A stretch of DNA of 64,000 nucleotides from an uncultured Alphaproteobacteria bacterium (lineage in GTDB: Bacteria > Pseudomonadota > Alphaproteobacteria > Rhizobiales > Aestuariivirgaceae), in NCBI GenBank assembly GCA_937873445.1, contig CALMWF010000044.1, positions 1 through 64,000 on the forward strand, written 5' to 3'. The translations under genes and the position numbers were made by a program. The notes beneath the pieces were generated by a model. The model did not search any database, had not been told where the DNA came from, and worked only from the letters and a program-made list of their open reading frames with translations. Shown here piece by piece: positions 1 through 64,000 of the stretch (the stretch's first letter is position 1; each line of letters opens with the position of its first letter).

Positions 1-70
1 CAACTTTTCGGGCTGATGGTTTATTGCGCATCAGCTTTTCCGAAAAGTCTGACAACTTTTCGGGCTGATG
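1..70. repeat. Palindromic intergenic repeat, sub-family 1: a half copy (1-19) and a full copy (29-70)
   Basis: The full copy has the form CATCAGC - TTTT bulge - CCGAAAAGT, a short loop, then ACTTTTCGG-GCTGATG, so it can fold into a hairpin with a 4-nt bulge. The first 19 bases are the right half of another copy cut by the window edge. Related copies occur near 5836, 5890 and 7038. It ends 2 nt from the purH stop codon, so it probably forms the 3' end of the purH transcript. Sequence directly seen; function inferred. Confidence 0.8.
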
Positions 71-72
71 CG

Positions 73-1665
73 TCAGTGCCGGAAGTGGCGGGTACCGGTG
101 AAGACCATGGCAAGGCCCGCCGCATCGGCGGCCTCGATCACGTCCTGATCCTTCAAAGATCCGCCGGGCTGGATCACGGCAGTGGCACCCGCTGCCGCGG
201 CCTGCAGCAGGCCATCGGGGAAGGGGAAAAAGGCATCGGAGGCCACCACCGACCCCCTGACGAGCGCCTCCTTCACGCCTGCGGCCGCCGCCGCATCCTC
301 GCTCTTGCGGGCGGCAATGCGGGCGGAATCCACCCGCGACATCTGGCCAGCGCCCACCCCCACAGTGGCGCCATCCTTCACATAGACAATGGCGTTGGAC
401 TTCACGTGCTTCGCCACCCGAAAGGCAAAGCGCAGGTCGGCAAGTTCCTGGGCCGTGGGCTGACGTTTGGTCACCACCTTCAGCTCCATGTCATCGACGC
501 GGGCTGCATCGCGGGTCTGCACCAGTAGTCCTCCGGCCACTGTCTTGGCCGCATAGCCGGGACCTGATGCATCCGGCATGTCCTTCAGAAGGAGCAGGCG
601 AAGGTTCTTCTTGCCGGCAACAATGGCGCGCGCCATGTCATCAGCCCCGGGCACCAGAATGACCTCGGTGAACAGCTTGGTGATCTCGGCAGCGGTCTTT
701 TCATCAAGCGGGCGGTTGAGGGCAATGATGCCGCCAAAGGCAGACACCGGATCGCAGGTGAATGCTTTCCGATAGGCCTCCAGAGCCGTTTCGCCCAGCG
801 CCACGCCACAGGGATTGGCGTGCTTGACGATGACGCAGGCAGGCTTGCCCTCGGGCGCCAGTTCGGCCAGGCATTCAAGGGCGGCATCGGCGTCATTGAT
901 GTTGTTGTAGGACAGTTCCTTGCCCTGCAACTGCTCGGCGTCCATGACGCCGGGGCGGGCATCGGTGGTCTTGTAGAAGGCTGCCTGCTGGTGCGGGTTC
1001 TCGCCATAGCGCAGCAGCTGCTGGCGCCGCCCGCCCAGGGCAATGAAGGACGGAAAGGGTTCGCCCAGTTCACCGGCAAACCAGCGGCTGATGGCAGCAT
1101 CATAGGCAGCGGTGCGGGCATAGGCCTTGAGCGCCAGCGAACGCCGTGTGGCAAGGGTGGTGGCCCCGGCGTTGCCCGCCATGTCGGTGAGCACGCGGGC
1201 ATAATCCTCCGGCTCGACAATGACCGTCACATGGTCGTGGTTCTTGGCGGCGGCCCGGATCATGGCGGGGCCACCGATGTCGATGTTCTCGATCACCTCA
1301 TCGGCTGCGGCGCCCTTGGCCACCGTCGCCTCAAAGGGATAGAGATTGACGGCAAGAAGGTCGATATCGGCAATGCCGTGGGCCTGTTGGGCGGCCTCGT
1401 GTTCGGCATTGCCGCGCACCGCCAGAAGCCCGCCGTGTACCTTGGGGTGAAGCGTCTTGACCCGGCCGTCCATGATTTCGGGAAAGCCCGTCACCTCGGA
1501 CACGTCGCGCACGGAAAGGCCCGCCTCCTTCAACGCCCTGGCGGTGCCACCGGTGGACAGAATGTCTACGCCACGGGCGGACAGCGCCCGGGCGAAGTCG
1601 ATAAGGCCGGTCTTGTCGGAAACGGAAATGAGCGCCCTTCTGACGGGGCGGGCTGTGGCGGTCAT
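73..1665 (-). CDS. purH: Bifunctional AICAR transformylase / IMP cyclohydrolase PurH
   Basis: Catalyses the last two steps of de novo purine synthesis: formylation of AICAR with 10-formyl-THF, then ring closure to IMP. The 530-aa product has the family length. An MGS-like cyclohydrolase domain fills about residues 10-150 ([20 protein letters not shown]) and an AICARFT domain follows ([31 protein letters not shown]); the family tail TRHFRH closes it. The frame stays open 23 codons upstream, but the ATG at 1665 gives the standard N-terminus and the upstream part is low-complexity. Stop is followed 2 nt later by a palindromic repeat. A heparinase-like gene lies upstream on the same strand. Confidence 0.97.
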
Positions 1666-1760
1666 GGCGTAATCCCTTTCGCCGACCCCGGTAAAGGATG
1701 GCGTTGGCCATGGCAAGGCGGCACGTGTCCGCACATGTCTAGAAGGGCAGAGACTTTGGT

Positions 1761-3323
1761 TCAGTCACTGGCCGTGACCAGTTCGGGCTGGCTTTCGCTT
1801 CTGGCGCGGGCGGGTTTGCCCTGCTTGCGCAGCGCCCAGCGAATGGTCACCGGCCCGGCTGACGCTCTAGGCCGGAGAACGATCTGCTGGCTGCGCCGCG
1901 GCCCTTCGCTTCCTGCCATGAACACTGAATCCTCAAGCCGCATCTCCACCTCAGCGGCCTCCATTTCCCACACCGCCCGGCTGGGCAGGATGAGCAGAAA
2001 TTTCTCGCCCTGATGAAAGCTTTGTGCCCTCACCGTGGGATGGAGATGAAGCCTCAGGCTCACACCCTCTGGCACCTGGCTTAGACTGTCACTCACCCTG
2101 AGGTGTTGGCCATTGCCGGACAGGAAGCATTCACGCTGGTGGCTGACACCCTGAGCATGATGGGCTGTCATGGTGAGCAGGCTTCCGGCTCTGGCATGTT
2201 CCAGGGTGGCGGCCGCGCTGGAACTGGCCTGGGCCTCATCATCACCAAGGCTCAGCGTGTTGTGGGCAAGGCTGGAGCAGGCCGCCCTGTGCCAGTCGGC
2301 ATTGCCCCAGCGCGGGCTGCCACAATTGCTGAGGATGCGGTGGGGGCCGTCGGAAAATTCAATGGCGAGCGCGCTGTGATGTGGCCCGCCCGTGGCAGTG
2401 TCGGCCACCAGCAGGGCCTGCCCCTGGGCAAGGCGGGCAAAGCCGGCATGGGCTGCAAGGCCCAGCGGTTTGCCCTGGGTGGAATCGAGGGCAAGAAGGG
2501 CTGCCACCTCCGCCGTCATGGACGCGGCACCCTGAAACAGAGCCAGGCCGCCATCCCCATGGCAGAGCAGGCGGAGCATGGGCAACATGCGCTCCAGTGC
2601 GCCATGCAGGGCGGCGGGTACCGGCAGCCGGGCTTCAAACATGGCCTGGCGCAGCGGCAGAAGAAGGCTCAGCAATTCCATGAGGTGGGCAGGCTGGCGT
2701 GAAAGGGGCGCGCCGTCCGGCAGAATGAAACCGGCAAGGCCGCGTGAAAGGCGGGCTTCCATGGCATCGCGCAGCGTGTCGAGGCCGCTGAACACGGTGA
2801 CGGCATGGGCAAGCGCCACGCCCTGCCACAGGTCAAGGCCCACATCATGGCGGCGCTGGCCGAGAATGCGCTGGGCCTGGCTGGCCACCAGGCGGGCGAG
2901 CTTGTCATCGGTGGCGGCGGCAAACAGCAGCGGACCATCAAGGGTCAGGTTGAGCAGGGCGGTTGCCTCAACAGCAGGATCGGGGCTGCGGGCGGTTTCG
3001 GCCCAGGCGGCCAGCAGGCGTCGGGCCATGACGCTGGTCAGTGCCCGCGGTTCGGTGGCGAAGTCCCTGAGCCAGACCAGGCCATGGAGCGCGGCCGCAG
3101 CCTGGGGCGGCAGATGGGTCGCAAACAGATCAAGCGGCGGGCAGGTCACGGTCATGCCGCCGAGGTCGCAGTGCCCGCGATACATGGCGCGCGCCCGGTC
3201 CGGTGATCCGGGCGACAGGCGCGGCACCGCCCGGCGCAGACTGACCGTTGCAGCAGGCTCATGCGCAGGCCAGCCCGCGCGGGGCAGGCCGGCCAGACGT
3301 GCTAGCAGTCCACGGGCGCCCAT
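1761..3323 (-). CDS. Heparinase II/III-like family protein
   Basis: A 520-aa protein resembling the alphaproteobacterial heparinase II/III family that sits beside purH and rsmB. The N-terminal half is alpha-helical, as expected for the alpha/alpha-toroid; the C-terminal half from about residue 310 carries the beta-sandwich motif region ([33 protein letters not shown]). These enzymes are polysaccharide lyases by family, but the substrate here is unknown and may be a cell-surface polymer. No convincing signal peptide is visible. ATG at 3323 chosen. It is separated by 73 nt from rsmB and by 95 nt from the purH start, so the three may be co-transcribed. Confidence 0.8.
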
Positions 3324-3396
3324 GGGCAGAGGGTTCCATCGCGCGGGGTTGAGGGTTCGGGGGATGGAGTGTCAGCCAGCCATGGTTAATGAAACG

Positions 3397-4707
3397 CTAA
3401 TGGCCGGCGAGGATGAGGCGGGCTGTGTAAAATCCGTCCAGCGTGTCGCCGCCGAAGGCCATGGCGGGCAGGGTGCGCAAATCCCCCGCGGGGGTGATGA
3501 ACCGGGCTTCACCACCCACATCGGCGGGCTTCACCGGCAGGCGGGAAAATTCGGGCTGACGGGTCAGGAAGGCTGCGGTCTGGTCTTCGCCCTCCTCCGG
3601 CAGCAGCGAGCAGGTGCAATAGAGCAGCATGCCACCCGGTCTGGTGAGGGTGGCCGCCTTGTCCAGCAGGCGCGCCTGCAGTTTCACCAGCCCGTCAATC
3701 TGGCGGGCGGATTTGAGATGGGGCAGGTCGGGATGACGGCGGATGGTGCCGGTGGCCGAACAGGGCGCATCCAGCAAGACCAGGTCATACTGCCGGTGCT
3801 CTGGCAGGGCCAGCACATCGGCGGTGAGGACGGTGGCGGCAAGGCGCAGGCGTTTCAGATTGTCGTGGAGCCGGGCCAGGCGCGGGGCGGAATCATCGAC
3901 GGCGGTGACGGTGGCCCCGCGGGCGGCCAATTGCGCCGTCTTGCCGCCGGGCGCGGCACAGAGGTCAAGTGCCGTCTTACCCGCCACGGACCCGGCCAGC
4001 ATCACCGGCAGGGCGGCGGCGGCATCCTGAACCCACCACTCACCCTCGGCAAAACCGGGAAGCTCGGTCACCGGACCATGCTGCAGTGGCAGGCGCAGGC
4101 TGCCGGTGGGGAGAAGTGTGGCCGAAAGGCGTTCGGCCCACAGCGCGGCATTGTCCTTCACGCTGATATCAAGGGGGGCCTCATGGGCATGGGCCAGGGC
4201 AATGGCATGGGTGGTTTCGGCCCCATGGGCGGAAAGCAGGCGGGCCTTGAGCCAGTCCGGCAGGTTGCGCGACGGGTCCGCAGCGAGGCTTTCGGGATCA
4301 AGTCCCGCCACCTTGCGCAGCACGGCATTGATGAGACCGGCGAAGTGGCGGGCCTTGGGGTCATGCTTGGCGAGATCGACACTGGCTGAAATGGCGGCGT
4401 GCGGCGGGGTGGCCATGAGCAGCAGTTGGGCAGCGCCGAGCAGCAGAATGAGAAAGGCGGGGCCGCTGCTCTTCGGCAGGGGTTTGGCCAGAAAGGGCTG
4501 GACTGCCGCCGTCAGATCGCCATGGCGGCGCAGGCTCACGGCGGCCAGCGCATGGGCAAAGGCGCGGTCACGCGGGGCGAGCTTGGTGAAGGCGGCATCC
4601 GTCTCCATCTGCTGGTCGAGGGCAACTCCCTCCACCAGCACGCCATAAACAAGCTTCAGCGCCACGGCGCGGGCGGCCAGTCCTTCCGTGCTGCCGCCCG
4701 GCTTCAC
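3397..4707 (-). CDS. rsmB: RsmB-family 16S rRNA (cytosine-C5) methyltransferase
   Basis: A 436-aa NOL1/NOP2/Sun-family enzyme, by homology methylating C967 of 16S rRNA. Residues ~1-140 form a NusB-like RNA-binding domain (LVYGVLVEGVALDQQ...DRAFAHAL); the C-terminal Rossmann domain shows the SAM-binding motif LDLCAAPGGKTAQLA and the catalytic DAPCSATGTIRRHPD, with the second conserved cysteine in LLYCTCSLLPEE. The start codon in this frame is GTG at 4707, only 2 nt after the htpX stop, which points to translational coupling with htpX. Downstream lies the heparinase-like gene. Confidence 0.93.
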   Translation of the reverse strand: MKPGGSTEGLAARAVALKLVYGVLVEGVALDQQMETDAAFTKLAPRDRAFAHALAAVSLRRHGDLTAAVQPFLAKPLPKSSGPAFLILLLGAAQLLLMATPPHAAISASVDLAKHDPKARHFAGLINAVLRKVAGLDPESLAADPSRNLPDWLKARLLSAHGAETTHAIALAHAHEAPLDISVKDNAALWAERLSATLLPTGSLRLPLQHGPVTELPGFAEGEWWVQDAAAALPVMLAGSVAGKTALDLCAAPGGKTAQLAARGATVTAVDDSAPRLARLHDNLKRLRLAATVLTADVLALPEHRQYDLVLLDAPCSATGTIRRHPDLPHLKSARQIDGLVKLQARLLDKAATLTRPGGMLLYCTCSLLPEEGEDQTAAFLTRQPEFSRLPVKPADVGGEARFITPAGDLRTLPAMAFGGDTLDGFYTARLILAGH

Positions 4708-4709
4708 CG

Positions 4710-5600
4710 TCAGCCCCAGGGGCCCTGGGCGGAGGCGGTGCGCGACGACGCACTCCCCATATCGCGGGCCATGGCCTCCAGCGCGGCAATGCGGTTTTCC
4801 GTGGCGGGGTGGGTCGAGAACAGATTGTCCATGCGCTCGCCATGGAGCGGGTTGATGATGAACATGTGGGCCGCCGCCGGATTGGCCTCGGCTTCGGGAT
4901 TTCTGATATGGGCCGCCGCGCCGGAAATCGTCGCCAGAGCATGGGCCAGCGCCAGAGGCTTGCCGGAAATTTCGGCCCCCATGCGGTCGGCGGCATATTC
5001 ACGGCTGCGGCTCACCGCCATCTGCACAACCATGGCGGCCAGCGGCGCCAGCAGCATCATGGCAATGGCGGCAATGCCGCCCAGGGGGTTGTCACGGTCG
5101 CGGCTGCCGCCAAAAAACATGCCAAAATTGGTAAGCATGGAAATGGCGCCGGCAAGGGTGGCGGTCACCGTCATGATGAGGGTATCGCGGTTCTTGATGT
5201 GGGCCAGCTCATGGGCCATCACGCCTTCCACCTGTTCGGGCGACAGGCGCCGCAGCAGGCCGGTGGTGGCGGCAACCGCCGCGTTTTCAGGATTGCGCCC
5301 GGTGGCGAAGGCGTTGGGCTGGTCATTGTCCATGAGATAGACCTTGGGCATGGGCAGGCCGGCGCGCCTGGCCAGACGCTCGATCATGTCGAAGAATTCG
5401 GGTGCCGCCGCACGGTCGATGGCTTGGGCGCCCGCCATGCGCAGCACCATCTTGTCAGAGTTCCAATAGGAAAACAGGTTCATGGCCAGCGCGGCAAAGA
5501 AAGCAATCATCATGCCGGGGCCACGGCCCAGACCATAGCCCACGGCCATGAACAGCGCCGTCATGGCGGCGAGCAGCAGGGTGGTCTTGAAATAGTTCAT
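4710..5600 (-). CDS. htpX: Membrane zinc metalloprotease HtpX
   Basis: Inner-membrane M48-family protease that degrades misfolded membrane proteins alongside FtsH. The 296-aa protein has two N-terminal membrane segments (about residues 7-25 and 30-47), the zinc site [10 protein letters not shown] with HEXXH at residues 130-134, two further hydrophobic segments (~145-165, ~180-195), and the third ligand in [13 protein letters not shown]. The C-terminus is Ser/Ala-rich. ATG at 5600 is preceded by GGAGA. An RpoH-like promoter (5625-5653) lies directly upstream, which fits the known heat-shock control of htpX. It overlaps nothing but sits 2 nt from rsmB. Confidence 0.96.
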
Positions 5601-5624
5601 GACAGGTCTCCGTTCGGCCCTGCT

Positions 5625-5653
5625 ATATTGGGCGGCATGACGGATTCTTCAAG
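5625..5653 (-). promoter_or_regulatory. RpoH-type promoter of htpX
   Basis: On the minus strand, CTTGAA (5653-5648) is followed by a 15-nt spacer and CCCAATAT (5632-5625). This closely matches the sigma-32 consensus CTTGAA / CCCATNT. A start about 8 nt downstream of the -10 gives a short leader before the htpX ATG at 5600. The element lies inside the first codons of the divergent gene at 5637. Confidence 0.6.
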
Positions 5654-5825
5654 CACGGAACGGGTGTTGCCGCCCGCCGCTCAACGCGCTCTGGCCGAGG
5701 CCGAGGCCCGGCGCAAGGCAGCCCAGGACAAGGCATCGCTGCCGCCGGAGGTTCACGGCCGCAAGGGGCCAGAACCCACCCGCTACGGCGACTGGGAAAA
5801 GAAGGGTATCATCTCGGACTTCTGA
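5637..5825 (+). CDS. SdhAF4-family (DUF1674) succinate dehydrogenase assembly factor
   Basis: A 62-aa protein ending in the diagnostic motif [20 protein letters not shown] (residues 43-62), the hallmark of the SdhAF4 family, which in mitochondria and alphaproteobacteria binds flavinylated SdhA and helps assemble complex II. The first half is Ala/Arg-rich and probably disordered. The ATG at 5637 is the only sensible start; it lacks a clear Shine-Dalgarno sequence, and a TATATT box ends 7 nt upstream (5624-5629), so the message may be leaderless. Divergent from htpX with a 36-bp gap. No sdh genes are in the window. Confidence 0.85.
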
Positions 5826-5835
5826 AGGGTTGCTG

Positions 5836-5917
5836 CCCATCAGCTTGTCCGAAAAGTCTGCATCTTTTCGGGCTGATGGGTGGTGTTTTCCCATCAGTCT
5901 GTCCGAAAAGTCTGACG
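5836..5917. repeat. Palindromic repeat sub-family 1: a full copy (5836-5880) and a left-half copy (5890-5917)
   Basis: The first copy is complete (CCCATCAGC...GCTGATGGG). The second has the left arm only, up to CCGAAAAGTCTGAC, after which the sequence changes abruptly. The missing right arm reappears at 7038-7070 on the far side of a lower-G+C segment, with CCGAAAAGTCTG present on both sides. Confidence 0.8.
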
Positions 5918-5928
5918 TTATATATTAA

Positions 5929-6139
5929 GCGCACTTCGAGGAACTGGCAAAGAACATCCTGAAGGGGGAGTTGAAGCGCAGGGGCGTGACCTATGCTACA
6001 CTCGCTGAAAAGCTGGCAGCAATCGGCGTTCACGAAACGGAACCTCAATAACAAGGTGAGTCGTGACGGCTTTAGTGCCGCCTTTTTGCTTCAGTGTATG
6101 GTGGCAATAGGGGCTGGAGAAATTAGGTTTTTGCCTTAG
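5929..6139 (+). pseudogene. DUF6471 family gene remnant, truncated and frameshifted
   Basis: Frame 1 from 5929 reads AHFEELAKNILKGELKRRG, then VTYATLAEKLAAIGVHETEP, and hits TAA at 6048-6050. The adjacent frame from 6047 continues NNKVSRDGFSAAFLLQCMVAIG to a stop at 6137-6139. Joined, these match the DUF6471 pattern (helix, LKRRGVTY, IGVxETEPN, NKxSRxGFSAAFLLQC). There is a frameshift between EP and NNK, and no start codon: an in-frame TAA lies at 5926, next to the truncated repeat. The family has a helix-turn-helix-like look, but its function is not established. The last 4 nt overlap the end of the convergent gene. Confidence 0.7.
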
Positions 6140-6987
6140 TCCGGAAGATCTATGACTTCGTGAAAGTTGGTGACCTTGTAGGCCGCAACTCGATCCCCGA
6201 CCATATCAACGAGCACATCCACATAGAAGCCCTTCTTGAAGATGTTGGCTTCACTTTCCGATATCTCGTGCTTGATTCTATCCTTCGCCATTTCTGAAGC
6301 ATAGACCAGCGGGCGCGGGCGGTGATCTATTGCTTGAATAATGACCTGCTCACCTGATGGCCTTTGCAGTTCCGCATCCTTTAGGTTGGACTGGAAAAAT
6401 CGCATCAAGACCATCCGTTTATTGTGATCCTCGTGATGCTCAATTATCCTTACATGCTCACGCATGTTCCCGATGGCAGTTCTGGCTTCTTGTGTTGTGA
6501 ACTTAATAGCAGCGCGTATCTTTGATTGTCCGCCCTCAATCACAATTGACTCGATGTCTTGTCGGCCATTTGGGTCATTGGCAATTGCCGCCATACCCTC
6601 CATAACGTCTTTGAGTTCGGACTTCGTGTATTGATCTGGTCTGGCACCGGGGGTTTGGTAGGTTCTTACTATATCGCCCACGCGCTTGATGAACTGGTCA
6701 ACGATTAGGCCAACGTCAATGGCCTGCAATATTGGCATCACATAGGGAACCAAGTCAGCGATGATTGATCCCTGCCTCACTTCACTTACATAGATTTTTG
6801 CATCGTCACTCAGGTCTGGGTTTTCGGCCTTCATGAACCTAGAATATTCACTCCCAATCGAAGCAAAGGCCGAAACAAAGTCATTCAACTCAATGGGTTG
6901 AGTTGTTTCAATCTTCACCCGAATAAAGGCGCCAGCCTTTTCCATGAAGTCACGGTAGCCAAGGTTGCAAGGTTTGTCACTATTCAT
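6136..6987 (-). CDS. Unrecognised 283-aa protein on a low-G+C insert
   Basis: I do not recognise this family. The N-terminal part suggests beta-alpha-beta-beta (FIRVKIETTQ; ELNDFVSAFASIGSEYSRFM; AKIYVSEVRQGSIIADLV, residues ~20-80), followed by an amphipathic or membrane-contacting helix (PYVMPILQAIDVGLIVDQFI, ~81-100). The middle is charged and polar, and the C-terminal third looks like a second beta-rich domain (GFYVDVLVDMVGDRVAAYKV, ~253-272). There are no catalytic motifs that I can name and no signal peptide. Start ATG at 6987, with ATG at 6945 possible. Four sampled lines were 47-53% G+C, far below the flanking genes, and it lies between two halves of a repeat, so recent acquisition is likely. 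Confidence 0.75.
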   Translation of the reverse strand: MNSDKPCNLGYRDFMEKAGAFIRVKIETTQPIELNDFVSAFASIGSEYSRFMKAENPDLSDDAKIYVSEVRQGSIIADLVPYVMPILQAIDVGLIVDQFIKRVGDIVRTYQTPGARPDQYTKSELKDVMEGMAAIANDPNGRQDIESIVIEGGQSKIRAAIKFTTQEARTAIGNMREHVRIIEHHEDHNKRMVLMRFFQSNLKDAELQRPSGEQVIIQAIDHRPRPLVYASEMAKDRIKHEISESEANIFKKGFYVDVLVDMVGDRVAAYKVTNFHEVIDLPD

Positions 6988-7037
6988 CGGATTCTCTTAT
7001 CCGGTCCGTGTCAGCGCCTGGTGCGCTTGATACAGAA

Positions 7038-7070
7038 GGCCGAAAAGTCTGCAACTTTTCGGGCTGATGG
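7038..7070. repeat. Palindromic repeat sub-family 1, right-half copy
   Basis: Reads CCGAAAAGTCTGCAACTTTT then CGGGCTGATGG: the loop and right arm with only part of the left arm. Complements the left-half copy at 5890-5917; together they would make one intact repeat, sharing a 12-bp CCGAAAAGTCTG at both junctions. It directly abuts the gluQRS stop codon (7071-7073). Confidence 0.75.
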
Positions 7071-7883
7071 TCAGGAAAACCCCAACTGGCGGCGGATGTC
7101 CGCGGCTGTCACCCCCGCCGCGCGCAGATCGGCGAGCGACCGATCACCCTGTGACTTGGCCAGTTTGCGCCCGGTGTCATGGCGGATGAGGTCATGGTGG
7201 TGGTAGTGCGGCTCAGGCAGACCCAGTATGTCCTGCACCAGACGGTGAATGGACGTGGCGGCGAACAGATCGGTGCCGCGCACCACATGGCTCACCCCCT
7301 GCAGGGCATCATCAACACAGACGGCGATATGGTAGGAGGTGCCAATGTCCTTGCGGGCGATGACCACATCGCCCCAGACAGCGGGATCAACCGGTAGCAC
7401 CCGGCCCTTCTCGGTCATGGTGAGGGCGCGGCCCCCGGCGGCGCGGTCCATGGCAAGGCGCAGGCTGGCGGGAAGGCCGGGCCGTGGCCCGGTGCTGCGG
7501 CAGGTGCCGGGGTAGAGCGGCTGGCCCTCCGGATCGGCGGGGGATGGCGGCAGGGCCGCCAGATCCTTCCTTGTGCAGCTGCACGGGTAGGTGAGGCCCG
7601 CTTCGGTCAGACGCTTTTGGGCGGCGTGATACTCGGCGAGATGCTCACTCTGCCAGCGCACCGCGCCGTCAAAGCGGAGGCCCAGCCAGTGGAGATCATC
7701 AATGGCGGCCTCGCCGAGACTTCGGTTGCAGCGGGTCTGGTCAATGTCCTCGATGCGGAGCAGCAGGTGGCCGCCCGCCTCCCTGGCCCGGTGCTGGTTC
7801 AGCAGGGCCGAATAGGCATGACCGAGGTGGAGCCGGCCATTGGGGCTGGGGGCAAAGCGGAAAACGGGCCTGGGCGTCAGCAT
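7071..7883 (-). CDS. gluQRS: Glutamyl-Q tRNA(Asp) synthetase
   Basis: Attaches glutamate to queuosine at position 34 of tRNA-Asp without a separate anticodon-binding domain. The 270-aa protein is the size of truncated GluRS paralogues. It shows FAPSPNGRLHLGHAYSALL (HIGH region, ~8-26), the CSC...YPGTC zinc-ligand cluster (~105-130) and a KMSKS-like KLAKSQGDRSL near the C-terminus. The frame continues 60 codons upstream, but the ATG at 7883 begins the family N-terminus and the upstream part overlaps the divergent glycosylase gene. A half-repeat abuts the stop. Confidence 0.93.
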   Translation of the reverse strand: MLTPRPVFRFAPSPNGRLHLGHAYSALLNQHRAREAGGHLLLRIEDIDQTRCNRSLGEAAIDDLHWLGLRFDGAVRWQSEHLAEYHAAQKRLTEAGLTYPCSCTRKDLAALPPSPADPEGQPLYPGTCRSTGPRPGLPASLRLAMDRAAGGRALTMTEKGRVLPVDPAVWGDVVIARKDIGTSYHIAVCVDDALQGVSHVVRGTDLFAATSIHRLVQDILGLPEPHYHHHDLIRHDTGRKLAKSQGDRSLADLRAAGVTAADIRRQLGFS

Positions 7884-7931
7884 GGCGCAAGCCTCTTGCG
7901 CTGCTTTGGCCCAGCGGTCAAATCTTGGCCC

Positions 7932-8567
7932 ATGAAGCGCATTGCCAATGACCAAGATCTGGCCCGCGGGGTCACCCTTCTGCTGGCGCTGGAGCCGCGC
8001 TTCCAGCCGGTGGTGGCAGCCCACGGCCTGCCGCCGCTCCGCCTGGCGCCCGAAGGTCTCCACACCCTCTTGCAGATCATCACCGAACAGTCGATCTCGC
8101 TCAAGGCGGCCGCTGCCATCTGGGCGCGGATCGAGGCCAGGGTTTCACCCCATGATGCGGCGGCCATACTGGCCATGACGGTGGAGGACTACCGGGCGCT
8201 GGGGTTGAACGGCGCCAAGGCGCGGGCCTTTCACGGGGCGGCCAGGGCGGTGCAGTCGGGCCAGCTTGATCTGGCGGGCCTGCGCCAGCTGACCGAGGCC
8301 GAGGCGCGGGCGGCCCTTCTCGCCCTGCCGGGGGTAGGGCCGTGGACGGCAGAAATCTACCTGATGGGGGCTTTGGGCGAGGCCGATATTTTTCCAGCGG
8401 GCGACCGGGCCCTGCAGCTTGCCGCCCATGACCTGTTTCACCTCAGGGCCATACCGGAGGCCAAGGCGCTGGCCCGCCGGGCCCGGAAGTGGTCCCCGGT
8501 CCGGGCGGTGGCGGCGCGGCTGTTGTGGCGGCACTACCGGGCCATGCGCGAAACGGCACAGGGCTGA
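7932..8567 (+). CDS. DNA-3-methyladenine glycosylase II (AlkA-like, HhH-GPD)
   Basis: Base-excision repair enzyme that removes alkylated purines. The 211-aa protein lacks the E. coli AlkA N-terminal domain, as is usual for the short bacterial form. The helix-hairpin-helix LLALPGVGPWTAEIYLMGAL (~131-150) is followed by the catalytic aspartate in FPAGDRALQ (~155-160). The ATG at 7932 is the natural start; the longer open frame upstream lies antisense to gluQRS. Divergent from gluQRS with a 48-bp gap. Confidence 0.9.
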   Translation: MKRIANDQDLARGVTLLLALEPRFQPVVAAHGLPPLRLAPEGLHTLLQIITEQSISLKAAAAIWARIEARVSPHDAAAILAMTVEDYRALGLNGAKARAFHGAARAVQSGQLDLAGLRQLTEAEARAALLALPGVGPWTAEIYLMGALGEADIFPAGDRALQLAAHDLFHLRAIPEAKALARRARKWSPVRAVAARLLWRHYRAMRETAQG

Positions 8568-8699
8568 CGGCTTCAGGCGCGGGTGATTTTCTCCTTCACA
8601 CTCCCGCCACAGGGTTTATGGTAGGCTGGTTTCCGACCCGGAGGTGACGTCTTCCCTTTTCACCACGCTCGTGTTGCGCCTGAAGCCTGCCCGGCCCTT

Positions 8700-9218
8700 G
8701 TGCTCAATGCCGACTACCGGCCCTTGAGTTACTATCCCCTGTCGCTGTGGAGCTGGCAGGATACGCTGAAGGCGGTGTTCATGGAGCGGGTCAATATCGT
8801 CTCCGAGTATGACCGGGTGGTGCGCAGCCCGTCCTTTGAAATGCGCCTGCCCAGCGTGGTTTCCCTCAAGACCTATGTGAAGCCGTCGCGCCAGCCCGCC
8901 TTCACGCGCTTCAACGTGTTCCTGCGCGACCGCTTTTCCTGCCAGTATTGCGGCGCCCATGATGACCTGACCTTCGATCATGTCATTCCGCGGTCACGCG
9001 GCGGGCAAACCACCTGGGACAATGTGGTCACCGCCTGTTCGCCGTGCAATCTGGCCAAGGGCGGCATGATGCCAAGGGAGGCGCGCATGCATCCGTCACA
9101 GCGGCCGCATGTGCCCACGGTGGCCGAGCTGCATGCCAATGGCCGCCACTTTCCGCCCAACTACCTGCATGAAAGCTGGCAGGACTATCTCTACTGGGAT
9201 ACGGAACTGGATCCGTGA
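8700..9218 (+). CDS. HNH endonuclease of the 5-methylcytosine-restriction-like (McrA-type) family
   Basis: A 172-aa product with an HNH core: CQYCGAHDDLTFDHVIPRSR then TWDNVVTACSPCNLAKG (about residues 80-122), two CxxC zinc pairs and the catalytic DH. The N-terminal NADYRPLSYYPLSLWSWQD is typical of a widespread alphaproteobacterial HNH family of unknown role. The start is uncertain: GTG at 8700 is the first possible start after an in-frame TAG (8622), yet the preceding codons encode the conserved PAL and more, so translation may begin earlier at a non-standard codon or the sequence may hold an indel. Overlaps the convergent dsbB-like gene by 28 nt. Confidence 0.8.
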   Translation: MLNADYRPLSYYPLSLWSWQDTLKAVFMERVNIVSEYDRVVRSPSFEMRLPSVVSLKTYVKPSRQPAFTRFNVFLRDRFSCQYCGAHDDLTFDHVIPRSRGGQTTWDNVVTACSPCNLAKGGMMPREARMHPSQRPHVPTVAELHANGRHFPPNYLHESWQDYLYWDTELDP

Positions 9219-9679
9219 GGTCTGCTGCCGAAGAAGGCAGTCATCGCCAGACCAAGACAGACCAGCGCATTCCAGCCGGCGAGCGAAATGCCAAGAATGC
9301 GGATGGCCGGCACATCGCACATCACAATGGGCTTGCTGAGGTCTGGCAGACCGCCTGTCAATTGCCCGCCGGTGCAGGTGGAGGGGCCTGGCCAGAATTT
9401 CCATTCAATGCCCGCATGCCAGGCGGCGAAAATGGCGTTGCCGAGAAACATCAGTCCGGCCAGCAGCAGCAGGGGCCGGGCGGCGGGTGATTTCTTCAGC
9501 GTCAGATAGAAGGCAAGCAGGGTGACGGGAATGCCGGCGTAATAGGCCCAACGCTGATAAAGGCAGAGCGGGCAGGGCGCATAGCCCGCCAGTTGAAACC
9601 CCCAGGCCGAGGCCAGGGCGGCAATGGCCGCCAGCGCCACCAGCAGGCTGGCGCGTTGGGTGGTCAGGTGCTTCAGCAT
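9191..9679 (-). CDS. dsbB: Disulfide bond formation protein B (DsbB family)
   Basis: Quinone-linked inner-membrane oxidase that reoxidises a periplasmic DsbA-type protein. The 162-aa protein has four membrane segments (about 10-30, 43-62, 69-87 and 134-152), the first redox pair in APCPLCLYQRW (~34-44) and a second pair in the periplasmic loop (CTGGQLTGG and IVMCDVPA). Shares 7 nt with the start of the upstream YqaA-like gene, so probably translated with it. Converges on, and overlaps, the HNH gene. No dsbA is in the window. Confidence 0.9.
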   Translation of the reverse strand: MLKHLTTQRASLLVALAAIAALASAWGFQLAGYAPCPLCLYQRWAYYAGIPVTLLAFYLTLKKSPAARPLLLLAGLMFLGNAIFAAWHAGIEWKFWPGPSTCTGGQLTGGLPDLSKPIVMCDVPAIRILGISLAGWNALVCLGLAMTAFFGSRPHGSSSVSQ

Positions 9680-10281
9680 GTCAGGCTTCCCGCTTGGCTG
9701 AAATATTTGAGCGCCAGATAAAGACCGATCAACAGGGCGGCAATGAGGCCGGCGATGAGATGCAGGCGCTCTTCGATGAAGGTTCGGATGGGTTCACCAT
9801 AGCGGCGCAGCGCCCAGGCCAGCGCCAGGAAGCGCGCCCCCCGGGCCACCACGCAGGACACCACAAAGAAGACAAAGCTGATCTTGGCCACACCGGCCAG
9901 AATGGTGACCACCTTGATGGGTGGCAGATGGGCCAGCCCCGATGTCACCAACAGCAGCATGAGGGTGTCGCCATTGGCGCAGTGGCGGAGCTGTTCGAAA
10001 CTGTCGAGCTTGCCATAGAAGGCAAGGATGGGCTTGGCCAGGGTTTCATAGGCGAAATAGCCGAGAAAATAACCGGCGATGCCGCCCGCCACCGAGGCCG
10101 CCGTGGCCACCAGGGCATAGCGGTAGGCGCGCTGCGGCCGGGCCAGCGACATGGGCAGAAACAGCACATCGGCCGGCACCAGAAAGATCGAGCTTTCGAT
10201 GAAGGCAATGACCGCGAGCCAGATTTCCGCCGTGGGGCGGGCGGCCAGCGACAGGGTCCAGTCGTAGAGTTTGCGCAGCAT
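9673..10281 (-). CDS. YqaA/DedA-family membrane protein (SNARE-associated / VTT domain)
   Basis: A 202-aa integral membrane protein starting MLRKLYDWTLSLAARPTAEI. The YqaA branch of the DedA superfamily has this N-terminus followed by FIESSIFLVPADVLFLPMSL and GYFLGYFAYET re-entrant-like segments, then three more hydrophobic segments. DedA-type proteins are linked to lipid flipping and membrane homeostasis; the substrate here is unknown. ATG at 10281 preferred; a TTG at 10290 overlapping the arfB stop is also in frame. Forms a tight run arfB-yqaA-dsbB. Confidence 0.85.
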   Translation of the reverse strand: MLRKLYDWTLSLAARPTAEIWLAVIAFIESSIFLVPADVLFLPMSLARPQRAYRYALVATAASVAGGIAGYFLGYFAYETLAKPILAFYGKLDSFEQLRHCANGDTLMLLLVTSGLAHLPPIKVVTILAGVAKISFVFFVVSCVVARGARFLALAWALRRYGEPIRTFIEERLHLIAGLIAALLIGLYLALKYFSQAGSLTC

Positions 10282-10286
10282 GAGGT

Positions 10287-10703
10287 TCAATCCAGTGACG
10301 GGCCACGGCGCAGAGCCTTGACCGAGCCCCGGCGCGACTTGGCGTCGAGGCGGCGGGTCTTGGAGGCTTTGCTGGGCCTTGTGGCGATGCGTTTGCGCGG
10401 CCGGATGGCGGCTTTGGCAATGAGGCCGACGAGGCGCTCCAGGGCGGCGGCGCGGTTTCTGTCCTGCGAGCGGAATTGCTGGGCCTGAATGACGAGCTCG
10501 CCGTTCTGGGTGACGAGATGTTTGGCCTGGGCCTTGAGACGCGTGATGACGTCATCGGGCAGGCCGCTCCGGTCGAGGTCGCAGCGCAGCTCCACGGCGG
10601 TTTCCACCTTGTTGACGTTCTGCCCGCCCGGCCCTGCGGCACGGGCAAAGCTTTCACTCAGCGAGCGCTCGTCAAGAAAGAGGGAATCAGTGACCCGGAT
10701 CAT
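10287..10703 (-). CDS. arfB: Ribosome rescue peptidyl-tRNA hydrolase ArfB
   Basis: Codon-independent release factor that frees stalled ribosomes. The 138-aa protein has the GGQ motif in RAAGPGGQNVNKVET (~22-36) and the Arg/Lys-rich C-terminal tail (residues ~100-138: RPRKRIATRPSKASKTRR...) that enters the empty mRNA channel. The start MIRVTDSLFLDE (ATG 10703) matches the family; an ATG 18 nt earlier is possible. Lies 5 nt from the YqaA-like gene and is antisense-oriented to the tRNA gene upstream. Confidence 0.93.
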   Translation of the reverse strand: MIRVTDSLFLDERSLSESFARAAGPGGQNVNKVETAVELRCDLDRSGLPDDVITRLKAQAKHLVTQNGELVIQAQQFRSQDRNRAAALERLVGLIAKAAIRPRKRIATRPSKASKTRRLDAKSRRGSVKALRRGPSLD

Positions 10704-10790
10704 GGCCCGCTTAAAGGCCATTGGCGCGGGGCGTGCAAGCGCCCGCCCTTGCACGGGCGCCTGCCCTCGTCTAGAGCAGGCGCGGGGCAA

Positions 10791-10876
10791 GCCTCTGTGG
10801 CGGAATGGTAGACGCGACAGACTCAAAATCTGTTGTCCGCAAGGGCGTGGGGGTTCGAGTCCCTCCAGGGGCACCA
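10791..10876 (+). tRNA. tRNA-Leu (anticodon CAA)
   Basis: The acceptor arms GCCTCTG and CAGGGGC pair (one G-U), followed by discriminator A and an encoded CCA (10874-10876). The anticodon stem ACAGA/TCTGT encloses the loop CTCAAAA with CAA at positions 34-36. A long variable arm (TTGTCCGCAAGGGCGT) and the T-loop GGTTCGAGTCC make it a class II tRNA, as expected for leucine. The 86-nt length fits. Confidence 0.97.
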
Positions 10877-10977
10877 TGGGCCGGTCACATTTACCCGGCA
10901 GGAAAGCAATTCCGCCGCCCTGGGTTGATTGCCGGCGCGTGATGGGATAGCTCACGATCTTCATTGAGACAGGTGGT

Positions 10978-12342
10978 GTGTTGGCTGCGTTTTCACGTCT
11001 TCTTCTGCTGGTGGTGCTGGGGTTTGGGCTTGCTCGGCCCGCTCTGGCGCAGGCGGATTCCGATGACGATGGCAGCACCATTCCCGGCCCCGCTGATGTT
11101 GCCGCCAGCGGCCCCTATGTGGTGTTCGACGCCGGTTCGGGCGAGGTGATGGCCGCCGATCGGGCGGGGGAGCCCTGGTATCCCGCCTCACTGTCCAAAT
11201 TGATGACCGCCTATGTGGTGTTCCGCCATCTGCGCGATGGCTCGCTCCGGCTCGATCAGGAAATTACCGTTTCCGCCCTGGCCAACAGCCAGCCGCCGAG
11301 CAAGCTTGGCCTCGGCATCGGCAAGACCATATCCGTTGACCTCGCGCTGCAGGCGCTGCTGGTCTATTCGGCCAATGACATGGCCTATGTGCTGGCCGAG
11401 GCGGTGAGCGGCACCAAGGTCCGATTCGTTGCCGAAATGAATGCGGCGGCCGAAAGGCTCGGTCTGGCCAGCACGCATTTTCAGAACCCCAACGGCCTGT
11501 TTGATCCGCGCCAGCTCACCTCGGCGCGTGACATTGGCATTCTTGCCGCTGTCATCCTGTCCGAATTCCCGGAGTATCAGGGATATTTTTCCCAGCCCTC
11601 CGTCAAGGTGGGGGCGCGCACCCTGATGAACCGCAACAGCCTGCTTCGGGTCAATCCGGAGGCCAACGGCATGAAAACCGGCTTCGTGTGCAATTCCGGC
11701 TACAATCTGGTGGCGGCCATGAGCCATGGCGGGCGGCGGGTCATCGCCGTCATTCTGGGGGCGCGCTCGGGCGGGCATCGTGTGGCGCTGGCCCAGAAGC
11801 TGATGGCCGAAGGCCTTGCCCGTCCGCCCGGTGCGAACCCGGCGCGGGTGGCCCAGATTCCCGACCTGCCGCTGGGCACGCTGGTGCCGGCCGACATGAC
11901 CACCACCGTGTGCCGCAACAAGCCTGCCGCCACGCTCGCCTCGGCGATGGAGCCGGGCGGCTGGGGGGTTTCCTTCGGCACCTATGACACCGCCACATTG
12001 GCCGACATGGCGCTGCGTGGCCGCCTCATTGGTCCGGCGGTCATGCGCGCCACCGGCACGGCGGGGGTGGTGGAACTGCCCGGCAAGGCGGGTTTTGCTG
12101 CCATGCTGTGGGGGCAGGAAGCGGTCACCAGCCTCAACCTGTGCACCAAGCTGCGCGAGGAAAAGGTTCATTGTGACGTGATGCCGCCCACGGCCTTCCG
12201 TCAGATCGCCATTGCCGCCGTGGCCGAGCAGCCGCCGCCTGCACCAGCGGTGGTGCAGGGGTCTGATCCAGGCCGGGCCAAGGCCGCACCGGCCAAGCCG
12301 CCCAAGGCCAAGCGCAGCCCGCGCCCCAAGAAGAAAAAGTGA
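10978..12342 (+). CDS. D-alanyl-D-alanine carboxypeptidase (PBP5/DacA family)
   Basis: Periplasmic enzyme that trims the terminal D-Ala of peptidoglycan pentapeptides. The 454-aa precursor has a signal peptide ending PALAQA (~24), then SLSK at 71-74, SAN at 131-133 and KTG at 233-235, the three catalytic boxes of the S11 family. After the catalytic domain comes a region that ends in a Pro/Lys-rich tail (AKPPKAKRSPRPKKKK); no clear C-terminal amphipathic anchor is seen. Start GTG at 10978 gives the signal peptide. Its stop overlaps the ATG of the next gene (ATGA), so the downstream transporter is probably co-translated. Confidence 0.92.
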   Translation: MLAAFSRLLLLVVLGFGLARPALAQADSDDDGSTIPGPADVAASGPYVVFDAGSGEVMAADRAGEPWYPASLSKLMTAYVVFRHLRDGSLRLDQEITVSALANSQPPSKLGLGIGKTISVDLALQALLVYSANDMAYVLAEAVSGTKVRFVAEMNAAAERLGLASTHFQNPNGLFDPRQLTSARDIGILAAVILSEFPEYQGYFSQPSVKVGARTLMNRNSLLRVNPEANGMKTGFVCNSGYNLVAAMSHGGRRVIAVILGARSGGHRVALAQKLMAEGLARPPGANPARVAQIPDLPLGTLVPADMTTTVCRNKPAATLASAMEPGGWGVSFGTYDTATLADMALRGRLIGPAVMRATGTAGVVELPGKAGFAAMLWGQEAVTSLNLCTKLREEKVHCDVMPPTAFRQIAIAAVAEQPPPAPAVVQGSDPGRAKAAPAKPPKAKRSPRPKKKK

Positions 12343-13232
12343 TGGCAGCAGAGGGGCGGCGCACCGGCATTCTTCATGCCCTGGCGGCGGCCACCGCCTA
12401 TGGCACCCTGCCCAGCATGGTGCGGGCGGCCTCCAGCCTGGGTGTGCCGGCGGTGGAAAGCGCGGTGCTGCGCACTTTGGTGGCGGCAACCCTGCTTGGC
12501 GCAGTGGTGGCCGTTTCAGGCGCGGGCTTTCGCGTGCCCAGGGCGGCGCGCGCCGCCTTTGCCGGACAGGCGCTGGCCACGCTCGCCATTTCGGTGTCCT
12601 ATCTGATGGCGGTGGAATACATTCCGGTCGGTCTTGCGGTCATCATCTTCTTCACCTTTCCGGTGCTGATCACGCTGGCAGCTCCGCTGGTGGAGGGTCA
12701 TCGACCGGCCACCGCCAGTCTGGTTGCGGCGGGGCTGGCCTTTGCCGGTCTGGCGCTGGCCATCGGGCCGCGCTTTGATGGGCTTGATCCGCGCGGCCTG
12801 CTGCTGGCGGCGATCGCGGCCCTGGGGGCGGTGGTGCAGTTCTTCACCGGGCGCATGCTGGCGCGCCACATGCAGCCCAGCCAGTTCGGCGCGCTGGTTC
12901 ATCTCCTCATCCTGCCGGTTCTTCTGGTGCTGGCGCTCAGCCTCCATGGCGGCAGTCTGGCGCTCATGGGGGGTCAGGGTTGGGGCCTCGTTCTGGCGGG
13001 GGCTTTGTCGCTGCTTTATGGTCTCGGTTACATGATGCATATGCGGGCACTCAGCGCCGCTCCGGCTTCGGTGGTGGCCCCGTTCTTCAATCTGGAACCC
13101 GTTGTGGGGCTCAGCATTGCCGCACTGGCGCTGGGCGAGCGCCTGGCGCTCCTGCAATATGTGGGAGGCGGACTGGTGCTGGCGGCGCTGCTGGTGGCAG
13201 CCTCCGGCCCGGCACAGGCGGAGGCACGGTGA
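12339..13232 (+). CDS. EamA/DMT-family permease
   Basis: A 297-aa protein with about ten hydrophobic segments in two EamA repeats (roughly residues 10-140 and 155-290). DMT exporters carry amino acids, nucleosides or other metabolites; the substrate cannot be read from sequence. Start ATG at 12339 overlaps the stop of the carboxypeptidase gene, and its own stop overlaps the GTPase ATG (TGATG). It is thus part of a four-gene operon running to 14668. Confidence 0.85.
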   Translation: MMAAEGRRTGILHALAAATAYGTLPSMVRAASSLGVPAVESAVLRTLVAATLLGAVVAVSGAGFRVPRAARAAFAGQALATLAISVSYLMAVEYIPVGLAVIIFFTFPVLITLAAPLVEGHRPATASLVAAGLAFAGLALAIGPRFDGLDPRGLLLAAIAALGAVVQFFTGRMLARHMQPSQFGALVHLLILPVLLVLALSLHGGSLALMGGQGWGLVLAGALSLLYGLGYMMHMRALSAAPASVVAPFFNLEPVVGLSIAALALGERLALLQYVGGGLVLAALLVAASGPAQAEAR

Positions 13233-14314
13233 TGGCGCACCCTCTGCCGGTGGTGGTGCTGACGGGCTTTCTCGGCTCGGGCAAGACCACGCTGCTCAAC
13301 CATCTGCTCAAGGATCCGCTGCTCGCCAATGCCTGCGTGGTCATCAATGAATTCGGTGCGGTGGGCATTGATCATCTGTTGGTGGAAAGCGCCACCGAAA
13401 ACATCATCGAACTGGCCTCGGGCTGTCTGTGCTGCACCATCCGGGGCGATCTCATTGACACGCTGGGCGACCTTCTGGCGCGGCGTGCGGCGGGAACGGT
13501 CAAGGCCTTCGACCGGATCATCATTGAAACCACGGGGCTTGCCGATCCTGCCCCCATTCTGCATGTGCTGATGCGCGATCCCGCCCTGCTTAACGCGCTG
13601 CGGCTTGAAGGCGTGGTGACGGTGGTGGATGCGGTGAACGGCGATGACACGCTCAACAGCTATGCCGAGGCGGTGAAGCAGGTGGCGGTGGCCGACCGCA
13701 TCGTGCTCAGCAAGCTTGACCTGCTGGAAGGGCGCGCCGGCGAGGACAGGCTCTTTGCCATCACCACGCGCATGCGCCGCCTCAATCCCACGGCGCGGCT
13801 GCTGACCACCTTCCGCGGCGAGGCCACGGCGGAAAGGCTGTTCACCATGGGGTTCTATGATGCGGCCACCAAGGGCGTTGACGTGCAGCGCTGGCTCAAT
13901 GATGAGGCGCTGGTCCGGCCGCACCGCCATCATCATCATGATGTGTCGCGCCATGACGATCACATCCGCAGCTTTGCAGTGCGCGAGGCGCGCGCCATCA
14001 GCCCGCGCGCCCTCGAAATGTTTCTCGAACTCGCCACCTCCTATCACGGCCCGCGCCTTCTGCGTCTCAAGGGCATTGTGAAACTTGCCGATGATCCCGC
14101 CCGGCCGGTGATTGTGCAGGGGGCGCAGCATGTGCTGCATCCGCCGCTCCGGCTGGCCGGCTGGCCCGATGACGATCATGACAGCCGCCTGGTGGTGATC
14201 GTGAAGGATATCGAGAAGGCCGAGATCGAGGGGCTGTTCAGGGCCTTCACCGACCAGAGCAGCGCCGAGGCGGCGGCCCATCTCGATCAGACCCTGTCGC
14301 TGCGCAAGGAGTGA
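13232..14314 (+). CDS. COG0523 (CobW/G3E) GTP-binding metallochaperone-like protein
   Basis: A 360-aa G3E GTPase: Walker A in TGFLGSGKTTLLNHLL (~11-26), the metal-binding SGCLCCTIRGD (CxCC, ~64-74), Walker B ETTGLADP, a guanine-specificity LSKLDLL, and the C-terminal CobW_C domain. A histidine-rich loop RPHRHHHHDVSRHDDH (~229-244) is typical of members that deliver zinc or another transition metal. The target protein is unknown. Start ATG at 13232 overlaps the upstream stop. Not a cobalt-insertion CobW by context, since no cob genes adjoin it. Confidence 0.88.
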   Translation: MAHPLPVVVLTGFLGSGKTTLLNHLLKDPLLANACVVINEFGAVGIDHLLVESATENIIELASGCLCCTIRGDLIDTLGDLLARRAAGTVKAFDRIIIETTGLADPAPILHVLMRDPALLNALRLEGVVTVVDAVNGDDTLNSYAEAVKQVAVADRIVLSKLDLLEGRAGEDRLFAITTRMRRLNPTARLLTTFRGEATAERLFTMGFYDAATKGVDVQRWLNDEALVRPHRHHHHDVSRHDDHIRSFAVREARAISPRALEMFLELATSYHGPRLLRLKGIVKLADDPARPVIVQGAQHVLHPPLRLAGWPDDDHDSRLVVIVKDIEKAEIEGLFRAFTDQSSAEAAAHLDQTLSLRKE

Positions 14315-14668
14315 ATGATGCTGAGGGTTTATGGACTTTCCACCTGTTCCACGGTGAAGAAGGCGCTTGCCGCGCTGGCGGTGGCCAAGGTGGCACACCG
14401 CTTTCAGGATGTGCGCGCCGAGGTGCCCACACGGGCGCAACTGGAAAACTGGTCACAGCAACTGGGCGGCTGGGAGAAGCTCCTGAACCGCGGCTCCTTC
14501 ACCTGGCGCGGCCTGCCCGATGCCGAAAAGGAGGGTCTGACGGAGGCCCGCGCCCTGGCGCTGGCGCTGAAATATCCCGCCCTCATCCGCCGTCCGCTCA
14601 TCGAACGCGCCGACGGCCGGGTCACCACCGGCTTTGCCCAGAAGGTGGCGGCCGAATTCGTGAAATAA
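14315..14668 (+). CDS. ArsC/Spx-fold protein (YffB-like)
   Basis: A 117-aa thioredoxin-fold protein of the arsenate-reductase-like family. It has the single N-terminal cysteine in YGLSTCSTVKKAL, FQDVRAEVPT, and the C-terminal LIRRPLIER followed by a GF loop. The N-terminal cysteine and glutathione-type fold resemble E. coli YffB rather than a proven arsenate reductase, and there is no ars context. Starts 1 nt after the COG0523 gene stop (ATG 14315; ATG 14318 also possible), so it ends the EamA-COG0523 operon. Confidence 0.8.
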   Translation: MMLRVYGLSTCSTVKKALAALAVAKVAHRFQDVRAEVPTRAQLENWSQQLGGWEKLLNRGSFTWRGLPDAEKEGLTEARALALALKYPALIRRPLIERADGRVTTGFAQKVAAEFVK

Positions 14669-15547
14669 TCAGCCGCGCACCAGGGGTCTGGTCATGCAGG
14701 TGGGGCCGCCCTCGCCCTTGCGGCAGATGTCGGCACCCTCGATCACCTCCACCTTCACCCCGGCGGCGGTGAGACGAGCGACGGTTTCGGGATTGCCGGC
14801 CACCGCCATGGCATGGCGCGGGCCGAGCGCCAGAACGTTGCAGCCCATGCTGGCAAATTCCTCATCCGGCACATGAACGAAGGTGATGCCGCGTGATTCA
14901 AGAAATTCAGCAAGCCTTGCCGGCATGAGCGGCAGATAGACCAGCGCCAGGTCGTGATCGAGCGGTGAGAGCACCGACATGAGATGGAAGACATCGCTTC
15001 TGCCCTTGTAATGCGGCAGGTCAAAGGCTTCGACCCGCACATCGTCTCCAACCAGGGCTTGAAGCTGGCGCACCCCCTCCAGATTGGTGCGATAGCCGAC
15101 GCCGGCCAGCAGGGTGTGGCGGTCAAGCCAGACAAGATCGCCGCCTTCGAGCTTGCCGTCGCCGACAATGTCGCCCGCCAGTGGCAGGCCAAGGGGGGCA
15201 AGAGCCGCGCCGTTGATGGCGGGTTCGCCGCGCCGTTCGGGCTTGCCCATGCGCGGCCGCACCAGACCCCTCGGGGTCACCACCAGCGCATCATGGGTAT
15301 AGAGGGAATCCATGGTGAGGCTGGGGTCATCGGGCAGTTGCACCACCGTTGCGCCGGTTGCCTTCAGGATCGCCTCGGCGCGGTCAAACTCGCGGATGGC
15401 ATTGGCCAGGTCAGGGCGGGCATGATAGTTGAGCTTCTGCCATTCGGCATCAAGCCTGGCATCCGAGGCAAAGGCCTCGCGCGGGTGGCGCACCGCCACC
15501 AGTTTGAGGGGGCCGTAATTGTTGAAGGCGCCGAAATCGAAGCTCAT
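14669..15547 (-). CDS. Dimethylarginine dimethylaminohydrolase-like amidinohydrolase
   Basis: A 292-aa enzyme of the guanidine-modifying (arginine deiminase/DDAH) superfamily. It shows the conserved GDGKLEGGDLVWLDR, H in DLPHYKGRSDVFHLMSVLSP, and the catalytic cysteine near the C-terminus in GGPTCMTRPL. Expected activity is hydrolysis of methylated arginine or a related guanidino compound; substrate not provable here. ATG at 15547 chosen over an upstream frame, because it overlaps the tusA-like stop as ATGA. Converges on the ArsC-like gene with abutting stops. Confidence 0.82.
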   Translation of the reverse strand: MSFDFGAFNNYGPLKLVAVRHPREAFASDARLDAEWQKLNYHARPDLANAIREFDRAEAILKATGATVVQLPDDPSLTMDSLYTHDALVVTPRGLVRPRMGKPERRGEPAINGAALAPLGLPLAGDIVGDGKLEGGDLVWLDRHTLLAGVGYRTNLEGVRQLQALVGDDVRVEAFDLPHYKGRSDVFHLMSVLSPLDHDLALVYLPLMPARLAEFLESRGITFVHVPDEEFASMGCNVLALGPRHAMAVAGNPETVARLTAAGVKVEVIEGADICRKGEGGPTCMTRPLVRG

Positions 15548-15777
15548 GTGCGTCTGATCCTGAAAATGAACGTGTCGCCGCTGCGGGTCAGGCCAAGCAT
15601 GTCGTGGCCCTGTTCGCGGCAATAGTGGGGAAGGTCAATTTCGGCCATGGGGTCGGTGGCCATGATCCTGAGGGTCTCGCCGGCCTGCATGGACCTGAGC
15701 CGCTTGCCGGCCTTGAGCACCGGTAGCGGACACAACAGGCCAGAAAGGTCGAGAGTTTGCTCCGGGTCATCTTGCAT
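15544..15777 (-). CDS. tusA: TusA-family sulfurtransferase
   Basis: A 77-aa (or 81-aa from ATG 15789) SirA/TusA-fold protein. The active cysteine lies in LSGLLCPLPVLKAGKRL (CPxP motif), and the C-terminal half carries the two-strand LRIMATDPMAEIDLPHYC pattern. TusA relays sulfur for tRNA thiolation and, in some bacteria, molybdenum cofactor maturation. Its stop overlaps the DDAH-like start, so the two are co-translated. It is divergent from the MOSC-mobA-mobB operon, with about 40 bp between, a suggestive neighbour for a sulfur carrier. Confidence 0.88.
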   Translation of the reverse strand: MQDDPEQTLDLSGLLCPLPVLKAGKRLRSMQAGETLRIMATDPMAEIDLPHYCREQGHDMLGLTRSGDTFIFRIRRT

Positions 15778-15818
15778 GGGAGGCTCCATATAGTCAAAAT
15801 CACCTGCGGAGACCAGAC

Positions 15819-16403
15819 ATGGCGCCATTGCTGATGAAACTAGGGTTTACCGGGCGGGCCTTGCGTCTGTTCGTCGGCCCGGACCGCGGGAAGACACTGG
15901 AAACGGTGCCTGTTCCCGCGCTTGAACTGTCCTTTGCCGGTATTGCGGGTGATTCCCACGCCGGGCTGACGCGGCTTTCCGACAGCCGGACGCTCACCCT
16001 CTACCGGCGCAATGTGCCGATCCGCAATGTGCGCCAGGTGACGATCGTTTCGGTTGAGGAACTGGCGGCCCTGGCGGAGGCACTGGGCCTTCCCGCCATT
16101 GAACCGGAGTGGATCGGGGCCAATGTGCTGACCCAGGGCATTCCCGATCTCAGCCTGCTGCCGCCCTCGACGCGGCTGCAATTTCCTTCCGGTGCGACGC
16201 TGGTGGTGGACATGGAAAACCGGCCCTGCCGCCTCATTGCCGAAACGGTGGGCCAGCGCCACCCTGAAGCCGAGCCGAAGCTGGTGGCGGCGGCACAGCA
16301 GAGGCGCGGCATCACCGCCTGGGTGGAGCGCGAAGGACGGATCGCACCGGGTGATGAGATCACCCTGTTCGTGCCGCCACAGCGGATCTATGCCCATACA
16401 TGA
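15819..16403 (+). CDS. MOSC domain protein
   Basis: A 194-aa protein consisting of a MOSC (molybdenum cofactor sulfurase C-terminal) domain, which in characterised members binds Moco or handles activated sulfur. Family features visible: GDSHAGLTRLSDSR, RQVTIVSVEELAALA, EWIGANVLTQG, PSGATLVVD and the cysteine in NRPCRLIAE (~132-140). Start ATG at 15819 (ATG 15834 alternative). Stop overlaps mobA as ATGA, so it is translated with mobA-mobB and likely acts on molybdopterin cofactors. Confidence 0.85.
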   Translation: MAPLLMKLGFTGRALRLFVGPDRGKTLETVPVPALELSFAGIAGDSHAGLTRLSDSRTLTLYRRNVPIRNVRQVTIVSVEELAALAEALGLPAIEPEWIGANVLTQGIPDLSLLPPSTRLQFPSGATLVVDMENRPCRLIAETVGQRHPEAEPKLVAAAQQRRGITAWVEREGRIAPGDEITLFVPPQRIYAHT

Positions 16404-16987
16404 TGGCCGGTCTCATCATTGCCGGGGGGCGCGCCCGGCGCATGGAGGGGGTGGACAAGCTTACCGCCCGCCTGGGCGCTGATACGGTGCTGGGCCGGGT
16501 GGCAGCGTGCATTGGTCCGCAGGTCGATCACCTGGCGCTCAATCTGAACCGGGATGTGGAGCGGTTTGCCGATCTCCATCTGCCGATCCTGACGGACGAT
16601 CCGCGATTCACGGGAAACCCCCTTGCCGGCATGCAGGCGGGTCTTTCCTGGGCACGGGCTCTGGGGGCCACGCGGCTGTTGACGGTGTCAGGCGACACGC
16701 CCTTTCTGCCCCATGATCTGGTGGCGCGCCTTGCGGCAGCGGGGGAGGGGGCGGTCATTGCCGCATCGGGCGGCCGCCGTCATCCGCTGATCGGGTTGTG
16801 GCCGGTTTCACTGCTGCCGGCGCTGGAGGATTTTCTCAAGGGCGGGCCGGACTGCCGCATCGGCGACTGGGCGCGGGCGGCACAGGCCAGCACGGCAGGC
16901 TGGCCTGCCACCCCCATTGATCCCTTCTTCAACATCAACACCCAGGCCGATCTTGATCAGGCACGGGATCTTGCGGAGCATGCATGA
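16400..16987 (+). CDS. mobA: Molybdenum cofactor guanylyltransferase MobA
   Basis: Transfers GMP to molybdopterin, giving the MGD cofactor used by DMSO-reductase-family enzymes. The 195-aa protein has the nucleotidyltransferase start LIIAGGRARRMEGVDKLTARL (GGxxxRMGxDK type, ~4-24), VSGDTPFLP (metal-binding GDxP) and the C-terminal FFNINTQADLD. Start overlaps the MOSC stop; its stop overlaps mobB. Confidence 0.92.
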   Translation: MMAGLIIAGGRARRMEGVDKLTARLGADTVLGRVAACIGPQVDHLALNLNRDVERFADLHLPILTDDPRFTGNPLAGMQAGLSWARALGATRLLTVSGDTPFLPHDLVARLAAAGEGAVIAASGGRRHPLIGLWPVSLLPALEDFLKGGPDCRIGDWARAAQASTAGWPATPIDPFFNINTQADLDQARDLAEHA

Positions 16988-17496
16988 TGGCCAAGGTGAT
17001 CGGCGTTGCCGGGTTCAAGAATTCGGGCAAAACCACCCTCGTTGAAAAGCTGGTGATGGCACTCACCGCCCGCGGGCTTGCCGTGTCCACCGTCAAACAT
17101 GCCCATCATTCCTTCGACATCGACCATGAGGGCCGCGATTCCTTCCGTCACCGCCGGGCGGGGGCCACGGAGGTGGCGGTCATTTCGCGTGACCGCTGGG
17201 CGCTTATCCATGAAACCCGTGGCACTGAGCCGCCGCCCCTGGACGCGATCCTCGCCATGATGGCGCCCTGCGACCTCATCATCGTCGAGGGCTACAAGCG
17301 CGACGGCCATGACAAGATCGAGGTCAGGAACCTTGCCCTCGATCATCCCCGGCTGGCGGGCGATGACCCGACGGTGGTGGCCATTGCCGCCACCGGTGCC
17401 GTGGCCGATGCGCCGGTGCCGGTGTTCGACCGCGATGACGTGGCCGCCCTCACCAGCTTCATTTTGCGCCATTGCGGGCTGCGCGGGGCGGCATAA
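16984..17496 (+). CDS. mobB: Molybdopterin-guanine dinucleotide biosynthesis adaptor MobB
   Basis: A 170-aa P-loop GTP-binding partner of MobA. It shows VAGFKNSGKTTLVEKLV (Walker A, ~8-24), VKHAHHSFDIDHEGRDSFRH, the RRAGA segment, and VEGYKRDGHDKIEV. Start ATG overlaps the mobA stop (ATGA; a second ATG follows at once). Last gene of the MOSC-mobA-mobB operon. Confidence 0.92.
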   Translation: MMAKVIGVAGFKNSGKTTLVEKLVMALTARGLAVSTVKHAHHSFDIDHEGRDSFRHRRAGATEVAVISRDRWALIHETRGTEPPPLDAILAMMAPCDLIIVEGYKRDGHDKIEVRNLALDHPRLAGDDPTVVAIAATGAVADAPVPVFDRDDVAALTSFILRHCGLRGAA

Positions 17497-17615
17497 ACGA
17501 CGCCCCCTGTCGGAATCGCTCCGGTGGCGGTCGTTCCCTCTAGACCTGCCGGGCAATTCCGTTCCTAATGTGGGGGATCAATTCAATCCGGCAAACCGGG
17601 GCAGAGGACAGATCC

Positions 17616-20132
17616 ATGAAATCGAAGGCGCGGGTGGTGGTGATCGGCGGCGGCGTGGTGGGGGTGGCAACCCTCTATGCGCTGGCGCGCAAGGGCTGGA
17701 GCGATGTGGTGCTGGTGGAGCGGAAGGAACTGACCTCCGGTTCGACCTGGCATGCGGCGGGCCTGCTGCCGCTGTTCAACCTGTCCTATTCGGTGGGCCA
17801 GATCCACAAATATTCGGTCAACCTCTACAATGAGCTGGAGGCCGAGACCGGCCAGAATGTCGGCTTCAAGAAGGTGTCCAACATCCGACTGGCGCGCACC
17901 AAGGACCGCTGGGACGAGTTCATGTATTACGCCGGGGTGGCGGAAACCATCGGCATCACGGTCAACAAGCTGACCCCCGATCAGGTGAAGGCCATCTGGC
18001 CGCTGGCCGAGATGGACGGCATCATCGGCGCCATCCAGCATCCTGACGACGGCTATATCCAGCCCGCCGACCTGACCCAGGCCCTGGCCAAGGGGGCGCG
18101 CGCCCGGGGCGCTGAAATCTACCGCTACACCACGGTGACGGGCATCAGCCAGCAGCCGGATGACAGCTGGGTGGTGCACACCGACAAGGGCGACATTGCC
18201 TGCGAACACATTGTCTCGGCCACCGGCAATTTCGCGCGCAAGACGGGGGCCATGGTGGGGCTTGATGTGCCGGTCATTCCGGTGGAGCACCAGTACATTG
18301 TCACCGAACCGCACCCGGCCATCGTCGAACGCCAGAAGAAGGGCCTGCCGGAAATGGGCGTTCTGCGCGAGGCCGATTCAAGCTGGTACATGCGCGAGGA
18401 AAACGGCGGGCTGCTGCTTGGTCCCTATGAGAAGGGCGCACCCTGCTGTTATGTCGATGGCCCTTCGGACCAGAGCGAGTATGAATTGTTCCAGGAGGAT
18501 CTGGACCGTCTGGCGCCGCACATCGAAACCGCCATCACCCGGGTTCCGGCCTTCGGCGAAGTGGGCATCAAGAAGGTCTATAACGGCGCCATTGCCTATA
18601 CGCCGGACGGCAATCCGATCATTGGCCCGGCGCCCGGCCTGAAGAATTTCTGGCTCAATGAGGGCCACAGTTTCGGTGTCACCGCCGCCGGCGGGGCGGG
18701 CTGGCAGCTGGCCGAGTGGATCATCGAGGGTGAGCCGTCCATCGACATGATGGGTGTGGATCCGCGCCGCTTCGGTCCCTATGCCACCGAAGGCTACCTC
18801 AAGGAGAAGAACGAGGAGGCCTATGCCAATGTGTTCACGCCGCACTATCCCGATGAGGAGCGGGCGGCGACCCGGCCCCTGAAGAAGACGGCCGTTCACG
18901 AGAGAATGCGTGATCTGGGGGCCGTGTTCGGCTCGGTTTATGGCTGGGAGCGGCCGGGCTGGTTTGCGCCCAGGGGCTATTCCCTCAGCAGGGAAGAGCT
19001 GGCCAGCCCCGATGTGCTCACCAATCACAATCATGCCCCGGCGCTGGACGATGGCCGCATTGTCGAGAAATGGTCATTCCGGCGCTCCAACTATTTCAAG
19101 TTCGTGGGCGAGGAATGCCGCAACGTCATGGAGAATGTCGGCCTGCAGGACATGTCGGCCTTCGCCAAGATGGAAGTGTCCGGCCCCGGCGCCCGCGCCT
19201 GGCTGGAACACATCCTCGCCAACAAGATCCCCAAGAAGATGGGACGCATCGCGCTCTGCCACCTGCTGACGCCGCGCGGCGGGGTGCGTTCGGAATTCAC
19301 CGTCTATGAGTGGAAGCCGGGACGCTTCTATCTCGTGTCGGCGGGTGCCTATGAGCGCCATGACCATGACACGCTGTGGAAGCTTGTGCCCCGCGACGGG
19401 TCGGTGACACTGACGCCGCTCACCACCGCCATGGGCGTTCTGGTGCTGGCGGGGCCCAAGTCGCGCGCCGTGTTGCAGAAGCTGACCCGCACCGATCTGT
19501 CCAATGCCGCCTTCCCGTGGTTGTCGGGCAAGCAGATTTCGGTGGGGCCGGTGACGGCCCATGCGCTGCGCGTCAATTTCGTCGGCGAACTGGGCTGGGA
19601 GTTCCATGTGCCGGTGGAACAGCAGGTCAGGCTGTTTGATCTTCTCATGGCGGCGGGCAAGGAATTCGGCATCCGGCCCTATGGCATCAAGGCCATGTCG
19701 TCGCTGGCAGTGGAAAAGAGCTACCGCCTCATCCCGCGCGAATTGTCCATTGAATATTCTGCCTATGAATCGGGGCTCGACCGCTTCGTTCACCCGGACA
19801 AGGGGGATTTCATCGGCCGTGATGCCCTGGTTCAGGGCAGGGAGAAGGGCCTTAACTGGAACTTCGTCACCATGGAGGTGCATGGTGTGGGCGATGGTGA
19901 CTCGGATGCGCGCGGGTCTGAACCCATCCATGTGAAGGGCAGGCTGGTCGGCCGCGTCACCACCGGTGCCTATGGTTTCCGGGTGCAGAAGTCGCTGGCG
20001 CTGGGCATGGTGCGGCCGGAGTTTGCCAAGCCGGGCACCGCGGTGGAGATCACCATTCTCGGCAAGCCCTTCAAGGCCACGGTCATTGGCGAAAGCCCCT
20101 ATGACCCCGACAATGCCGCGCTTCGCGGCTAG
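17616..20132 (+). CDS. FAD-dependent dimethylglycine/sarcosine dehydrogenase-like protein with GcvT domain
   Basis: An 838-aa two-part enzyme. The N-terminal DAO-type FAD domain (~1-390) starts with VVVIGGGVVGVATLYALARK and has TSGSTWHAAGL, where the histidine is the covalent FAD site in dimethylglycine dehydrogenases. The C-terminal part (~430-838) is an aminomethyltransferase (GcvT) fold for tetrahydrofolate (NYFKFVG, FVGELGWEFHVP, GIKAMSSLAVEK, ARG in the tail). It likely oxidatively demethylates an N-methylated amine such as dimethylglycine and passes C1 to THF. ATG at 17616 chosen on the FAD-motif spacing; an ATG at 17568 is open but non-conserved. Single gene, followed 3 nt later by an EamA permease. 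Confidence 0.85.
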   Translation: MKSKARVVVIGGGVVGVATLYALARKGWSDVVLVERKELTSGSTWHAAGLLPLFNLSYSVGQIHKYSVNLYNELEAETGQNVGFKKVSNIRLARTKDRWDEFMYYAGVAETIGITVNKLTPDQVKAIWPLAEMDGIIGAIQHPDDGYIQPADLTQALAKGARARGAEIYRYTTVTGISQQPDDSWVVHTDKGDIACEHIVSATGNFARKTGAMVGLDVPVIPVEHQYIVTEPHPAIVERQKKGLPEMGVLREADSSWYMREENGGLLLGPYEKGAPCCYVDGPSDQSEYELFQEDLDRLAPHIETAITRVPAFGEVGIKKVYNGAIAYTPDGNPIIGPAPGLKNFWLNEGHSFGVTAAGGAGWQLAEWIIEGEPSIDMMGVDPRRFGPYATEGYLKEKNEEAYANVFTPHYPDEERAATRPLKKTAVHERMRDLGAVFGSVYGWERPGWFAPRGYSLSREELASPDVLTNHNHAPALDDGRIVEKWSFRRSNYFKFVGEECRNVMENVGLQDMSAFAKMEVSGPGARAWLEHILANKIPKKMGRIALCHLLTPRGGVRSEFTVYEWKPGRFYLVSAGAYERHDHDTLWKLVPRDGSVTLTPLTTAMGVLVLAGPKSRAVLQKLTRTDLSNAAFPWLSGKQISVGPVTAHALRVNFVGELGWEFHVPVEQQVRLFDLLMAAGKEFGIRPYGIKAMSSLAVEKSYRLIPRELSIEYSAYESGLDRFVHPDKGDFIGRDALVQGREKGLNWNFVTMEVHGVGDGDSDARGSEPIHVKGRLVGRVTTGAYGFRVQKSLALGMVRPEFAKPGTAVEITILGKPFKATVIGESPYDPDNAALRG

Positions 20133-20135
20133 GGC

Positions 20136-21029
20136 ATGGCGGCGGGCGGAGGACAGACAAAGCGGCGCTGGGCCACGCTGGTTGGCATCAGCGCCGTTCT
20201 GATGTGGGCCACGCTGGCAGCGCTGTCGGCGGCCTCGGGCCGGGTGCCGCCCTTCCAGCTCACCGCCATGACCTTTCTGGTCGGCGGGCTCATGGGGGCG
20301 GCAAGCTGGCTTTTCCGGCCCGATGGGTTGCGGGTGCTGAAGCAGGACTGGCGGGTGTGGGCCTTGGGGGTTGGTGGCCTGTTCGGCTATCACGCGGTCT
20401 ATTTTTCGGCGATCCGCGCCGTGCCGCCGGTGGAAGCAAGCCTGATTGCCTATCTGTGGCCGCTGTTCATGGTGGTGTTCTCCAGTTTTCTTCCCGGCGA
20501 AAACCTCAAGGCCCATCACCTCATCGGCGTGGTGCTGGGTCTGGCGGGTGCGGCACTGGTCATCACCCGCGGCGAGGGTCTGGGCTTTGCGGCGGGCCTG
20601 TCGCGCGGCCACCTTCTGGCCTTCGCCTGCGCCTTCATCTGGGCCGCCTATTCGGTTTTGTCACGGCGCTTTGCCGCCGTGCCGTCGGATGTGGTGGCGG
20701 GCTTCTGTCTGGCCACCGCGGGGCTTGCGGGCCTCACCCATTTTATCACCGAAACCACGGTGTGGCCGGAAACGCCGGGCCAGTGGCTGGCGGTGCTGGG
20801 CCTTGGCCTGTTTCCGGTGGGCTCGGCCTTCTATGTCTGGGATTATGGCGTGAAGCGCGGCGACATCATGGTGCTGGGGGCGGCCTCCTATCTGTCGCCG
20901 CTGCTGTCCACCCTGGTGCTGGTGGCGGTGGGGCTGGCCTCGGCTCACTGGTCGGTGTGGGCGGCCTGTCTTTTCATCACCGCAGGAGCACTGATTGCCG
21001 CCAGGGACATGCTGTTCCGCAAAGGCTGA
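20136..21029 (+). CDS. EamA/DMT-family exporter (YddG-like)
   Basis: A 297-aa protein with ten predicted helices. Segments such as VEASLIAYLWPLFMVVFSS and VGSAFYVWDYGVKRGD resemble the aromatic amino acid exporter YddG branch. Begins 3 nt after the flavoprotein stop and is probably in its operon, so it may export a product or analogue of that pathway; this is inference. Ends exactly against the gloB stop, which runs the opposite way. Confidence 0.82.
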   Translation: MAAGGGQTKRRWATLVGISAVLMWATLAALSAASGRVPPFQLTAMTFLVGGLMGAASWLFRPDGLRVLKQDWRVWALGVGGLFGYHAVYFSAIRAVPPVEASLIAYLWPLFMVVFSSFLPGENLKAHHLIGVVLGLAGAALVITRGEGLGFAAGLSRGHLLAFACAFIWAAYSVLSRRFAAVPSDVVAGFCLATAGLAGLTHFITETTVWPETPGQWLAVLGLGLFPVGSAFYVWDYGVKRGDIMVLGAASYLSPLLSTLVLVAVGLASAHWSVWAACLFITAGALIAARDMLFRKG

Positions 21030-21806
21030 TCAGGCCCTGAAACCATCCTTGCGGCGGCGCAACTCGGCAAACACCTCCATGTCGCGCGCTTTCGTCAGGC
21101 CGAGGCTTGCGCGGATTTCCGGTGCGTTGGCGCGCAGGAAGGGGTTGGCGGCCCGCTCAGCCGCGATGGTGGAAAGGGGAGCAAGCTCTCCGGCCGCCTG
21201 CAAGGCCTCATAATCAGCCATGCGCGCCTGCAGCGCGGCATTGCCCGGCTCCACCGTCAGGGCAAAGCGGGCATTGCTCCAGCCATAGTCGTGGCCGCAG
21301 AGCAAAGCCGTGTCGCCGGGCAGGGCGGCAAACTGGGTGACTGCATAGAACATCTCGGTCAGCGTGCCTTCAAACACCCGGCCGCAGCCCAGGGCAAACA
21401 GCGTATCGCCGGAAAGCAGCAGCTTCTCCTGCGCCAGATAATAGGCGACAGCCCCGCGGGTATGGCCGGGGCAGGCCAGAACCTCAATCGTCCGTCCGGC
21501 CAGATCAAAGCGGCTGCCGCCTGCCACCGTCTGGTTGATGCCGGGAATGGCCTCCGCCTCGGCGGCCGGGCCGATGATGCGGCAACCGAAGTGTTTCTGC
21601 AAAGACAGGTTGCCTGCCACATGGTCGCCGTGGTGATGGGTCACCAGAATGTGGGTCAGCGTCCAGTCGCGTTCCGCCAGTGCCGCCATGAGGGCCTCGG
21701 CATCGGGGGCATCAACCGAGAGGGTGGTGCCGGTGGCTTCATCGTGGAGCAGATGGCCGTAATTGTCGTCGCGGCAGCGAAGGGAATGGCGCAGCCAGTG
21801 CGGCAT
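21030..21806 (-). CDS. gloB: Hydroxyacylglutathione hydrolase (glyoxalase II)
   Basis: Hydrolyses S-lactoylglutathione to lactate and glutathione. The 258-aa metallo-beta-lactamase-fold protein has the binuclear metal motif THHHGDH at residues 56-62, further ligands in CPGHTRGAVAYYL and SGDTLFALGCGR, and the C-terminal HAGH domain with CGHDYGWSNARF and ANPFLRA. ATG at 21806. Divergent from the methyltransferase gene with 57 nt between. Confidence 0.94.
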   Translation of the reverse strand: MPHWLRHSLRCRDDNYGHLLHDEATGTTLSVDAPDAEALMAALAERDWTLTHILVTHHHGDHVAGNLSLQKHFGCRIIGPAAEAEAIPGINQTVAGGSRFDLAGRTIEVLACPGHTRGAVAYYLAQEKLLLSGDTLFALGCGRVFEGTLTEMFYAVTQFAALPGDTALLCGHDYGWSNARFALTVEPGNAALQARMADYEALQAAGELAPLSTIAAERAANPFLRANAPEIRASLGLTKARDMEVFAELRRRKDGFRA

Positions 21807-21863
21807 GACGGAACTCCGGCAGGGGGTTGTGAAGAGGTCGTGTTTTCAGTCTATGATGGGGTG

Positions 21864-22598
21864 ATGCAGGCAATCAATATCCGCGCCTTCTATGACACGC
21901 CGCTGGGCGAAACCACCCGGCGGCTGCTGGCGGCGCGGCTTGCCCCGCTTCTGCCCAGGGCGGCGGATGCGGTGATTGTGGGGCTGGGTCTGGCCCAGCC
22001 CTACCTTACGGCGGATGCCTGTGGCGCGGCCCTGGCGCTTGCCCTGACACCCGGCCCGCTTGGGCCTGCGGGCTGGCCCGATGGTGCAGACAACCGCATG
22101 GCGCTGGTGGACGAGCTTGACCTGCCGCTGCCGGAAAGTGCCGTTGATGCCGCCCTGGTGGTGCATGGCCTTGAGCTTTCCGATAGCCCGCAGGACATGC
22201 TGCATGAGCTGTGGCGGGTGCTGGCGCCGCAGGGAAGGCTCATTGTCGTGGCGCCCAACCGGCGCGGCCTGTGGTCAAGCCTCGATGCCTCACCCTTCGG
22301 CCACGGTCAGCCCTTTTCGCGCCCGCAATTGTCGCGGCTGCTGAACGAGGCCCAGTTTGCGGTGACGCGCTTTGACCATGCGCTGTTCCTGCCGCCCGCG
22401 CGGCAACCGCTGCTTCATGCCGCTGCCCCCATGGCCGAATGGCTGGGCAGCCTGCTGTGGCCCGGCGCATCGGGCGTCATGGTGGTGGAGGCGGTGAAGC
22501 AGGTCTATGCCTTTGCCCCGGCGCGCCGGCAGCGCCGGCTGCTGCCGCGGCTGCCACCGGTGCTGTCGCCCCAGCCGGCCCGGCGCGACCGCGGCTGA
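21864..22598 (+). CDS. Class I SAM-dependent methyltransferase (type 11-like)
   Basis: A 244-aa protein starting MQAINIRAFYDTPLGETTRR, a form common next to gloB in Rhizobiales. The core looks like a degenerate methyltransferase fold: ALVVHGLELSDSPQDMLHELWRVLAPQGRLIVVAPN (~95-130) matches the post-motif region, while the GxGxG SAM motif is replaced by VIVGLGLAQPYL. Substrate unknown. ATG 21864 preferred; GTG 21861 is also in frame. Ends with an Arg/Pro-rich tail. Confidence 0.72.
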   Translation: MQAINIRAFYDTPLGETTRRLLAARLAPLLPRAADAVIVGLGLAQPYLTADACGAALALALTPGPLGPAGWPDGADNRMALVDELDLPLPESAVDAALVVHGLELSDSPQDMLHELWRVLAPQGRLIVVAPNRRGLWSSLDASPFGHGQPFSRPQLSRLLNEAQFAVTRFDHALFLPPARQPLLHAAAPMAEWLGSLLWPGASGVMVVEAVKQVYAFAPARRQRRLLPRLPPVLSPQPARRDRG

Positions 22599-22681
22599 CC
22601 TCGCCCAAAGCCGCTTTGCTTTTGTGGCCTGCCCCGCTTATGAAGAAATCGGGGAACGGCAGGCTGAAGGATGGTCCGGGC

Positions 22682-23473
22682 ATGAGTGGCGCCGACAACA
22701 ATCAGGCGATACTGGAGGAGGCACGGCGCGAGATTGACGCCCTTGATGAGGGCCTGCTCAATCTTCTGGAACGGCGCTTTGCCTGTGTCGATCGGGTGCG
22801 CAGCGCCAAGGGTGACAACGGCCAGGCCTCACCGCTCCGACCGGAGCGCGAGGCCTTCATTCTGCGCCGCCTGTTGCGCCGGGCCGGTGCGGGCGGCGTG
22901 CCGCCCGAACTGGTGGTCAGGATCTGGCGGGCCATCATGATCGAGGCCAGCCTGGCCCAGGCACCCATCACCATTCACGTCAGCCGCCGCTTCACCCAGA
23001 CCATGGGCAACCGGCTCAGGCTGCGCGACTATTTCGGCCCTGTGGCGGTGGAGGATTACCGCGACGAGGCGCAGGCCCTCTATCAGATCAACGGCAACCT
23101 GCTCGACCTGTGTGTGGTGGAAACGGATTCCCCCTGGCTTGAGGCCTTTCTGGACGGCAAGGCGGGCCGCGCCCAGGTGATTGCCGTGCTGCCCTTCCTC
23201 AAGACCGACGAAGCGCCGGCGCTGCTGGTCATCGGCCATGCCCGGGCCGTGGCCACCGGCGAAGATGAGACATTGCTGGTCAGTGACGGCAAGCTGCCGC
23301 GCGATTTTGTCCCCGCCCCCCTGTGGGAAGTGAAAATCGGCAGCCGGCGGCTGTCCAGCCTGCCGGGGTTCCTGTCGGAACATGAAAGCCCGCTGGTGGG
23401 GCTGATGCGTTCTAATCCCGGCTTGCATCTGCGGGTGGTCGGGCGCTATCCCAGCCCCTTCGAGGTGGTGTGA
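22682..23473 (+). CDS. Chorismate mutase (AroQ type) domain protein
   Basis: A 263-aa protein. The N-terminal ~95 residues form an AroQ chorismate mutase domain ([29 protein letters not shown]...[13 protein letters not shown]), converting chorismate to prephenate. The rest (~100-263) is a conserved extension of unknown function found in rhizobial members next to hisC. ATG at 22682 chosen over a long Ala-rich upstream frame. The stop overlaps the hisC ATG (TGATG), and tyrC follows, so this operon makes prephenate and processes it toward tyrosine/phenylalanine. Confidence 0.88.
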
Positions 23474-24570
23474 TGTCGTCGTTCAAAGTGCAGGCGCCGG
23501 AACCCAAGCCCGGCATTCTTTCCATTCACCCCTATGTGCCCGGCAAGTCGGGCGCCAAGGGGCACAAGGTGCACAAGCTGTCGTCCAATGAATCGCCGCT
23601 GGGGGCCGCTCCCAGTGCATTGGCGGCGTTTCAGGCCGAGGCGGCAAAGCTGGCGCTCTATCCCGACGGTTCGGCGGCCCGGCTGCGTGAGGCCATTGCC
23701 CGACGCTTCGGCCTCAAGGCCGATCACATCGTGTGCGGGGCCGGTTCGGATGAACTGCTTCAGCTTCTTGCCCATGCCTATCTCGGCCCCGGTGATGAGG
23801 CGATCTATTCGCAATATGGTTTTCTGGTCTATCCCATCGCCATTGCCGCCAATGGGGCCACCGCCGTGGTGGCGCCGGAAAAGGATTTCACCGCTGACGT
23901 GGACGCCATCCTGGCGCGGGTGACGGCGAAGACCAAAATGGTCTTTCTCGCCAATCCCAACAATCCCACCGGCACCTATCTGCCGTTCAGCGCCATCAAG
24001 CGCCTGCATCAGGGTCTGCCCGCTCATGTGGTGCTGGTGCTGGACGCGGCCTATGCCGAATATGTGAAGCGCAATGACTATGAGGCGGGCATTGCACTGG
24101 TGGCGGATTCCAAGAATGTGGTGATGACCCGCACCTTTTCGAAAATTCACGGCCTTGCCGCTCTCCGCCTCGGCTGGGCCTATTGCCCGGAGGCCATTGC
24201 CGATGTGCTGAACCGCATCCGCGGACCCTTCAATGTTTCGGCCCCGGCCATTGCGGCGGGGGCCGCGGCCATGGAAGATCACGGCTTTGTCGAGCGCGCG
24301 GTTGTTCACAATGAGCGCTGGCTGGCCATTCTCGCCGCCGAGATCGAGAAGATCGGCCTGAAGGTGACACCGAGTGTCGGCAATTTCCTGCTCATTCATT
24401 TTCCGCCGGAGGACGGCGGGGCGGCGGCGGCGGACGCCTATCTCACCGATCGCGGCCTTATTCTGCGGCGCATGGACGCCTATGGCCTGCCCAATGCGCT
24501 GCGCCTTTCAGTGGGCAGCGAGGAGGCCAACCGGGCCGTGCTGGAAGCGCTGCGGGACTACTGGATATGA
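23473..24570 (+). CDS. hisC: Histidinol-phosphate / aromatic aminotransferase
   Basis: A 365-aa class I/II PLP enzyme. The internal lysine lies in [38 protein letters not shown] and [11 protein letters not shown] are family motifs. Annotated HisC by similarity, but located between chorismate mutase and tyrC, where rhizobial homologues act on aromatic amino acids as well as histidinol phosphate. ATG at 23473 overlaps the upstream stop; GTG 3 nt earlier is less likely. Stop overlaps tyrC (ATGA). Confidence 0.9.
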
Positions 24571-25490
24571 CTGTGATGTTTGAGCGCGTGGCGCTGATCG
24601 GGCTTGGTCTTATCGGCTCGTCCCTGTCGCATGTCATGCGGCGCGAGCGTCTGGCCCATCACATTGCCGGTCATGCGCGCAGTGCGGCAACGCTGGAGAA
24701 GGCAGGCGAACTGGGGCTGGCGGATTCACTTCACAGCACGGCAGCCGGGGCGGTAACGAATGCCGATCTGGTCATTTTGTGTGTGCCGGTGGGGGCGCTG
24801 GGCGCGGTGGCGCAGGAAATCGGTGCCATGCTCAAGCCCGGCGCCATTGTCACCGATGTGGGATCGGTCAAGGCGGCGGTGATCCGCGATGTGGCCCCGC
24901 ACATGCCGCCGGGCGTTCATTTCATTCCGGGCCATCCCATTGCCGGCACCGAACAGTCGGGCCCGGCCTCGGGCTTTGCCGAACTGTTCCAGAACCGCTG
25001 GTGCATTCTCACACCCCTGCCGGACAGTGATCCGCTCGCGGTCAGGACGCTTGAAGACTTCTGGCGGGCCTGCGGCTCCAATGTCGAGATGATGAGTGCC
25101 GAGCACCATGATCTGGTGCTGGCCATCACCAGCCATCTGCCCCATCTCATTGCCTACAACACGGTGGCAACGGCAGCCGACCTTGAGAAGGTGACCAATT
25201 CCGAGGTCATCAAATATTCGGCCGGCGGCTTTCGCGACTTCACCCGCATTGCCGCCTCCGACCCGGTGATGTGGCGCGACGTATTCCTCAACAACCGCGA
25301 TGCCGTGCTGGAAATGCTTGGCCGTTTTTCCGAGGATCTGTCAGCCCTGCAGCGCGCCATCCGCTGGGGCGATGGCGACAGCCTCTATGCCCTGTTCGAC
25401 CGGGCGCGGTCCATCCGCAAGAGCATCATTGCGGCGGGCCAGGAAACGCCCCTGCCCAACTTCGGGCGCAACCAGAAGCCGGAAGGCTGA
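24567..25490 (+). CDS. tyrC: Prephenate/arogenate dehydrogenase (cyclohexadienyl dehydrogenase)
   Basis: A 307-aa NAD(P)-dependent enzyme: Rossmann fingerprint [19 protein letters not shown] (~7-25), the catalytic [11 protein letters not shown], and the conserved [15 protein letters not shown] and FSAGG-like [17 protein letters not shown]. Converts prephenate or arogenate to hydroxyphenylpyruvate or tyrosine. Overlaps hisC; the ChaC-like gene follows after 1 nt, so it may also be co-transcribed. Confidence 0.92.
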
Positions 25491-25491
25491 C

Positions 25492-26016
25492 ATGACAGCC
25501 GACGGCAACCATTGGGTTTTTGCCTATGGTTCGCTGATGTGGCAGCCCGGCTTTACCTTCCTGCGGGCTGAACGTGCTAGGCTCTCCGGCTATCACCGTG
25601 CGCTCTGTGTGAAATCGGTAATCTATCGCGGCACAGCGGCAGAACCGGGGCTGGTGCTGGGTCTGTCACCGGGGGGCGAATGCCGGGGCCTGGGCTTTGA
25701 AGTGGCGGCTGACGGCTGGGCCGAGGTTCAGGATTACCTGCGGGCGCGCGAGCAGGTGACACGGGTCTATCGCGAGGTCATGGTGCCGGTGACGCTGGAC
25801 GGTCCGGCCGAACGGGTCGAGGCGCTGACCTTCGTGGCTGAACCCACGCATCCGCAATATGCGGGCGACCTTGCCGAAGATGCGGTGGTGCGGATGGTGC
25901 GTGAGGCGAAGGGGACAGCGGGCACGGCGCGCGACTATCTCATGACCACGCTCCAGCATCTGCGCAGCCTCAACATTGAGGATGCCGCACTGGAGCGGGT
26001 GGCCAGCCTTCTCTAG
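25492..26016 (+). CDS. ChaC-type glutathione-specific gamma-glutamylcyclotransferase
   Basis: A 174-aa GGCT-fold protein: WVFAYGSLMWQPGF (YGSL motif, ~8-21), KSVIYRGTAAEPGLVLGL, and the catalytic glutamate in LRAREQVTRVYRE. Expected to convert glutathione to 5-oxoproline and Cys-Gly. ATG 25492 is 1 nt after the tyrC stop; the upstream open frame overlaps tyrC. Convergent with the small LexA-controlled gene. Confidence 0.9.
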   Translation: MTADGNHWVFAYGSLMWQPGFTFLRAERARLSGYHRALCVKSVIYRGTAAEPGLVLGLSPGGECRGLGFEVAADGWAEVQDYLRAREQVTRVYREVMVPVTLDGPAERVEALTFVAEPTHPQYAGDLAEDAVVRMVREAKGTAGTARDYLMTTLQHLRSLNIEDAALERVASLL

Positions 26017-26035
26017 GCGCCGCCCTCTCTGATCC

Positions 26036-26509
26036 TCAGCCGAAGGCCAGTTCGATCTGCCGGGGCGCAGGCGGGGTGCGGCGCGGCGGGGTGCGGCGCG
26101 GCGCGGTGGCGAGCGGTGTGACGGTGGCCGCCTCATGGAAACCCGCCGGATGGTCCTTGGCCTCGGGGGCAAAGGCGCGCTGCAGGTCGGCCAGAATGGC
26201 GCTGGCCTCGGCCGGATTGCGGGCCAGAAGATGGACATGGATTTCATCAAGGTCGAGGCCGGAGAAAAGGGGCTGAACCGCCCCGAAGCCGGCCGGGACC
26301 AGGAAGCGGCCGAGAATCACGGCCTGCCTTCCGCCGCCGTCGCGGCGCACGCCGACATAGAGCGCGCCGGGCAAGGGCGGGCAGTTATTCGGCTCATAAA
26401 TGGAATGGATGTATTTGCGGCCCGAAGCCCCCTGCCAATACCAGAACCGGTCATGAAGACCGAGGTCGGGGGCGAGGTCGGCAGCGATGGGATGGCCCTG
26501 AAGGTTCAT
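26036..26509 (-). CDS. Small conserved alphaproteobacterial protein under predicted LexA control
   Basis: A 157-aa protein without a named domain I can assign. The N-terminal two thirds contain LHDRFWYWQGASGRKYIHSI, ALYVGVRRDGGGRQAVILGR and FSGLDLDEIHVHLLARNPAEA; the last ~35 residues are Arg/Pro-rich (APRRTPPRRTPPAPR) and probably disordered. ATG at 26509 is favoured over TTG 26545, because the promoter places the transcript start almost on the ATG. The upstream site combines TTGACG/TATCTT with two LexA boxes, so it should be DNA-damage inducible. Function unknown; a repair or checkpoint role is only suggested by regulation. Confidence 0.8.
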   Translation of the reverse strand: MNLQGHPIAADLAPDLGLHDRFWYWQGASGRKYIHSIYEPNNCPPLPGALYVGVRRDGGGRQAVILGRFLVPAGFGAVQPLFSGLDLDEIHVHLLARNPAEASAILADLQRAFAPEAKDHPAGFHEAATVTPLATAPRRTPPRRTPPAPRQIELAFG

Positions 26510-26551
26510 GGGAACGAAGATAGAACAGAACGGAATGTTCGTCAATCGTTC
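26510..26551 (-). promoter_or_regulatory. LexA-repressed promoter with two SOS boxes
   Basis: On the minus strand, TTGACG (26545-26540), a 17-nt spacer and TATCTT (26522-26517) form a near-consensus promoter. GTTC-N7-GTTC (26537-26551 read on the plus strand) covers the -35, and GAAC-N7-GAAC (26512-26526), its inverse, covers the -10. Both are exact matches to the alphaproteobacterial LexA site. Expected transcription start is at or next to the ATG at 26509, giving a leaderless mRNA. Confidence 0.8.
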
Positions 26552-26562
26552 TTTTTGCCGGA

Positions 26563-28368
26563 TCAGGAACAGAGGGCCGTGCCGCAGGACAGGCAGGTGG
26601 TGCAGCCTTCAGCCGCGGCAATGTCGGCGGAACCACAGGACGGGCAGCGGGTGCGCGCCGGTTCGTTCACCGGGGCGGTGAGAATGGCGCCCGTCACATC
26701 ATTGGGCCTGAAGGTGGTGCAGCCCTTGAGGCCGAGGCGGTAGGCTTCCGCATAGACATGGCGGAAGGCGGCAAAGGGCAGGTCGGCTGGCACATTGATG
26801 GTCTTGGAAATGGAACTGTCCACCTGCGGCTGAAGGGCGGCCTGCATGGCGAGATGATGGGCGGGGGTCAGATCATTGACGGTGACGAAGGAAGGCGGCA
26901 GGGGTGCATCCCCCTTCAGCCGCCGCCATTCCGCCACGGCATGGTCGGTCAGATGCTCGACCCGGAAGCTGCCATCGGAAAGCCGCACCCGGCGCTCGTG
27001 CTCCAGACTGAAAATGGGTTCAACGCCGCTGGAGACATTGCCGGCCAGAAGCGAGATGGTGCCGGTGGGGGCAATGGAGGTGAGAAGCCCGTTGCGCAGG
27101 CCGCTGCGGCGGATCATCCGGCGCAGATCCTCCGCCAGGCCCCGGCCATAGGCGGTGGCAAGATAGCGTTCCGCATCAAACAGCGGGAAGACGCCTTTTT
27201 CGACGGCAAGTTCGGTTGAGGCGGCGAGGGCCGCATGATTGATGGCGGCCATCCAGCGCGAGGCTGCCGCCGCCGCATCAGCCTGGCCATAGGTGAGGCC
27301 CAGCATGGCCAGTGCGTCAGCCAGGCCGGTCAGGCCAAGGCCCATGCGGCGCTTGGCCAGCGCCTCGGCACGCTGTTCGGCCAGCGGATAGCGCGATACA
27401 TCAATGATGTTGTCGAGCAGACGCACCGCCACGCCCGCGGCCTCGGCAAGGGCCGCTTCATCAAGGCTCGCCTCCGGCGTGAAGGGCTGGCGGACGAAGC
27501 GGGTGAGGTTGAGGGAGCCCAGCAGGCAGGCGCCATAGGGCGGCAGGGGCTGCTCGCCGCAGGGGTTGGTGCAGGAAATGGTCTCGCAATAGGAAAGCGG
27601 GTTTTGCGCATTCACCCGGTCGATGAAAATGACGCCTGGTTCGGCCGCCTCATAGGTGGCGCGCATGATGGCCTGCCACAGCCCGGCCGCCTTGACGGTG
27701 CGGAAAGTCGCGCCGCCGAAGGTCAAGGGCCAGTCGGCGTCGGCGGCCACGGCTGCCATGAAGGCATCGGTCACCAGCACCGACATGTTGAAGTTGCGCA
27801 GGCGCTCGCCCTTGCGCTTGGCGGCGATGAAGTCCTCGATGTCGGGATGGTCGCAGCGCAGGGTGGCCATCATGGCGCCGCGCCGGGCGCCCGCTGCCAT
27901 GATGGTGCGGCACATGGCGTCCCACACCTCCATGAAGCTCACGGGGCCGGAGGCTTCCGCCCCCGTGCCATGCACCAGCGCACCCCTGGGGCGCAGGGTG
28001 GAAAAATCATGGCCGATGCCGCCGCCCTGCTGCAGGGTCTGGGCCGCCTCCTTGAGGGCGGTGAAAATGCCGGCGGTCGAATCCTCGATTGTTCCCATGA
28101 CAAAGCAGTTGAACAGGGTGACGGCGCGGCCGGTGCCCGCCCCGGCCAGAATGCGCCCCGCCGGCAGAAAGCGCAGATCGGCCAGGAGTTCACCAAAAAC
28201 CTGTTGCCAGTGGCCGCGGCGTGCGGGTTCCTCCTGGCTGGCGGCGGCGCGGGCCACGCGGGCCAGCGTGTCGGACAGGGATGTCTCATTGCCCTCGGAC
28301 CAGCGGTATTTCATCTCCCAAATGGTGTGGGAAATGGCGGGCAGCGGCGGCAGGGTGGGCGCGGGCAT
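26563..28368 (-). CDS. nrdJ: Adenosylcobalamin-dependent (class II) ribonucleoside-diphosphate reductase
   Basis: A 601-aa reductase reducing ribonucleotides with B12 chemistry. Motifs: FLPAGRILAGAGTGRAVTLFNCFV (first active-site Cys), GGGIGHDFSTLRP, the radical-site loop CTNPCGEQPLPPYGACLLGS, and GLGLTGLADAL. The C-terminus ends in CPSC...CTTCLSCGTALC, giving Cys pairs for thioredoxin-type re-reduction. Shorter than most NrdJ proteins (over 700 aa), lacking an ATP-cone. ATG at 28368 used; an ATG 39 nt upstream is open. No cobalamin riboswitch is seen. Its stop lies 12 nt from the SOS boxes. Confidence 0.9.
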   Translation of the reverse strand: MPAPTLPPLPAISHTIWEMKYRWSEGNETSLSDTLARVARAAASQEEPARRGHWQQVFGELLADLRFLPAGRILAGAGTGRAVTLFNCFVMGTIEDSTAGIFTALKEAAQTLQQGGGIGHDFSTLRPRGALVHGTGAEASGPVSFMEVWDAMCRTIMAAGARRGAMMATLRCDHPDIEDFIAAKRKGERLRNFNMSVLVTDAFMAAVAADADWPLTFGGATFRTVKAAGLWQAIMRATYEAAEPGVIFIDRVNAQNPLSYCETISCTNPCGEQPLPPYGACLLGSLNLTRFVRQPFTPEASLDEAALAEAAGVAVRLLDNIIDVSRYPLAEQRAEALAKRRMGLGLTGLADALAMLGLTYGQADAAAAASRWMAAINHAALAASTELAVEKGVFPLFDAERYLATAYGRGLAEDLRRMIRRSGLRNGLLTSIAPTGTISLLAGNVSSGVEPIFSLEHERRVRLSDGSFRVEHLTDHAVAEWRRLKGDAPLPPSFVTVNDLTPAHHLAMQAALQPQVDSSISKTINVPADLPFAAFRHVYAEAYRLGLKGCTTFRPNDVTGAILTAPVNEPARTRCPSCGSADIAAAEGCTTCLSCGTALCS

Positions 28369-28416
28369 GGCCCGACCATACCCGCAACGGACCAGCGAGT
28401 CGATCACATGTTCTTG

Positions 28417-29163
28417 TTATGTTTTGGTGGGTTCGGGGGGGCGCCAGCGCTGGCGCCCCTCGGCCACCAGGGCTTGGGTGGTGGTTTCAATGGCCGCTTC
28501 CAGCCGGGATTGAAATTCCCGGCGCGGCAGACCGGGCGGAATGGGCGGCAGAAATTCCACCACGATCACCCCGGGGTGGCGGAGGAATTTGCGGCGCGGC
28601 CAGAACAGCCCGGCATTCAGGCCAAAGGGCACGCAGGGCACATCGAGCGCGCCATAAAGGGCAGCCGCCCCCGGCTTGTAGTCGGGCGGATCATCGGGGG
28701 CGCGGCGGGTGCCTTCGGGCATGATGATGATCTGGCGGCCGGTGGCGGCCTCCTCCCTGGCGCGGGCCACCAGACTGCGCAGGGCGGTGGAACCGGCGCT
28801 GCGCTCCACCGCGATCATGCGAAGTTTGCGGATATACCAGCCGAACACCGGAATGAGGGTCAGTTCCTTCTTCAGCACCATGGCCGGATCATCAAACAGG
28901 GTGAGAAGGGCAAAGGTCTCCCACAGCGACTGGTGCTTGCCCGCCACCAGAAGCGGGCCCTTGGGAACATTTTCCAGACCGCGCACCTCCATGCTGGTGC
29001 CGGCCACCACGCGCTGTTCCCACAGCAGCACCCGGCACAGCCCCTGCATGGCCTTGACGGCGGTGGCGTGGGAGACGGGCAGCAACACCAGCCCCGCCAG
29101 AAACAGCACCACCAGGGTGACATAGAACAGGATGTTGAACAGCAGCGAGCGCAGGATCGTCAC
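28417..29163 (-). CDS. plsC: 1-acyl-sn-glycerol-3-phosphate acyltransferase
   Basis: A 248-aa membrane-bound acyltransferase making phosphatidic acid. One N-terminal membrane helix (~7-29) precedes the catalytic box VAGKHQSLWETF (H-x4-E instead of the usual H-x4-D), then IPVFGWYIR, IIIMPEGTRRAP (EGTR box) and CVPFGLNAGLFW. Start GTG at 29163 overlaps the ftsX stop (GTGA). Last gene of ftsE-ftsX-plsC, a common rhizobial order. Confidence 0.92.
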   Translation of the reverse strand: MTILRSLLFNILFYVTLVVLFLAGLVLLPVSHATAVKAMQGLCRVLLWEQRVVAGTSMEVRGLENVPKGPLLVAGKHQSLWETFALLTLFDDPAMVLKKELTLIPVFGWYIRKLRMIAVERSAGSTALRSLVARAREEAATGRQIIIMPEGTRRAPDDPPDYKPGAAALYGALDVPCVPFGLNAGLFWPRRKFLRHPGVIVVEFLPPIPPGLPRREFQSRLEAAIETTTQALVAEGRQRWRPPEPTKT

Positions 29164-30062
29164 AGCACATTCCTCAGCATACGGATCAGGGTGAGGCGCG
29201 AGGTGATGAGGGCAATGGCAGTGGCCGCTACCGGCACGGCCAGCAGAGCAGCATAGCTCGTCAGCGATACGGTGGGTGGGGCAAAGAGCAGGCTGCGGCT
29301 CGCTGCCGCCAGGCCTTCGCCGCTCACCCGGCCCGACAGGCCGAGAATGAGGAAGATGAGCAGTGCCAGACCCACACCCATAAGTCCGGCATAAAGCCCG
29401 GTGGCGAGAAAGCGCCGGTCGATCTGGCGGGCGATATATCCATCCCTGGCGCCCACCAGATGAAGCACATCGACCACCTGCCGGTTGGCATCCAGCACGG
29501 TGCGGGTGGCAAATATGACCATGGCCACGGCGGAAGCAGCAATGAGGGCAAGAATGGCATAGGCAAGAAGCGACAGGCTGCGCGCCATGCGGGTCAGTTC
29601 CGCCTGCCAGCGCTGGTGGGTGTCAAGGCTTGCGCCCTTCACCTCAATGGTGATGCGGTTGGCCAGGGCCTCAAGGTCGGGCGGGTGGGTTTCATCGAGG
29701 CTGAGGCGGATGAGGCGCGGAATGGGCAGGTCCGCGGTGTTGCCGGTGCCAAGCCAGGGTTCCAGCAGTCTGGCGGCGTCCTTCGGATCCATGACGGTGA
29801 CGGCGGCAATGCCCGCCGTCTGGCCGAGCAGGGTCTGAAGCTTGGCCAGTTCCGCCTGCGGGTCCACGCCCTGCATCTGGCGCAGTTGCACGGTGGCCTC
29901 GGATGACAGGCCATGGCTCCATTGGTCGACGGCGCGGTTGATGAGGGTGAGGGCGCCAATGGCCAGGCAGGCCAGCGTGCACATGACCGCCATGGTCACG
30001 GTGAGGGTGCGCAAGGGTGCGGCCTCGGGCGGAATGATGGGGCCGGGCTTTGCCGTGGTCAT
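29160..30062 (-). CDS. ftsX: Cell division ABC transporter permease FtsX
   Basis: A 300-aa protein with an N-terminal membrane helix (~20-45), a periplasmic domain (~46-165) and three C-terminal helices, the FtsX topology. With FtsE it links cytokinesis to activation of peptidoglycan amidases through the periplasmic loop. Segment DVLHLVGARDGYIARQIDRRFL is the conserved cytoplasmic coupling motif. ATG overlaps the ftsE stop (ATGA). Confidence 0.92.
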   Translation of the reverse strand: MTTAKPGPIIPPEAAPLRTLTVTMAVMCTLACLAIGALTLINRAVDQWSHGLSSEATVQLRQMQGVDPQAELAKLQTLLGQTAGIAAVTVMDPKDAARLLEPWLGTGNTADLPIPRLIRLSLDETHPPDLEALANRITIEVKGASLDTHQRWQAELTRMARSLSLLAYAILALIAASAVAMVIFATRTVLDANRQVVDVLHLVGARDGYIARQIDRRFLATGLYAGLMGVGLALLIFLILGLSGRVSGEGLAAASRSLLFAPPTVSLTSYAALLAVPVAATAIALITSRLTLIRMLRNVL

Positions 30063-30715
30063 GCCGCCCTCAACTGGCCGTGTTCAAGATGAAGGGCCGG
30101 GGCTCCGGTCTGGCGGATCAGCTGTTCATCATGGGTGGCCACGAACACCGTGGTGCCCTGCTTGTTCAGTTCCAGAAACAGATGCATGAGGCGGCGGGCG
30201 AGGGCGGGATCGACGTTGCCGGTGGGCTCGTCGGCGAGCAGCAGTTCGGGTCGTGAAATGACGGCGCGGGCTATGGCGGCGCGTTGCTTCTCCCCGCCGG
30301 ACAGCACCGGCGGAAAGGCGTCGGCCTGATGGGCCAGCCCGACCCAGGCCAGAAGGTCCATGACATCCTGGGCATAGGCCTCGCGGCGCTGGCCGGTGAT
30401 GCGGAGCGGCAGGGCGACATTGTCGAAGGTGGTGAGGTGGTCGAGCAGGCGGAAATCCTGAAACACCACGCCGATGCGCCGCCGCATGAGCGGAATGGCG
30501 GGCTGCGGCAGGGCGGTTACATCCTCGCCAAACAGGGAAATGAGGCCGCGGGTGGGTTTGAGCGCCAGAAACAGAAGCCTGAGCAGCGAGGTCTTGCCCG
30601 CCCCCGAAGGGCCGGTGAGAAAGCAGAAGGCTCCGGGGTCGAGCCGGAAGGTGATGTCTTTCAAAATTTCGGGCCCGCCGCCATAGCGCAGGCCCACCGC
30701 ATCCAGCCTGACCAA
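30059..30715 (-). CDS. ftsE: Cell division ATP-binding protein FtsE
   Basis: A 218-aa ABC ATPase with Walker A GPSGAGKTSLLRL (~35-47), Q-loop VFQDFRLL, signature LSGGEKQRAAIARA and Walker B LLLADEPTGNVD followed by the H-loop VATHDEQL. The first start in frame is TTG at 30715, which gives the family N-terminus VRLDAVGLRYG. Divergent from the zinc-ribbon gene, with a 109-bp shared upstream region. Confidence 0.94.
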   Translation of the reverse strand: MVRLDAVGLRYGGGPEILKDITFRLDPGAFCFLTGPSGAGKTSLLRLLFLALKPTRGLISLFGEDVTALPQPAIPLMRRRIGVVFQDFRLLDHLTTFDNVALPLRITGQRREAYAQDVMDLLAWVGLAHQADAFPPVLSGGEKQRAAIARAVISRPELLLADEPTGNVDPALARRLMHLFLELNKQGTTVFVATHDEQLIRQTGAPALHLEHGQLRAA

Positions 30716-30824
30716 ACCCGGCTCCCTGTCGCCGTTTACCGCACGTTAACCTTAGAGGTTGTTAGCCTGATGTGACCTGCCCCCGTGGGGCACCCTCCGA
30801 ATCATCAGGCCCTGCCGTCCGCCC

Positions 30825-31556
30825 ATGATAATCTCCTGTCCTTCCTGTGCAACCCGCTATGACTGGCCGTCACGCCAGCCGCCGCCCGAGGGCATGACGC
30901 TGACCTGCCGCGGCTGTGGCCACAGCTGGATTGAGGCGCGGTCGCTGGAGGTGATCGACGTGGTGGCCCATGAGGCGCCGCGCGGTCTGCCGCCCCCCCT
31001 TATCGACCATGGTTTTGAGCCGGAGGGCGAGGTGAGCCGCCTGATGGAGGCCGCCCGCGAAGCCCGTGAGGCCCATGCCGAGCGCCGCCGCCGCCGCCTG
31101 CGCAGCCTGCAGGCCTGGGGCATTTTCGCCGCCCTGGCAACATCGCCCTTCGCGGCCGCAGCGGCCTTGCCGGAACAGGTGGTGAAGGTCGCGCCTGCGG
31201 CCATCGGCGTCTATGCCCGGCTCGGCTATGACGTCAACATCTACGGGCTTGAGGTGAGGCGGGTGGAGCAGCAGCATGTCACCGCCAATGGCACCCGGGT
31301 TCTCACCATCAAGGGCGATATTGCCAATACCACCAGCTCGGCCCGGAAGATTCCGTGGCTGCGCTTTGCCCTGCTGGCGGCCAATGGCAAGGACGAGCTT
31401 TATCACTGGACGCTTGACACCGGGGCGCGGCCGCTGCGGCCGGGCGAGGTGACAGGTTTCATCACCCGGGTTGCCTCACCGCCGGAAACTGCGGGCAGAG
31501 TGCAGATTCGTTTTGCCCATGCCGATGAAATCGGCTCAAATGCCGGGCATGAGTGA
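30825..31556 (+). CDS. MJ0042-type zinc-ribbon, membrane-anchored protein (DUF3426-like)
   Basis: A 243-aa protein. The N-terminal ribbon IISCPSCATRYDWP...LTCRGCGHSWIE (CxxC...CxxC, residues ~5-37) precedes a charged linker, one hydrophobic helix (LQAWGIFAALATSPFAAAAAL, ~100-121) and a C-terminal extracytoplasmic domain (~135-243) with IKGDIANTTSSARKIPWLRFALL, the DUF3426 pattern. Function unknown; conserved next to ftsE in Rhizobiales. Its end overlaps the hpt start by 8 nt. Confidence 0.8.
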   Translation: MIISCPSCATRYDWPSRQPPPEGMTLTCRGCGHSWIEARSLEVIDVVAHEAPRGLPPPLIDHGFEPEGEVSRLMEAAREAREAHAERRRRRLRSLQAWGIFAALATSPFAAAAALPEQVVKVAPAAIGVYARLGYDVNIYGLEVRRVEQQHVTANGTRVLTIKGDIANTTSSARKIPWLRFALLAANGKDELYHWTLDTGARPLRPGEVTGFITRVASPPETAGRVQIRFAHADEIGSNAGHE

Positions 31557-32106
31557 GATCATCATTGACGGACATCGCATTGATGTCCTGTTTCCCGCGA
31601 CCGAAATTGACACCCGCATCCGGGCCATGGCGCATGAGATTGCGGCGCGCCGGCCGACACGGCTGCTGGTGGTGCCCGTGCTCAAGGGCAGCTTCATATT
31701 TGCCGCCGATCTGATCCGCGCCATGCATGGGGCGGGGCTGTCGCCGGAGGTGGATTTCATGATGCTGGCGAGTTATCGCGAAGGCACCACCTCGTCGGGC
31801 CGGGTTGATGTGCTGCGCGACATTGAATCGGCGGTCCATGGCCGCGATGTGCTGCTGGTCGACGACATTCTGGAATCGGGCCGCACGCTGGCCTTTGCCA
31901 AGGATCTGCTGATGGCCCGTGGCGCCAACAGCGCCATGACGGCGGTGCTGCTCCACAAACCCGGCCATCTCGCGGCCCATATCGCGGCCGACTTCACCGG
32001 CTTCACCTGCCCTGACCTGTTCGTGGTCGGCTACGGCATGGACATGGCCAATCAGTTCCGCGAACTGCCCTTCGTCGGCCATGTGCTGTCGCCGGGCGGG
32101 GACTAA
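31549..32106 (+). CDS. hpt: Hypoxanthine phosphoribosyltransferase
   Basis: A 185-aa purine-salvage enzyme. The PRPP loop is DVLLVDDILESGRTLA (~101-116), with the flexible-loop motif LASYREGTTSSGRV (~76-89) and the base-binding C-terminal FVVGYGMD. Converts hypoxanthine or guanine to IMP/GMP. ATG 31549 preferred. Translational overlap with the upstream zinc-ribbon gene. A palindromic repeat starts 2 nt after the stop. Confidence 0.92.
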   Translation: MSEIIIDGHRIDVLFPATEIDTRIRAMAHEIAARRPTRLLVVPVLKGSFIFAADLIRAMHGAGLSPEVDFMMLASYREGTTSSGRVDVLRDIESAVHGRDVLLVDDILESGRTLAFAKDLLMARGANSAMTAVLLHKPGHLAAHIAADFTGFTCPDLFVVGYGMDMANQFRELPFVGHVLSPGGD

Positions 32107-32107
32107 C

Positions 32108-32203
32108 GCATCACCCCGAAAAGTGCGCAGTGGTTTTCGGATCAGGTGATGCGCAAAAAAGCTCACCCCGAAAAGTGCGCAGCGGTTTTCGGATCAGGTG
32201 ATG
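32108..32203. repeat. Two tandem palindromic repeats, sub-family 2
   Basis: Copies at 32108-32152 and 32163-32202 read ATCACCCCGAAAAGTGCGCA then a variable base and GGTTTTCGGATCAGGTGAT. Arms ATCACC/GGTGAT and CCGAAAA/TTTTCGG pair around a GC-rich loop, with a 4-nt ATCA bulge. They fill the gap between the convergent hpt and TIGR02302 genes and probably work as bidirectional transcript ends. Confidence 0.8.
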
Positions 32204-32217
32204 GCCAGGGGTTTTCT

Positions 32218-34653
32218 CTAATACAATCCCCTCAGCAACCGGTCGATATAGTCGCGCTCCACCGGCGTGAGCGAGGGGTCGGCGCTGCGCTGGCGCAGCA
32301 GTTCCAGCAATTGGCGGGCGCGCTCAATGGCCTGTTGTGACGGCAGTTTCAGGTTGGTGGCGGGGTTGCGGCCGTTGCCATCGCGGTCACGCCCCAGCGG
32401 GTCGCGGCCCGCCGTGCCAGCTCCCTGGCCCTGCTGCAGCATCTGCTGGGCCATGCCGGACAGGGCCTTGCGCAGGGCCTCCATGGCCTTGCCCTGGGCT
32501 TCACCCGCGGTTTCGCTGTCGCCTTCGGCCAGGGATTTTCCGGCCTCCTTCATGTGGCCCTCGGCCTCGCCCAGCTCACCGGGGCCACCGGGCCCCAGCT
32601 TGCGGCCCAGCTGGCCGGTGCGGTCGCCCAGATCCTTCTGCTGCTCTGACAGGGACGGACCGCCAGACCCCATGCCGTCCTGCCCCTGCCCATCCCTGGG
32701 CTGGCCCTGGGGGGTGCCGTTCTCCTCGCTGTTTCCCTCTGCGTCGCGCTGGCTCTGGCGCTGGGTCTCGTCCATGAGCTTCTGCTGCTGGCGCAGAATG
32801 TCGGTGAGTTCGTTCAGCTGCTGCATGGCCTCGCCGTTGTCGCTGCCATCGGTGGGCTTCAGATTGCGCATGATCTGGTCAAGCTGCGACAAAAGCTGGC
32901 GGGCCTGATCAGTGGCGCCATTGCGCGACAGCTTCTCGATGTCGTCGAGCATCTTCTGCAGGTCCTGGTCGGTCACCATCTTGCCGTTCTGGCCGGGGGG
33001 CGGGTTCTTGCCGCCCGCCTCGCCCATGGCCTTGAGATAGCGCTGCATGGCGTCGCGGAGCTGCTGGGTCAGGGCCTTGATCTTTTCCGGGGGGGCGCCA
33101 TCGGCAAGCGCCTGTTCCAGGGCGCGTCGGGCCGCCTCCAGGGCGGCGCGCGGTTCGGCAAGGCGCCCTTCCTCCAGGGCCAGCGCTAGGCTCCACAGAT
33201 CCTTGACCGCTCCCTTTACATCTTCGGTGGTTTCGACATTGGCCAGACGCGAGGCAATGGCGGCGAGCATGATGGCATCGCCCGAATGGTCGAACTGGCC
33301 CACGGGATAGGTGAGGAAGGCGCGCAGCATGGTGGCCACATCGGCGGCGGCGCCATCGTCAAGGATGAGGCGGCGGCGCTGCTCAATGAGGGCGCGGGCC
33401 ATGAGCTTGCTGAAGGGCCGCTCGGGCAGGTCGAGGGTGAGGGGCGGGCTGGTGGTTTCCTGACCGGCACCATCGCGGGCGGTGAGGGTGACGGTGACGC
33501 GGAAACCGGCCCAGGGGTGGCTGGTCAGATCATTGACGGCGGTGGCCTTCTCGGTGCGCGAACCGGGCTTTGACAGTTTCACAGGAAAGTCCGGCGGCTC
33601 GAACAGGAAAATGCCATTGCCGGCAAAGCCCGGGCCGTCGTTCTGCTGATCGGCGAGGGAGAGATCGGCGGTGATGCCGGCAAGGCCGTAATCATCGCTG
33701 GCCGCAAAGGCCAGTCCCAGCGCCCCCAGCGGTTCCACCTGCGCGGGCGGCTCCAGGCTGATGGCGGGCGCCTGATCGGGCAGGATATCGAGGCGCCAGT
33801 GTGCCCGCTCGCCGCCGTCTTCCAGCACCACGGTGAGGGGCCGGGCAATCTTGCCGGAGGCCGAGAACAGGCCTTGGGTGAGGGTGGTTTTCAGGTCAGC
33901 GGGGGCTTCCTCGCTGCCGGTATCGGTGATGAACCGGAGCGTCGGCGCGCGCGCCCCCGCAAGGCGGACGCTCAGCAGCGAGCCTGCGGGAATGATGGTG
34001 GTGCGATCTGCGGCAGGCGGGGTTTCACCGCGGCGGGTGAGCAGAAAGGGTGGCTTGCCGGTGTAGGCGGGTGGCGTCACCCAGGCTTCAAGGGCGGCCT
34101 CGGCGGTTGCAGCACTGGCGGCCGGGCGGAGCAGGGCCGACAGGCTGGCAGACGACAGGCCGGGGCCCAGCACCGCCGTGGCGATGACGGCGAGCACCAC
34201 CGGCACGCGCAGGGCCAGGGGGTCAAACACACGCCAGGCAGACCGCGGCCAGGCCAGCGGCAGCGGGCCAAGACGGGCGTGCTGGCGCTTCAGATGCTCC
34301 GTCCACAGAGGGTTGTCCGGCGCTTCTCCGGCGGGCCGGTCGGCAAGACTTTGCAGCGGCTGGTGAGACAGCCTTGAGTGGGTCTCAAGACGCGCCATGG
34401 CGGCCTGGGCCGAAGGGTAGGTGAGGCCGCGCAGGGCGCGCAGCGACCACAACAGGCCCACCGCCAGAAGAACCAGCGCGGCAAGGCGAAAGGGCGCGGG
34501 CAGCATGAACAGCGCGGCCGAGGCCAGCGCCACATAGATGAGTCCGGCGGCCATGAGCGGGTGTTGCAGGCGCGGCCACAACGCTTCCCAGAACAGCAGG
34601 AGGCGCTGCACGGCAATGCGGCGGGCATGATGCGGGGCCGGGGCTTGCGTCAT
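32218..34653 (-). CDS. TIGR02302 family (DUF4175) membrane protein
   Basis: An 811-aa protein with two N-terminal membrane helices (~30-70), a third near 140, then a large region with DYGL-type modules (FAASDDYGLAGITADLSLAD) and a C-terminal Gln/Gly/Asp-rich tail from about 560 (QQQKLMDETQRQSQRDAEGN and similar). This matches the alphaproteobacterial TIGR02302 family of unknown function. ATG at 34653 chosen; the longer frame overlaps low-conservation sequence. Upstream of it and 46 nt away lies the lysA stop, so the gene may belong to the argH-lptM-lysA run. Confidence 0.88.
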   Translation of the reverse strand: MTQAPAPHHARRIAVQRLLLFWEALWPRLQHPLMAAGLIYVALASAALFMLPAPFRLAALVLLAVGLLWSLRALRGLTYPSAQAAMARLETHSRLSHQPLQSLADRPAGEAPDNPLWTEHLKRQHARLGPLPLAWPRSAWRVFDPLALRVPVVLAVIATAVLGPGLSSASLSALLRPAASAATAEAALEAWVTPPAYTGKPPFLLTRRGETPPAADRTTIIPAGSLLSVRLAGARAPTLRFITDTGSEEAPADLKTTLTQGLFSASGKIARPLTVVLEDGGERAHWRLDILPDQAPAISLEPPAQVEPLGALGLAFAASDDYGLAGITADLSLADQQNDGPGFAGNGIFLFEPPDFPVKLSKPGSRTEKATAVNDLTSHPWAGFRVTVTLTARDGAGQETTSPPLTLDLPERPFSKLMARALIEQRRRLILDDGAAADVATMLRAFLTYPVGQFDHSGDAIMLAAIASRLANVETTEDVKGAVKDLWSLALALEEGRLAEPRAALEAARRALEQALADGAPPEKIKALTQQLRDAMQRYLKAMGEAGGKNPPPGQNGKMVTDQDLQKMLDDIEKLSRNGATDQARQLLSQLDQIMRNLKPTDGSDNGEAMQQLNELTDILRQQQKLMDETQRQSQRDAEGNSEENGTPQGQPRDGQGQDGMGSGGPSLSEQQKDLGDRTGQLGRKLGPGGPGELGEAEGHMKEAGKSLAEGDSETAGEAQGKAMEALRKALSGMAQQMLQQGQGAGTAGRDPLGRDRDGNGRNPATNLKLPSQQAIERARQLLELLRQRSADPSLTPVERDYIDRLLRGLY

Positions 34654-34699
34654 GGCGGCACGATGGCGGTGAATTGGGACGGCATTGTGCCGGGCGGGG

Positions 34700-35974
34700 T
34701 CATGCCGTGATCTGCCAGCCTGCCAACTGGTCAAGGCCGATCATCTCATCCAGGCTCTGGCGCGGGCGGACGAGCGCCCAGTGAGCGCCCTTGACCAGAA
34801 CTTCGGGAATGAGCGGTCTGGAATTGTAGCTGGAGGAGGCCACGGCGCCATAGGCGCCAGCCGTCAGGGTGGCCAGCAGGTCGCCGCGCTCAACGGGAGC
34901 AAGCTTGCGGTCGAGCGCCAGATAATCGCCGGTTTCACACACCGGCCCCACCACATCAACAACCCGGCTGCGCGCTCTGGGCTTAGCTTCCTTCACCGGA
35001 ATGATGTCGTGCCAGGCGTCATAGAGGGTGGGACGGATCAGGTCGTTCATGGCCGCATCCTGAATGACAAAGCGCTTGCGGTCGGCGTCCTTCACATAAA
35101 TGACACGCGACACCAGAATGCCGGCATTGCCGACAATCATCCGGCCCGGCTCAAGAATGAGTTTAAGACCAAGCGGCCCCAGCACCTTCTTTACCATGGC
35201 GGCATATTCGTCAGGGTGGGGCGGCACATCATTGCTGCCGCGGTAGGGCACGCCCAGGCCGCCGCCGAGGTCGAGATGCTTGAGGCTGTGGCCGCGCGCC
35301 AGCAGATCGCGGGCCAGTTCCGCCATCAGGGTGAAGGCCTTGCGGAAAGGGGCGAGATCGGTGATCTGGCTGCCGATGTGCATGTCAATGCCGGTCACCT
35401 CGAGGCCCGGCAGCCTGGCGGCGCGGGCATAGACCTCCGGCGCCCGGAGGAATGAGATGCCGAATTTGTCGCCCGCCTTGCCGGTGGAAATCTTGTGGTG
35501 GGTTTTGGCATCGACATCGGGGTTGACGCGGATCGACACATTGGCGCGCTGGCCCACCCGGCTGGCAATGTCCGAAAGCAGTTCCAGTTCCGGTTCGGAC
35601 TCGACGTTGAAACAGTGAATGCCCTCCTTGAGGGACAGCGCCATTTCGCGGGCCGTCTTGCCCACGCCGGAAAAGACGATCTTGCGGGCCGGCACCCCGG
35701 CGGCAAGCGCGCGCCGCAATTCGCCTTCGGAAACCACATCCATGCCGCAGCCGAGGCTGGCCATGAGCTTCAGCACCGCCTGATTGGAATTGGCCTTCAC
35801 CGCATAGCACAGAAGATGGCTCTGGTCCTTGAAGGCCTCGCCCAGCACGCGCACATGACGTTCAATGGTGGCCTGCGAGTAGCAATAGAAGGGCGTGCCC
35901 ACCTCATCGGCCAGGGAAATGAGGTTGACGGCCTCGGCGTGCAGAATGCCGTCGCGGTAGGCAAAGTGATGCAT
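34700..35974 (-). CDS. lysA: Diaminopimelate decarboxylase
   Basis: A 424-aa fold-III PLP enzyme making L-lysine from meso-diaminopimelate. PLP lysine in CYAVKANSNQAVLKLM (~50-65), the glycine-rich LDLGGGLGVPY, EPGRMIVGNAG and the C-terminal CETGDYLA with substrate-binding Cys. Start MHHFAYRDG at ATG 35974 lies 1 nt after the lipoprotein stop (TGACATG). Fits argH-lptM-lysA, a conserved alphaproteobacterial trio. Confidence 0.95.
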   Translation of the reverse strand: MHHFAYRDGILHAEAVNLISLADEVGTPFYCYSQATIERHVRVLGEAFKDQSHLLCYAVKANSNQAVLKLMASLGCGMDVVSEGELRRALAAGVPARKIVFSGVGKTAREMALSLKEGIHCFNVESEPELELLSDIASRVGQRANVSIRVNPDVDAKTHHKISTGKAGDKFGISFLRAPEVYARAARLPGLEVTGIDMHIGSQITDLAPFRKAFTLMAELARDLLARGHSLKHLDLGGGLGVPYRGSNDVPPHPDEYAAMVKKVLGPLGLKLILEPGRMIVGNAGILVSRVIYVKDADRKRFVIQDAAMNDLIRPTLYDAWHDIIPVKEAKPRARSRVVDVVGPVCETGDYLALDRKLAPVERGDLLATLTAGAYGAVASSSYNSRPLIPEVLVKGAHWALVRPRQSLDEMIGLDQLAGWQITA

Positions 35975-35975
35975 G

Positions 35976-36080
35976 TCACAAACCCTGGGTGAAGGCGGGC
36001 GGCGGCTCGGGGTTGCCGCGCACGCCGCAGGCAGTGAGGGCAAGCAGGGCGGCGAGCGCCACGGCCATCATACGGAACAT
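35976..36080 (-). CDS. lptM: Small lipoprotein (LptM/YifL-like)
   Basis: A 34-aa lipoprotein precursor: MFRMMAVALAALLALTACGV, then RGNPEPPPAFTQGL. The lipobox LTAC places the lipidated cysteine at residue 18, leaving a short GVRGNPEPPP tail, the pattern of small lipoproteins encoded beside lysA in alphaproteobacteria; the LptM family aids assembly of the LPS translocon LptD. Too short for routine ORF calling. GGAGAC in the argH end serves as ribosome site; the start is 1 nt after the argH stop. Confidence 0.8.
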   Translation of the reverse strand: MFRMMAVALAALLALTACGVRGNPEPPPAFTQGL

Positions 36081-36081
36081 G

Positions 36082-37467
36082 TCATGTCTCCTTTAGAACT
36101 TTGAGCCAGCGCCGGGCGGCGCGGGCCACATTGGCGGGTGCCGTGCCACCGTAACTGACACGCGAGCGGGCCGAGTTTTCAACCGTCAGCACACGGAACA
36201 CATCCCTGGTGATGCGCTTTTCCACGCTCTGCATGTCAGCCAGGGAAAGGGCCGACAGGTCCACGCCCTGTTTTTCGGCCAGCGCCACCAATGTGCCGGT
36301 GACATGGTGAGCCTCGCGGAACGGCATCTTCAAGGTGCGCACCAGCCAGTCGGCAAGGTCGGTGGCGGTGGCAAAGCCGGTGGCGGCGGCAGCGCGCATG
36401 CGCTGTTCATCCGGCACCATGTCGCGCACCATGCCGGTGGCAGCAGCCAGCGCCAGCGACAGGCTGTCGAAGGCGTCAAAGGCCGGTTCCTTATCTTCCT
36501 GCATATCCTTGGAATAGGTGAGCGGCAGACCCTTCATGACCACGGCCAAAGCGGTAAAGGCGCCAAGAATGCGGCCCGGCTTGGCGCGGATCAGCTCGGC
36601 GGCATCGGGGTTGCGCTTCTGCGGCATGATGGATGAGCCGGTGGTGAACTTGTCCGACAGCTTGACGAAGCGGAACTGGGCGGTGGCCCAGAGCACGATC
36701 TCCTCAGCCAGCCGCGACAGATGAACGGCACAGATGGTGGCACCCGCCAGCACTTCAAGCACGAAGTCGCGGTCGGAGACGGAATCGAGGGAATTGCGGG
36801 TTGGCCCGGCAAAGCCCAGGGCCTTGGCCGTCATCCCCCGGTCAATGGGGAAGGAAGTGCCGGCGAGCGCCGCCGCCCCCAGCGGGCATTCATTCATGCG
36901 CCGGCGGGCGTCGGCCAGCCGCGAGCGGTCGCGGGCCAGCATTTCCACATAGGCCAGAAGATGGTGGCCGAAGGTGATGGGCTGGGCGACCTGCAGATGG
37001 GTGAAACCGGGCATGAGGGTCTTGGCATGGGCCAGGGCCTTTTCGGCCAGCGCCCGCTGCAATCCGGCCATCTGGCTGTCGAGATGGTCGACCGTGTCGC
37101 GCACATAGAGGCGGAAATCGGTGGCGACCTGGTCATTGCGCGAGCGCGCCGTGTGCAGCCGGCCCGCCGCCGGGCCGATCAGTTCCTTCAGACGCGCCTC
37201 CACATTCATGTGGATGTCTTCGAGGGCTGACGAGAAGGTGAAACTGCCGGCTGCGATCTCGGCTTGCACCTGATCGAGGCCGTGCCTAATTTGCGCTGCG
37301 TCGGCCTTGGTGATGATCCCCGTCTCGGCCAGCATGGCGGCGTGGGCCTTCGAGGCCCGGATGTCCTGGGCAAAGAGGCGCTTGTCAAAGCCGATGGAGG
37401 CGTTGATCTCGGCCATGATGGCGTCCGGCCCCTGGGCAAAACGCCCGCCCCACATTTTATTGGTCAT
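36082..37467 (-). CDS. argH: Argininosuccinate lyase
   Basis: A 461-aa enzyme splitting argininosuccinate to arginine and fumarate. Signature [18 protein letters not shown] (~281-298) holds the catalytic serine; [16 protein letters not shown] and [17 protein letters not shown] are further superfamily motifs. Start [17 protein letters not shown] at ATG 37467. Divergent from the TlpA-like gene with only 36 bp between. Confidence 0.97.
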
Positions 37468-37503
37468 GGGTTTTCCCCGGCCCGGACCTGAACGAACGGA
37501 GTC

Positions 37504-38130
37504 ATGATGTTTCCTTCAAACCCGCGCCACCGGCTTTATCTGGGTGTGGCGCTGCTTCTTGCGGCAATCATTGGCATTTACGGGCTAAACCGCGTGTCGC
37601 GCAAGCATGTGGGTGAGGCAGCGGTGGCAGAAGCCTCACTTTCGCCCTTCGCCGCCCATGCCAGGGGCCAGATGGCGCAATTCCAGTTTCATGACGCGCC
37701 CAAGAACGTGACCCTGCGGGCGGTGCGCGACGGGGCTGGTGCGGAGGTGGCGCTGGCGCGCTGGCAGGGCCGGGTCATGCTGGTCAATCTGTGGGCCACC
37801 TGGTGTCCGCCGTGCCGGGCGGAAATGCCGGAACTGGGCAAATTGCAGGCGGCGCTGGGGGGCGCGGATTTCGAGGTGGTCACCATCAATCTCGACAGCC
37901 AGACGCGTCAGGACAAGGCCAGGGAATTTCTGGCCACGGCGGGGGAGGGCCATCTTGCCTTCTACCGCGATGATGAGGGGGCGGCGCGCGAGGCGCTCAA
38001 TGTGCCGGGGCTGCCCGCCACCATCCTGTTTGACCGGCAGGGCCGCGAGCTGGGCCGCCTGCTCGGCCCGGCGCCATGGGCCGGTGCCGATGCCCAGGCC
38101 ATGATCAAGGCGGTGATGGCAGCGCAGTAG
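37504..38130 (+). CDS. tlpA: TlpA-family membrane-anchored thiol:disulfide oxidoreductase
   Basis: A 208-aa protein with one N-terminal helix (~11-28) and a periplasmic thioredoxin domain. The active site is [14 protein letters not shown], with cysteines at residues 101 and 104, and the cis-proline loop is GLPATILFD. TlpA-type proteins reduce partners in cytochrome oxidase assembly; the partner is not shown here. Two adjacent ATGs (37504, 37507). Conserved in Rhizobiales divergent from argH. A palindromic repeat lies 8 nt after the stop. Confidence 0.88.
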
Positions 38131-38138
38131 GACCTATT

Positions 38139-38186
38139 CCCATCACCTGATCCGAAAACCGCTCCCGCACTTTTCGGGGTGATGGG
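38139..38186. repeat. Palindromic repeat, sub-family 2
   Basis: Reads CCCATCACC-TGAT-CCGAAAA, a GC-rich loop, TTTTCGG-GGTGATGGG. It is the same as the 32108-32203 copies in reverse orientation. It fills the gap between the convergent tlpA and hbd genes. Confidence 0.8.
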
Positions 38187-38197
38187 TTGATGAGGGA

Positions 38198-39073
38198 TCA
38201 GCGGGTCGGCACCGGCTTTTCGCCGCGGTAGTCGTAGAAGCCGCGTTTGGTCTTGCGGCCCAGCCAGCCGGCCTCGACATATTTCACCAGAAGCGGGCAG
38301 GGGCGGTATTTTGAATCCGCCAGACCCTCATAGAGCACCTGCATGACCGACAGGCAGGTATCCAGCCCGATGAAATCGGCCAGCTCGAAGGGGCCCATGG
38401 GGTGGTGGGCGCCCAGCTTCATGGCGGTGTCGATGGCGTCCACCGTGCCCACGCCCTCATACAGCGTATAGACCGCCTCATTGATCATCGGCAGCAGCAC
38501 GCGGTTGACGATGAAGGCCGGGAAATCCTCGGAAACGGCCACCGTCTTCTTCAGGGTGCCGACGAAGTCCTTGACCTTCTGGAAGGTGACTTCCTCGGTG
38601 GCAATGCCGCGGATCAGCTCCACCAGCTCCATCATCGGCACCGGGTTCATGAAGTGAATGCCCATGAAGCGTTCCGGCCGGTCGGTGGTGGCGGCCAGAC
38701 GGGTCACCGAAATCGACGAGGTGTTGGTGCCAAGGATGGTTTCCGGCCCGAGAGGGGGGCAGAGGTCCTTGTAGATCTGGCGCTTCACGTCTTCCTTCTC
38801 GGTGGCGCTTTCAATGACCAGATCATAGCCCTCGAAGTCGGCAAAGGAGGGAACATGGCCAATGCGCGACAGGGCGGCTTCACGGTCGGCTTCGCTGATC
38901 CTGCCGGCCTTCACCTGGCGGGCCATGTTGCCGTTGATGGTGGCCAGCGCCTGGGTCACACGCTCCTTGGACACATCATTGAGACCCACCTGATAACCGC
39001 CCAGCGCACAGATGTGGGCAATGCCGTTGCCCATTTGGCCCGCGCCGATGATGCCGACTTTCCTGATGGTCAT
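38198..39073 (-). CDS. hbd: 3-hydroxybutyryl-CoA dehydrogenase
   Basis: A 291-aa NAD(P)-dependent enzyme of beta-oxidation / acetoacetyl-CoA metabolism. Rossmann start KVGIIGAGQMGNGIAHICAL (~5-24), the GxHFMNP catalytic segment GIHFMNPVPMMELVE with the active histidine, and the C-terminal GPFELADFIGLD. Follows etfB-etfA on the same strand (159 nt gap, with a terminator), the usual rhizobial order. Confidence 0.94.
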   Translation of the reverse strand: MTIRKVGIIGAGQMGNGIAHICALGGYQVGLNDVSKERVTQALATINGNMARQVKAGRISEADREAALSRIGHVPSFADFEGYDLVIESATEKEDVKRQIYKDLCPPLGPETILGTNTSSISVTRLAATTDRPERFMGIHFMNPVPMMELVELIRGIATEEVTFQKVKDFVGTLKKTVAVSEDFPAFIVNRVLLPMINEAVYTLYEGVGTVDAIDTAMKLGAHHPMGPFELADFIGLDTCLSVMQVLYEGLADSKYRPCPLLVKYVEAGWLGRKTKRGFYDYRGEKPVPTR

Positions 39074-39182
39074 GAAACACCCGCTTGTGAGACAGGGTGT
39101 TGACGTTAACGTGCTGAGGGGCGCCCCGCAAGATCATTTCGCAAGTGCGAAAAGACCAGCCGGGCGGGTTGGTTTGGGCCAG

Positions 39183-39212
39183 AAAAAACCCCCTGCCGGG
39201 GGCAGGGGGTTT
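39183..39212 (-). terminator. Rho-independent terminator after etfB-etfA
   Basis: Minus strand: AAACCCCCTGC, a 5-nt CCCCG loop, GCAGGGGGTTT, then more Ts. An 11-bp stem with a run of T at its 3' side, 21 nt past the etfA stop. Confidence 0.85.
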
Positions 39213-39232
39213 GGATTCTGAGGGGCCGACGA

Positions 39233-40162
39233 TCAGCCCAGCGCCTTGTCCAGTTCCGGCACGGCCTCAAACAGATCGGCCACCAGGCCAAAGTCCGCCA
39301 CCTGGAAGATGGGGGCCTCCTCGTCCTTGTTGATGGCCACGATGATCTTGGAATCCTTCATGCCGGCCAGATGCTGGATGGCGCCGGAAATGCCGACCGC
39401 AATATAAAGGTCGGGGGCCACCACCTTGCCGGTCTGGCCGACCTGATAGTCATTGGGCACAAAGCCCGCGTCCACAGCGGCGCGCGAGGCGCCCACGGCG
39501 GCGTTGAGCTTGGCGGCAACGCTTTCCAGCATCTTGAAATTGTCGCCGTTCTGCATGCCGCGACCGCCGGAAATGATGATCTTGGCCGAAGTCAGTTCGG
39601 GCCGGTCAGACTTGGTGAGGTTTTCACCAGCATAGGTGGCAAGACCGGCGGCCTTGGCTGCGGCCACGCTTTCCACCTTGGCGGCACCGCCCTCGCCCGC
39701 TGCCGGGAAGGAGGCCGTGCGCACCGTCACAACCTTGTGGGCCTCGCCCGACTGCACCGTCTGCACCGCATTGCCGGCATAGATCAGGCGCACAAAGGTG
39801 TCGGGCGATGTCACGGCGGAAATGTCGGAAATCTGCATGACATCGAGCAGGGCGGCCACGCGCGGCATGAAATTCTTGCCGCTGGTGGTGGAGGGGGCAA
39901 CAATGTGGCTGTAGCCCTTGGCCAGAGCCACCACCGTGTCGGCCAGGGTTTCGGCGATGGGGCGCTCAAGATCGGCCGATTCGGCCAGCAGCACCTTGGC
40001 TACGCCCTTGAGCTTCGCGGCCGCCTCGGCGGCCGGTTTGGCGTTCTTGCCCGCCACCAGCACATGAACCTCGCCAGCCATCTGAAGGGCAGCGGTAAGC
40101 GCCTTGTGGGTTGCGTCCTTGAGCGTGGCGTTGTCATGTTCGGCAATGAGAAGAACGGCCAT
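39233..40162 (-). CDS. etfA: Electron transfer flavoprotein alpha subunit
   Basis: A 309-aa FAD-binding subunit that passes electrons from acyl-CoA dehydrogenases to ETF-ubiquinone oxidoreductase. The C-terminal FAD domain shows [64 protein letters not shown] and the closing DKALG. Start ATG overlaps the etfB stop (TGATG). Confidence 0.95.
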
Positions 40163-40908
40163 CAGAGCGCTCCCGCTTCCTTGAGTTTCGCCACCAGTTC
40201 GGTCACCGACTTCACCTTCACACCGGCCTGGCGCTTGGGCGGTTCCTCGGTCTTCACCACCTTGAGGCGGGGTGTCACATCAACGCCGTAGTCGGCCGGG
40301 GTCTTTTCCTCGAGCGGTTTCTTCTTGGCCTTCATGATGTTGGGCAGCGAGGCATAGCGCGGCGTATTGAGGCGGAGATCGGTGGTGATGACCGCCGGCA
40401 GCTTGAGCTTGAGGGTCTGCAAACCGCCGTCGATTTCACGGGTGACCAGAGCCTCGCCCGCCCCCGGCTCAAACTTCGAGGTGAAGGTGGCCTGGGGCCA
40501 GCCCATGAGGGCAGCCAGCATCTGGCCGGTCTGGTTGGCGTCGTCGTCAATGGCCTGCTTGCCGAGAATGACAAGATCGGGCTTTTCCGCTGCGACAATG
40601 GCCTTGAGCAGCTTGGCCACGGCCAGGGGCTCCACCACCGCGTCATGCTTCACCAGAATGGCGCGGTCGGCCCCCATGGCCAGCGCGGTGCGCAGGGTTT
40701 CCTGGGCGGTGGCGGGTCCCACCGACACGGCCACCACCTCGGTTGCCTTGCCCGCCTCCTTCAGACGCACGGCCTCCTCGACGGCGATTTCGTCGAAGGG
40801 GTTCATGGACATTTTCACATTGGCCAGTTCCACGCCCGAGCCATCGGCCTTGACGCGGATCTTGACGTTGTAGTCAACGACCCGTTTGACAGCGACCAGA
40901 ACCTTCAT
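40162..40908 (-). CDS. etfB: Electron transfer flavoprotein beta subunit
   Basis: A 248-aa AMP-binding partner of EtfA. Begins [20 protein letters not shown] and contains the family signature [21 protein letters not shown] (~33-53) and [22 protein letters not shown]. First gene of the etfB-etfA operon; the 125-nt gap toward the rhomboid gene upstream holds its promoter, which I could not pin down. Confidence 0.95.
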
Positions 40909-41033
40909 GTTGTCCTCTGGGGTTAGCGATTTTGCGGCGCAAACTAGTGAGGGGGCGGGCGCGAGTCAATTCCGGGAACGACGGGTTATGGGGCCTGTCC
41001 CGACCAAAGTTCAGGGCAGGAAGTTGCCCCGCC

Positions 41034-41723
41034 TCAGTCACCTACCCGGATGAGCAGGCGGTTCTTCAGCAGCCAGGTCAGGACCAGGCCGGTGAGGAAG
41101 CCGCCGATATGGGCCCACCAGCCGATGCTCTGCGACTCCGGGTCGCTGGCAAACAGGCTCAGGATCTGGATGGCAAACCAGATGCCCAGCACCCAGGCGG
41201 CGGAAATGCGGATGGGCAGGGGAAAGAAGGCGAGCACCCAGACGCGCGCCCTGGGGTAGAGCACGAAATAGGCGGCCAGCACCCCGGAAATGGCCCCCGA
41301 TGCCCCCACCAGGGGCACAGGCGAGGTCGGATTGACAACAATGTGGGTGACACCGGCGCCCACGCCGCACAGGAGATAGAACAGCAGAAAACCCAGATGG
41401 CCGTAAGCGTCCTCGACATTGTCGGCGAAGATCCACAGGAACAGCAAATTCGAGACGAGATGCATCCAGCCGCCGTGCAGGAACATGTAGGTGATGAGGG
41501 TGACCGGCTCGGGCACGGGATTGATGTCATGGGCGCGGGCAGCGGCGGAAACAAACTCGGCCGGCACCACGCCGAAGCCCTGGGCCACGCTGGCAAGGAA
41601 GGCCTCACCCGGAAAAGCCCCGGTGATGAGGAACACGGCCACATTCAAGGCGATCAGCGCGAAGGTCATCATCTGGAAGCGGATGACCCGCAGCGGAGCG
41701 TCGTCGTGCAGCGGAATGAACAT
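41034..41723 (-). CDS. Rhomboid-family intramembrane serine protease
   Basis: A 229-aa protein with six or seven membrane helices. It has the serine motif VPLVGASGAISGVLAAYFVL (GxSG) and the catalytic histidine in WWAHIGGFLTG, plus the HGGWMHLVSNLLFLWIF second-helix motif (His-x4-Asn-type). Expected to cut a transmembrane substrate; target unknown. Starts 10 nt before the LysE-type gene stop and may share its transcript. Confidence 0.9.
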   Translation of the reverse strand: MFIPLHDDAPLRVIRFQMMTFALIALNVAVFLITGAFPGEAFLASVAQGFGVVPAEFVSAAARAHDINPVPEPVTLITYMFLHGGWMHLVSNLLFLWIFADNVEDAYGHLGFLLFYLLCGVGAGVTHIVVNPTSPVPLVGASGAISGVLAAYFVLYPRARVWVLAFFPLPIRISAAWVLGIWFAIQILSLFASDPESQSIGWWAHIGGFLTGLVLTWLLKNRLLIRVGD

Positions 41724-41733
41724 GGCTGCCGGA

Positions 41734-42336
41734 TTAGCCGAAAATCAGCTTGGCGGCGAGGGCGAACATGATGGCGGCAATGGCAAGGTCGATCATCCGC
41801 CAGACGCTGGGCCGCGCGAGAATGTGGCCAAGGGCGCGGGCGCCGTAGCCCAGGGAGAAAAACCAGACGGTGGAGGCGAGCGATGCGCCCAGCGCAAACG
41901 GCCACTGCTGGCCCGGCGGCCTGGCATTGGCGATGGAGCCCACCAGCACCACCGTGTCGAGATAGACATGGGGGTTGAGCCAGGTGAAGGCGGCACAGGT
42001 GGCAAGCGCAGCACTCAGGGACAGGGGATTGGACAGGGCTTCACGGAGCGCGTCCGGGTGGAGGGCGCGGGTGAAGGCCTTGATGCCATACCAGATGAGA
42101 AAGGCCGCACCGCCCCAGCGCATGAGGGTGATGAAATCGGGAAAGAGCTTGAGCAGCGCGCCCAGACCATAGACGCCGGCCCAGATCAGGATGATGTCGG
42201 ACAGGGTGCAGAACAGGACAACGGGGAAGACGTGGTTGTTAAGCGCACCCTGACGGATGACAAAGGCGTTCTGCGCGCCAATGGCGACGATGAGGCTGCC
42301 GCCCAGGGCAAAACCGGCAATGAGGGCGGCCAGCAT
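41734..42336 (-). CDS. LysE/ArgO-family amino acid exporter
   Basis: A 200-aa protein with six membrane helices. N-terminal GFALGGSLIVAIGAQNAFVIRQ is the LysE/ArgO motif, followed by WGGAAFLIWYGIKAF and the mid-protein TWLNPHVYLDTVVLVGSI. Related exporters move lysine or arginine. Six nt separate it from the adenosyltransferase gene upstream. Confidence 0.88.
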   Translation of the reverse strand: MLAALIAGFALGGSLIVAIGAQNAFVIRQGALNNHVFPVVLFCTLSDIILIWAGVYGLGALLKLFPDFITLMRWGGAAFLIWYGIKAFTRALHPDALREALSNPLSLSAALATCAAFTWLNPHVYLDTVVLVGSIANARPPGQQWPFALGASLASTVWFFSLGYGARALGHILARPSVWRMIDLAIAAIMFALAAKLIFG

Positions 42337-42341
42337 GGGTG

Positions 42342-42929
42342 CTATCGCGTCCCGCCCGGAACCCAGAGAATGTCGCCCGCACCGGCGACATGGTTCACAT
42401 AACGGCTGGCAACGAAGAGAAAGTCGGACAGGCGGTTGACATAGGCCAGCGCGGCGGCCCCCACCGGCTCATCCGGCGTGTCATGCAGATGAACCATGAG
42501 GCGTTCGGCGCGGCGGCAGATGGTGCGGGCCAGATGAAGCGCGGCAGCGGCGGGGTGGCCGCCCGGCAGCACGAAGGACTTGAGCGGGACCAGTGCAGAA
42601 TTAAGGTCATCAATCTCGCGCTCCAGCCTCACCGCCTGGTCGGGCAGGATGCGCAGCGGCGGGTAATCCAGTTTCTGGCCACGGTCGGGCACGCAGAGAT
42701 CGGCGCCGAGGTCAAACAGTTCATTCTGGATGCGGGCCAGCATGGCATCGAGGCTGGCGAGGTTGGCTGTGCCGGTGTGCTGGCGGACCAGCCCCAGGGC
42801 GGCATTGGTTTCATCAACCGTGCCATAGGCCTCAATGCGCAGATGGGCCTTGCTGAGGCGGGTGCCATCACCCAGCCCGGTGGTGCCGTCATCGCCGGTG
42901 CGGGTATAGATGCGGTTCAGTCTGACCAT
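42342..42929 (-). CDS. Cob(I)yrinic acid a,c-diamide adenosyltransferase (PduO type)
   Basis: A 195-aa ATP:corrinoid adenosyltransferase. N-terminal IYTRTGDDGTTGLGDGTRLSK (~7-27) is the ATP-binding P-loop-like motif; the helical bundle includes EAYGTVDETNAALGL, FVLPGGHPAAAALHLARTICRRAER and LAYVNRLSDFLFVASRY. Supplies adenosylcobalamin, needed by the NrdJ enzyme encoded here and by B12-dependent mutases. Leads the run toward the LysE-type and rhomboid genes. Confidence 0.93.
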   Translation of the reverse strand: MVRLNRIYTRTGDDGTTGLGDGTRLSKAHLRIEAYGTVDETNAALGLVRQHTGTANLASLDAMLARIQNELFDLGADLCVPDRGQKLDYPPLRILPDQAVRLEREIDDLNSALVPLKSFVLPGGHPAAAALHLARTICRRAERLMVHLHDTPDEPVGAAALAYVNRLSDFLFVASRYVNHVAGAGDILWVPGGTR

Positions 42930-42959
42930 GGCGCTTGGTAGCCCAAAAGCGGCGGCCTG

Positions 42960-45460
42960 TCATTCGTCGCGAAGGGCGGTGGAGGGTTTGGCGGTCAGGG
43001 CGCGGTTGGTGGCCAGAAGCCCGCCCGCAATGGTCAGCAGAAGCGCCAGCGCCACGGTCAGGGCGGCAGTGCCGGGGGAGAAGGCAAAGGGCAGCTCCAG
43101 CACGAAGCGGGCCAGGAACCAGGCCCCGGTGGTGCCGGCCATAAGGCCGAAGACGGCGGCCGCCAGACCGAGCAGGCCATATTCCAGAGCGTAGCTGGCC
43201 AGCAGCTGACGGCGCGAAGCGCCATAGGTTTTCAGCACCACCGCCTCATAACGGCGCGCCGACAGACCGGCGGCCAGCGCGCCAGCCAGCACCAGCGTGC
43301 CGGTGATGAGGGTGAGGATATTGGCCGAGCGGATGGCCAGCAGGATCTTGCCCATGAGGCCCGCCACCTGATCCAGCGCATCCTTGACGCGCACGGCGGT
43401 AATGCCGGGCCAGCGCCGGGCCATGGTGTTGAGGAACTGCGCCTCGTCGGCTCCGGCCATGGTCACGGTGACGATGGCGCTGTGGGGGGCGCGCTGCAGG
43501 GTATTGGGCGAAAACACCATGACGAAGTTGATGCCGAAACTGCGCCAGTTCACGCGCCGCAGATTGGCCACGGTGGCGGTGATGTCGCGGCCCAGAACAT
43601 TGACGGTCAGCTGATCGCCGATCCTGAGGCCGAGACCTTCCGCAATGTCATCGACAAGGGAAACCAGGGGCGGGCCGGCATAGTCGGCGGGCCACCATTC
43701 TCCGGCCACCAGGGTGGAGTTTTCCGGCAGGCTGGCACTGTAGGTGAGACCGCGCTCGCCGCGCAGCGCCCATTGCGCGCCCTCGGCGGGTTTCACCTGA
43801 TCGGCGGCAACACCCTTCACGGCGGTGATGCGGCCGCGCAGCATGGGGGCGGTGCCGGTGGCGACAACCCCGGCTTGCGCCTTCACCTCGGTCACAAAGC
43901 GGTCAAGGTCGGTGTTGCGCACATCGATAAAAAAGAAGGCGGGCGCCTTTTCGGCAAGACCGCCGCGCAACTCGCGGCTCAGGGTGGCGTCGGTCTGGGC
44001 CAGCATGGCAAACAGGCCAAGCCCCAGACCCAGCGCCAGGATGACGGCCAGAGCCGGTGAGCCGGGCCGGGCCAGGGATGCGAGTGCCTGACGGAGCAGC
44101 AGGTTTCCGGGCCGGGGCAGCAGGCGGAGCAGACGAAGAAACAGCCAGCCGAGAAGAAACAGCCCAGCAAAGCTCAGGGCCAGTCCGGCGAGATAGCCGC
44201 CGGTCAAAGTCCAGTTGTCACTGCTGGTGAGAACGAGGGCGGCAAGGGCTGCCATGAACAGGGCGGAGGCGGCGGCATGGGCCAGGGGCAAACGGCTTTT
44301 GACCGGGGCTGCGCCATGGCGAAACAGCGCAGTGGCGGGAATGCTGCCGGTGGCCGCCAGCGGCAGCACGGTGAAGGCCAGCGCCACCAGCAGCCCCATG
44401 GCCCCGGCCCGCAGCAAGGCCAGCCACTCCACGCCGGTGGCCAGCGGCAGGGGCAGAAGGTCGGCGAAGAAGAACTGGGCGAGGGCAGGTGTGGCCGCTC
44501 CCAGCGCCAGGCCAAAGGCAAGCGCCAGCAGGCTTACCAGCAGCAATTCGGTGAGGAAGATGGCAAAGACGGTGGCGCTGGTGGCGCCCAGCGCCTTGTA
44601 GGTGGCGATGGTGGTGGCGCGGCGCTGGATGAAGGCCTTGACCGCATTGGCAATGCCCGCCCCGCCGATGACCAGGGCAGCAAGCCCCACCAGGGTGAGG
44701 AAGAAGCCCAGACGCTCCACCATGCGCTCAGTGCCGGTGGCCGCCTGTGAAGCAGCCCGCAACCGCCAGCCCGCCTCCGGGAAGGTCCGGTTGGCTGCCG
44801 CCACTGCCGCTTTGGCCGCCGTGGGATCGGCAAGCTTCACCCGGTATTTCCAGGTGACGAGGCTGCCCGGCTGGATGAGGCCGGTGGCGGCCAGGGCCTG
44901 ATCGCTGATGAGGAGGCGCGGGGCGAGCAGAAAGCCTTCGCCCAGCCGGTCCGGTTCGGCGGCAATTTCCGCCGTGATGATGAAGCTGGCCTGGCCCAGG
45001 GTGATCCGGTCGCCCAGCTTCAATCCCAGTCGCCCGAGCAGCAGCGGATCGGCCACCGCCGCAAAGCTGTTGGCGCGGGCGGCAAGGGCTTCCGGCAGGG
45101 CACCCTGGGAAAGTTTCACCGCGCCATAGAGCGGATAGGCGCCATCCAGCGCCTTCACCTCGGTCAAGGCGGTTGCCGTGGGGGTCACGGCCATGGCCCG
45201 GAAGGTCACCACGCGTGAGACGGCGCCGAGGCCCTTCATGTAACCCTCTTCGGCGGCACTGGCCTGACGCTGGGTCAGGGCAAATTCCACATCGCCGCCC
45301 AGCAGTGGCTGGCCCTGCTGGTCAATGCCGCGGGTGATGCTGGCGGACAGTGCGGCCACCATGGCAATGATGGTGGTGCCCAGCGCGAGGCAGGCCAGGA
45401 AGATCCAGAAGCCCTGCAGGCCGGAGCGCAGATCGCGGAGGGCAAAGCGCAGGGGCAGCA

Positions 45461-45464
<4 letters not shown>
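42960..45464 (-). CDS. ABC transporter permease of the YbbP/FtsX-like family
   Basis: An 834-aa protein with one N-terminal helix, a large periplasmic domain, then FtsX modules at ~255-375 and ~710-825 (LVGLAALVIGGAGIANAVKAF; SARRYEAVVLKTYGASRRQLLASYALEY). This is the YbbP-type permease (two FtsX repeats in one chain) thought to act in lipid or lipoprotein handling. Its ATG overlaps the stop of the ATPase gene. Confidence 0.88.
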
Positions 45465-46132
<668 letters not shown>

Positions 46133-46212
46133 GGGGGAAAATCCTTGGAGGGGTTGAGGCCATATAGGATTTCTGCTTGGGCTTTTCACCCCTTCTTCCT
46201 ATCTTCACGGCC

Positions 46213-46830
46213 ATGCTGCGTTCCCTTTTCTTCAGTCTGGCCCTTGCCGCCATGGTCCTGCCGGCCACGGCCCGCCCCATGACCCTGCTGGCGCTGGGCG
46301 ACAGTCTCACCGCCGGTTATGGCGTGGACCCGGGCGATGCCTTTCCGGTGAAACTCGAAGCCGCGTTGCGGGTGAAGGGCCATGATGTGACGGTGATCAA
46401 TGCCGGGGTGTCGGGCGATACGGCGGGTGACGGGCTGGCCCGGCTGGACTGGGCGCTCGGTGATCCGGTGGATGCGGCCATTGTGGAACTGGGTGCCAAT
46501 GACATGCTGCGCGGGCTCGACCCGGCGGAGACGGAAAGGGCGCTTGACCAGATTCTCGCCACGCTCAGGGCGAAGAATATTCCGGTGCTGCTGGCGGGCA
46601 TGCAGGCCGCGCCCAATCTTGGTGCTGATTATGGGGCGCGGTTCAACCGCCTCTACCCCAAGCTCACGGCGGTGCATGGCGTGTTGTTCTATCCCTTCTT
46701 TCTCGATGGCGTGGCGGGACAGAGCGCCCTCAATCAGCCCGACGGCATGCACCCCAATGCAGCGGGCGTTGACGAAATTGTGAAGCGCATGGTGCCCGCC
46801 GTGGAGGCGTTGCTGGCCCAGGTCAGGTGA
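46213..46830 (+). CDS. Periplasmic SGNH-family esterase (TesA-like)
   Basis: A 205-aa secreted GDSL hydrolase. Signal peptide to about residue 20 (LAAMVLPATARP), catalytic serine in LLALGDSLTAGYG, the SGNH blocks GVSGDTAGD and VELGANDMLRG, and the C-terminal DGMHPNAAG with Asp and His. E. coli TesA-like enzymes have thioesterase, lysophospholipase and arylesterase activity. Divergent from the YbbA-type ATPase, an arrangement also known in E. coli (tesA/ybbA). ATG 46213 chosen for the signal peptide. Confidence 0.92.
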   Translation: MLRSLFFSLALAAMVLPATARPMTLLALGDSLTAGYGVDPGDAFPVKLEAALRVKGHDVTVINAGVSGDTAGDGLARLDWALGDPVDAAIVELGANDMLRGLDPAETERALDQILATLRAKNIPVLLAGMQAAPNLGADYGARFNRLYPKLTAVHGVLFYPFFLDGVAGQSALNQPDGMHPNAAGVDEIVKRMVPAVEALLAQVR

Positions 46831-46886
46831 TTGCGAATCAGGCCTCCGTCCCGGATGCTCCTTGGCGTTCTGGCAAGGAGGCCGCC

Positions 46887-47423
46887 ATGCCGCGTCTGTT
46901 CACGGGGATCGAGCTTCCGCACGACATTGCCGATGAACTGGCGCTGAAGCGCGGCGGCATTCCGGGGGCGCGCTGGATTGACACCGAATCCTTCCACATC
47001 ACTCTCCGCTTCATCGGCGATATTGATGAGGGGCTGGCCCATGAGATTTCCTACGGGCTGGCGCAGGCGGCTGGCCCCGCCTTCAGCCTGAAGCTCAAGG
47101 GGGTTGACGTGTTTGGCGGCAACAAGCCGCATACGCTGCACGCCGGGGTGGAGGACAGCGCCGATCTCCGGCGTTTGCAGGCCGCCCATGAGCGCATCTG
47201 CCAGAGGCTGGGGGCCGCCCCCGATTCCCGCCGCTTCACCCCGCATGTGACGCTGGCCCGCCTCAAGGACGCCGACCCCGCCGCCCTGGCGCAATTCGTC
47301 CACGCCCAGAGTCTTTATCGTTCACGGCCTTTCCGGGTGGCGCGTTTCGTGCTGTTCTCATCGCGGCCGTCGCGCGGGGGTGGTCCCTATGCGGTGGAAC
47401 AGGCTTATGATTTACAGGTGTGA
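46887..47423 (+). CDS. thpR: RNA 2',3'-cyclic phosphodiesterase
   Basis: A 178-aa 2H-phosphoesterase with two HxTx motifs, [10 protein letters not shown] and [10 protein letters not shown], that form the active site; family Arg and Phe positions are present ([10 protein letters not shown] at the N-terminus). ATG at 46887 has AAGGAGG upstream and is better than the 20-codon extension. Directly followed by phhB, whose start lies 2 nt past the stop. Confidence 0.9.
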
Positions 47424-47425
47424 AG

Positions 47426-47731
47426 ATGGCAGACAGAAAACTGATCGGCGTTGAGCGGGCCAAGGCCCTGCACGGGTTGCACGGCTGGGCCGAGGCCAAG
47501 GGGCGGGATGCCATCACCAAGACCTTCCAGTTTGCCAGTTTTGGCAAGGCCTTCGGCTTCATGACCGAGGTGGCGCTGGCGGCGGAGAAAATGGATCACC
47601 ATCCGGAATGGACCAATATCTACGGCCGGGTGGAAGTGACGCTGGCCACCCATTCGGCCGGCGGGGTGACGGAAAAGGACATCGAACTCGCCCGCCGCAT
47701 CGACGACAAGGCCGAGGGCCGGACCCGTTAA
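47426..47731 (+). CDS. phhB: 4a-hydroxytetrahydrobiopterin dehydratase (pterin-4a-carbinolamine dehydratase)
   Basis: A 101-aa protein with the PCD active-site motif [19 protein letters not shown] (~53-71, two adjacent His plus later THS). Recycles the pterin cofactor of aromatic hydroxylases or serves as a transcription cofactor. No aromatic hydroxylase is seen in the window. ATG 47426 preferred over GTG 47420, which overlaps the thpR stop. Confidence 0.9.
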
Positions 47732-47759
47732 CCAGCCGAAGGAGGGTGCCCTGTCACTC

Positions 47760-47788
47760 CTTGACGGAAGGGGAGCGGCTTCCCATAT
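47760..47788 (+). promoter_or_regulatory. RpoH-type promoter of the Bax-inhibitor-1 gene
   Basis: CTTGAC (47760-47765), 16-nt spacer, CCCATATC (47782-47789). Same motif, and identical spacing, as the htpG promoter. Expected start near 47795 leaves a ~28-nt leader with GAGGAGG before the ATG at 47823. Confidence 0.5.
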
Positions 47789-47822
47789 CCTGCCGCAACG
47801 ACTGATTTTCGAGGAGGAAACC

Positions 47823-48545
47823 ATGTCTGACTATCGCACACGCAGCCAGGTCGGCACCGTTCAGCGGGCCGAAATCGACCAGGGGCTGCGCAGCTACATG
47901 CTCGGCGTCTATAACTATATGGCGCTGGGTGTTGCCTTCACCGCTCTGGTGGTTCTGGCCGTGGCGTCCAGCCCCGCCGCCATTGCCACGGTCTTCAGCC
48001 TCAAATGGGTCTGGTTCATCGCCGCCATCGGCCTTGGCTTTCTGGCGCCGCGCATGATGTTTTCCGAAAACAGGGTCATGGCGCATGCCGCCTTCTGGTC
48101 CTATGCCGGCCTGTGGGGCCTGATGATGGCGCCCATGCTGGCCCATTATCTGGCGGTCGATCCGTCGCTGGTCTATCGCGCCTTCCTGATCACGGCGGCC
48201 ACCTTTGCCGGCACCAGTCTGGCTGGCTACGTGACCAAGCGTGACCTCTCGGGCTTCGGCGCCTTCTTCTTCATTGCCTCCATCGGCATCCTCATTGCCA
48301 TTCTGGTCAACGCCTTCTTCGTCCAGTCGACAATGATGAGCCTCATTGTTTCCATCGTGACGGTGCTGCTGTTTGCCGGCATCACCGCCTATGAAACCCA
48401 GATGATCAAGGAAATGTATGTCGAGGGCGATGCCCCCGGCGTGGCGCGCGGCAAGTCGATCTTCGGCGCCTTCGCGCTCTATGGCAGCTTCGTCACGCTG
48501 TTCGTGCACATCCTCAACATTCTGGGCATTGCCAACAACGAGTGA
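47823..48545 (+). CDS. Bax inhibitor-1 / YccA-family membrane protein
   Basis: A 240-aa protein with seven hydrophobic helices from about residue 30. Family motifs: SYMLGVYNYMALGVAFTALV, PASLVYRAFLITAATFAGTS and the C-terminal ITAYETQMIKEM and GALYGSFVTLFVHILNILGI. E. coli YccA and YbhL modulate FtsH proteolysis of membrane proteins; that fits the upstream RpoH-like promoter. Strong ribosome site GAGGAGGAAACC before the ATG. A hairpin terminator follows. Confidence 0.92.
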   Translation: MSDYRTRSQVGTVQRAEIDQGLRSYMLGVYNYMALGVAFTALVVLAVASSPAAIATVFSLKWVWFIAAIGLGFLAPRMMFSENRVMAHAAFWSYAGLWGLMMAPMLAHYLAVDPSLVYRAFLITAATFAGTSLAGYVTKRDLSGFGAFFFIASIGILIAILVNAFFVQSTMMSLIVSIVTVLLFAGITAYETQMIKEMYVEGDAPGVARGKSIFGAFALYGSFVTLFVHILNILGIANNE

Positions 48546-48565
48546 GCCGCTTGCGCGACGTTTTG

Positions 48566-48591
48566 AAAGGCCCCGGCAACGGGGCCTTTTT
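48566..48591 (+). terminator. Bidirectional terminator between BI-1 and DUF2794 genes
   Basis: AAAGGCCCCG, loop GCAA, CGGGGCCTTT followed by a T run; on the other strand the AAAGG end also gives Ts. Ends at the DUF2794 stop, serving both convergent genes. Confidence 0.85.
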
Positions 48592-48932
48592 CATGACACC
48601 GGCTTGAGAGCGAGAACGCGCAGCACCCGGGCAAGGTCGGGCCCGCGCCTGAGGATGAGGCCGCCCTGGGCCACCACCGCAAAGGCCCCCTGCTTCTGGG
48701 CCAGGGCCGGGGTTTTGGTGATGCGGTACAGGGGCGCTTCACTGGCCCGGCGAAAGACCGAGAAGGTGGCGGTGTGGCGGTCGAAACTCAGGCCGTAGTC
48801 GCGCCACTCGCCTGCCGCGACATGGCGCCCGTAGAGATCGAGAATGGTCATGAGTTCGTGGCGGGTGAAGGCCACCGGCCTTTCCGCCGGCCCGGCGCTG
48901 CGGTCCTGAAATGAAATCAGCGTATCGGCCAT
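48591..48932 (-). CDS. DUF2794 domain protein
   Basis: A 113-aa protein fully covered by DUF2794: FTRHELMTILDLYGRHVAAG, EWRDYGLSFDRHTATFSVFR, LYRITKTPALAQKQGAF and GGLILRRGPDLARVLRVL. Conserved among alphaproteobacteria, function unknown. ATG at 48932 chosen over one 18 nt upstream. Stop abuts the shared terminator. Confidence 0.85.
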   Translation of the reverse strand: MADTLISFQDRSAGPAERPVAFTRHELMTILDLYGRHVAAGEWRDYGLSFDRHTATFSVFRRASEAPLYRITKTPALAQKQGAFAVVAQGGLILRRGPDLARVLRVLALKPVS

Positions 48933-49150
48933 TCCGCCTCCCCACCCCAAGATGACGGCCCGGCAGAAATTTTCAAGGGGAGGAAAATACCCCAGTTTCG
49001 CCCCTTTTTGATCATGGCTTCACCACTTTGGGGGGCCATATGGGTAGCGTTGCCTCGATGTCCGGCGGCGCGGGTTCCTCAGCCCCCAAGCCCCCGAGGT
49101 TTTCGCCCGCCGGACGCCCCGATTCCCTTTGTCTGTGGAGTCGAGTCCTC

Positions 49151-49400
49151 ATGGCCAGCCCGAAAGGCTGGCCATTTTTTTGTGGTGCGCCTTCTTTCGG
49201 AAGGCGCAAGCGGCCAGCCCGAAAGGCTGGTCATTTTTTATGTGGTGCGCCTTCTTTCGCCCGCACGACTGTCCGGCCGGAAGGCGCAAGCGGCCAGCCC
49301 GAAAGGCTGGCCATTTTTTTGTGGTGCGCCTTCTTTCGCCCGCACGGTTGTCCGGTCGGAAGACGCAAGCGGCCAGCCCAGAGCTGGCCCATTTTATTTG
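49151..49400 (+). repeat. Tandem array of terminator-like hairpins upstream of htpG
   Basis: Four hairpins with stem GGCCAGCC/GGCTGGCC and CGAAA loop, each followed by a T run, begin at 49153, 49212, 49292 and 49371 (the last with a CCAGA loop and weaker T run). Between them lies GTGGTGCGCCTTCTTTCG ... GAAGGCGCAAGC, whose ends can also pair; the first unit lacks about 20 internal bases (59 bp against 79-80 bp). No convincing coding frame runs through the array. Together with 48933-49150, where I see nothing definite, it fills the 547-bp gap before htpG. Confidence 0.85.
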
Positions 49401-49414
49401 CGAGCCCTTCGCCC

Positions 49415-49443
49415 CTTGATCCGTTCCGTGGCTTTGCCCATAT
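49415..49443 (+). promoter_or_regulatory. RpoH-type promoter of htpG
   Basis: CTTGAT (49415-49420), 16-nt spacer, CCCATAT (49437-49443). Matches sigma-32 consensus and the BI-1 promoter. Start expected near 49450, about 30 nt before the htpG ATG, which has GGAGA upstream. Lies after the hairpin array. Confidence 0.65.
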
Positions 49444-49479
49444 CGGCATCCGAAACGGAGACGGGCAGGAGACAGGGAC

Positions 49480-51339
49480 ATGGCGAAGGCAGCGAAGACA
49501 ACGGCAAGCGGCAAGCCCCAGGCCTTTCAGGCCGAGGTGGCGAAACTCCTCCAGCTCATGGTGCATTCGGTCTATTCCGACCGTGACGTGTTCCTGCGCG
49601 AGCTCATTTCCAACGCGTCGGACGCCCTCGACAAGCTGCGCTATGAAGCCATTGCCGCACCGGCCCTTCTGGAACAGGAACCGGCCCTCACCATCACCCT
49701 CACGCCCGACAAGGCGGCCGGCACGCTCACCGTCACCGATACCGGCATCGGCATGAGCGCTTCTGAGCTGAGCGACAATCTCGGCACCATCGCCAAGTCC
49801 GGCACCCAGGCCTTCATGGCGCAGGCCAAGGAGGCCCCCAGCCTCATCGGCCAGTTCGGCGTCGGCTTCTATTCCGCCTTCATTGTGGCGTCCCGCGTCG
49901 ATGTCATTTCGCGCAAGGCGGGCAGCGACGACAGTCATGTCTGGTCATCGGATGGCCTTGGCACCTTCACGGTTGCGCCTGCTGCCAGGGGGCCGCGCGG
50001 CACCAGCATTGTTCTGCATCTGAAAGATGACGCGCTGGAATTCCTCGAGGGCTGGAAAATCGAAAGCGTGGTGCGCGCCTATTCCGACCATGTGGCCCAC
50101 CCCATTCTGCTGAAGGAGGGAGACACCGAGGCCCGCCAGATCAACCGCGCCAACGCCATCTGGACGCGGCCCAAGGCCGAGGTGACAGCCGAGGAGCACA
50201 AGGAATTCTTCGGCCACCTCACCCACAGCTACAGCGATCCGGCCCTCACCCTTCACTACCGGGCCGAGGGACGCCATGAATATACGGTGCTGCTCTATGT
50301 CCCGGGCGAGCGGCCCTTTGACCTTTATGATCCGGCCCGCCAGGGCCACCAGAAGCTCTATGTGAAGCGGGTGTTCATTGCCGATGATGTGGCGCTGCTG
50401 CCGCCCTATCTGCGCTTTGTGCGCGGCGTCATCGATTCCGCCGACATGCCGCTCAACCTGTCGCGCGAAATGCTCCAGAACAATCCGGAGGTGGCGGCCA
50501 TCCGCAAGGCAGTGACCAACAGGGTGCTGGCGGAACTCAAGAAACTCTCTGAAAGCGATGCGGCAAAATTTGCCGCTGTGTGGGACACCTTCGGGCCGGT
50601 CATCAAGGAAGGTCTTTATGAGGATATGGAGCGGCGCGAGCCGCTGCTGGAACTGGCGCGGTTCCGCACCACCACGCGCGAGGCCGCAACCCTGAAGGAC
50701 TATGTGGCGGGCCTCAGGGAAAACCAGACGGCCATCTATTACCTCACCGCCGAGGATGCGGCGAAGGCCAAGGCCTCACCGCAGCTTGAGGGGTATCGGG
50801 CGCGCGGCATCGAGGTGTTGCTGCTGACCGATCCGGTCGATTCCTTCTGGGTGCAGATGGTGCCGGAGTTTGAAGGAAAGCCGCTGCGCTCGGTGACGCT
50901 GGGGGCGGCCGATCTTGACCTCATTCCCCTGCCGGAAACGGAGAAGGCGGCGGAGGCCCCCGGCCTTGCGGCCCTGCTGGCGGTTCTGAAGGCATCTCTG
51001 GGCGACAGGGTGCGGGATGTGCGGGCGTCCAAGCGTCTTCAGGACAGTGCGGTCTGTCTGGTGAATGAGGGCGGGCTTGACCGCACGCTGGAAAAATACC
51101 TGTCGCGCCAGAAGGATTCCGGGGTTTCCGTTTCGGCCCCGGTGCTGGAGGTGAACGGCGCACACCCGCTGATTGCCGCGCTGGCCCGCAGGGCCGAGGG
51201 CGATGCCAAGGCGCCGCTGCTGCAGGATGCGGCCCTGCTGCTGCTCGATCAGGCCCATGTGCTGGAGGGCGAGCCGCTTGCCGATCCGCAGGGCTTCGGT
51301 CGCCGGCTGGCGTCGGTCATGGAACGGGCATTGGGGTGA
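49480..51339 (+). CDS. htpG: Molecular chaperone HtpG (Hsp90)
   Basis: A 619-aa Hsp90. The GHKL ATPase domain (~15-220) has LRELISNASDALDKLRYE, TDTGIGMS, GTIAKSGTQAF and IGQFGVGFYSAF; the middle domain shows LYVKRVFIADD and GVIDSADMPLNLSREMLQ. Length is near the family norm. Folds and remodels client proteins in the cytoplasm. Single gene, with heat-shock promoter upstream; the CoA-lyase gene follows after 88 nt. Confidence 0.97.
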   Translation: MAKAAKTTASGKPQAFQAEVAKLLQLMVHSVYSDRDVFLRELISNASDALDKLRYEAIAAPALLEQEPALTITLTPDKAAGTLTVTDTGIGMSASELSDNLGTIAKSGTQAFMAQAKEAPSLIGQFGVGFYSAFIVASRVDVISRKAGSDDSHVWSSDGLGTFTVAPAARGPRGTSIVLHLKDDALEFLEGWKIESVVRAYSDHVAHPILLKEGDTEARQINRANAIWTRPKAEVTAEEHKEFFGHLTHSYSDPALTLHYRAEGRHEYTVLLYVPGERPFDLYDPARQGHQKLYVKRVFIADDVALLPPYLRFVRGVIDSADMPLNLSREMLQNNPEVAAIRKAVTNRVLAELKKLSESDAAKFAAVWDTFGPVIKEGLYEDMERREPLLELARFRTTTREAATLKDYVAGLRENQTAIYYLTAEDAAKAKASPQLEGYRARGIEVLLLTDPVDSFWVQMVPEFEGKPLRSVTLGAADLDLIPLPETEKAAEAPGLAALLAVLKASLGDRVRDVRASKRLQDSAVCLVNEGGLDRTLEKYLSRQKDSGVSVSAPVLEVNGAHPLIAALARRAEGDAKAPLLQDAALLLLDQAHVLEGEPLADPQGFGRRLASVMERALG

Positions 51340-51427
51340 GAACGCCAACCGGCGATGTTTGGCCAAAAGTGGGCTTTTCATGGTGCGCTGCAGCGATTAG
51401 GACGGAGGCAAGAGTAGGAGAGATCCC

Positions 51428-52273
51428 ATGAGCTTCCGTCCCCGCCGCAGCGTTCTCTACATGCCGGGCGCCAATGAGCGCGCCCTGGAAAAGGCCAAGA
51501 CCCTTCCCGCCGATGCCCTGATCCTCGACCTTGAGGATTCCGTCGGCCCCGCCCAGAAGGACGAGGCGCGCGAGCGGGTGGCTGCCGTGGTGGCGGCGGG
51601 CGGCTATGGCAAGCGCGAACTGGTGATCCGGGTGAACGGCCTCGACACGGAATGGGGCATGGCCGACATGGCCATGGCTGCCAAGGCCAAGCCCCATGCC
51701 ATTCTGGTGCCCAAGGTGTCCACCGCCGCTGATGTGGCCCGGGCGGCGGCGATCGCCCATGGGGTGCCGCTGTGGGTGATGATTGAAACGCCCTTGGCCA
51801 TTCTGAACCTGAGGGACATCGGGGCGGCGGCCGCCGCCGCCAGGCTCACCTGCTTCGTGCTCGGCACCAATGACCTCATCAAGGATTCACGCTGCAAGCC
51901 GGTGGGCGCCCGCTTTGCGCTGGTGCCCATGCTGTCGCAAACGGTGGTGGCGGCGCGCGCCTTCGGCCTTGACGTGATTGACGGCGTCTACAACGACTTC
52001 AAGAACGAGGACGGCTTTGCCGCCGAATGCGAGCAGGGCGTGGCGCTGGGCATGGATGGCAAGACGCTGATCCATCCCGGCCAGGTGGAACCGTGCAACC
52101 GCATCTTCTCGCCCTCGGCCGATGAGGTGGCGCGGGCGCGGGCGATCATCACGGCCTTTGCGCTTCCCGAAAATGACAAGAAGGGTGTGATCACCGTGGA
52201 TGGCAAGATGGCCGAGCGCCTGCACCTTGCCATGGCCGAACGGCTCGTTGCCATTGCGGAGGCCATCGAATGA
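51428..52273 (+). CDS. HpcH/HpaI-family CoA ester lyase (malyl-CoA / beta-methylmalyl-CoA lyase-like)
   Basis: A 281-aa TIM-barrel lyase related to citrate lyase beta subunit. Motifs: RRSVLYMPGANERALEKAKT, LILDLEDSVGP (metal-binding Glu/Asp), VIRVNGLDTEWG, VMIETPLAILN and LGTNDLI, and GMDGKTLIHPGQV. The neighbouring mesaconyl-CoA hydratase homologue, overlapping by ATGA, suggests it splits methylmalyl-CoA to glyoxylate and propionyl-CoA in the ethylmalonyl-CoA pathway. Activity of this branch cannot be separated from malyl-CoA lyase or thioesterase relatives by sequence reading. Confidence 0.82.
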   Translation: MSFRPRRSVLYMPGANERALEKAKTLPADALILDLEDSVGPAQKDEARERVAAVVAAGGYGKRELVIRVNGLDTEWGMADMAMAAKAKPHAILVPKVSTAADVARAAAIAHGVPLWVMIETPLAILNLRDIGAAAAAARLTCFVLGTNDLIKDSRCKPVGARFALVPMLSQTVVAARAFGLDVIDGVYNDFKNEDGFAAECEQGVALGMDGKTLIHPGQVEPCNRIFSPSADEVARARAIITAFALPENDKKGVITVDGKMAERLHLAMAERLVAIAEAIE

Positions 52274-53319
52274 GCAAGACCAATCCCGGCAATTACTTTG
52301 AGGACTTCCGCCTCGGGCAGAAGATCGTTCATGCCACGCCGCGCACGGTCACGGCGGGCGATCAGGCACTCTATGTGGCGCTCTACGGGTCGCGCTTTGC
52401 GGTGCAGTCGTCGGATGAATTTGCCCGCGCGATCGGCTATGCGCGTGCGCCCATCGACGATCTCCTCACCTTCCACATCGTCTTCGGCAAGACGGTGCCG
52501 GATGTGTCGCTCAATGCGGTGGCGAACCTTGGCTATGCCGAATGCCGCTTTCTTGCCCCGGTCTATCCGGGCGACACGCTTGCCACCACCTCGGAGGTGA
52601 TCGGCCTCAAGGAAAATTCCAATGGCAAGACCGGCACGGTCTATGTGCGGTCGGTGGGCACCAACCAGCGCGGTGAGGTGGTGCTGTCCTATGTGCGCTG
52701 GGTGATGGTGAGGAAGGGCGACGAACAGGCGAAGATTGCCGAACAGCTTGTGCCTACGCTGGTGGCGGTGGTGGCGCCGGAGCAGTTGGGACGGGCCCTG
52801 CCGAAACTTGCTCTTTCCGGCTGGGACAATGCGCTGGCGGGTTCCGCCCACCGCTTCGGCGATTATGCGGTGGGTGAAAGGATCGACCATGTGGACGGCA
52901 TGACGGTGGAAGAGTCCGACCACATGCTGGCCACGCGACTTTATCAGAACACCGCCAAGGTGCATTTCAACCAGTTCACCGAGGCGAAAGGCCGCTTCGG
53001 CCGCCGTCTCATCTATGGCGGCCATGTCATCTCGCTGGTCCGTGCCCTTTCCTTCAACGGTCTGGGCAACAGCTTCCATATTGCGGCCATCAATGGCGGC
53101 CGCCATGTGGCGCCGCTTTTTGCCGGCGGCACGGTGCATGGCTGGAGCGAGGTTCTGGACAAGGCCGATGTGCCGGGCCAGGCGGGAGCGGGGGCACTGC
53201 GGCTGCGCAGCCGGGCCACGGTTGATCTCCCCTGTGCGGCGTTTCCCACGGAGGATGGCAAGCCCGGAGAAGCGGGGGTGATCCTCGATCTCGATTACTG
53301 GGTGGTCCTGCCTAAATGA
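52270..53319 (+). CDS. mch: MaoC-family dehydratase, probably mesaconyl-CoA (2-methylfumaryl-CoA) hydratase
   Basis: A 349-aa double hot-dog protein: N-terminal NYFEDFRLGQKIVHATPRTV, DLLTFHIVFGKTVPDVSL, ANLGYAECRFLAPVYPGDTL; C-terminal HFNQFTEAKGRFGRRLIYGGHVISLVRALS, holding the hydratase-2-like Asp/His positions. Strong resemblance to the mesaconyl-CoA hydratase of the ethylmalonyl-CoA acetate-assimilation route. ATG overlaps the lyase stop. Converges on the AEC carrier gene, overlapping it by 8 nt. Confidence 0.8.
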   Translation: MSKTNPGNYFEDFRLGQKIVHATPRTVTAGDQALYVALYGSRFAVQSSDEFARAIGYARAPIDDLLTFHIVFGKTVPDVSLNAVANLGYAECRFLAPVYPGDTLATTSEVIGLKENSNGKTGTVYVRSVGTNQRGEVVLSYVRWVMVRKGDEQAKIAEQLVPTLVAVVAPEQLGRALPKLALSGWDNALAGSAHRFGDYAVGERIDHVDGMTVEESDHMLATRLYQNTAKVHFNQFTEAKGRFGRRLIYGGHVISLVRALSFNGLGNSFHIAAINGGRHVAPLFAGGTVHGWSEVLDKADVPGQAGAGALRLRSRATVDLPCAAFPTEDGKPGEAGVILDLDYWVVLPK

Positions 53320-54259
53320 GGCCCCGGTCGAGGGCATAGAGAAGGAGTGCCGTGGTGACGGCGGCAAGGCCCGTGCCTGCGGCTATGGCGGCGGAAACGG
53401 GGGCTGCCCCCTCGTCGTGACGGCGGGCAAAGAGAAAGGCATTGGCGCCGGTGGGCATGGCGGCCAGCAGCAGCGCCACCTTGAACCAGAGCGGCGGCAG
53501 GCCCGGCATCAGCCGCAGCAGAGCCCAGACCAGCAGCGGCATCAGCCCCATCTTTAGCGCCATGAGCAGGGCCATGGGCCGGATCTGGCCCCGGAGACGG
53601 TAGGACGCAAGCGACAGGCCAAGGGCAAAGAGGGCAATGGGTGTTGCCGCATTGGCCAGCATATCGAGCATGACGCGGGGCACGGCGGGCAGCGCCCAGC
53701 CCATCTGCCGCCAGATGGCCCCGGCGATGAGGCTCAGGATGATGGCATTGCTGAGCAGGTTGCGCGCAAGGCCCCGGAACAGCGGCGCCAGCGCCACGTC
53801 ATCGCCGCGAATGGCCCATTCACGCTGCAGCGTTGCGGCAAGCCACAGCACGGCGGCATGAATGGAGAGAATGATGCCGGCGGGCACCGCGCCCTCCGGC
53901 CCGTATTTGGCAATCACCAGCGGCAGACCGAGAAGGGCCAGATTGCCGAAGCCCGCCGTCATGGCGGCGGCGGCCCCGCCGCCCTTCTGCAATTCCGGGT
54001 CTGCCCGGGCCAGCAGTGTGGCGGTGATCCAGGTGAGGGCAAGGCCGCCGAAGAAGGGCAGCCACAGCGCCCAGGGCGGGGCGGGCTGCGGCCCCATCAG
54101 CGCCACGGTGCGAAACAGCAGGGCGGGAATGGCAAGGTTGAACACGAACTGCGTGAGGCCCGCCGCCGCATCCGCCGCCACCCAGCGGGCCCGCGCGAAG
54201 ATGTAGCCCAGAATAATGAGGCCGAAGACCGGAAGTACGGTGGCAAGGATTGCGTTCAT
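53312..54259 (-). CDS. AEC (auxin efflux carrier)-family transporter
   Basis: A 315-aa protein with ten hydrophobic segments in the two-fold AEC layout: LPVFGLIILGYIFARARWV at the N-terminus, FVFNLAIPALLF and, in the second half, GAIWRQMGWALPAVPRVMLDML and ALFALGLSLASYRLRG. Substrate unknown. Its promoter must lie within or beyond the repeat array immediately upstream. Confidence 0.88.
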   Translation of the reverse strand: MNAILATVLPVFGLIILGYIFARARWVAADAAAGLTQFVFNLAIPALLFRTVALMGPQPAPPWALWLPFFGGLALTWITATLLARADPELQKGGGAAAAMTAGFGNLALLGLPLVIAKYGPEGAVPAGIILSIHAAVLWLAATLQREWAIRGDDVALAPLFRGLARNLLSNAIILSLIAGAIWRQMGWALPAVPRVMLDMLANAATPIALFALGLSLASYRLRGQIRPMALLMALKMGLMPLLVWALLRLMPGLPPLWFKVALLLAAMPTGANAFLFARRHDEGAAPVSAAIAAGTGLAAVTTALLLYALDRGLI

Positions 54260-54267
54260 TTTTTCTG

Positions 54268-54464
54268 CATCACCTCGTCCGAAAAGTCTCGCAACTTTTC
54301 GGGGTGATTTGTTGGTGTCGCATCACCTTGTCCGAAAAGTCTCGCAACTTTTCGGGGTGATTGTTGGTGTCGCATCACCTTGTCCGAAAAGTCTCGCAAC
54401 TTTTCGGGGTGATTGTTGGGTCGCATCACCTTGTCCGAAAAGTCTCACAACTTTTCGGGGTGAT
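54268..54464. repeat. Four tandem palindromic repeats between leuD and the AEC carrier gene
   Basis: 41-bp copies at 54268-54308, 54321-54361, 54373-54413 and 54424-54464: CATCACCTTGTCCGAAAAGT, a CTCGCA-type loop, ACTTTTCGG-GGTGAT. They share the inner arms of sub-family 1 and the ATCACC outer arm of sub-family 2. Spacers are only 10-12 bp (for example TTGTTGGTGTCG). The last copy ends 3 nt from the leuD stop. Confidence 0.9.
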
Positions 54465-54467
54465 GCG

Positions 54468-55073
54468 TCAGGCCCAGGGGCGCGACTGTGCGGCCTTCTT
54501 CTCATAGGCCGAAATGGACTTGGCCTTCTCCATGGTGAGGCCGATGTCATCCAGACCGTTGAGCAGGCAGTGCTTGCGGAAGGGGTCGATCTCGAACTTC
54601 ACCACGCCGCCATCGGGGCCGCGGATTTCCTGGTTCGGCAGGTCGATGGTGAGGGTGGCGTTGGCGCCGCGCCCGGCGTCATCCATCAGCTTGGCCAGGT
54701 CATCGGGTGAGACGACGATGGGCAGAATGCCGTTCTTGAAGGCGTTGTTGTAGAAAATGTCGGCGAAGCTCGTGGCAATCACACAGCGGATGCCGAAGTC
54801 CAGCAGCGCCCAGGGCGCGTGCTCGCGCGAGGAGCCGCAGCCGAAATTGTCGCCCGCCACCAGAATCTCGGCCTTGCGCCAGGCCGGCTGATTCAGCACG
54901 AAGTCGGCAATTTCCGCGCCCTCCGGCGTGTAGCGCATTTCATAGAACAGCGACTTGCCCAGACCGGTGCGCTTGATGGTCTTCAGGAACTGCTTGGGGA
55001 TGATCATGTCGGTGTCGATGTTGACGATGTTGAGGGGGGCTGCCACCCCGGTGAGGACATCGAATTTCTGCAT
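54468..55073 (-). CDS. leuD: 3-isopropylmalate dehydratase small subunit
   Basis: A 201-aa swivel-domain subunit completing the LeuC [4Fe-4S] isomerase of leucine synthesis. Motifs: [57 protein letters not shown]. Length normal. Encoded apart from leuC, with argC between. A tandem repeat array follows its stop. Confidence 0.96.
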
Positions 55074-55087
55074 GATCGTCTCTTCTT

Positions 55088-56050
55088 TCAGGCTGCGGGA
55101 AGATCGGTTGCCAGGCCTTCGTCGGCGCCGATCATCAGGTTCAGATTCTGCACGGCGGCGCCCGAGGCGCCCTTGCCGAGATTGTCATAGACGGCGCACA
55201 GCAGCAATTGGCCGCGTGCCTCATTGCCGAAAACATGAAGGCGCATGGCGTTGCTGTTGTTCAGTGCCGTGGGGTCAAGGGCGGGGCTGCGCTCCACTGC
55301 TTCCAGGGCTGCCACTTCGACAAAGCGGCAATGCTCATAGGCCCAGTTGAGAACGCCATGCACTTCGGCAAGGTTCACGCCCTTCCTGAGATCCTTGAGA
55401 AACAGCGGCACGACCCCCAGCATGCCCTGGGCGTAATTGCCCACGGCGGGCTGGAACAGCACATCCCGGGTGAGGCCGGCATAGGCCTTCATCTCGGCCA
55501 GATGCTTGTGATTGAAGGTGAGGCCATAGGGCAGGAAGGGCGAGGCGGTCTGGCCCGCCGCCTCATAGGTCTCGATCATCTTGCGGCCGCCACCGGAATA
55601 GCCGGACACGGCATTGTAGCTCACGGCCACGTCAGGGGTGAGCAGGCCCTCGTCAATGAGCGGCTTCACCAGCGCGATGAGCCCCTGCGGATAGCAGCCG
55701 GGATTGCTGACGAAGCGGGCCTCGGCAATGCGCTCGGCCTGGTCGGCCGCCATTTCGGCAAAGCCATAGGTCCAGTCCGGGTTGACCCGGAAGGCGGTGG
55801 AGGCGTCGATCATGCGCGTCCTGCTGCCGGGGGCAAGAAGCGAGACCGCCTCCTTTGCCGCATCGTCCGGCAGGCACAGGATGGCCACGTCAACCCGGTT
55901 CAACAGGTCGCGGCGGGCGGCGGCGTCCTTGCGCTGGTCGGCGGCAATGGAAACGAGTTCGATGTCTTTCCGGCCCCGCAAACGGTCACGGATCTGAAGG
56001 CCGGTGGTGCCAGCCTCGCCGTCAATGAAAACCGTGGTGCGCGCGCTCAT
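55088..56050 (-). CDS. argC: N-acetyl-gamma-glutamyl-phosphate reductase (short-form ArgC)
   Basis: A 320-aa NADPH-dependent reductase of arginine synthesis. N-terminal [18 protein letters not shown], catalytic cysteine in [19 protein letters not shown] (~138-156), and [11 protein letters not shown]. Size and the N-terminus fit the type-2 ArgC of alphaproteobacteria. Lies 14 nt upstream of leuD and may share its transcript. Confidence 0.95.
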
Positions 56051-56101
56051 GGCCGGGCTTCATATCGAAGGGGGAGCGATGGCGCAATAAGCCCGGCAGG
56101 C

Positions 56102-56129
56102 AAAAATAAAGGCCCGGAAACCGGGCCTT
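56102..56129 (-). terminator. Terminator after the small membrane-protein gene
   Basis: Minus strand AAGGCCCGG, loop TTT, CCGGGCCTT, then TATTTTTG. A 9-bp stem with a T run, 22 nt past the stop of the small ORF and before argC. Confidence 0.8.
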
Positions 56130-56151
56130 GCTGGTATGGCGATGGAATGCC

Positions 56152-56307
56152 TCAGTCGTTGCAGAACACAACGCACTGGCCGGTCACTTCCGTCTTGGCC
56201 TGAACGGTGGCCACCGCCGCCGCACCACCGGTGAACAGCGTCAGCACCACAAGACCAAGAAGAACCCGGCGGAGGAACTTCACATCCGCTTGCATTTGAG
56301 AATTCAC
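56152..56307 (-). CDS. Small membrane or exported protein of 47-51 aa
   Basis: Not recognised. Reads VKFLRRVLLGLVVLTLFTGG, then AAAVATVQAKTEVTGQCVVFCND after a few N-terminal residues. A basic patch precedes a ~20-residue hydrophobic segment, and the short tail has two cysteines (QCVVFCND). GTG at 56307 has AGGGGG 5 nt upstream and is the better start; ATG 56295 would give 47 aa. It has its own terminator. A signal peptide ending near VQA is possible. No homologue can be named. Confidence 0.6.
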   Translation of the reverse strand: MNSQMQADVKFLRRVLLGLVVLTLFTGGAAAVATVQAKTEVTGQCVVFCND

Positions 56308-56469
56308 TATTGCCCCCTGTTATCGACCGGCCCCGGAATCATTCCCCGGCGCCGTTGAGTGTGCCCTTTAGGGCTTAATTTAGCATAAATCAAACCAAAA
56401 TGACTTTTGACAGGCATGCAGCCGGGCCACGGCGGAGACCGCTTCGGCTGCTCCGCCGCCGTTGAAATA

Positions 56470-58167
56470 TCAGGACAATTTCCGGATATCGACGAAGCGT
56501 CCGGCAATTGCCGCCGCCGCCGCCATCTGCGGCGAGACAAGATGGGTGCGGCCCTTATAGCCCTGGCGGCCCTCAAAGTTGCGGTTCGAGGTCGAGGCGC
56601 AGCGCTGGCCGGGGGTGAGCTGGTCCGGGTTCATGCCGAGACACATGGAACAGCCCGGTTCGCGCCATTCAAAGCCGGCCGCCCGGAAGATGTGGTGCAG
56701 GCCCTCGGCCTCGGCCTGCTCCTTGACCAGGCCGGAGCCGGGCACCACCATGACATAGGCCAGATTGTCGGCCTTGGTCTTGCCCTTCACCATTTCGGCC
56801 ACGGCGCGCAGGTCTTCAATGCGGCCATTGGTGCAGGAGCCGATCCACACCACATCGAGGGGCACATCGGTGAGGCGCATGCCGGGCTTAAGGCCCATAT
56901 AGTCGAGCGCCCGCCACTTGGACTGGCGCTTGCCCAGATCGGTAATGTCATCGGGATTGGGGATGACGGCGGTGATGGCCATCACGTCTTCCGGCGAGGT
57001 GCCCCAGGAAACGATGGGCGGCAGGGCGGCGGCGTCAAGCGTCACCACGCGGTCGAAGTGGGCACCCGCATCGGTGCGTAGCCCGTCCCAGTGGCGGCGG
57101 GCGGCGTCCCACAGCTTGCCCCTGGGGGCCATGGGGCGGCCCTTCAGATAGGCATAGGCCTTTTCATCAGGCGCAATCATGCCGGCCCGGGCGCCACCCT
57201 CAATGGTCATGTTGCACACGGTCATGCGGCCTTCCATGGAAAGGTCACGGATGGCCTCACCGGCAAATTCGATGACCGAGCCGGTGCCGCCTGCTGTGCC
57301 GATCTCGCCGATGACGGCAAGAATGATGTCCTTGGCGGTGGAATGGGCCGGCAGCTTGCCGTCCACCTGGACCAGCATGTTCTTGGCCTTCTTCTGGATC
57401 AGGGTCTGGGTGGCCAGCACATGCTCCACCTCCGACGTGCCGATGCCATGGGCGAGGGCGCCGAAGGCCCCGTGGGTTGAGGTGTGGCTGTCGCCGCAGA
57501 CAATGGTGGTGCCGGGCAGGGTGAAGCCCTGTTCAGGGCCGACCACGTGAACAATGCCCTGGCGCTTGTCCAGTTCGTTGAAATAGCGGATGCCGAAGTC
57601 CTGGGCGTTCCGGGCCAGGGTTTCCACCTGGATGCGGCTTTCCTCTTCGGCAATGCCGTGGCGGCGGTCGGTGGTGGGAACATTGTGGTCGACCACGGCC
57701 AGGGTCTTTTCCGGGTGGCGCACCTTGCGGCCCGTCAGGCGCAGGCCCTCGAAGGCCTGGGGCGAGGTCACCTCATGAACGAGGTGGCGGTCGATGTAGA
57801 GGAGGCAGGTGCCGTCCGCCGCCTCATGGACCAGATGGTCATCCCAGATCTTGTCATAAAGGGTGCGGGGCTTGGCCGTGCTGGCCCTGGCGGGGGCAAG
57901 GAGGGGAGCGGCGGAGCGGGCGCGCTTCGCGGCGGTTTTTTTTGCCGCCTTCTTCACGCTCCGCTTGGCCGCCTTCTTCGCGGCGGCCTTCTTCGGTGCG
58001 GCCTTGTTCACGCTCCGCTTGACCGCTTTTTTTGCAGCGGCCTTGCGGGCCGGGGCCTTGGCTTTGCGGGCCAGTTTCCGGGCGGCCTTCCTGGCTGCTT
58101 TCTTCACCGGCTTTCTGGCCTTGCGGGCGGTTTTCTTCGCGGGCTTTTTGACAGCTTTGCGGGCCAT
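56470..58167 (-). CDS. leuC: 3-isopropylmalate dehydratase large subunit with Lys/Ala-rich N-terminal extension
   Basis: Isomerises 2- to 3-isopropylmalate with LeuD using a [4Fe-4S] cluster. Residues ~101-565 are a normal LeuC ([36 protein letters not shown]; cluster cysteines in WIGSCTNGR and EPGCSMCLG). Residues 1-100 are unusual: a highly basic Lys/Ala/Arg repeat ([20 protein letters not shown] and so on, with two copies of KRSV-KKAA-type units), like histone H1 or AlgP tails. The ATG at 58167 has AGAGAGAG upstream. In-frame GTGs occur only at residues 21, 53 and 71, so a natural LeuC start without extension is absent. Confidence 0.93.
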
Positions 58168-58244
58168 GGCACTCTCTCTGGCAAAGGGATTGTCGGCTAT
58201 TTAGCCGCTCGACAATTGAAGTCAAAGAACAAAGCGTTGAGCCC

Positions 58245-59072
58245 TCAGCCGGCCTTTCTGGCGGACAGCGAGAAGGCGAGCGGCAGGCGCGGAAAACCAT
58301 CGGGCAGCCGCCACAGGGGGCGGCGCAGACCCTCCTCCACCTTCACCATGATGGGGGCAAACTGCCACGCCAGCCGTTCGTGCTCATGCAGCCAGTCAAG
58401 GGTCAGCCCCGCCGCGATCACCGCGTTGATGATGTCGCTCAGGGGGTGAATCCATTCATGGGTTTCGGGGTGGGCGATCTGGTCCTTGTCGCCGGTGTAG
58501 CTGTTTTCCTCGGTCATGATGATGGGCCTGTCCGGTGGCGTGCGCCAGTCATAGGCCGGGTGCAGCTTTTCCGAATATTCATCAATGGTGAGCAGTGAGG
58601 GATGGCCCTCCAGCAGATAGAGCGCGCCGCCGGGCTTCAGAAGCGAGGCCACCACCTGCGCCCAGGCCTTCATATCCGGCAGCCAGTTGATGGCCCCCCA
58701 GGTGACATAGACGAGATCGAAGCTGCCGGTGATGAGGCGGCGCGCGTCATAGACATTGCCTGCCACGAAGCTGGCATCAAGGCCGGTCCGGCGCTGCAGG
58801 TCACGCGCCCCGGCAAGGGCCACGGGTGAAAAATCAAGCCCGACACAGGAGGCGCCGCGGCGGGCCAGCGACAGGGTGTCGAGGCCGAAGTGGCATTGCA
58901 GATGGGCAATGCGCTTGCCCCTGACATCGCCGATCTCGTCATGCTCGATGTCGTGCAGGCAATCGCCACCGGCCAGAAATTCGCTCACGCGGTAGGAGCC
59001 CGTCCTGTCGGCCATGTGAATGGCCGCGCGGTCGTCCCAGTTCACCCGGTTCACGTCAAAGGATGAGGTCAT
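58245..59072 (-). CDS. Class I SAM-dependent methyltransferase
   Basis: A 275-aa enzyme with motif I in RIAHLQCHFGLDTLSLARRGASCVGLDFSP, a variant lacking the strict GxGxG, and DLVYVTWGAINWLPDMKAWAQVV plus LLKPGGALYLLEGHP (post motifs). Aromatic-rich C-terminus suggests a small-molecule substrate, unknown. ATG 59072 is well placed; the frame upstream runs over the rplS terminator. Confidence 0.85.
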   Translation of the reverse strand: MTSSFDVNRVNWDDRAAIHMADRTGSYRVSEFLAGGDCLHDIEHDEIGDVRGKRIAHLQCHFGLDTLSLARRGASCVGLDFSPVALAGARDLQRRTGLDASFVAGNVYDARRLITGSFDLVYVTWGAINWLPDMKAWAQVVASLLKPGGALYLLEGHPSLLTIDEYSEKLHPAYDWRTPPDRPIIMTEENSYTGDKDQIAHPETHEWIHPLSDIINAVIAAGLTLDWLHEHERLAWQFAPIMVKVEEGLRRPLWRLPDGFPRLPLAFSLSARKAG

Positions 59073-59083
59073 GGCTTGCTCCC

Positions 59084-59110
59084 AAAAAAAAGGGCCGGTT
59101 TCCCGGCCCT
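59084..59110 (-). terminator. Terminator after rplS
   Basis: Minus strand AGGGCCGG, loop GAAA, CCGGCCCT, then a run of T. An 8-bp stem with stable GNRA-type loop, 26 nt past the rplS stop. Confidence 0.9.
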
Positions 59111-59136
59111 GGTTTACTTCGTCGTGGTGGGGGGCC

Positions 59137-59517
59137 TTACTCGGCCTTGTCGGCAGCGCTCTGCTGCTTTTCCACGATGCGGGCCGACTTGCCGGTGCGG
59201 CCACGGAGATAATAAAGCTTGGCGCGACGGACCTTGCCGCGGCGCACCACCTTGATGGAGTCGATCATCGGCGAATAGACCGGGAAGACGCGTTCCACGC
59301 CCTCGCCATAGGACATCTTGCGCACGGTGAAGTTCTCATTCAGGCCGCCGCCGGAACGGGCAATGACCACGCCCTCATAGGCCTGGACGCGGGTGCGTTC
59401 GCCTTCCTTCACCTTCACGTTCACAATGACGGTGTCGCCCGCCGCAAATTCCGGCACGGCGCGCTGGGCGGCAACGATGGCCACCTGCTCTTTTTCGAGC
59501 TGTTCGATGATGTTCAT
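59137..59517 (-). CDS. rplS: 50S ribosomal protein L19
   Basis: A 126-aa large-subunit protein. Motifs [45 protein letters not shown] and [25 protein letters not shown]. The ATG at 59517 gives the family start [12 protein letters not shown]. Last gene of the rpsP-rimM-trmD-rplS block. Confidence 0.97.
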
Positions 59518-59567
59518 GTCTTCAATCCTTTGGAGTTCCGGGCCTATAGCCCGGGTTCTGTGGAAAA

Positions 59568-60260
59568 TCAACGCTTTTGGGCCGGAATCTTCGCCCACAG
59601 GTCAGGCCGCCGGGCCTGCGTTAACGCCTCGCGCCGGGCGCGCTTCCAGCGGGCCATGGCGGAATGGTCGCCGGACAGAAGAATCGATGGAATCTCAAGG
59701 CCTTCCCAGGAGTTTGGCTTGGTGTAGTGAGGATGTTCGAGAAGTCCGTCCTCGAAACTTTCCTCGCTTCCGCTGGCGGCACTGCCCATAACGCCGGGCA
59801 GAAGCCTCACCACCGCATCGAGCAGGACCAATGCCGCCGGTTCGCCGCCGGACAGGATATAGTCACCCACCGACACTTCCCTGAGGTCACGGCGCTCGAT
59901 CACCCGCTCGTCCACGCCCTCGAAGCGGCCGCAGACAATAAGACAGCCGGGACCCGACGCAAGGTCGCGCACCAACGCCTGATCGAGCGGCCGGCCGCGC
60001 GGCGACATAAGGAGGCGCGGACCCTGATGGGGAAAGTTATCAATGGCGCGGGCCAGCACATCGGGTTTCAGCACCATGCCGGCCCCACCCCCTGCGGGAT
60101 GGTCGTCGACGGTGCGATGACGGTCCTGAGCCGAGGCCCGGATGTCGCGCACGGCAAGCGTCCACAGGCCCTGTTCCAGCGCCCGGCCCGCCAGCGAGTG
60201 GCCCAGCGTGCCCGGAAACATGTCGGGAAAGAGAGTGAGAATGGCGGCGGCAAAGGCCAT
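59568..60260 (-). CDS. trmD: tRNA (guanine-N1-)-methyltransferase TrmD
   Basis: A 230-aa SPOUT-class enzyme that makes m1G37. Trefoil-knot SAM motifs [16 protein letters not shown] and [20 protein letters not shown]; catalytic Asp in [18 protein letters not shown] overlaps the rimM stop (TGATG). Confidence 0.97.
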
Positions 60261-60784
60261 CAGCCGTCATCCCTTTTGGCGTCATCAAGAAAGCCTTCCG
60301 GCAGGGCAAGGGTCAGGCTGCCGGCTTCGGCAGCCATGAGAAAGGGCCTGGCAAAGGGCACCAGCACCGTGTCGGCCCGGCCTGTCACCGCCACTTCCAC
60401 CAGCGGGCCAGCACCATAGTCCTGAAAGCCCTCAACCCGGCCCAGAAGGGCGCCGTCTTCCAGAAACACCTTCGCCCCCGCCAGATCGGCGAGATAGATT
60501 TCACCATCCCCGGCGGCGGGAAGGGCAGCGCGGGACACGAAGAGTTCCGTGCCCTTGAGGGCCTCGGCGGCGGTGCGGTCGGCAATGCCGTCAAAGGTGA
60601 CGATCACCGTATCGGGCGTCACCTTCAGGCGCTTCACCGTGAGGCGGCGGCCCTCCCGGGTGGTGAGGGGGCCATAGGCCGCGAGGTTTTCCGGCCTTGC
60701 GGTGAAGGTTTCCACCTTCACATGGCCCTTGATGCCGTGGGCGGCCCTGATGGTGCCAAGATGCACAAGATCAGAGCCGCCCAT
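60260..60784 (-). CDS. rimM: Ribosome maturation factor RimM
   Basis: A 174-aa 30S maturation factor. RimM N-domain [21 protein letters not shown] (~8-28) and PRC-barrel C-domain [24 protein letters not shown] and [13 protein letters not shown]. Overlaps trmD and lies 5 nt after rpsP. Confidence 0.95.
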
Positions 60785-60789
60785 GGCGA

Positions 60790-61179
60790 TCAGCCTTCGG
60801 CAGCCGGGGCAGCGGCGGCGGCGGCAGCGGCTTCGGCAGCCTTGGCGGCGGCGTCAGCGGCGGCCTTCTCGCGCTCCTGGCGCTTCTTGCCGGGCAGGGC
60901 CTTCTGCGGGTTGTTGCGGGCATCGCGCTTCTTCAGGCCCGCCTTGTCAAGGAAACGCAGCACGCGGTCGGTGGGCTGGGCGCCCTTCTTCAGCCAGGCT
61001 GCGGCCTTCTCGGCCTCCAGCTTCACACGCTCGGCCGAGTCCTTCGGCAGCATGGGGTTGAAGGACCCCACCACGTCGATGAACTTGCCGTCGCGCGGGG
61101 CGGCGGCGTCGGCAATGACGATGTGATAATAGGGACGCTTCTTGGTGCCCGCACGGGCGAGACGCATCTTCAGGGACAT
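60790..61179 (-). CDS. rpsP: 30S ribosomal protein S16 with Ala-rich C-terminal tail
   Basis: A 129-aa protein. Residues 1-80 are the S16 core ([55 protein letters not shown]). The rest (~96-129) is a Lys/Ala tail ([20 protein letters not shown]), common in alphaproteobacteria and probably disordered. First ribosomal gene downstream of ffh. Confidence 0.96.
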
Positions 61180-61214
61180 GTTTTACTCCTTCATTGTTCT
61201 CTGAATCAGTTTGC

Positions 61215-62801
61215 CTATTTCTTTTTCCCGAAACCGGGGAAACCCTTGAAGGGCGAGCCGCCCAGACCGGGCAGCCCCCCCAGGCCGCCCAGCCCCGGCA
61301 GCTTGCCGCCGCCGAGTCCGGGCAATTTCGACAGGTCACCGGGAAGGGCGGCACCGCTGCTTTTGGCGGCCTGCTCCATCATTTTCTTCATTTCCGGCGA
61401 CAGTGCATTGGGGTCCATGGCGGCCAGTTCCGCCTGCATCTTTTCCATCTCGGCGGCATCCGGCATGCCCTTGCCGCCCATCATCTTGCCCAAGAGGCCC
61501 TTGCCCTTGCCCATCTGCTTCATCATGTCGGCCATCTGCAGATGCATCTTGAGCAGGCGGTTGACTTCCTCCACCTTGGTGCCAGAGCCCTGGGCCACGC
61601 GCTTGCGCCGCGAGCCGTTCATCACTTTGGGATTGCGCTTTTCCTGCCTGGTCATGGAGCCGATGATGGCCAGCTGGCGGTTCAGCACCTGCTTGTCGAA
61701 GTCGATGCCTTCCATCTGCTTCTTGATCTTGCCCATGCCGGGCAGCATGTTCATGACGCCGCCCATGCCGCCCAGCTTCTGCAACTGGCGCAGCTGATCG
61801 GCGAGATCGTCGAGGTCGAAGGACCCCTTGCGCATGCGGTCGGCAATCTTCTGGGCCTTTTCGGCGTCAATTTCCTGGGCGGCCCGCTCGACGAGGGAGA
61901 CCACGTCGCCCATGCCAAGAATGCGGCCGGCAATGCGGCTGGGGTGGAAGTCCTCCAGCCCGTCCAGCTTTTCGCCGGTGCCCATGAGCTTGATGGGCTT
62001 GCCGGTGACGGCGCGCATGGAAAGGGCGGCACCGCCGCGGCCATCGCCGTCGATGCGGGTGAGCACAATGCCGGTGATGCCGATCTTCTCGTCAAAGGCG
62101 CGGGCCAGGTTGACGGCGTCCTGACCGGTCAGGGCATCGGCCACCAGCAGGGTTTCATTGGGCTTGGCGATGTCGCGCACGGCGGCGGCTTCGGCCAGCA
62201 GTTCCTCGTCGATGTGCAGGCGGCCGGCGGTGTCGAGCATCACCACGTCAAAGCCGCCGCGGCGCGCTTCCGAAAGCGCCCGTTTGGCAATCTGGGGGGG
62301 CGTCTCGCCGGTGACGATGGGCAGGGTTGCCACCTTCACCTGCTGGCCCAGAATGGCCAGCTGCTCCTGGGCGGCGGGGCGGCGGGTGTCGAGCGAGGCC
62401 ATCAGCACCTTGCGCTTCTCGCGGTCCTGCAGACGCCTGGCAATCTTGGCGGTGGTGGTGGTCTTGCCCGAGCCCTGCAGGCCGACCATGAGAATGGCCA
62501 CCGGCGGCGCGGCCCGCAGATTGAGGCTTGCCCCCTCCGAGCCCAGTGTTTCCACCAGCGCATCGTGAACGATCTTCACCACCATCTGGCCGGGCTTCAC
62601 CGATTTCACGATCTCGGCGCCCACCGCCTTCTGGCGCACATTGTCGGTGAAGCTCTTCACCACCTCGAGGGCCACATCGGCCTCCAAGAGCGCCCGGCGC
62701 ACCTCGCGCATGGCGGCATCAACATCGGCCTCCGACAGCGCACCGCGTCCGGTGAGCTTGTCGAGAATGCCGGAGAGCCGCTCGCTCAAGGTTTCAAACA
62801 T
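61215..62801 (-). CDS. ffh: Signal recognition particle protein Ffh
   Basis: A 528-aa GTPase that targets membrane proteins. NG domain: GLQGSGKTTTTAKIARRLQ (~105-123), DTAGRLHIDEEL, TRIDGDGRGGAAL, GTGEKLDGLEDFHPSRIAGRILGMGD; methionine-rich M domain (NMLPGMGKIKKQM...MKQMGKGKGLLGKMMGGKGM) ends with a Gly/Leu-rich tail (LPGLGGGKLPGLGG and repeats). ATG at 62801 gives the family start MFETLSERL. The 250-bp region upstream up to the AraC gene has GC-rich inverted repeats but no gene that I can support; no SRP RNA motif is seen. Confidence 0.97.
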   Translation of the reverse strand: MFETLSERLSGILDKLTGRGALSEADVDAAMREVRRALLEADVALEVVKSFTDNVRQKAVGAEIVKSVKPGQMVVKIVHDALVETLGSEGASLNLRAAPPVAILMVGLQGSGKTTTTAKIARRLQDREKRKVLMASLDTRRPAAQEQLAILGQQVKVATLPIVTGETPPQIAKRALSEARRGGFDVVMLDTAGRLHIDEELLAEAAAVRDIAKPNETLLVADALTGQDAVNLARAFDEKIGITGIVLTRIDGDGRGGAALSMRAVTGKPIKLMGTGEKLDGLEDFHPSRIAGRILGMGDVVSLVERAAQEIDAEKAQKIADRMRKGSFDLDDLADQLRQLQKLGGMGGVMNMLPGMGKIKKQMEGIDFDKQVLNRQLAIIGSMTRQEKRNPKVMNGSRRKRVAQGSGTKVEEVNRLLKMHLQMADMMKQMGKGKGLLGKMMGGKGMPDAAEMEKMQAELAAMDPNALSPEMKKMMEQAAKSSGAALPGDLSKLPGLGGGKLPGLGGLGGLPGLGGSPFKGFPGFGKKK

Positions 62802-63054
62802 GGTTCCGTCCTTCATGATCGCGCCGGAGGATCCGGTCGCAATGTCTCAAACGCAAAACGCACCCGGGGGCGAAGCTCGCTGCCGGGTGGGGGACGCCGC
62901 ACCTCCCGGGGTCAAAGCCCCATGTGTGCCGCCTCCTGGAACGTTCACCGTTCAAGAATGGGCCGGAAATAGGCGAAGGGCCGGAAAAAGTCAAATGCCA
63001 GTCGTTCCGCAATTGCGGTCAAGCGCGGCGGCGGGGGACATGCTAGGGAGGACC

Positions 63055-63897
63055 ATGGAAACGCCCCAGACCCCGCTGGCCCAGGCCCTCTGGTTCTTCG
63101 AGAGCCACCTGTTTGAGCCGCCCGCCCTTGACGAGGCGGCGCGGCTTTGCGGCCTGTCGCGGTTTCAGCTGATCCGCCGCTTTGCCCTGGCCACGGGCAT
63201 GACGCCGGGCGCCTATCTGCGCCGCCGCCGCCTGTCCGAGGCGGCCCGGCTGGTGGCGGGCGGGGCAGATAACCTGCTCCATGTGGCGCTGGCCACGGGC
63301 TATGGCTCGCATGAGGCGCTGACCCGCGCCTTCCGCGACCAGTTCGGCCACACCCCGGAAGCCCTGCGCAACAGACCTGAGCTTGCCCGTCTTGATCTTC
63401 AGGAGGCCCTTGCCATGACCAGCGCCAAGACCGTGACCCTTGACCCGCCGCGCATTGAAACCCGCCGGGCCTTCAGCGTGGCCGGGCACAATGCCAGCTA
63501 TGATTTCGCCAGCATGGCGGGCATTCCGCAGCAATGGATGGGGTTTCTGCCCCACCTCGGCGATTTCACCGGTCATGACGGCGAAGGCTCCTATGGCGTG
63601 TGTCACAGCATGGGCGAGGAGGGTTTTGACTATCTGTGCGGTCTGGCGCTCAGGCCGGGTGAAGAAGTGCCCCGCGGCCTCAGCACCGTGACGCTGCCCG
63701 CGGGGCGCTATGCCATCTTCACCCATAGGGGGCACATCTCCGGCATCAGGGCGAGCTGGGCCGCTGCCATGGAAGGCTGGCTGCCGCAGTCCGGCGAGAC
63801 CATGGCCGATGGCCCGGCGCTTGAATATTACGGCCCCGACTTCGACGGCCGCACCGGCCATGGTCAGGTTGAAATCTGGATTCCGCTGAAGGGCTAG
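63055..63897 (+). CDS. AraC-family regulator with GyrI-like effector domain
   Basis: A 280-aa protein with the DNA-binding part first: FEPPALDEAARLCGLSRFQLIRRFALATGMTPGAYLRRRRLSEAARLV and the second helix-turn-helix LLHVALATGYGSHEALTRAFRDQFGHTPEALR (~17-105). The C-terminal half (~125-280) is a GyrI/Rob-type ligand-binding domain (ETRRAFSVAGHNASYDF...GVCHSMGEEGFDYLCG). ATG 63055 follows AGGGAGG; the longer open frame is GC-driven. Ligand and targets unknown. Stands between ffh and dapF and is divergent from ffh. Confidence 0.88.
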   Translation: METPQTPLAQALWFFESHLFEPPALDEAARLCGLSRFQLIRRFALATGMTPGAYLRRRRLSEAARLVAGGADNLLHVALATGYGSHEALTRAFRDQFGHTPEALRNRPELARLDLQEALAMTSAKTVTLDPPRIETRRAFSVAGHNASYDFASMAGIPQQWMGFLPHLGDFTGHDGEGSYGVCHSMGEEGFDYLCGLALRPGEEVPRGLSTVTLPAGRYAIFTHRGHISGIRASWAAAMEGWLPQSGETMADGPALEYYGPDFDGRTGHGQVEIWIPLKG

Positions 63898-63908
63898 TGT
63901 CCCCTAGC

Positions 63909-63924
63909 AAAGCCGGGGGCTTTT
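63909..63924 (+). terminator. Short hairpin terminator after the AraC-type gene
   Basis: AAAGCC, loop GGG, GGCTTT plus one T. A weak 6-bp stem; an alternative, longer pairing of GCCGGG with CCCGGC (63912-63939) reaches the dapF start. Confidence 0.4.
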
Positions 63925-63940
63925 CCCATATAAGCCCGGC

Positions 63941-64000
63941 ATGGGCGCTATTCCCTTTCGCAAGATGAACGGCCTGGGCAATGATTTCGTGGTCTTTGAC
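63941..64000 (+). CDS. dapF: Diaminopimelate epimerase (5' end only)
   Basis: Twenty codons to the window end: MGAIPFRKMNGLGNDFVVFD, the unmistakable DapF N-terminus (FxKMxGLGNDFVV). Converts LL- to meso-diaminopimelate, the substrate of LysA encoded at 34.7 kb. The cut is the window edge, not a mutation. Confidence 0.92.
   Translation, partial: MGAIPFRKMNGLGNDFVVFD

What the first reader, a model, noticed from the sequence alone, without database searches (positions are those of the whole stretch)
26510..26551. Small conserved gene with a textbook double-LexA-box promoter, probably leaderless
TTGACG-N17-TATCTT is overlapped by GTTC-N7-GTTC at the -35 and GAAC-N7-GAAC at the -10, both exact alphaproteobacterial SOS boxes in inverted arrangement. 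The predicted start falls at the ATG. The 157-aa product has no assigned domain, so this may be an uncharacterised DNA-damage-response protein.
Basis: partly seen in the sequence, partly recalled or inferred. Interest (0 to 1): 0.65.

Follow-up and report, generated by a model that had tools for sequence, protein, structure and literature searches.

The report
SOS-switched dead-nuclease-like protein family
A small gene, apparently switched on by DNA damage from a promoter whose off-switch sits right against its start codon, encodes a disarmed relative of DNA-cutting GIY-YIG enzymes, and relatives with the same promoter design recur across one large order of bacteria.

Summary
The promoter is real: on the minus strand TTGACG-N17-TATCTT (26545-26517) is overlapped by two exact alphaproteobacterial LexA boxes; the -10 box ends 2 nt before the ATG at 26509. 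That box is conserved: 56 of 75 named loci have it (17 of the 19 without are Hyphomicrobium-type), and 65 of 89 order-wide loci have an exact box upstream (reversed motif 0 of 89). The ATG lies 1-2 nt after the box in 44 of 56, so a leaderless SOS transcript is the usual design. The second box is not general (7 of 56). The 157-aa product hits no Pfam or NCBIfam family, but profile comparison and, more weakly, two models place it in the GIY-YIG superfamily, with the catalytic residues lost (0 of 159 rows keep three of four). Tails of 22 of 55 relatives carry a loosely defined beta-clamp-like motif (1 of 233 flank ORFs), here QIELAF; the exact consensus QLxLF occurs in none. Best reading: a LexA-induced, catalytically dead GIY-YIG protein acting at damaged DNA, in this clade perhaps docked on the clamp. 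Function is inferred; nothing was tested at the bench.

The parts
26036..26509 (-). 157-aa coding sequence, ATG at 26509; LexA-box-controlled degenerate GIY-YIG protein
   Evidence: match in 58 of 69 genomes of the family and in 149 of 249 of the order; no Pfam/NCBIfam hit
26512..26526 (-). proximal LexA box GTTC-N7-GTTC over the -10, ending 2 nt before the ATG
   Evidence: box in 56 of 75 named loci and 65 of 89 order loci
26537..26551 (-). distal LexA box (GAAC-N7-GAAC on this strand) containing the -35, opposite orientation
   Evidence: the same arrangement in the nearest relative L051; a second box in 7 of 56 boxed named loci
26540..26545 (-). -35 hexamer TTGACG
26517..26522 (-). -10 hexamer TATCTT, inside the proximal box
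26509..26510 (-). predicted transcription start, 0-1 nt leader (inferred from the -10 spacing)
   Evidence: sequence; ATG gap 1-2 nt in 44 of 56 boxed named loci
26153..26452 (-). residues 20-119: degenerate GIY-YIG domain
   Evidence: hhalign 98.5%, controls at most 0.8%; VIA-align matches
26042..26059 (-). C-terminal QIELAF (residues 151-156), beta-clamp-binding-like motif (loose class only)
   Evidence: loose motif class in 22 of 55 relatives against 1 of 233 flank ORFs
26563..28407 (-). upstream neighbour nrdJ (B12-dependent ribonucleotide reductase); 53 bp lie between its stop and the ATG
   Evidence: TIGR02504 E 2.4e-164; nrdJ-like sequence in the flank of 62 of 75 named loci
28417..29163 (-). 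plsC-like acyltransferase upstream of nrdJ; directly before the gene in some relatives (L159, L163)
   Evidence: PF01553 E 4.5e-17
25300..26016 (+). convergent downstream neighbour, ChaC-like gamma-glutamyl cyclotransferase (ORF limits as listed; the true start is probably later)
   Evidence: PF04752 E 2e-39; ChaC-like sequence in the flank of 52 of 75 named loci

Best explanation
The gene is a widespread SOS gene of this bacterial order. LexA bound to GTTC-N7-GTTC covers the -10 element and the start point; when LexA is cleaved after DNA damage, RNA polymerase starts at or 1 nt before the ATG and makes a leaderless mRNA (supported by conservation, not measured). The product is a small GIY-YIG-type protein that has lost the nuclease residues (supported by profile, residue counts and, more weakly, models), so it most likely binds DNA or a repair protein rather than cutting. 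In the window's clade its flexible tail carries a beta-clamp-binding-like motif, so I infer that it is recruited to the sliding clamp at stalled forks, where it would modulate access of polymerases or nucleases, and that in relatives ending in -AA it is cleared quickly by Clp proteases. The clamp and degron steps are inference.
For: Exact boxes on a promoter. The same box type lies at lexA in this genome and, by my reading of translations, at recA, recN, ssb, comM, radA, a DinB-type polymerase and an exonuclease III. Box conservation: 56 of 75 named, 65 of 89 order-wide, control 0 of 89. ATG 1-2 nt after the box in 44 of 56 and within 3 nt in 33 of 89 loci from 14 of 39 groups. GIY-YIG: hhalign 98.5%, E 3.8e-15; one reversed and 12 column-shuffled controls at most 0.8%; GIY-YIG chains head the VIA-align lists of two models (2lwf Z 7.2, rmsd 3.4 over 90; 2lwf Z 6.9, rmsd 2.5 over 80, and UvrC N-domain 1yd4 Z 5.4, rmsd 2.5 over 70; that the 2lwf domain is GIY-YIG is recalled). 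Catalytic residues: 0 of 159 rows keep three of four. Tail: QLxL[FL] in 9 of 55 against 0 of 233 flank ORFs; broad class 22 of 55 against 1 of 233; AA end 35 of 55 against 1 of 233. The genome's own DinB-type polymerase has QGDLF 58 residues before its end; that this is its clamp motif is inferred.
Against: No expression, binding or phenotype data. All 17 Hyphomicrobium-type homologues lack an exact box although nrdJ-like sequence lies in the flank of all 17. The exact consensus QLxLF is in 0 of 55 tails: all 9 strict matches have L at position 5. The broad clamp regex was set after seeing the tails; related sequences are not independent; the tails printed for most order-wide homologues are short and without the motif. 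The window protein itself ends ELAFG, not AA. Foldseek alone found no match with E under 0.001, Z values of 4 to 7 can arise from common arrangements, and one of the R.Eco29kI rows has rmsd 11.7. Pfam GIY-YIG was reached only by distant relatives and below its cut-off; 0 of 73 members of A2 hit it. The comparison set A3 was chosen: 4 of the 5 non-own hits, the one without the catalytic pattern (L142) left out.
Confidence: 0.6

Rival explanations
1. SOS-regulated but not clamp-linked: the dead GIY-YIG domain is a DNA-binding or UvrC-competing regulator of nucleotide excision repair, and the tail motifs are a clade-specific accident.
For: The core domain, not the tail, is what the order shares; the UvrC N-domain is among the best fold matches of the second model; no tail has the exact QLxLF.
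Against: Clamp-like motifs in several different sequence contexts exceed shuffles (mean 0.84, maximum 5 in 2000) and flank ORFs (1 of 233), though the class was set after looking.
Confidence: 0.27
2. It is still an active nuclease with a rearranged active site, an SOS endonuclease in the manner of Cho.
For: GIY-YIG ancestry; the GIY Tyr is kept in 55 of 72 clade members; a Hyphomicrobium-type paralogue (L235) with a LexA box keeps an R-H-E-PPLN pattern.
Against: The second Tyr, the Arg and the His are absent in 72 of 72 clade rows, and three of four residues are kept in 0 of 159 rows (the loop around Arg and His is hard to align).
Confidence: 0.08
3. A damage checkpoint protein (inhibitor of replication or cell division, as SidA or DidA work) built on a GIY-YIG scaffold.
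For: SOS control, and a short-lived-looking C-terminus in relatives; a clamp motif would suit replication arrest.
Against: Nothing found here speaks for a division target; SidA and DidA are recalled as small membrane proteins, unlike this one.
Confidence: 0.15
4. The boxes are chance and the gene is simply cotranscribed with nrdJ.
For: Only 53 bp separate it from the nrdJ stop; 49 exact sites against 25 in the reversed control show a high background.
Against: 65 of 89 against 0 of 89 control; the box stays in L159 and L163, where plsC and not nrdJ precedes the gene.
Confidence: 0.02

Closest known systems
GIY-YIG superfamily (UvrC N-terminal domain, R.Eco29kI, Arabidopsis glutaredoxin N-domain 2lwf; Pfam PF01541)
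   Same: profile homology over about 100 residues to alphaproteobacterial GIY-YIG proteins, with which it also shares an N-terminal W-G-SG-Y stretch; similar predicted fold
   Different: second Tyr, Arg and His lost and Glu mostly lost; conserved DEIHVHLLA strand; single small domain with a clamp-like tail in one clade
Cho, the SOS-induced UvrC-like nuclease of E. coli (recalled)
   Same: GIY-YIG domain under SOS control
   Different: Cho is an active nuclease of the UvrC kind; this family lacks the catalytic set and no UvrC domain was hit
Alphaproteobacterial LexA regulon (GTTC-N7-GTTC; PMC8565304 and PMC12700426, passages seen)
   Same: exact operator, on the promoter
   Different: operator ends 1-2 nt before the ATG, so the transcript should be leaderless; the family was not noticed in the paper listings and passages seen
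Beta-clamp-binding proteins (weak C-terminal consensus Q-L-x-L-F; PMC4549789, passages seen)
   Same: C-terminal motif such as QLELL, QIDLF, QVSLPLF in relatives
   Different: exact QLxLF in none of 55; motif only in part of the family; not a polymerase, ligase or transposase; binding untested
GIY-YIG domain-containing exonuclease under LexA-like motifs in Bacteroidetes (PMC8565304, one passage)
   Same: a GIY-YIG protein listed as possibly SOS-controlled
   Different: described there as COG0847, related to the polymerase III proofreading subunit; another phylum and another protein

Membership tests
Alphaproteobacterial LexA (SOS) regulon | exact GTTC-N7-GTTC overlapping the promoter | tested here: met
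Alphaproteobacterial LexA (SOS) regulon | box conserved upstream of orthologues | tested here: met
   56 of 75 named; 65 of 89 order-wide, control 0 of 89; absent in 17 Hyphomicrobium-type loci
Alphaproteobacterial LexA (SOS) regulon | the genome has LexA and the same box at lexA | tested here: met
   PF01726 hit at G000:C31:55248-55433 beside the box at C31:55480-55494
Alphaproteobacterial LexA (SOS) regulon | LexA binding and damage induction | not testable with these tools
   needs gel shift and RNA data
Leaderless mRNA | 5' end at the start codon | not testable with these tools
   only spacing and conservation
GIY-YIG superfamily (by descent) | profile homology to GIY-YIG proteins | tested here: met
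   98.5%, E 3.8e-15, controls at most 0.8%; comparison set A3 is 4 chosen sequences, of which 3 reach Pfam GIY-YIG models, all below the cut-off
GIY-YIG superfamily (by descent) | Pfam PF01541 above its cut-off | tested here: not met
   0 of 73 members match PF01541
GIY-YIG superfamily (by descent) | fold match | tested here: inconclusive
   top VIA-align rows are GIY-YIG in two models, best Z 7.2 and 6.9, under 8; Foldseek E values not significant
GIY-YIG nuclease (active) | catalytic Tyr-Arg-His-Glu set | tested here: not met
   0 of 72 clade rows and 0 of 87 order rows keep three of four
UvrC / Cho | UvrC-type domains | tested here: not met
   no Pfam or NCBIfam family at E up to 1
Beta-clamp-binding proteins | Q-L-x-L-F-type motif at the C-terminus | tested here: inconclusive
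   window: QIELAF, loose class only; QLxL[FL] in 9 of 55 relatives, all with L at position 5
Beta-clamp-binding proteins | binding to DnaN | not testable with these tools
   only single chains could be predicted
Clp substrates with an ssrA-like end | C-terminal -AA | tested here: not met
   window protein ends ELAFG; 35 of 55 relatives end in AA

The most novel reading that the evidence does not exclude
A new class of SOS effector: an order-wide family of pseudo-nucleases, descended from GIY-YIG enzymes, made from a leaderless message whose LexA operator abuts the start codon, docked on the sliding clamp and in many species removed through a built-in ssrA-like end, acting as a timed fork-protection or polymerase-access switch.
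Probability: 0.33. Interest if true: 0.78.

Novelty: new variant of a known kind. Interest (0 to 1): 0.6.

Why it matters
It would add a widespread SOS gene (match in 149 of 249 genomes of the order) that the family libraries used here do not name, and show a nuclease fold turned into a non-cutting damage-response protein. It also gives a natural series of promoters in which one LexA operator is kept while the leader is absent or about 24 nt long with an AGGAG-like stretch before the ATG, so the effect of leaderless translation during DNA damage becomes directly testable.

Tried and rejected
Phage, plasmid or defence origin: no tblastn match in plasmids or phages, no relative in viral contigs, no PADLOC model for 4 members, only one weak PHROG (E 0.33, for L105) among the same 4. 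Chance boxes: rejected by conservation. TTG start at 26545 (169-aa ORF): rejected, because it lies inside the -35. Sequence search of solved structures with the family profile: 0 matches. Foldseek alone gave nothing significant. Class-wide profile searches found 6 of 385 genomes each time, the own genome and one other of its order among them; only up to 10 candidates per genome were scored, so 'rare outside the order' is a first impression. A metal site of His35/Cys43/His91/His93 was considered and dropped, because L124 and L125 lack the first two. A link to nrdJ function: no evidence beyond neighbourhood.

Not found in print: the listings of searches (20 of 60 papers listed; 20 of 32 listed) showed no paper that I recognised as describing this family; I did not read those papers through. 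Most subscription papers, and the 2004 comparative LexA study that I tried by a recalled DOI, are not held.

Full report
The observation. On the minus strand the sequence before the gene reads GAACGATTGACGAACATTCCGTTCTGTTCTATCTTCGTTCCC-ATG. TTGACG and TATCTT are 17 bases apart (26545-26517); the promoter scan finds this one site in 401 bases against 0.1 expected. GTTCTATCTTCGTTC (26512-26526) contains the -10, and GAACGATTGACGAAC (26537-26551) contains the -35. GTTC-N7-GTTC is the published alphaproteobacterial LexA motif (PMC8565304 and PMC12700426, passages seen). Single exact sites are not rare: 5 in the window against 1.04 expected, and 49 in the 2.58-Mb genome against 25 for the reversed pattern (the five sites of the window appear twice because contigs C42 and C44 overlap). 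So the case rests on context and conservation.

The box in this genome. The one LexA DNA-binding-domain hit lies next to an exact box. By reading translations (names assigned by me from recall, not by HMM) other boxes lie before or at the start of recA, recN, ssb, comM, radA, a DinB-type polymerase and an exonuclease III. I fetched 20 stretches covering 22 of the 49 sites; several of those sites lie inside long open frames and look like background.

Conservation. The protein has a match in 58 of 69 genomes of its family. All 30 loci fetched by that search, the best of 59 matches (one of them the duplicate contig of the own genome), have an exact box near the start. The named collection gave 75 loci (Aestuariivirga, Anderseniella, Taklimakanibacter, Hyphomicrobium, Alsobacter and many metagenome bins; a number are the same genomes as). 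Of these 75, 56 have the box; of the other 19, 17 are the Hyphomicrobium-type set, L085 is cut off at its 5' end, and L118 has no exact box and no clear start. Across the order, 149 of 249 genomes have a match, in 67 of 111 genera. I examined 89 loci: 29 new loci and 60 stretches that I picked to spread over genera; these overlap in part with the named set. 65 of 89 have an exact box within 300 bases upstream of the matched domain; the reversed motif occurs in 0 of 89. In one search, 61 are in the forward orientation and 4 in the reverse only (some of those may be chance), and 2 of the 89 are cut off; 2 are second paralogues (L235 with a box, L236 without).

Leaderless geometry. The ATG follows the box by 2 nt in 38 and by 1 nt in 6 of the 56 boxed named loci; TTGAC occurs in the 24 nt upstream of the box in 48 of 56, and begins 18-20 nt upstream of it in 46, which gives a spacer of about 17 to the TATNTT inside the box. 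Order-wide, 33 of 89 loci, in 14 of 39 groups (37 families and two paralogue labels), have the ATG within 3 nt. The window gene has no alternative in-frame start before its conserved motif. Other relatives, such as the Anderseniella group, keep the same box but have the ATG 24-25 nt later behind an AGGAG-like stretch. In Caulobacter 375 mRNAs are leaderless and are translated about as well as others (PMC4117421, passages seen), so the design is plausible in this class. It remains an inference until 5' ends are mapped.

The second box. It recurs in 7 of the 56 boxed named loci: in L051 in the opposite orientation as in the window, in the other six in the same orientation as the first box. It lies on the -35 or directly upstream of it (L053, L056). 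It is an add-on, not the conserved element.

The protein. No Pfam or NCBIfam family matches it, and 0 of 73 aligned members match GIY-YIG in Pfam. Of 10 homologues scanned on their own, one distant class member (L128) reaches PF01541, at E 0.0077, below the cut-off. Using it as query reached 5 other places besides itself: the own gene (twice, through the duplicate contig) and four more. From these I built A3: the query and three hits (L144, L145, L146) that show GIY, YIG, Arg, His and Glu in order; the remaining hit, L142, which lacks most of that pattern, was left out. The 73-row family profile against A3 gives 98.5% and E 3.8e-15 over 103 columns; the first 29-row alignment gives 97.1%; one reversed and 12 column-shuffled controls reach at most 0.8%. 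AlphaFold models of the window protein (mean pLDDT 71; domain blocks 84-91 apart from a loop at 56) and of a Hyphomicrobium homologue (75) both have GIY-YIG chains at the head of the VIA-align list: 2lwf Z 7.2 (rmsd 3.4, 90 aligned), then R.Eco29kI 4.5 (rmsd 11.7, 101 aligned) and 4.3 (rmsd 3.4, 95 aligned); 2lwf 6.9 (2.5, 80), UvrC N-domains 5.4 and 5.3 (2.5, 70) and 4.5 (2.6, 71), followed by an unrelated chain at 3.9. Z under 8 alone would not suffice, and Foldseek E values were not significant; the sequence profile carries the claim. On a joint alignment the second Tyr, the Arg and the His are absent in 72 of 72 clade rows and the Glu is kept in 17; in 87 order rows they are kept in 1, 5, 1 and 22; 0 of these 159 rows keep three of the four (some genes are in both sets, and the loop with Arg and His is hard to align). 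So it is a member by descent, not a working nuclease by its residues.

The tail. Many relatives end in motifs like QLELLAA, QIDLFGRASA, QVDLF or QVSLPLFAGLAA; the window protein ends RQIELAFG. The published weak consensus is QLxLF (PMC4549789, passages seen). Allowing F or L at the last place, it occurs in 9 of 55 non-Hyphomicrobium sequences against 0 of 233 flank ORFs, but all 9 have L, so the exact consensus is in 0 of 55. A broad class that I set after looking occurs in 22 of 55 against 1 of 233 (shuffle mean 0.84, maximum 5 of 2000). Several of the hits are close relatives, and the flank ORFs (150 aa or more) were picked mechanically, not checked as genes. The DinB-type polymerase of the same genome carries QGDLF 58 residues before its end. 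35 of 55 end in AA against 1 of 233; 31 of 87 order-wide homologues do too. The window protein does not, so the degron idea applies to relatives only.

Neighbourhood. In the fetched flanks of the 75 named loci, nrdJ-like sequence is found in 62 and ChaC-like in 52; all 17 Hyphomicrobium-type loci have nrdJ. Where plsC and not nrdJ precedes the gene (L159, L163) the box is still there. The gene is therefore probably regulated on its own, with possible read-through from nrdJ.

Judgement. SOS control about 0.95 likely; leaderless about 0.85; dead GIY-YIG relative about 0.9; clamp docking of this protein about 0.45.

Noticed in passing
window 24539-28009 (contigs C42 and C44 of G000): Contig C42 (49,464 bases) repeats part of the window's contig C44 at an offset of 15; a 3,471-base stretch is identical, so the assembly is redundant there.
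   Followed up: partly
L235 (G569, Hyphomicrobium-type family): A second GIY-YIG paralogue with a better kept nuclease pattern (FIG, R, H, E, PPLN) also has an exact LexA box 49 nt before its ATG, whereas the main homologues sampled from that family (8 loci) lack a box: control may have moved between paralogues.
   Followed up: partly
L102-L117, L119: Hyphomicrobium-type homologues keep nrdJ nearby but lack the exact box and the long tail; many have an N-terminal extension like MSAEIIQLAEFRARR.
   Followed up: partly
L093-L095, L099, L100: Anderseniella-type loci keep the box but have a leader of about 24 nt with an AGGAG-like stretch: a natural leaderless-to-leadered switch under the same operator.
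   Followed up: partly
L003 (G000:C8:44921-46935): An exact LexA-type box lies between two divergent open frames, an EamA-like transporter and a radical-SAM-like protein (names by eye).
   Followed up: no
   Followed up: no
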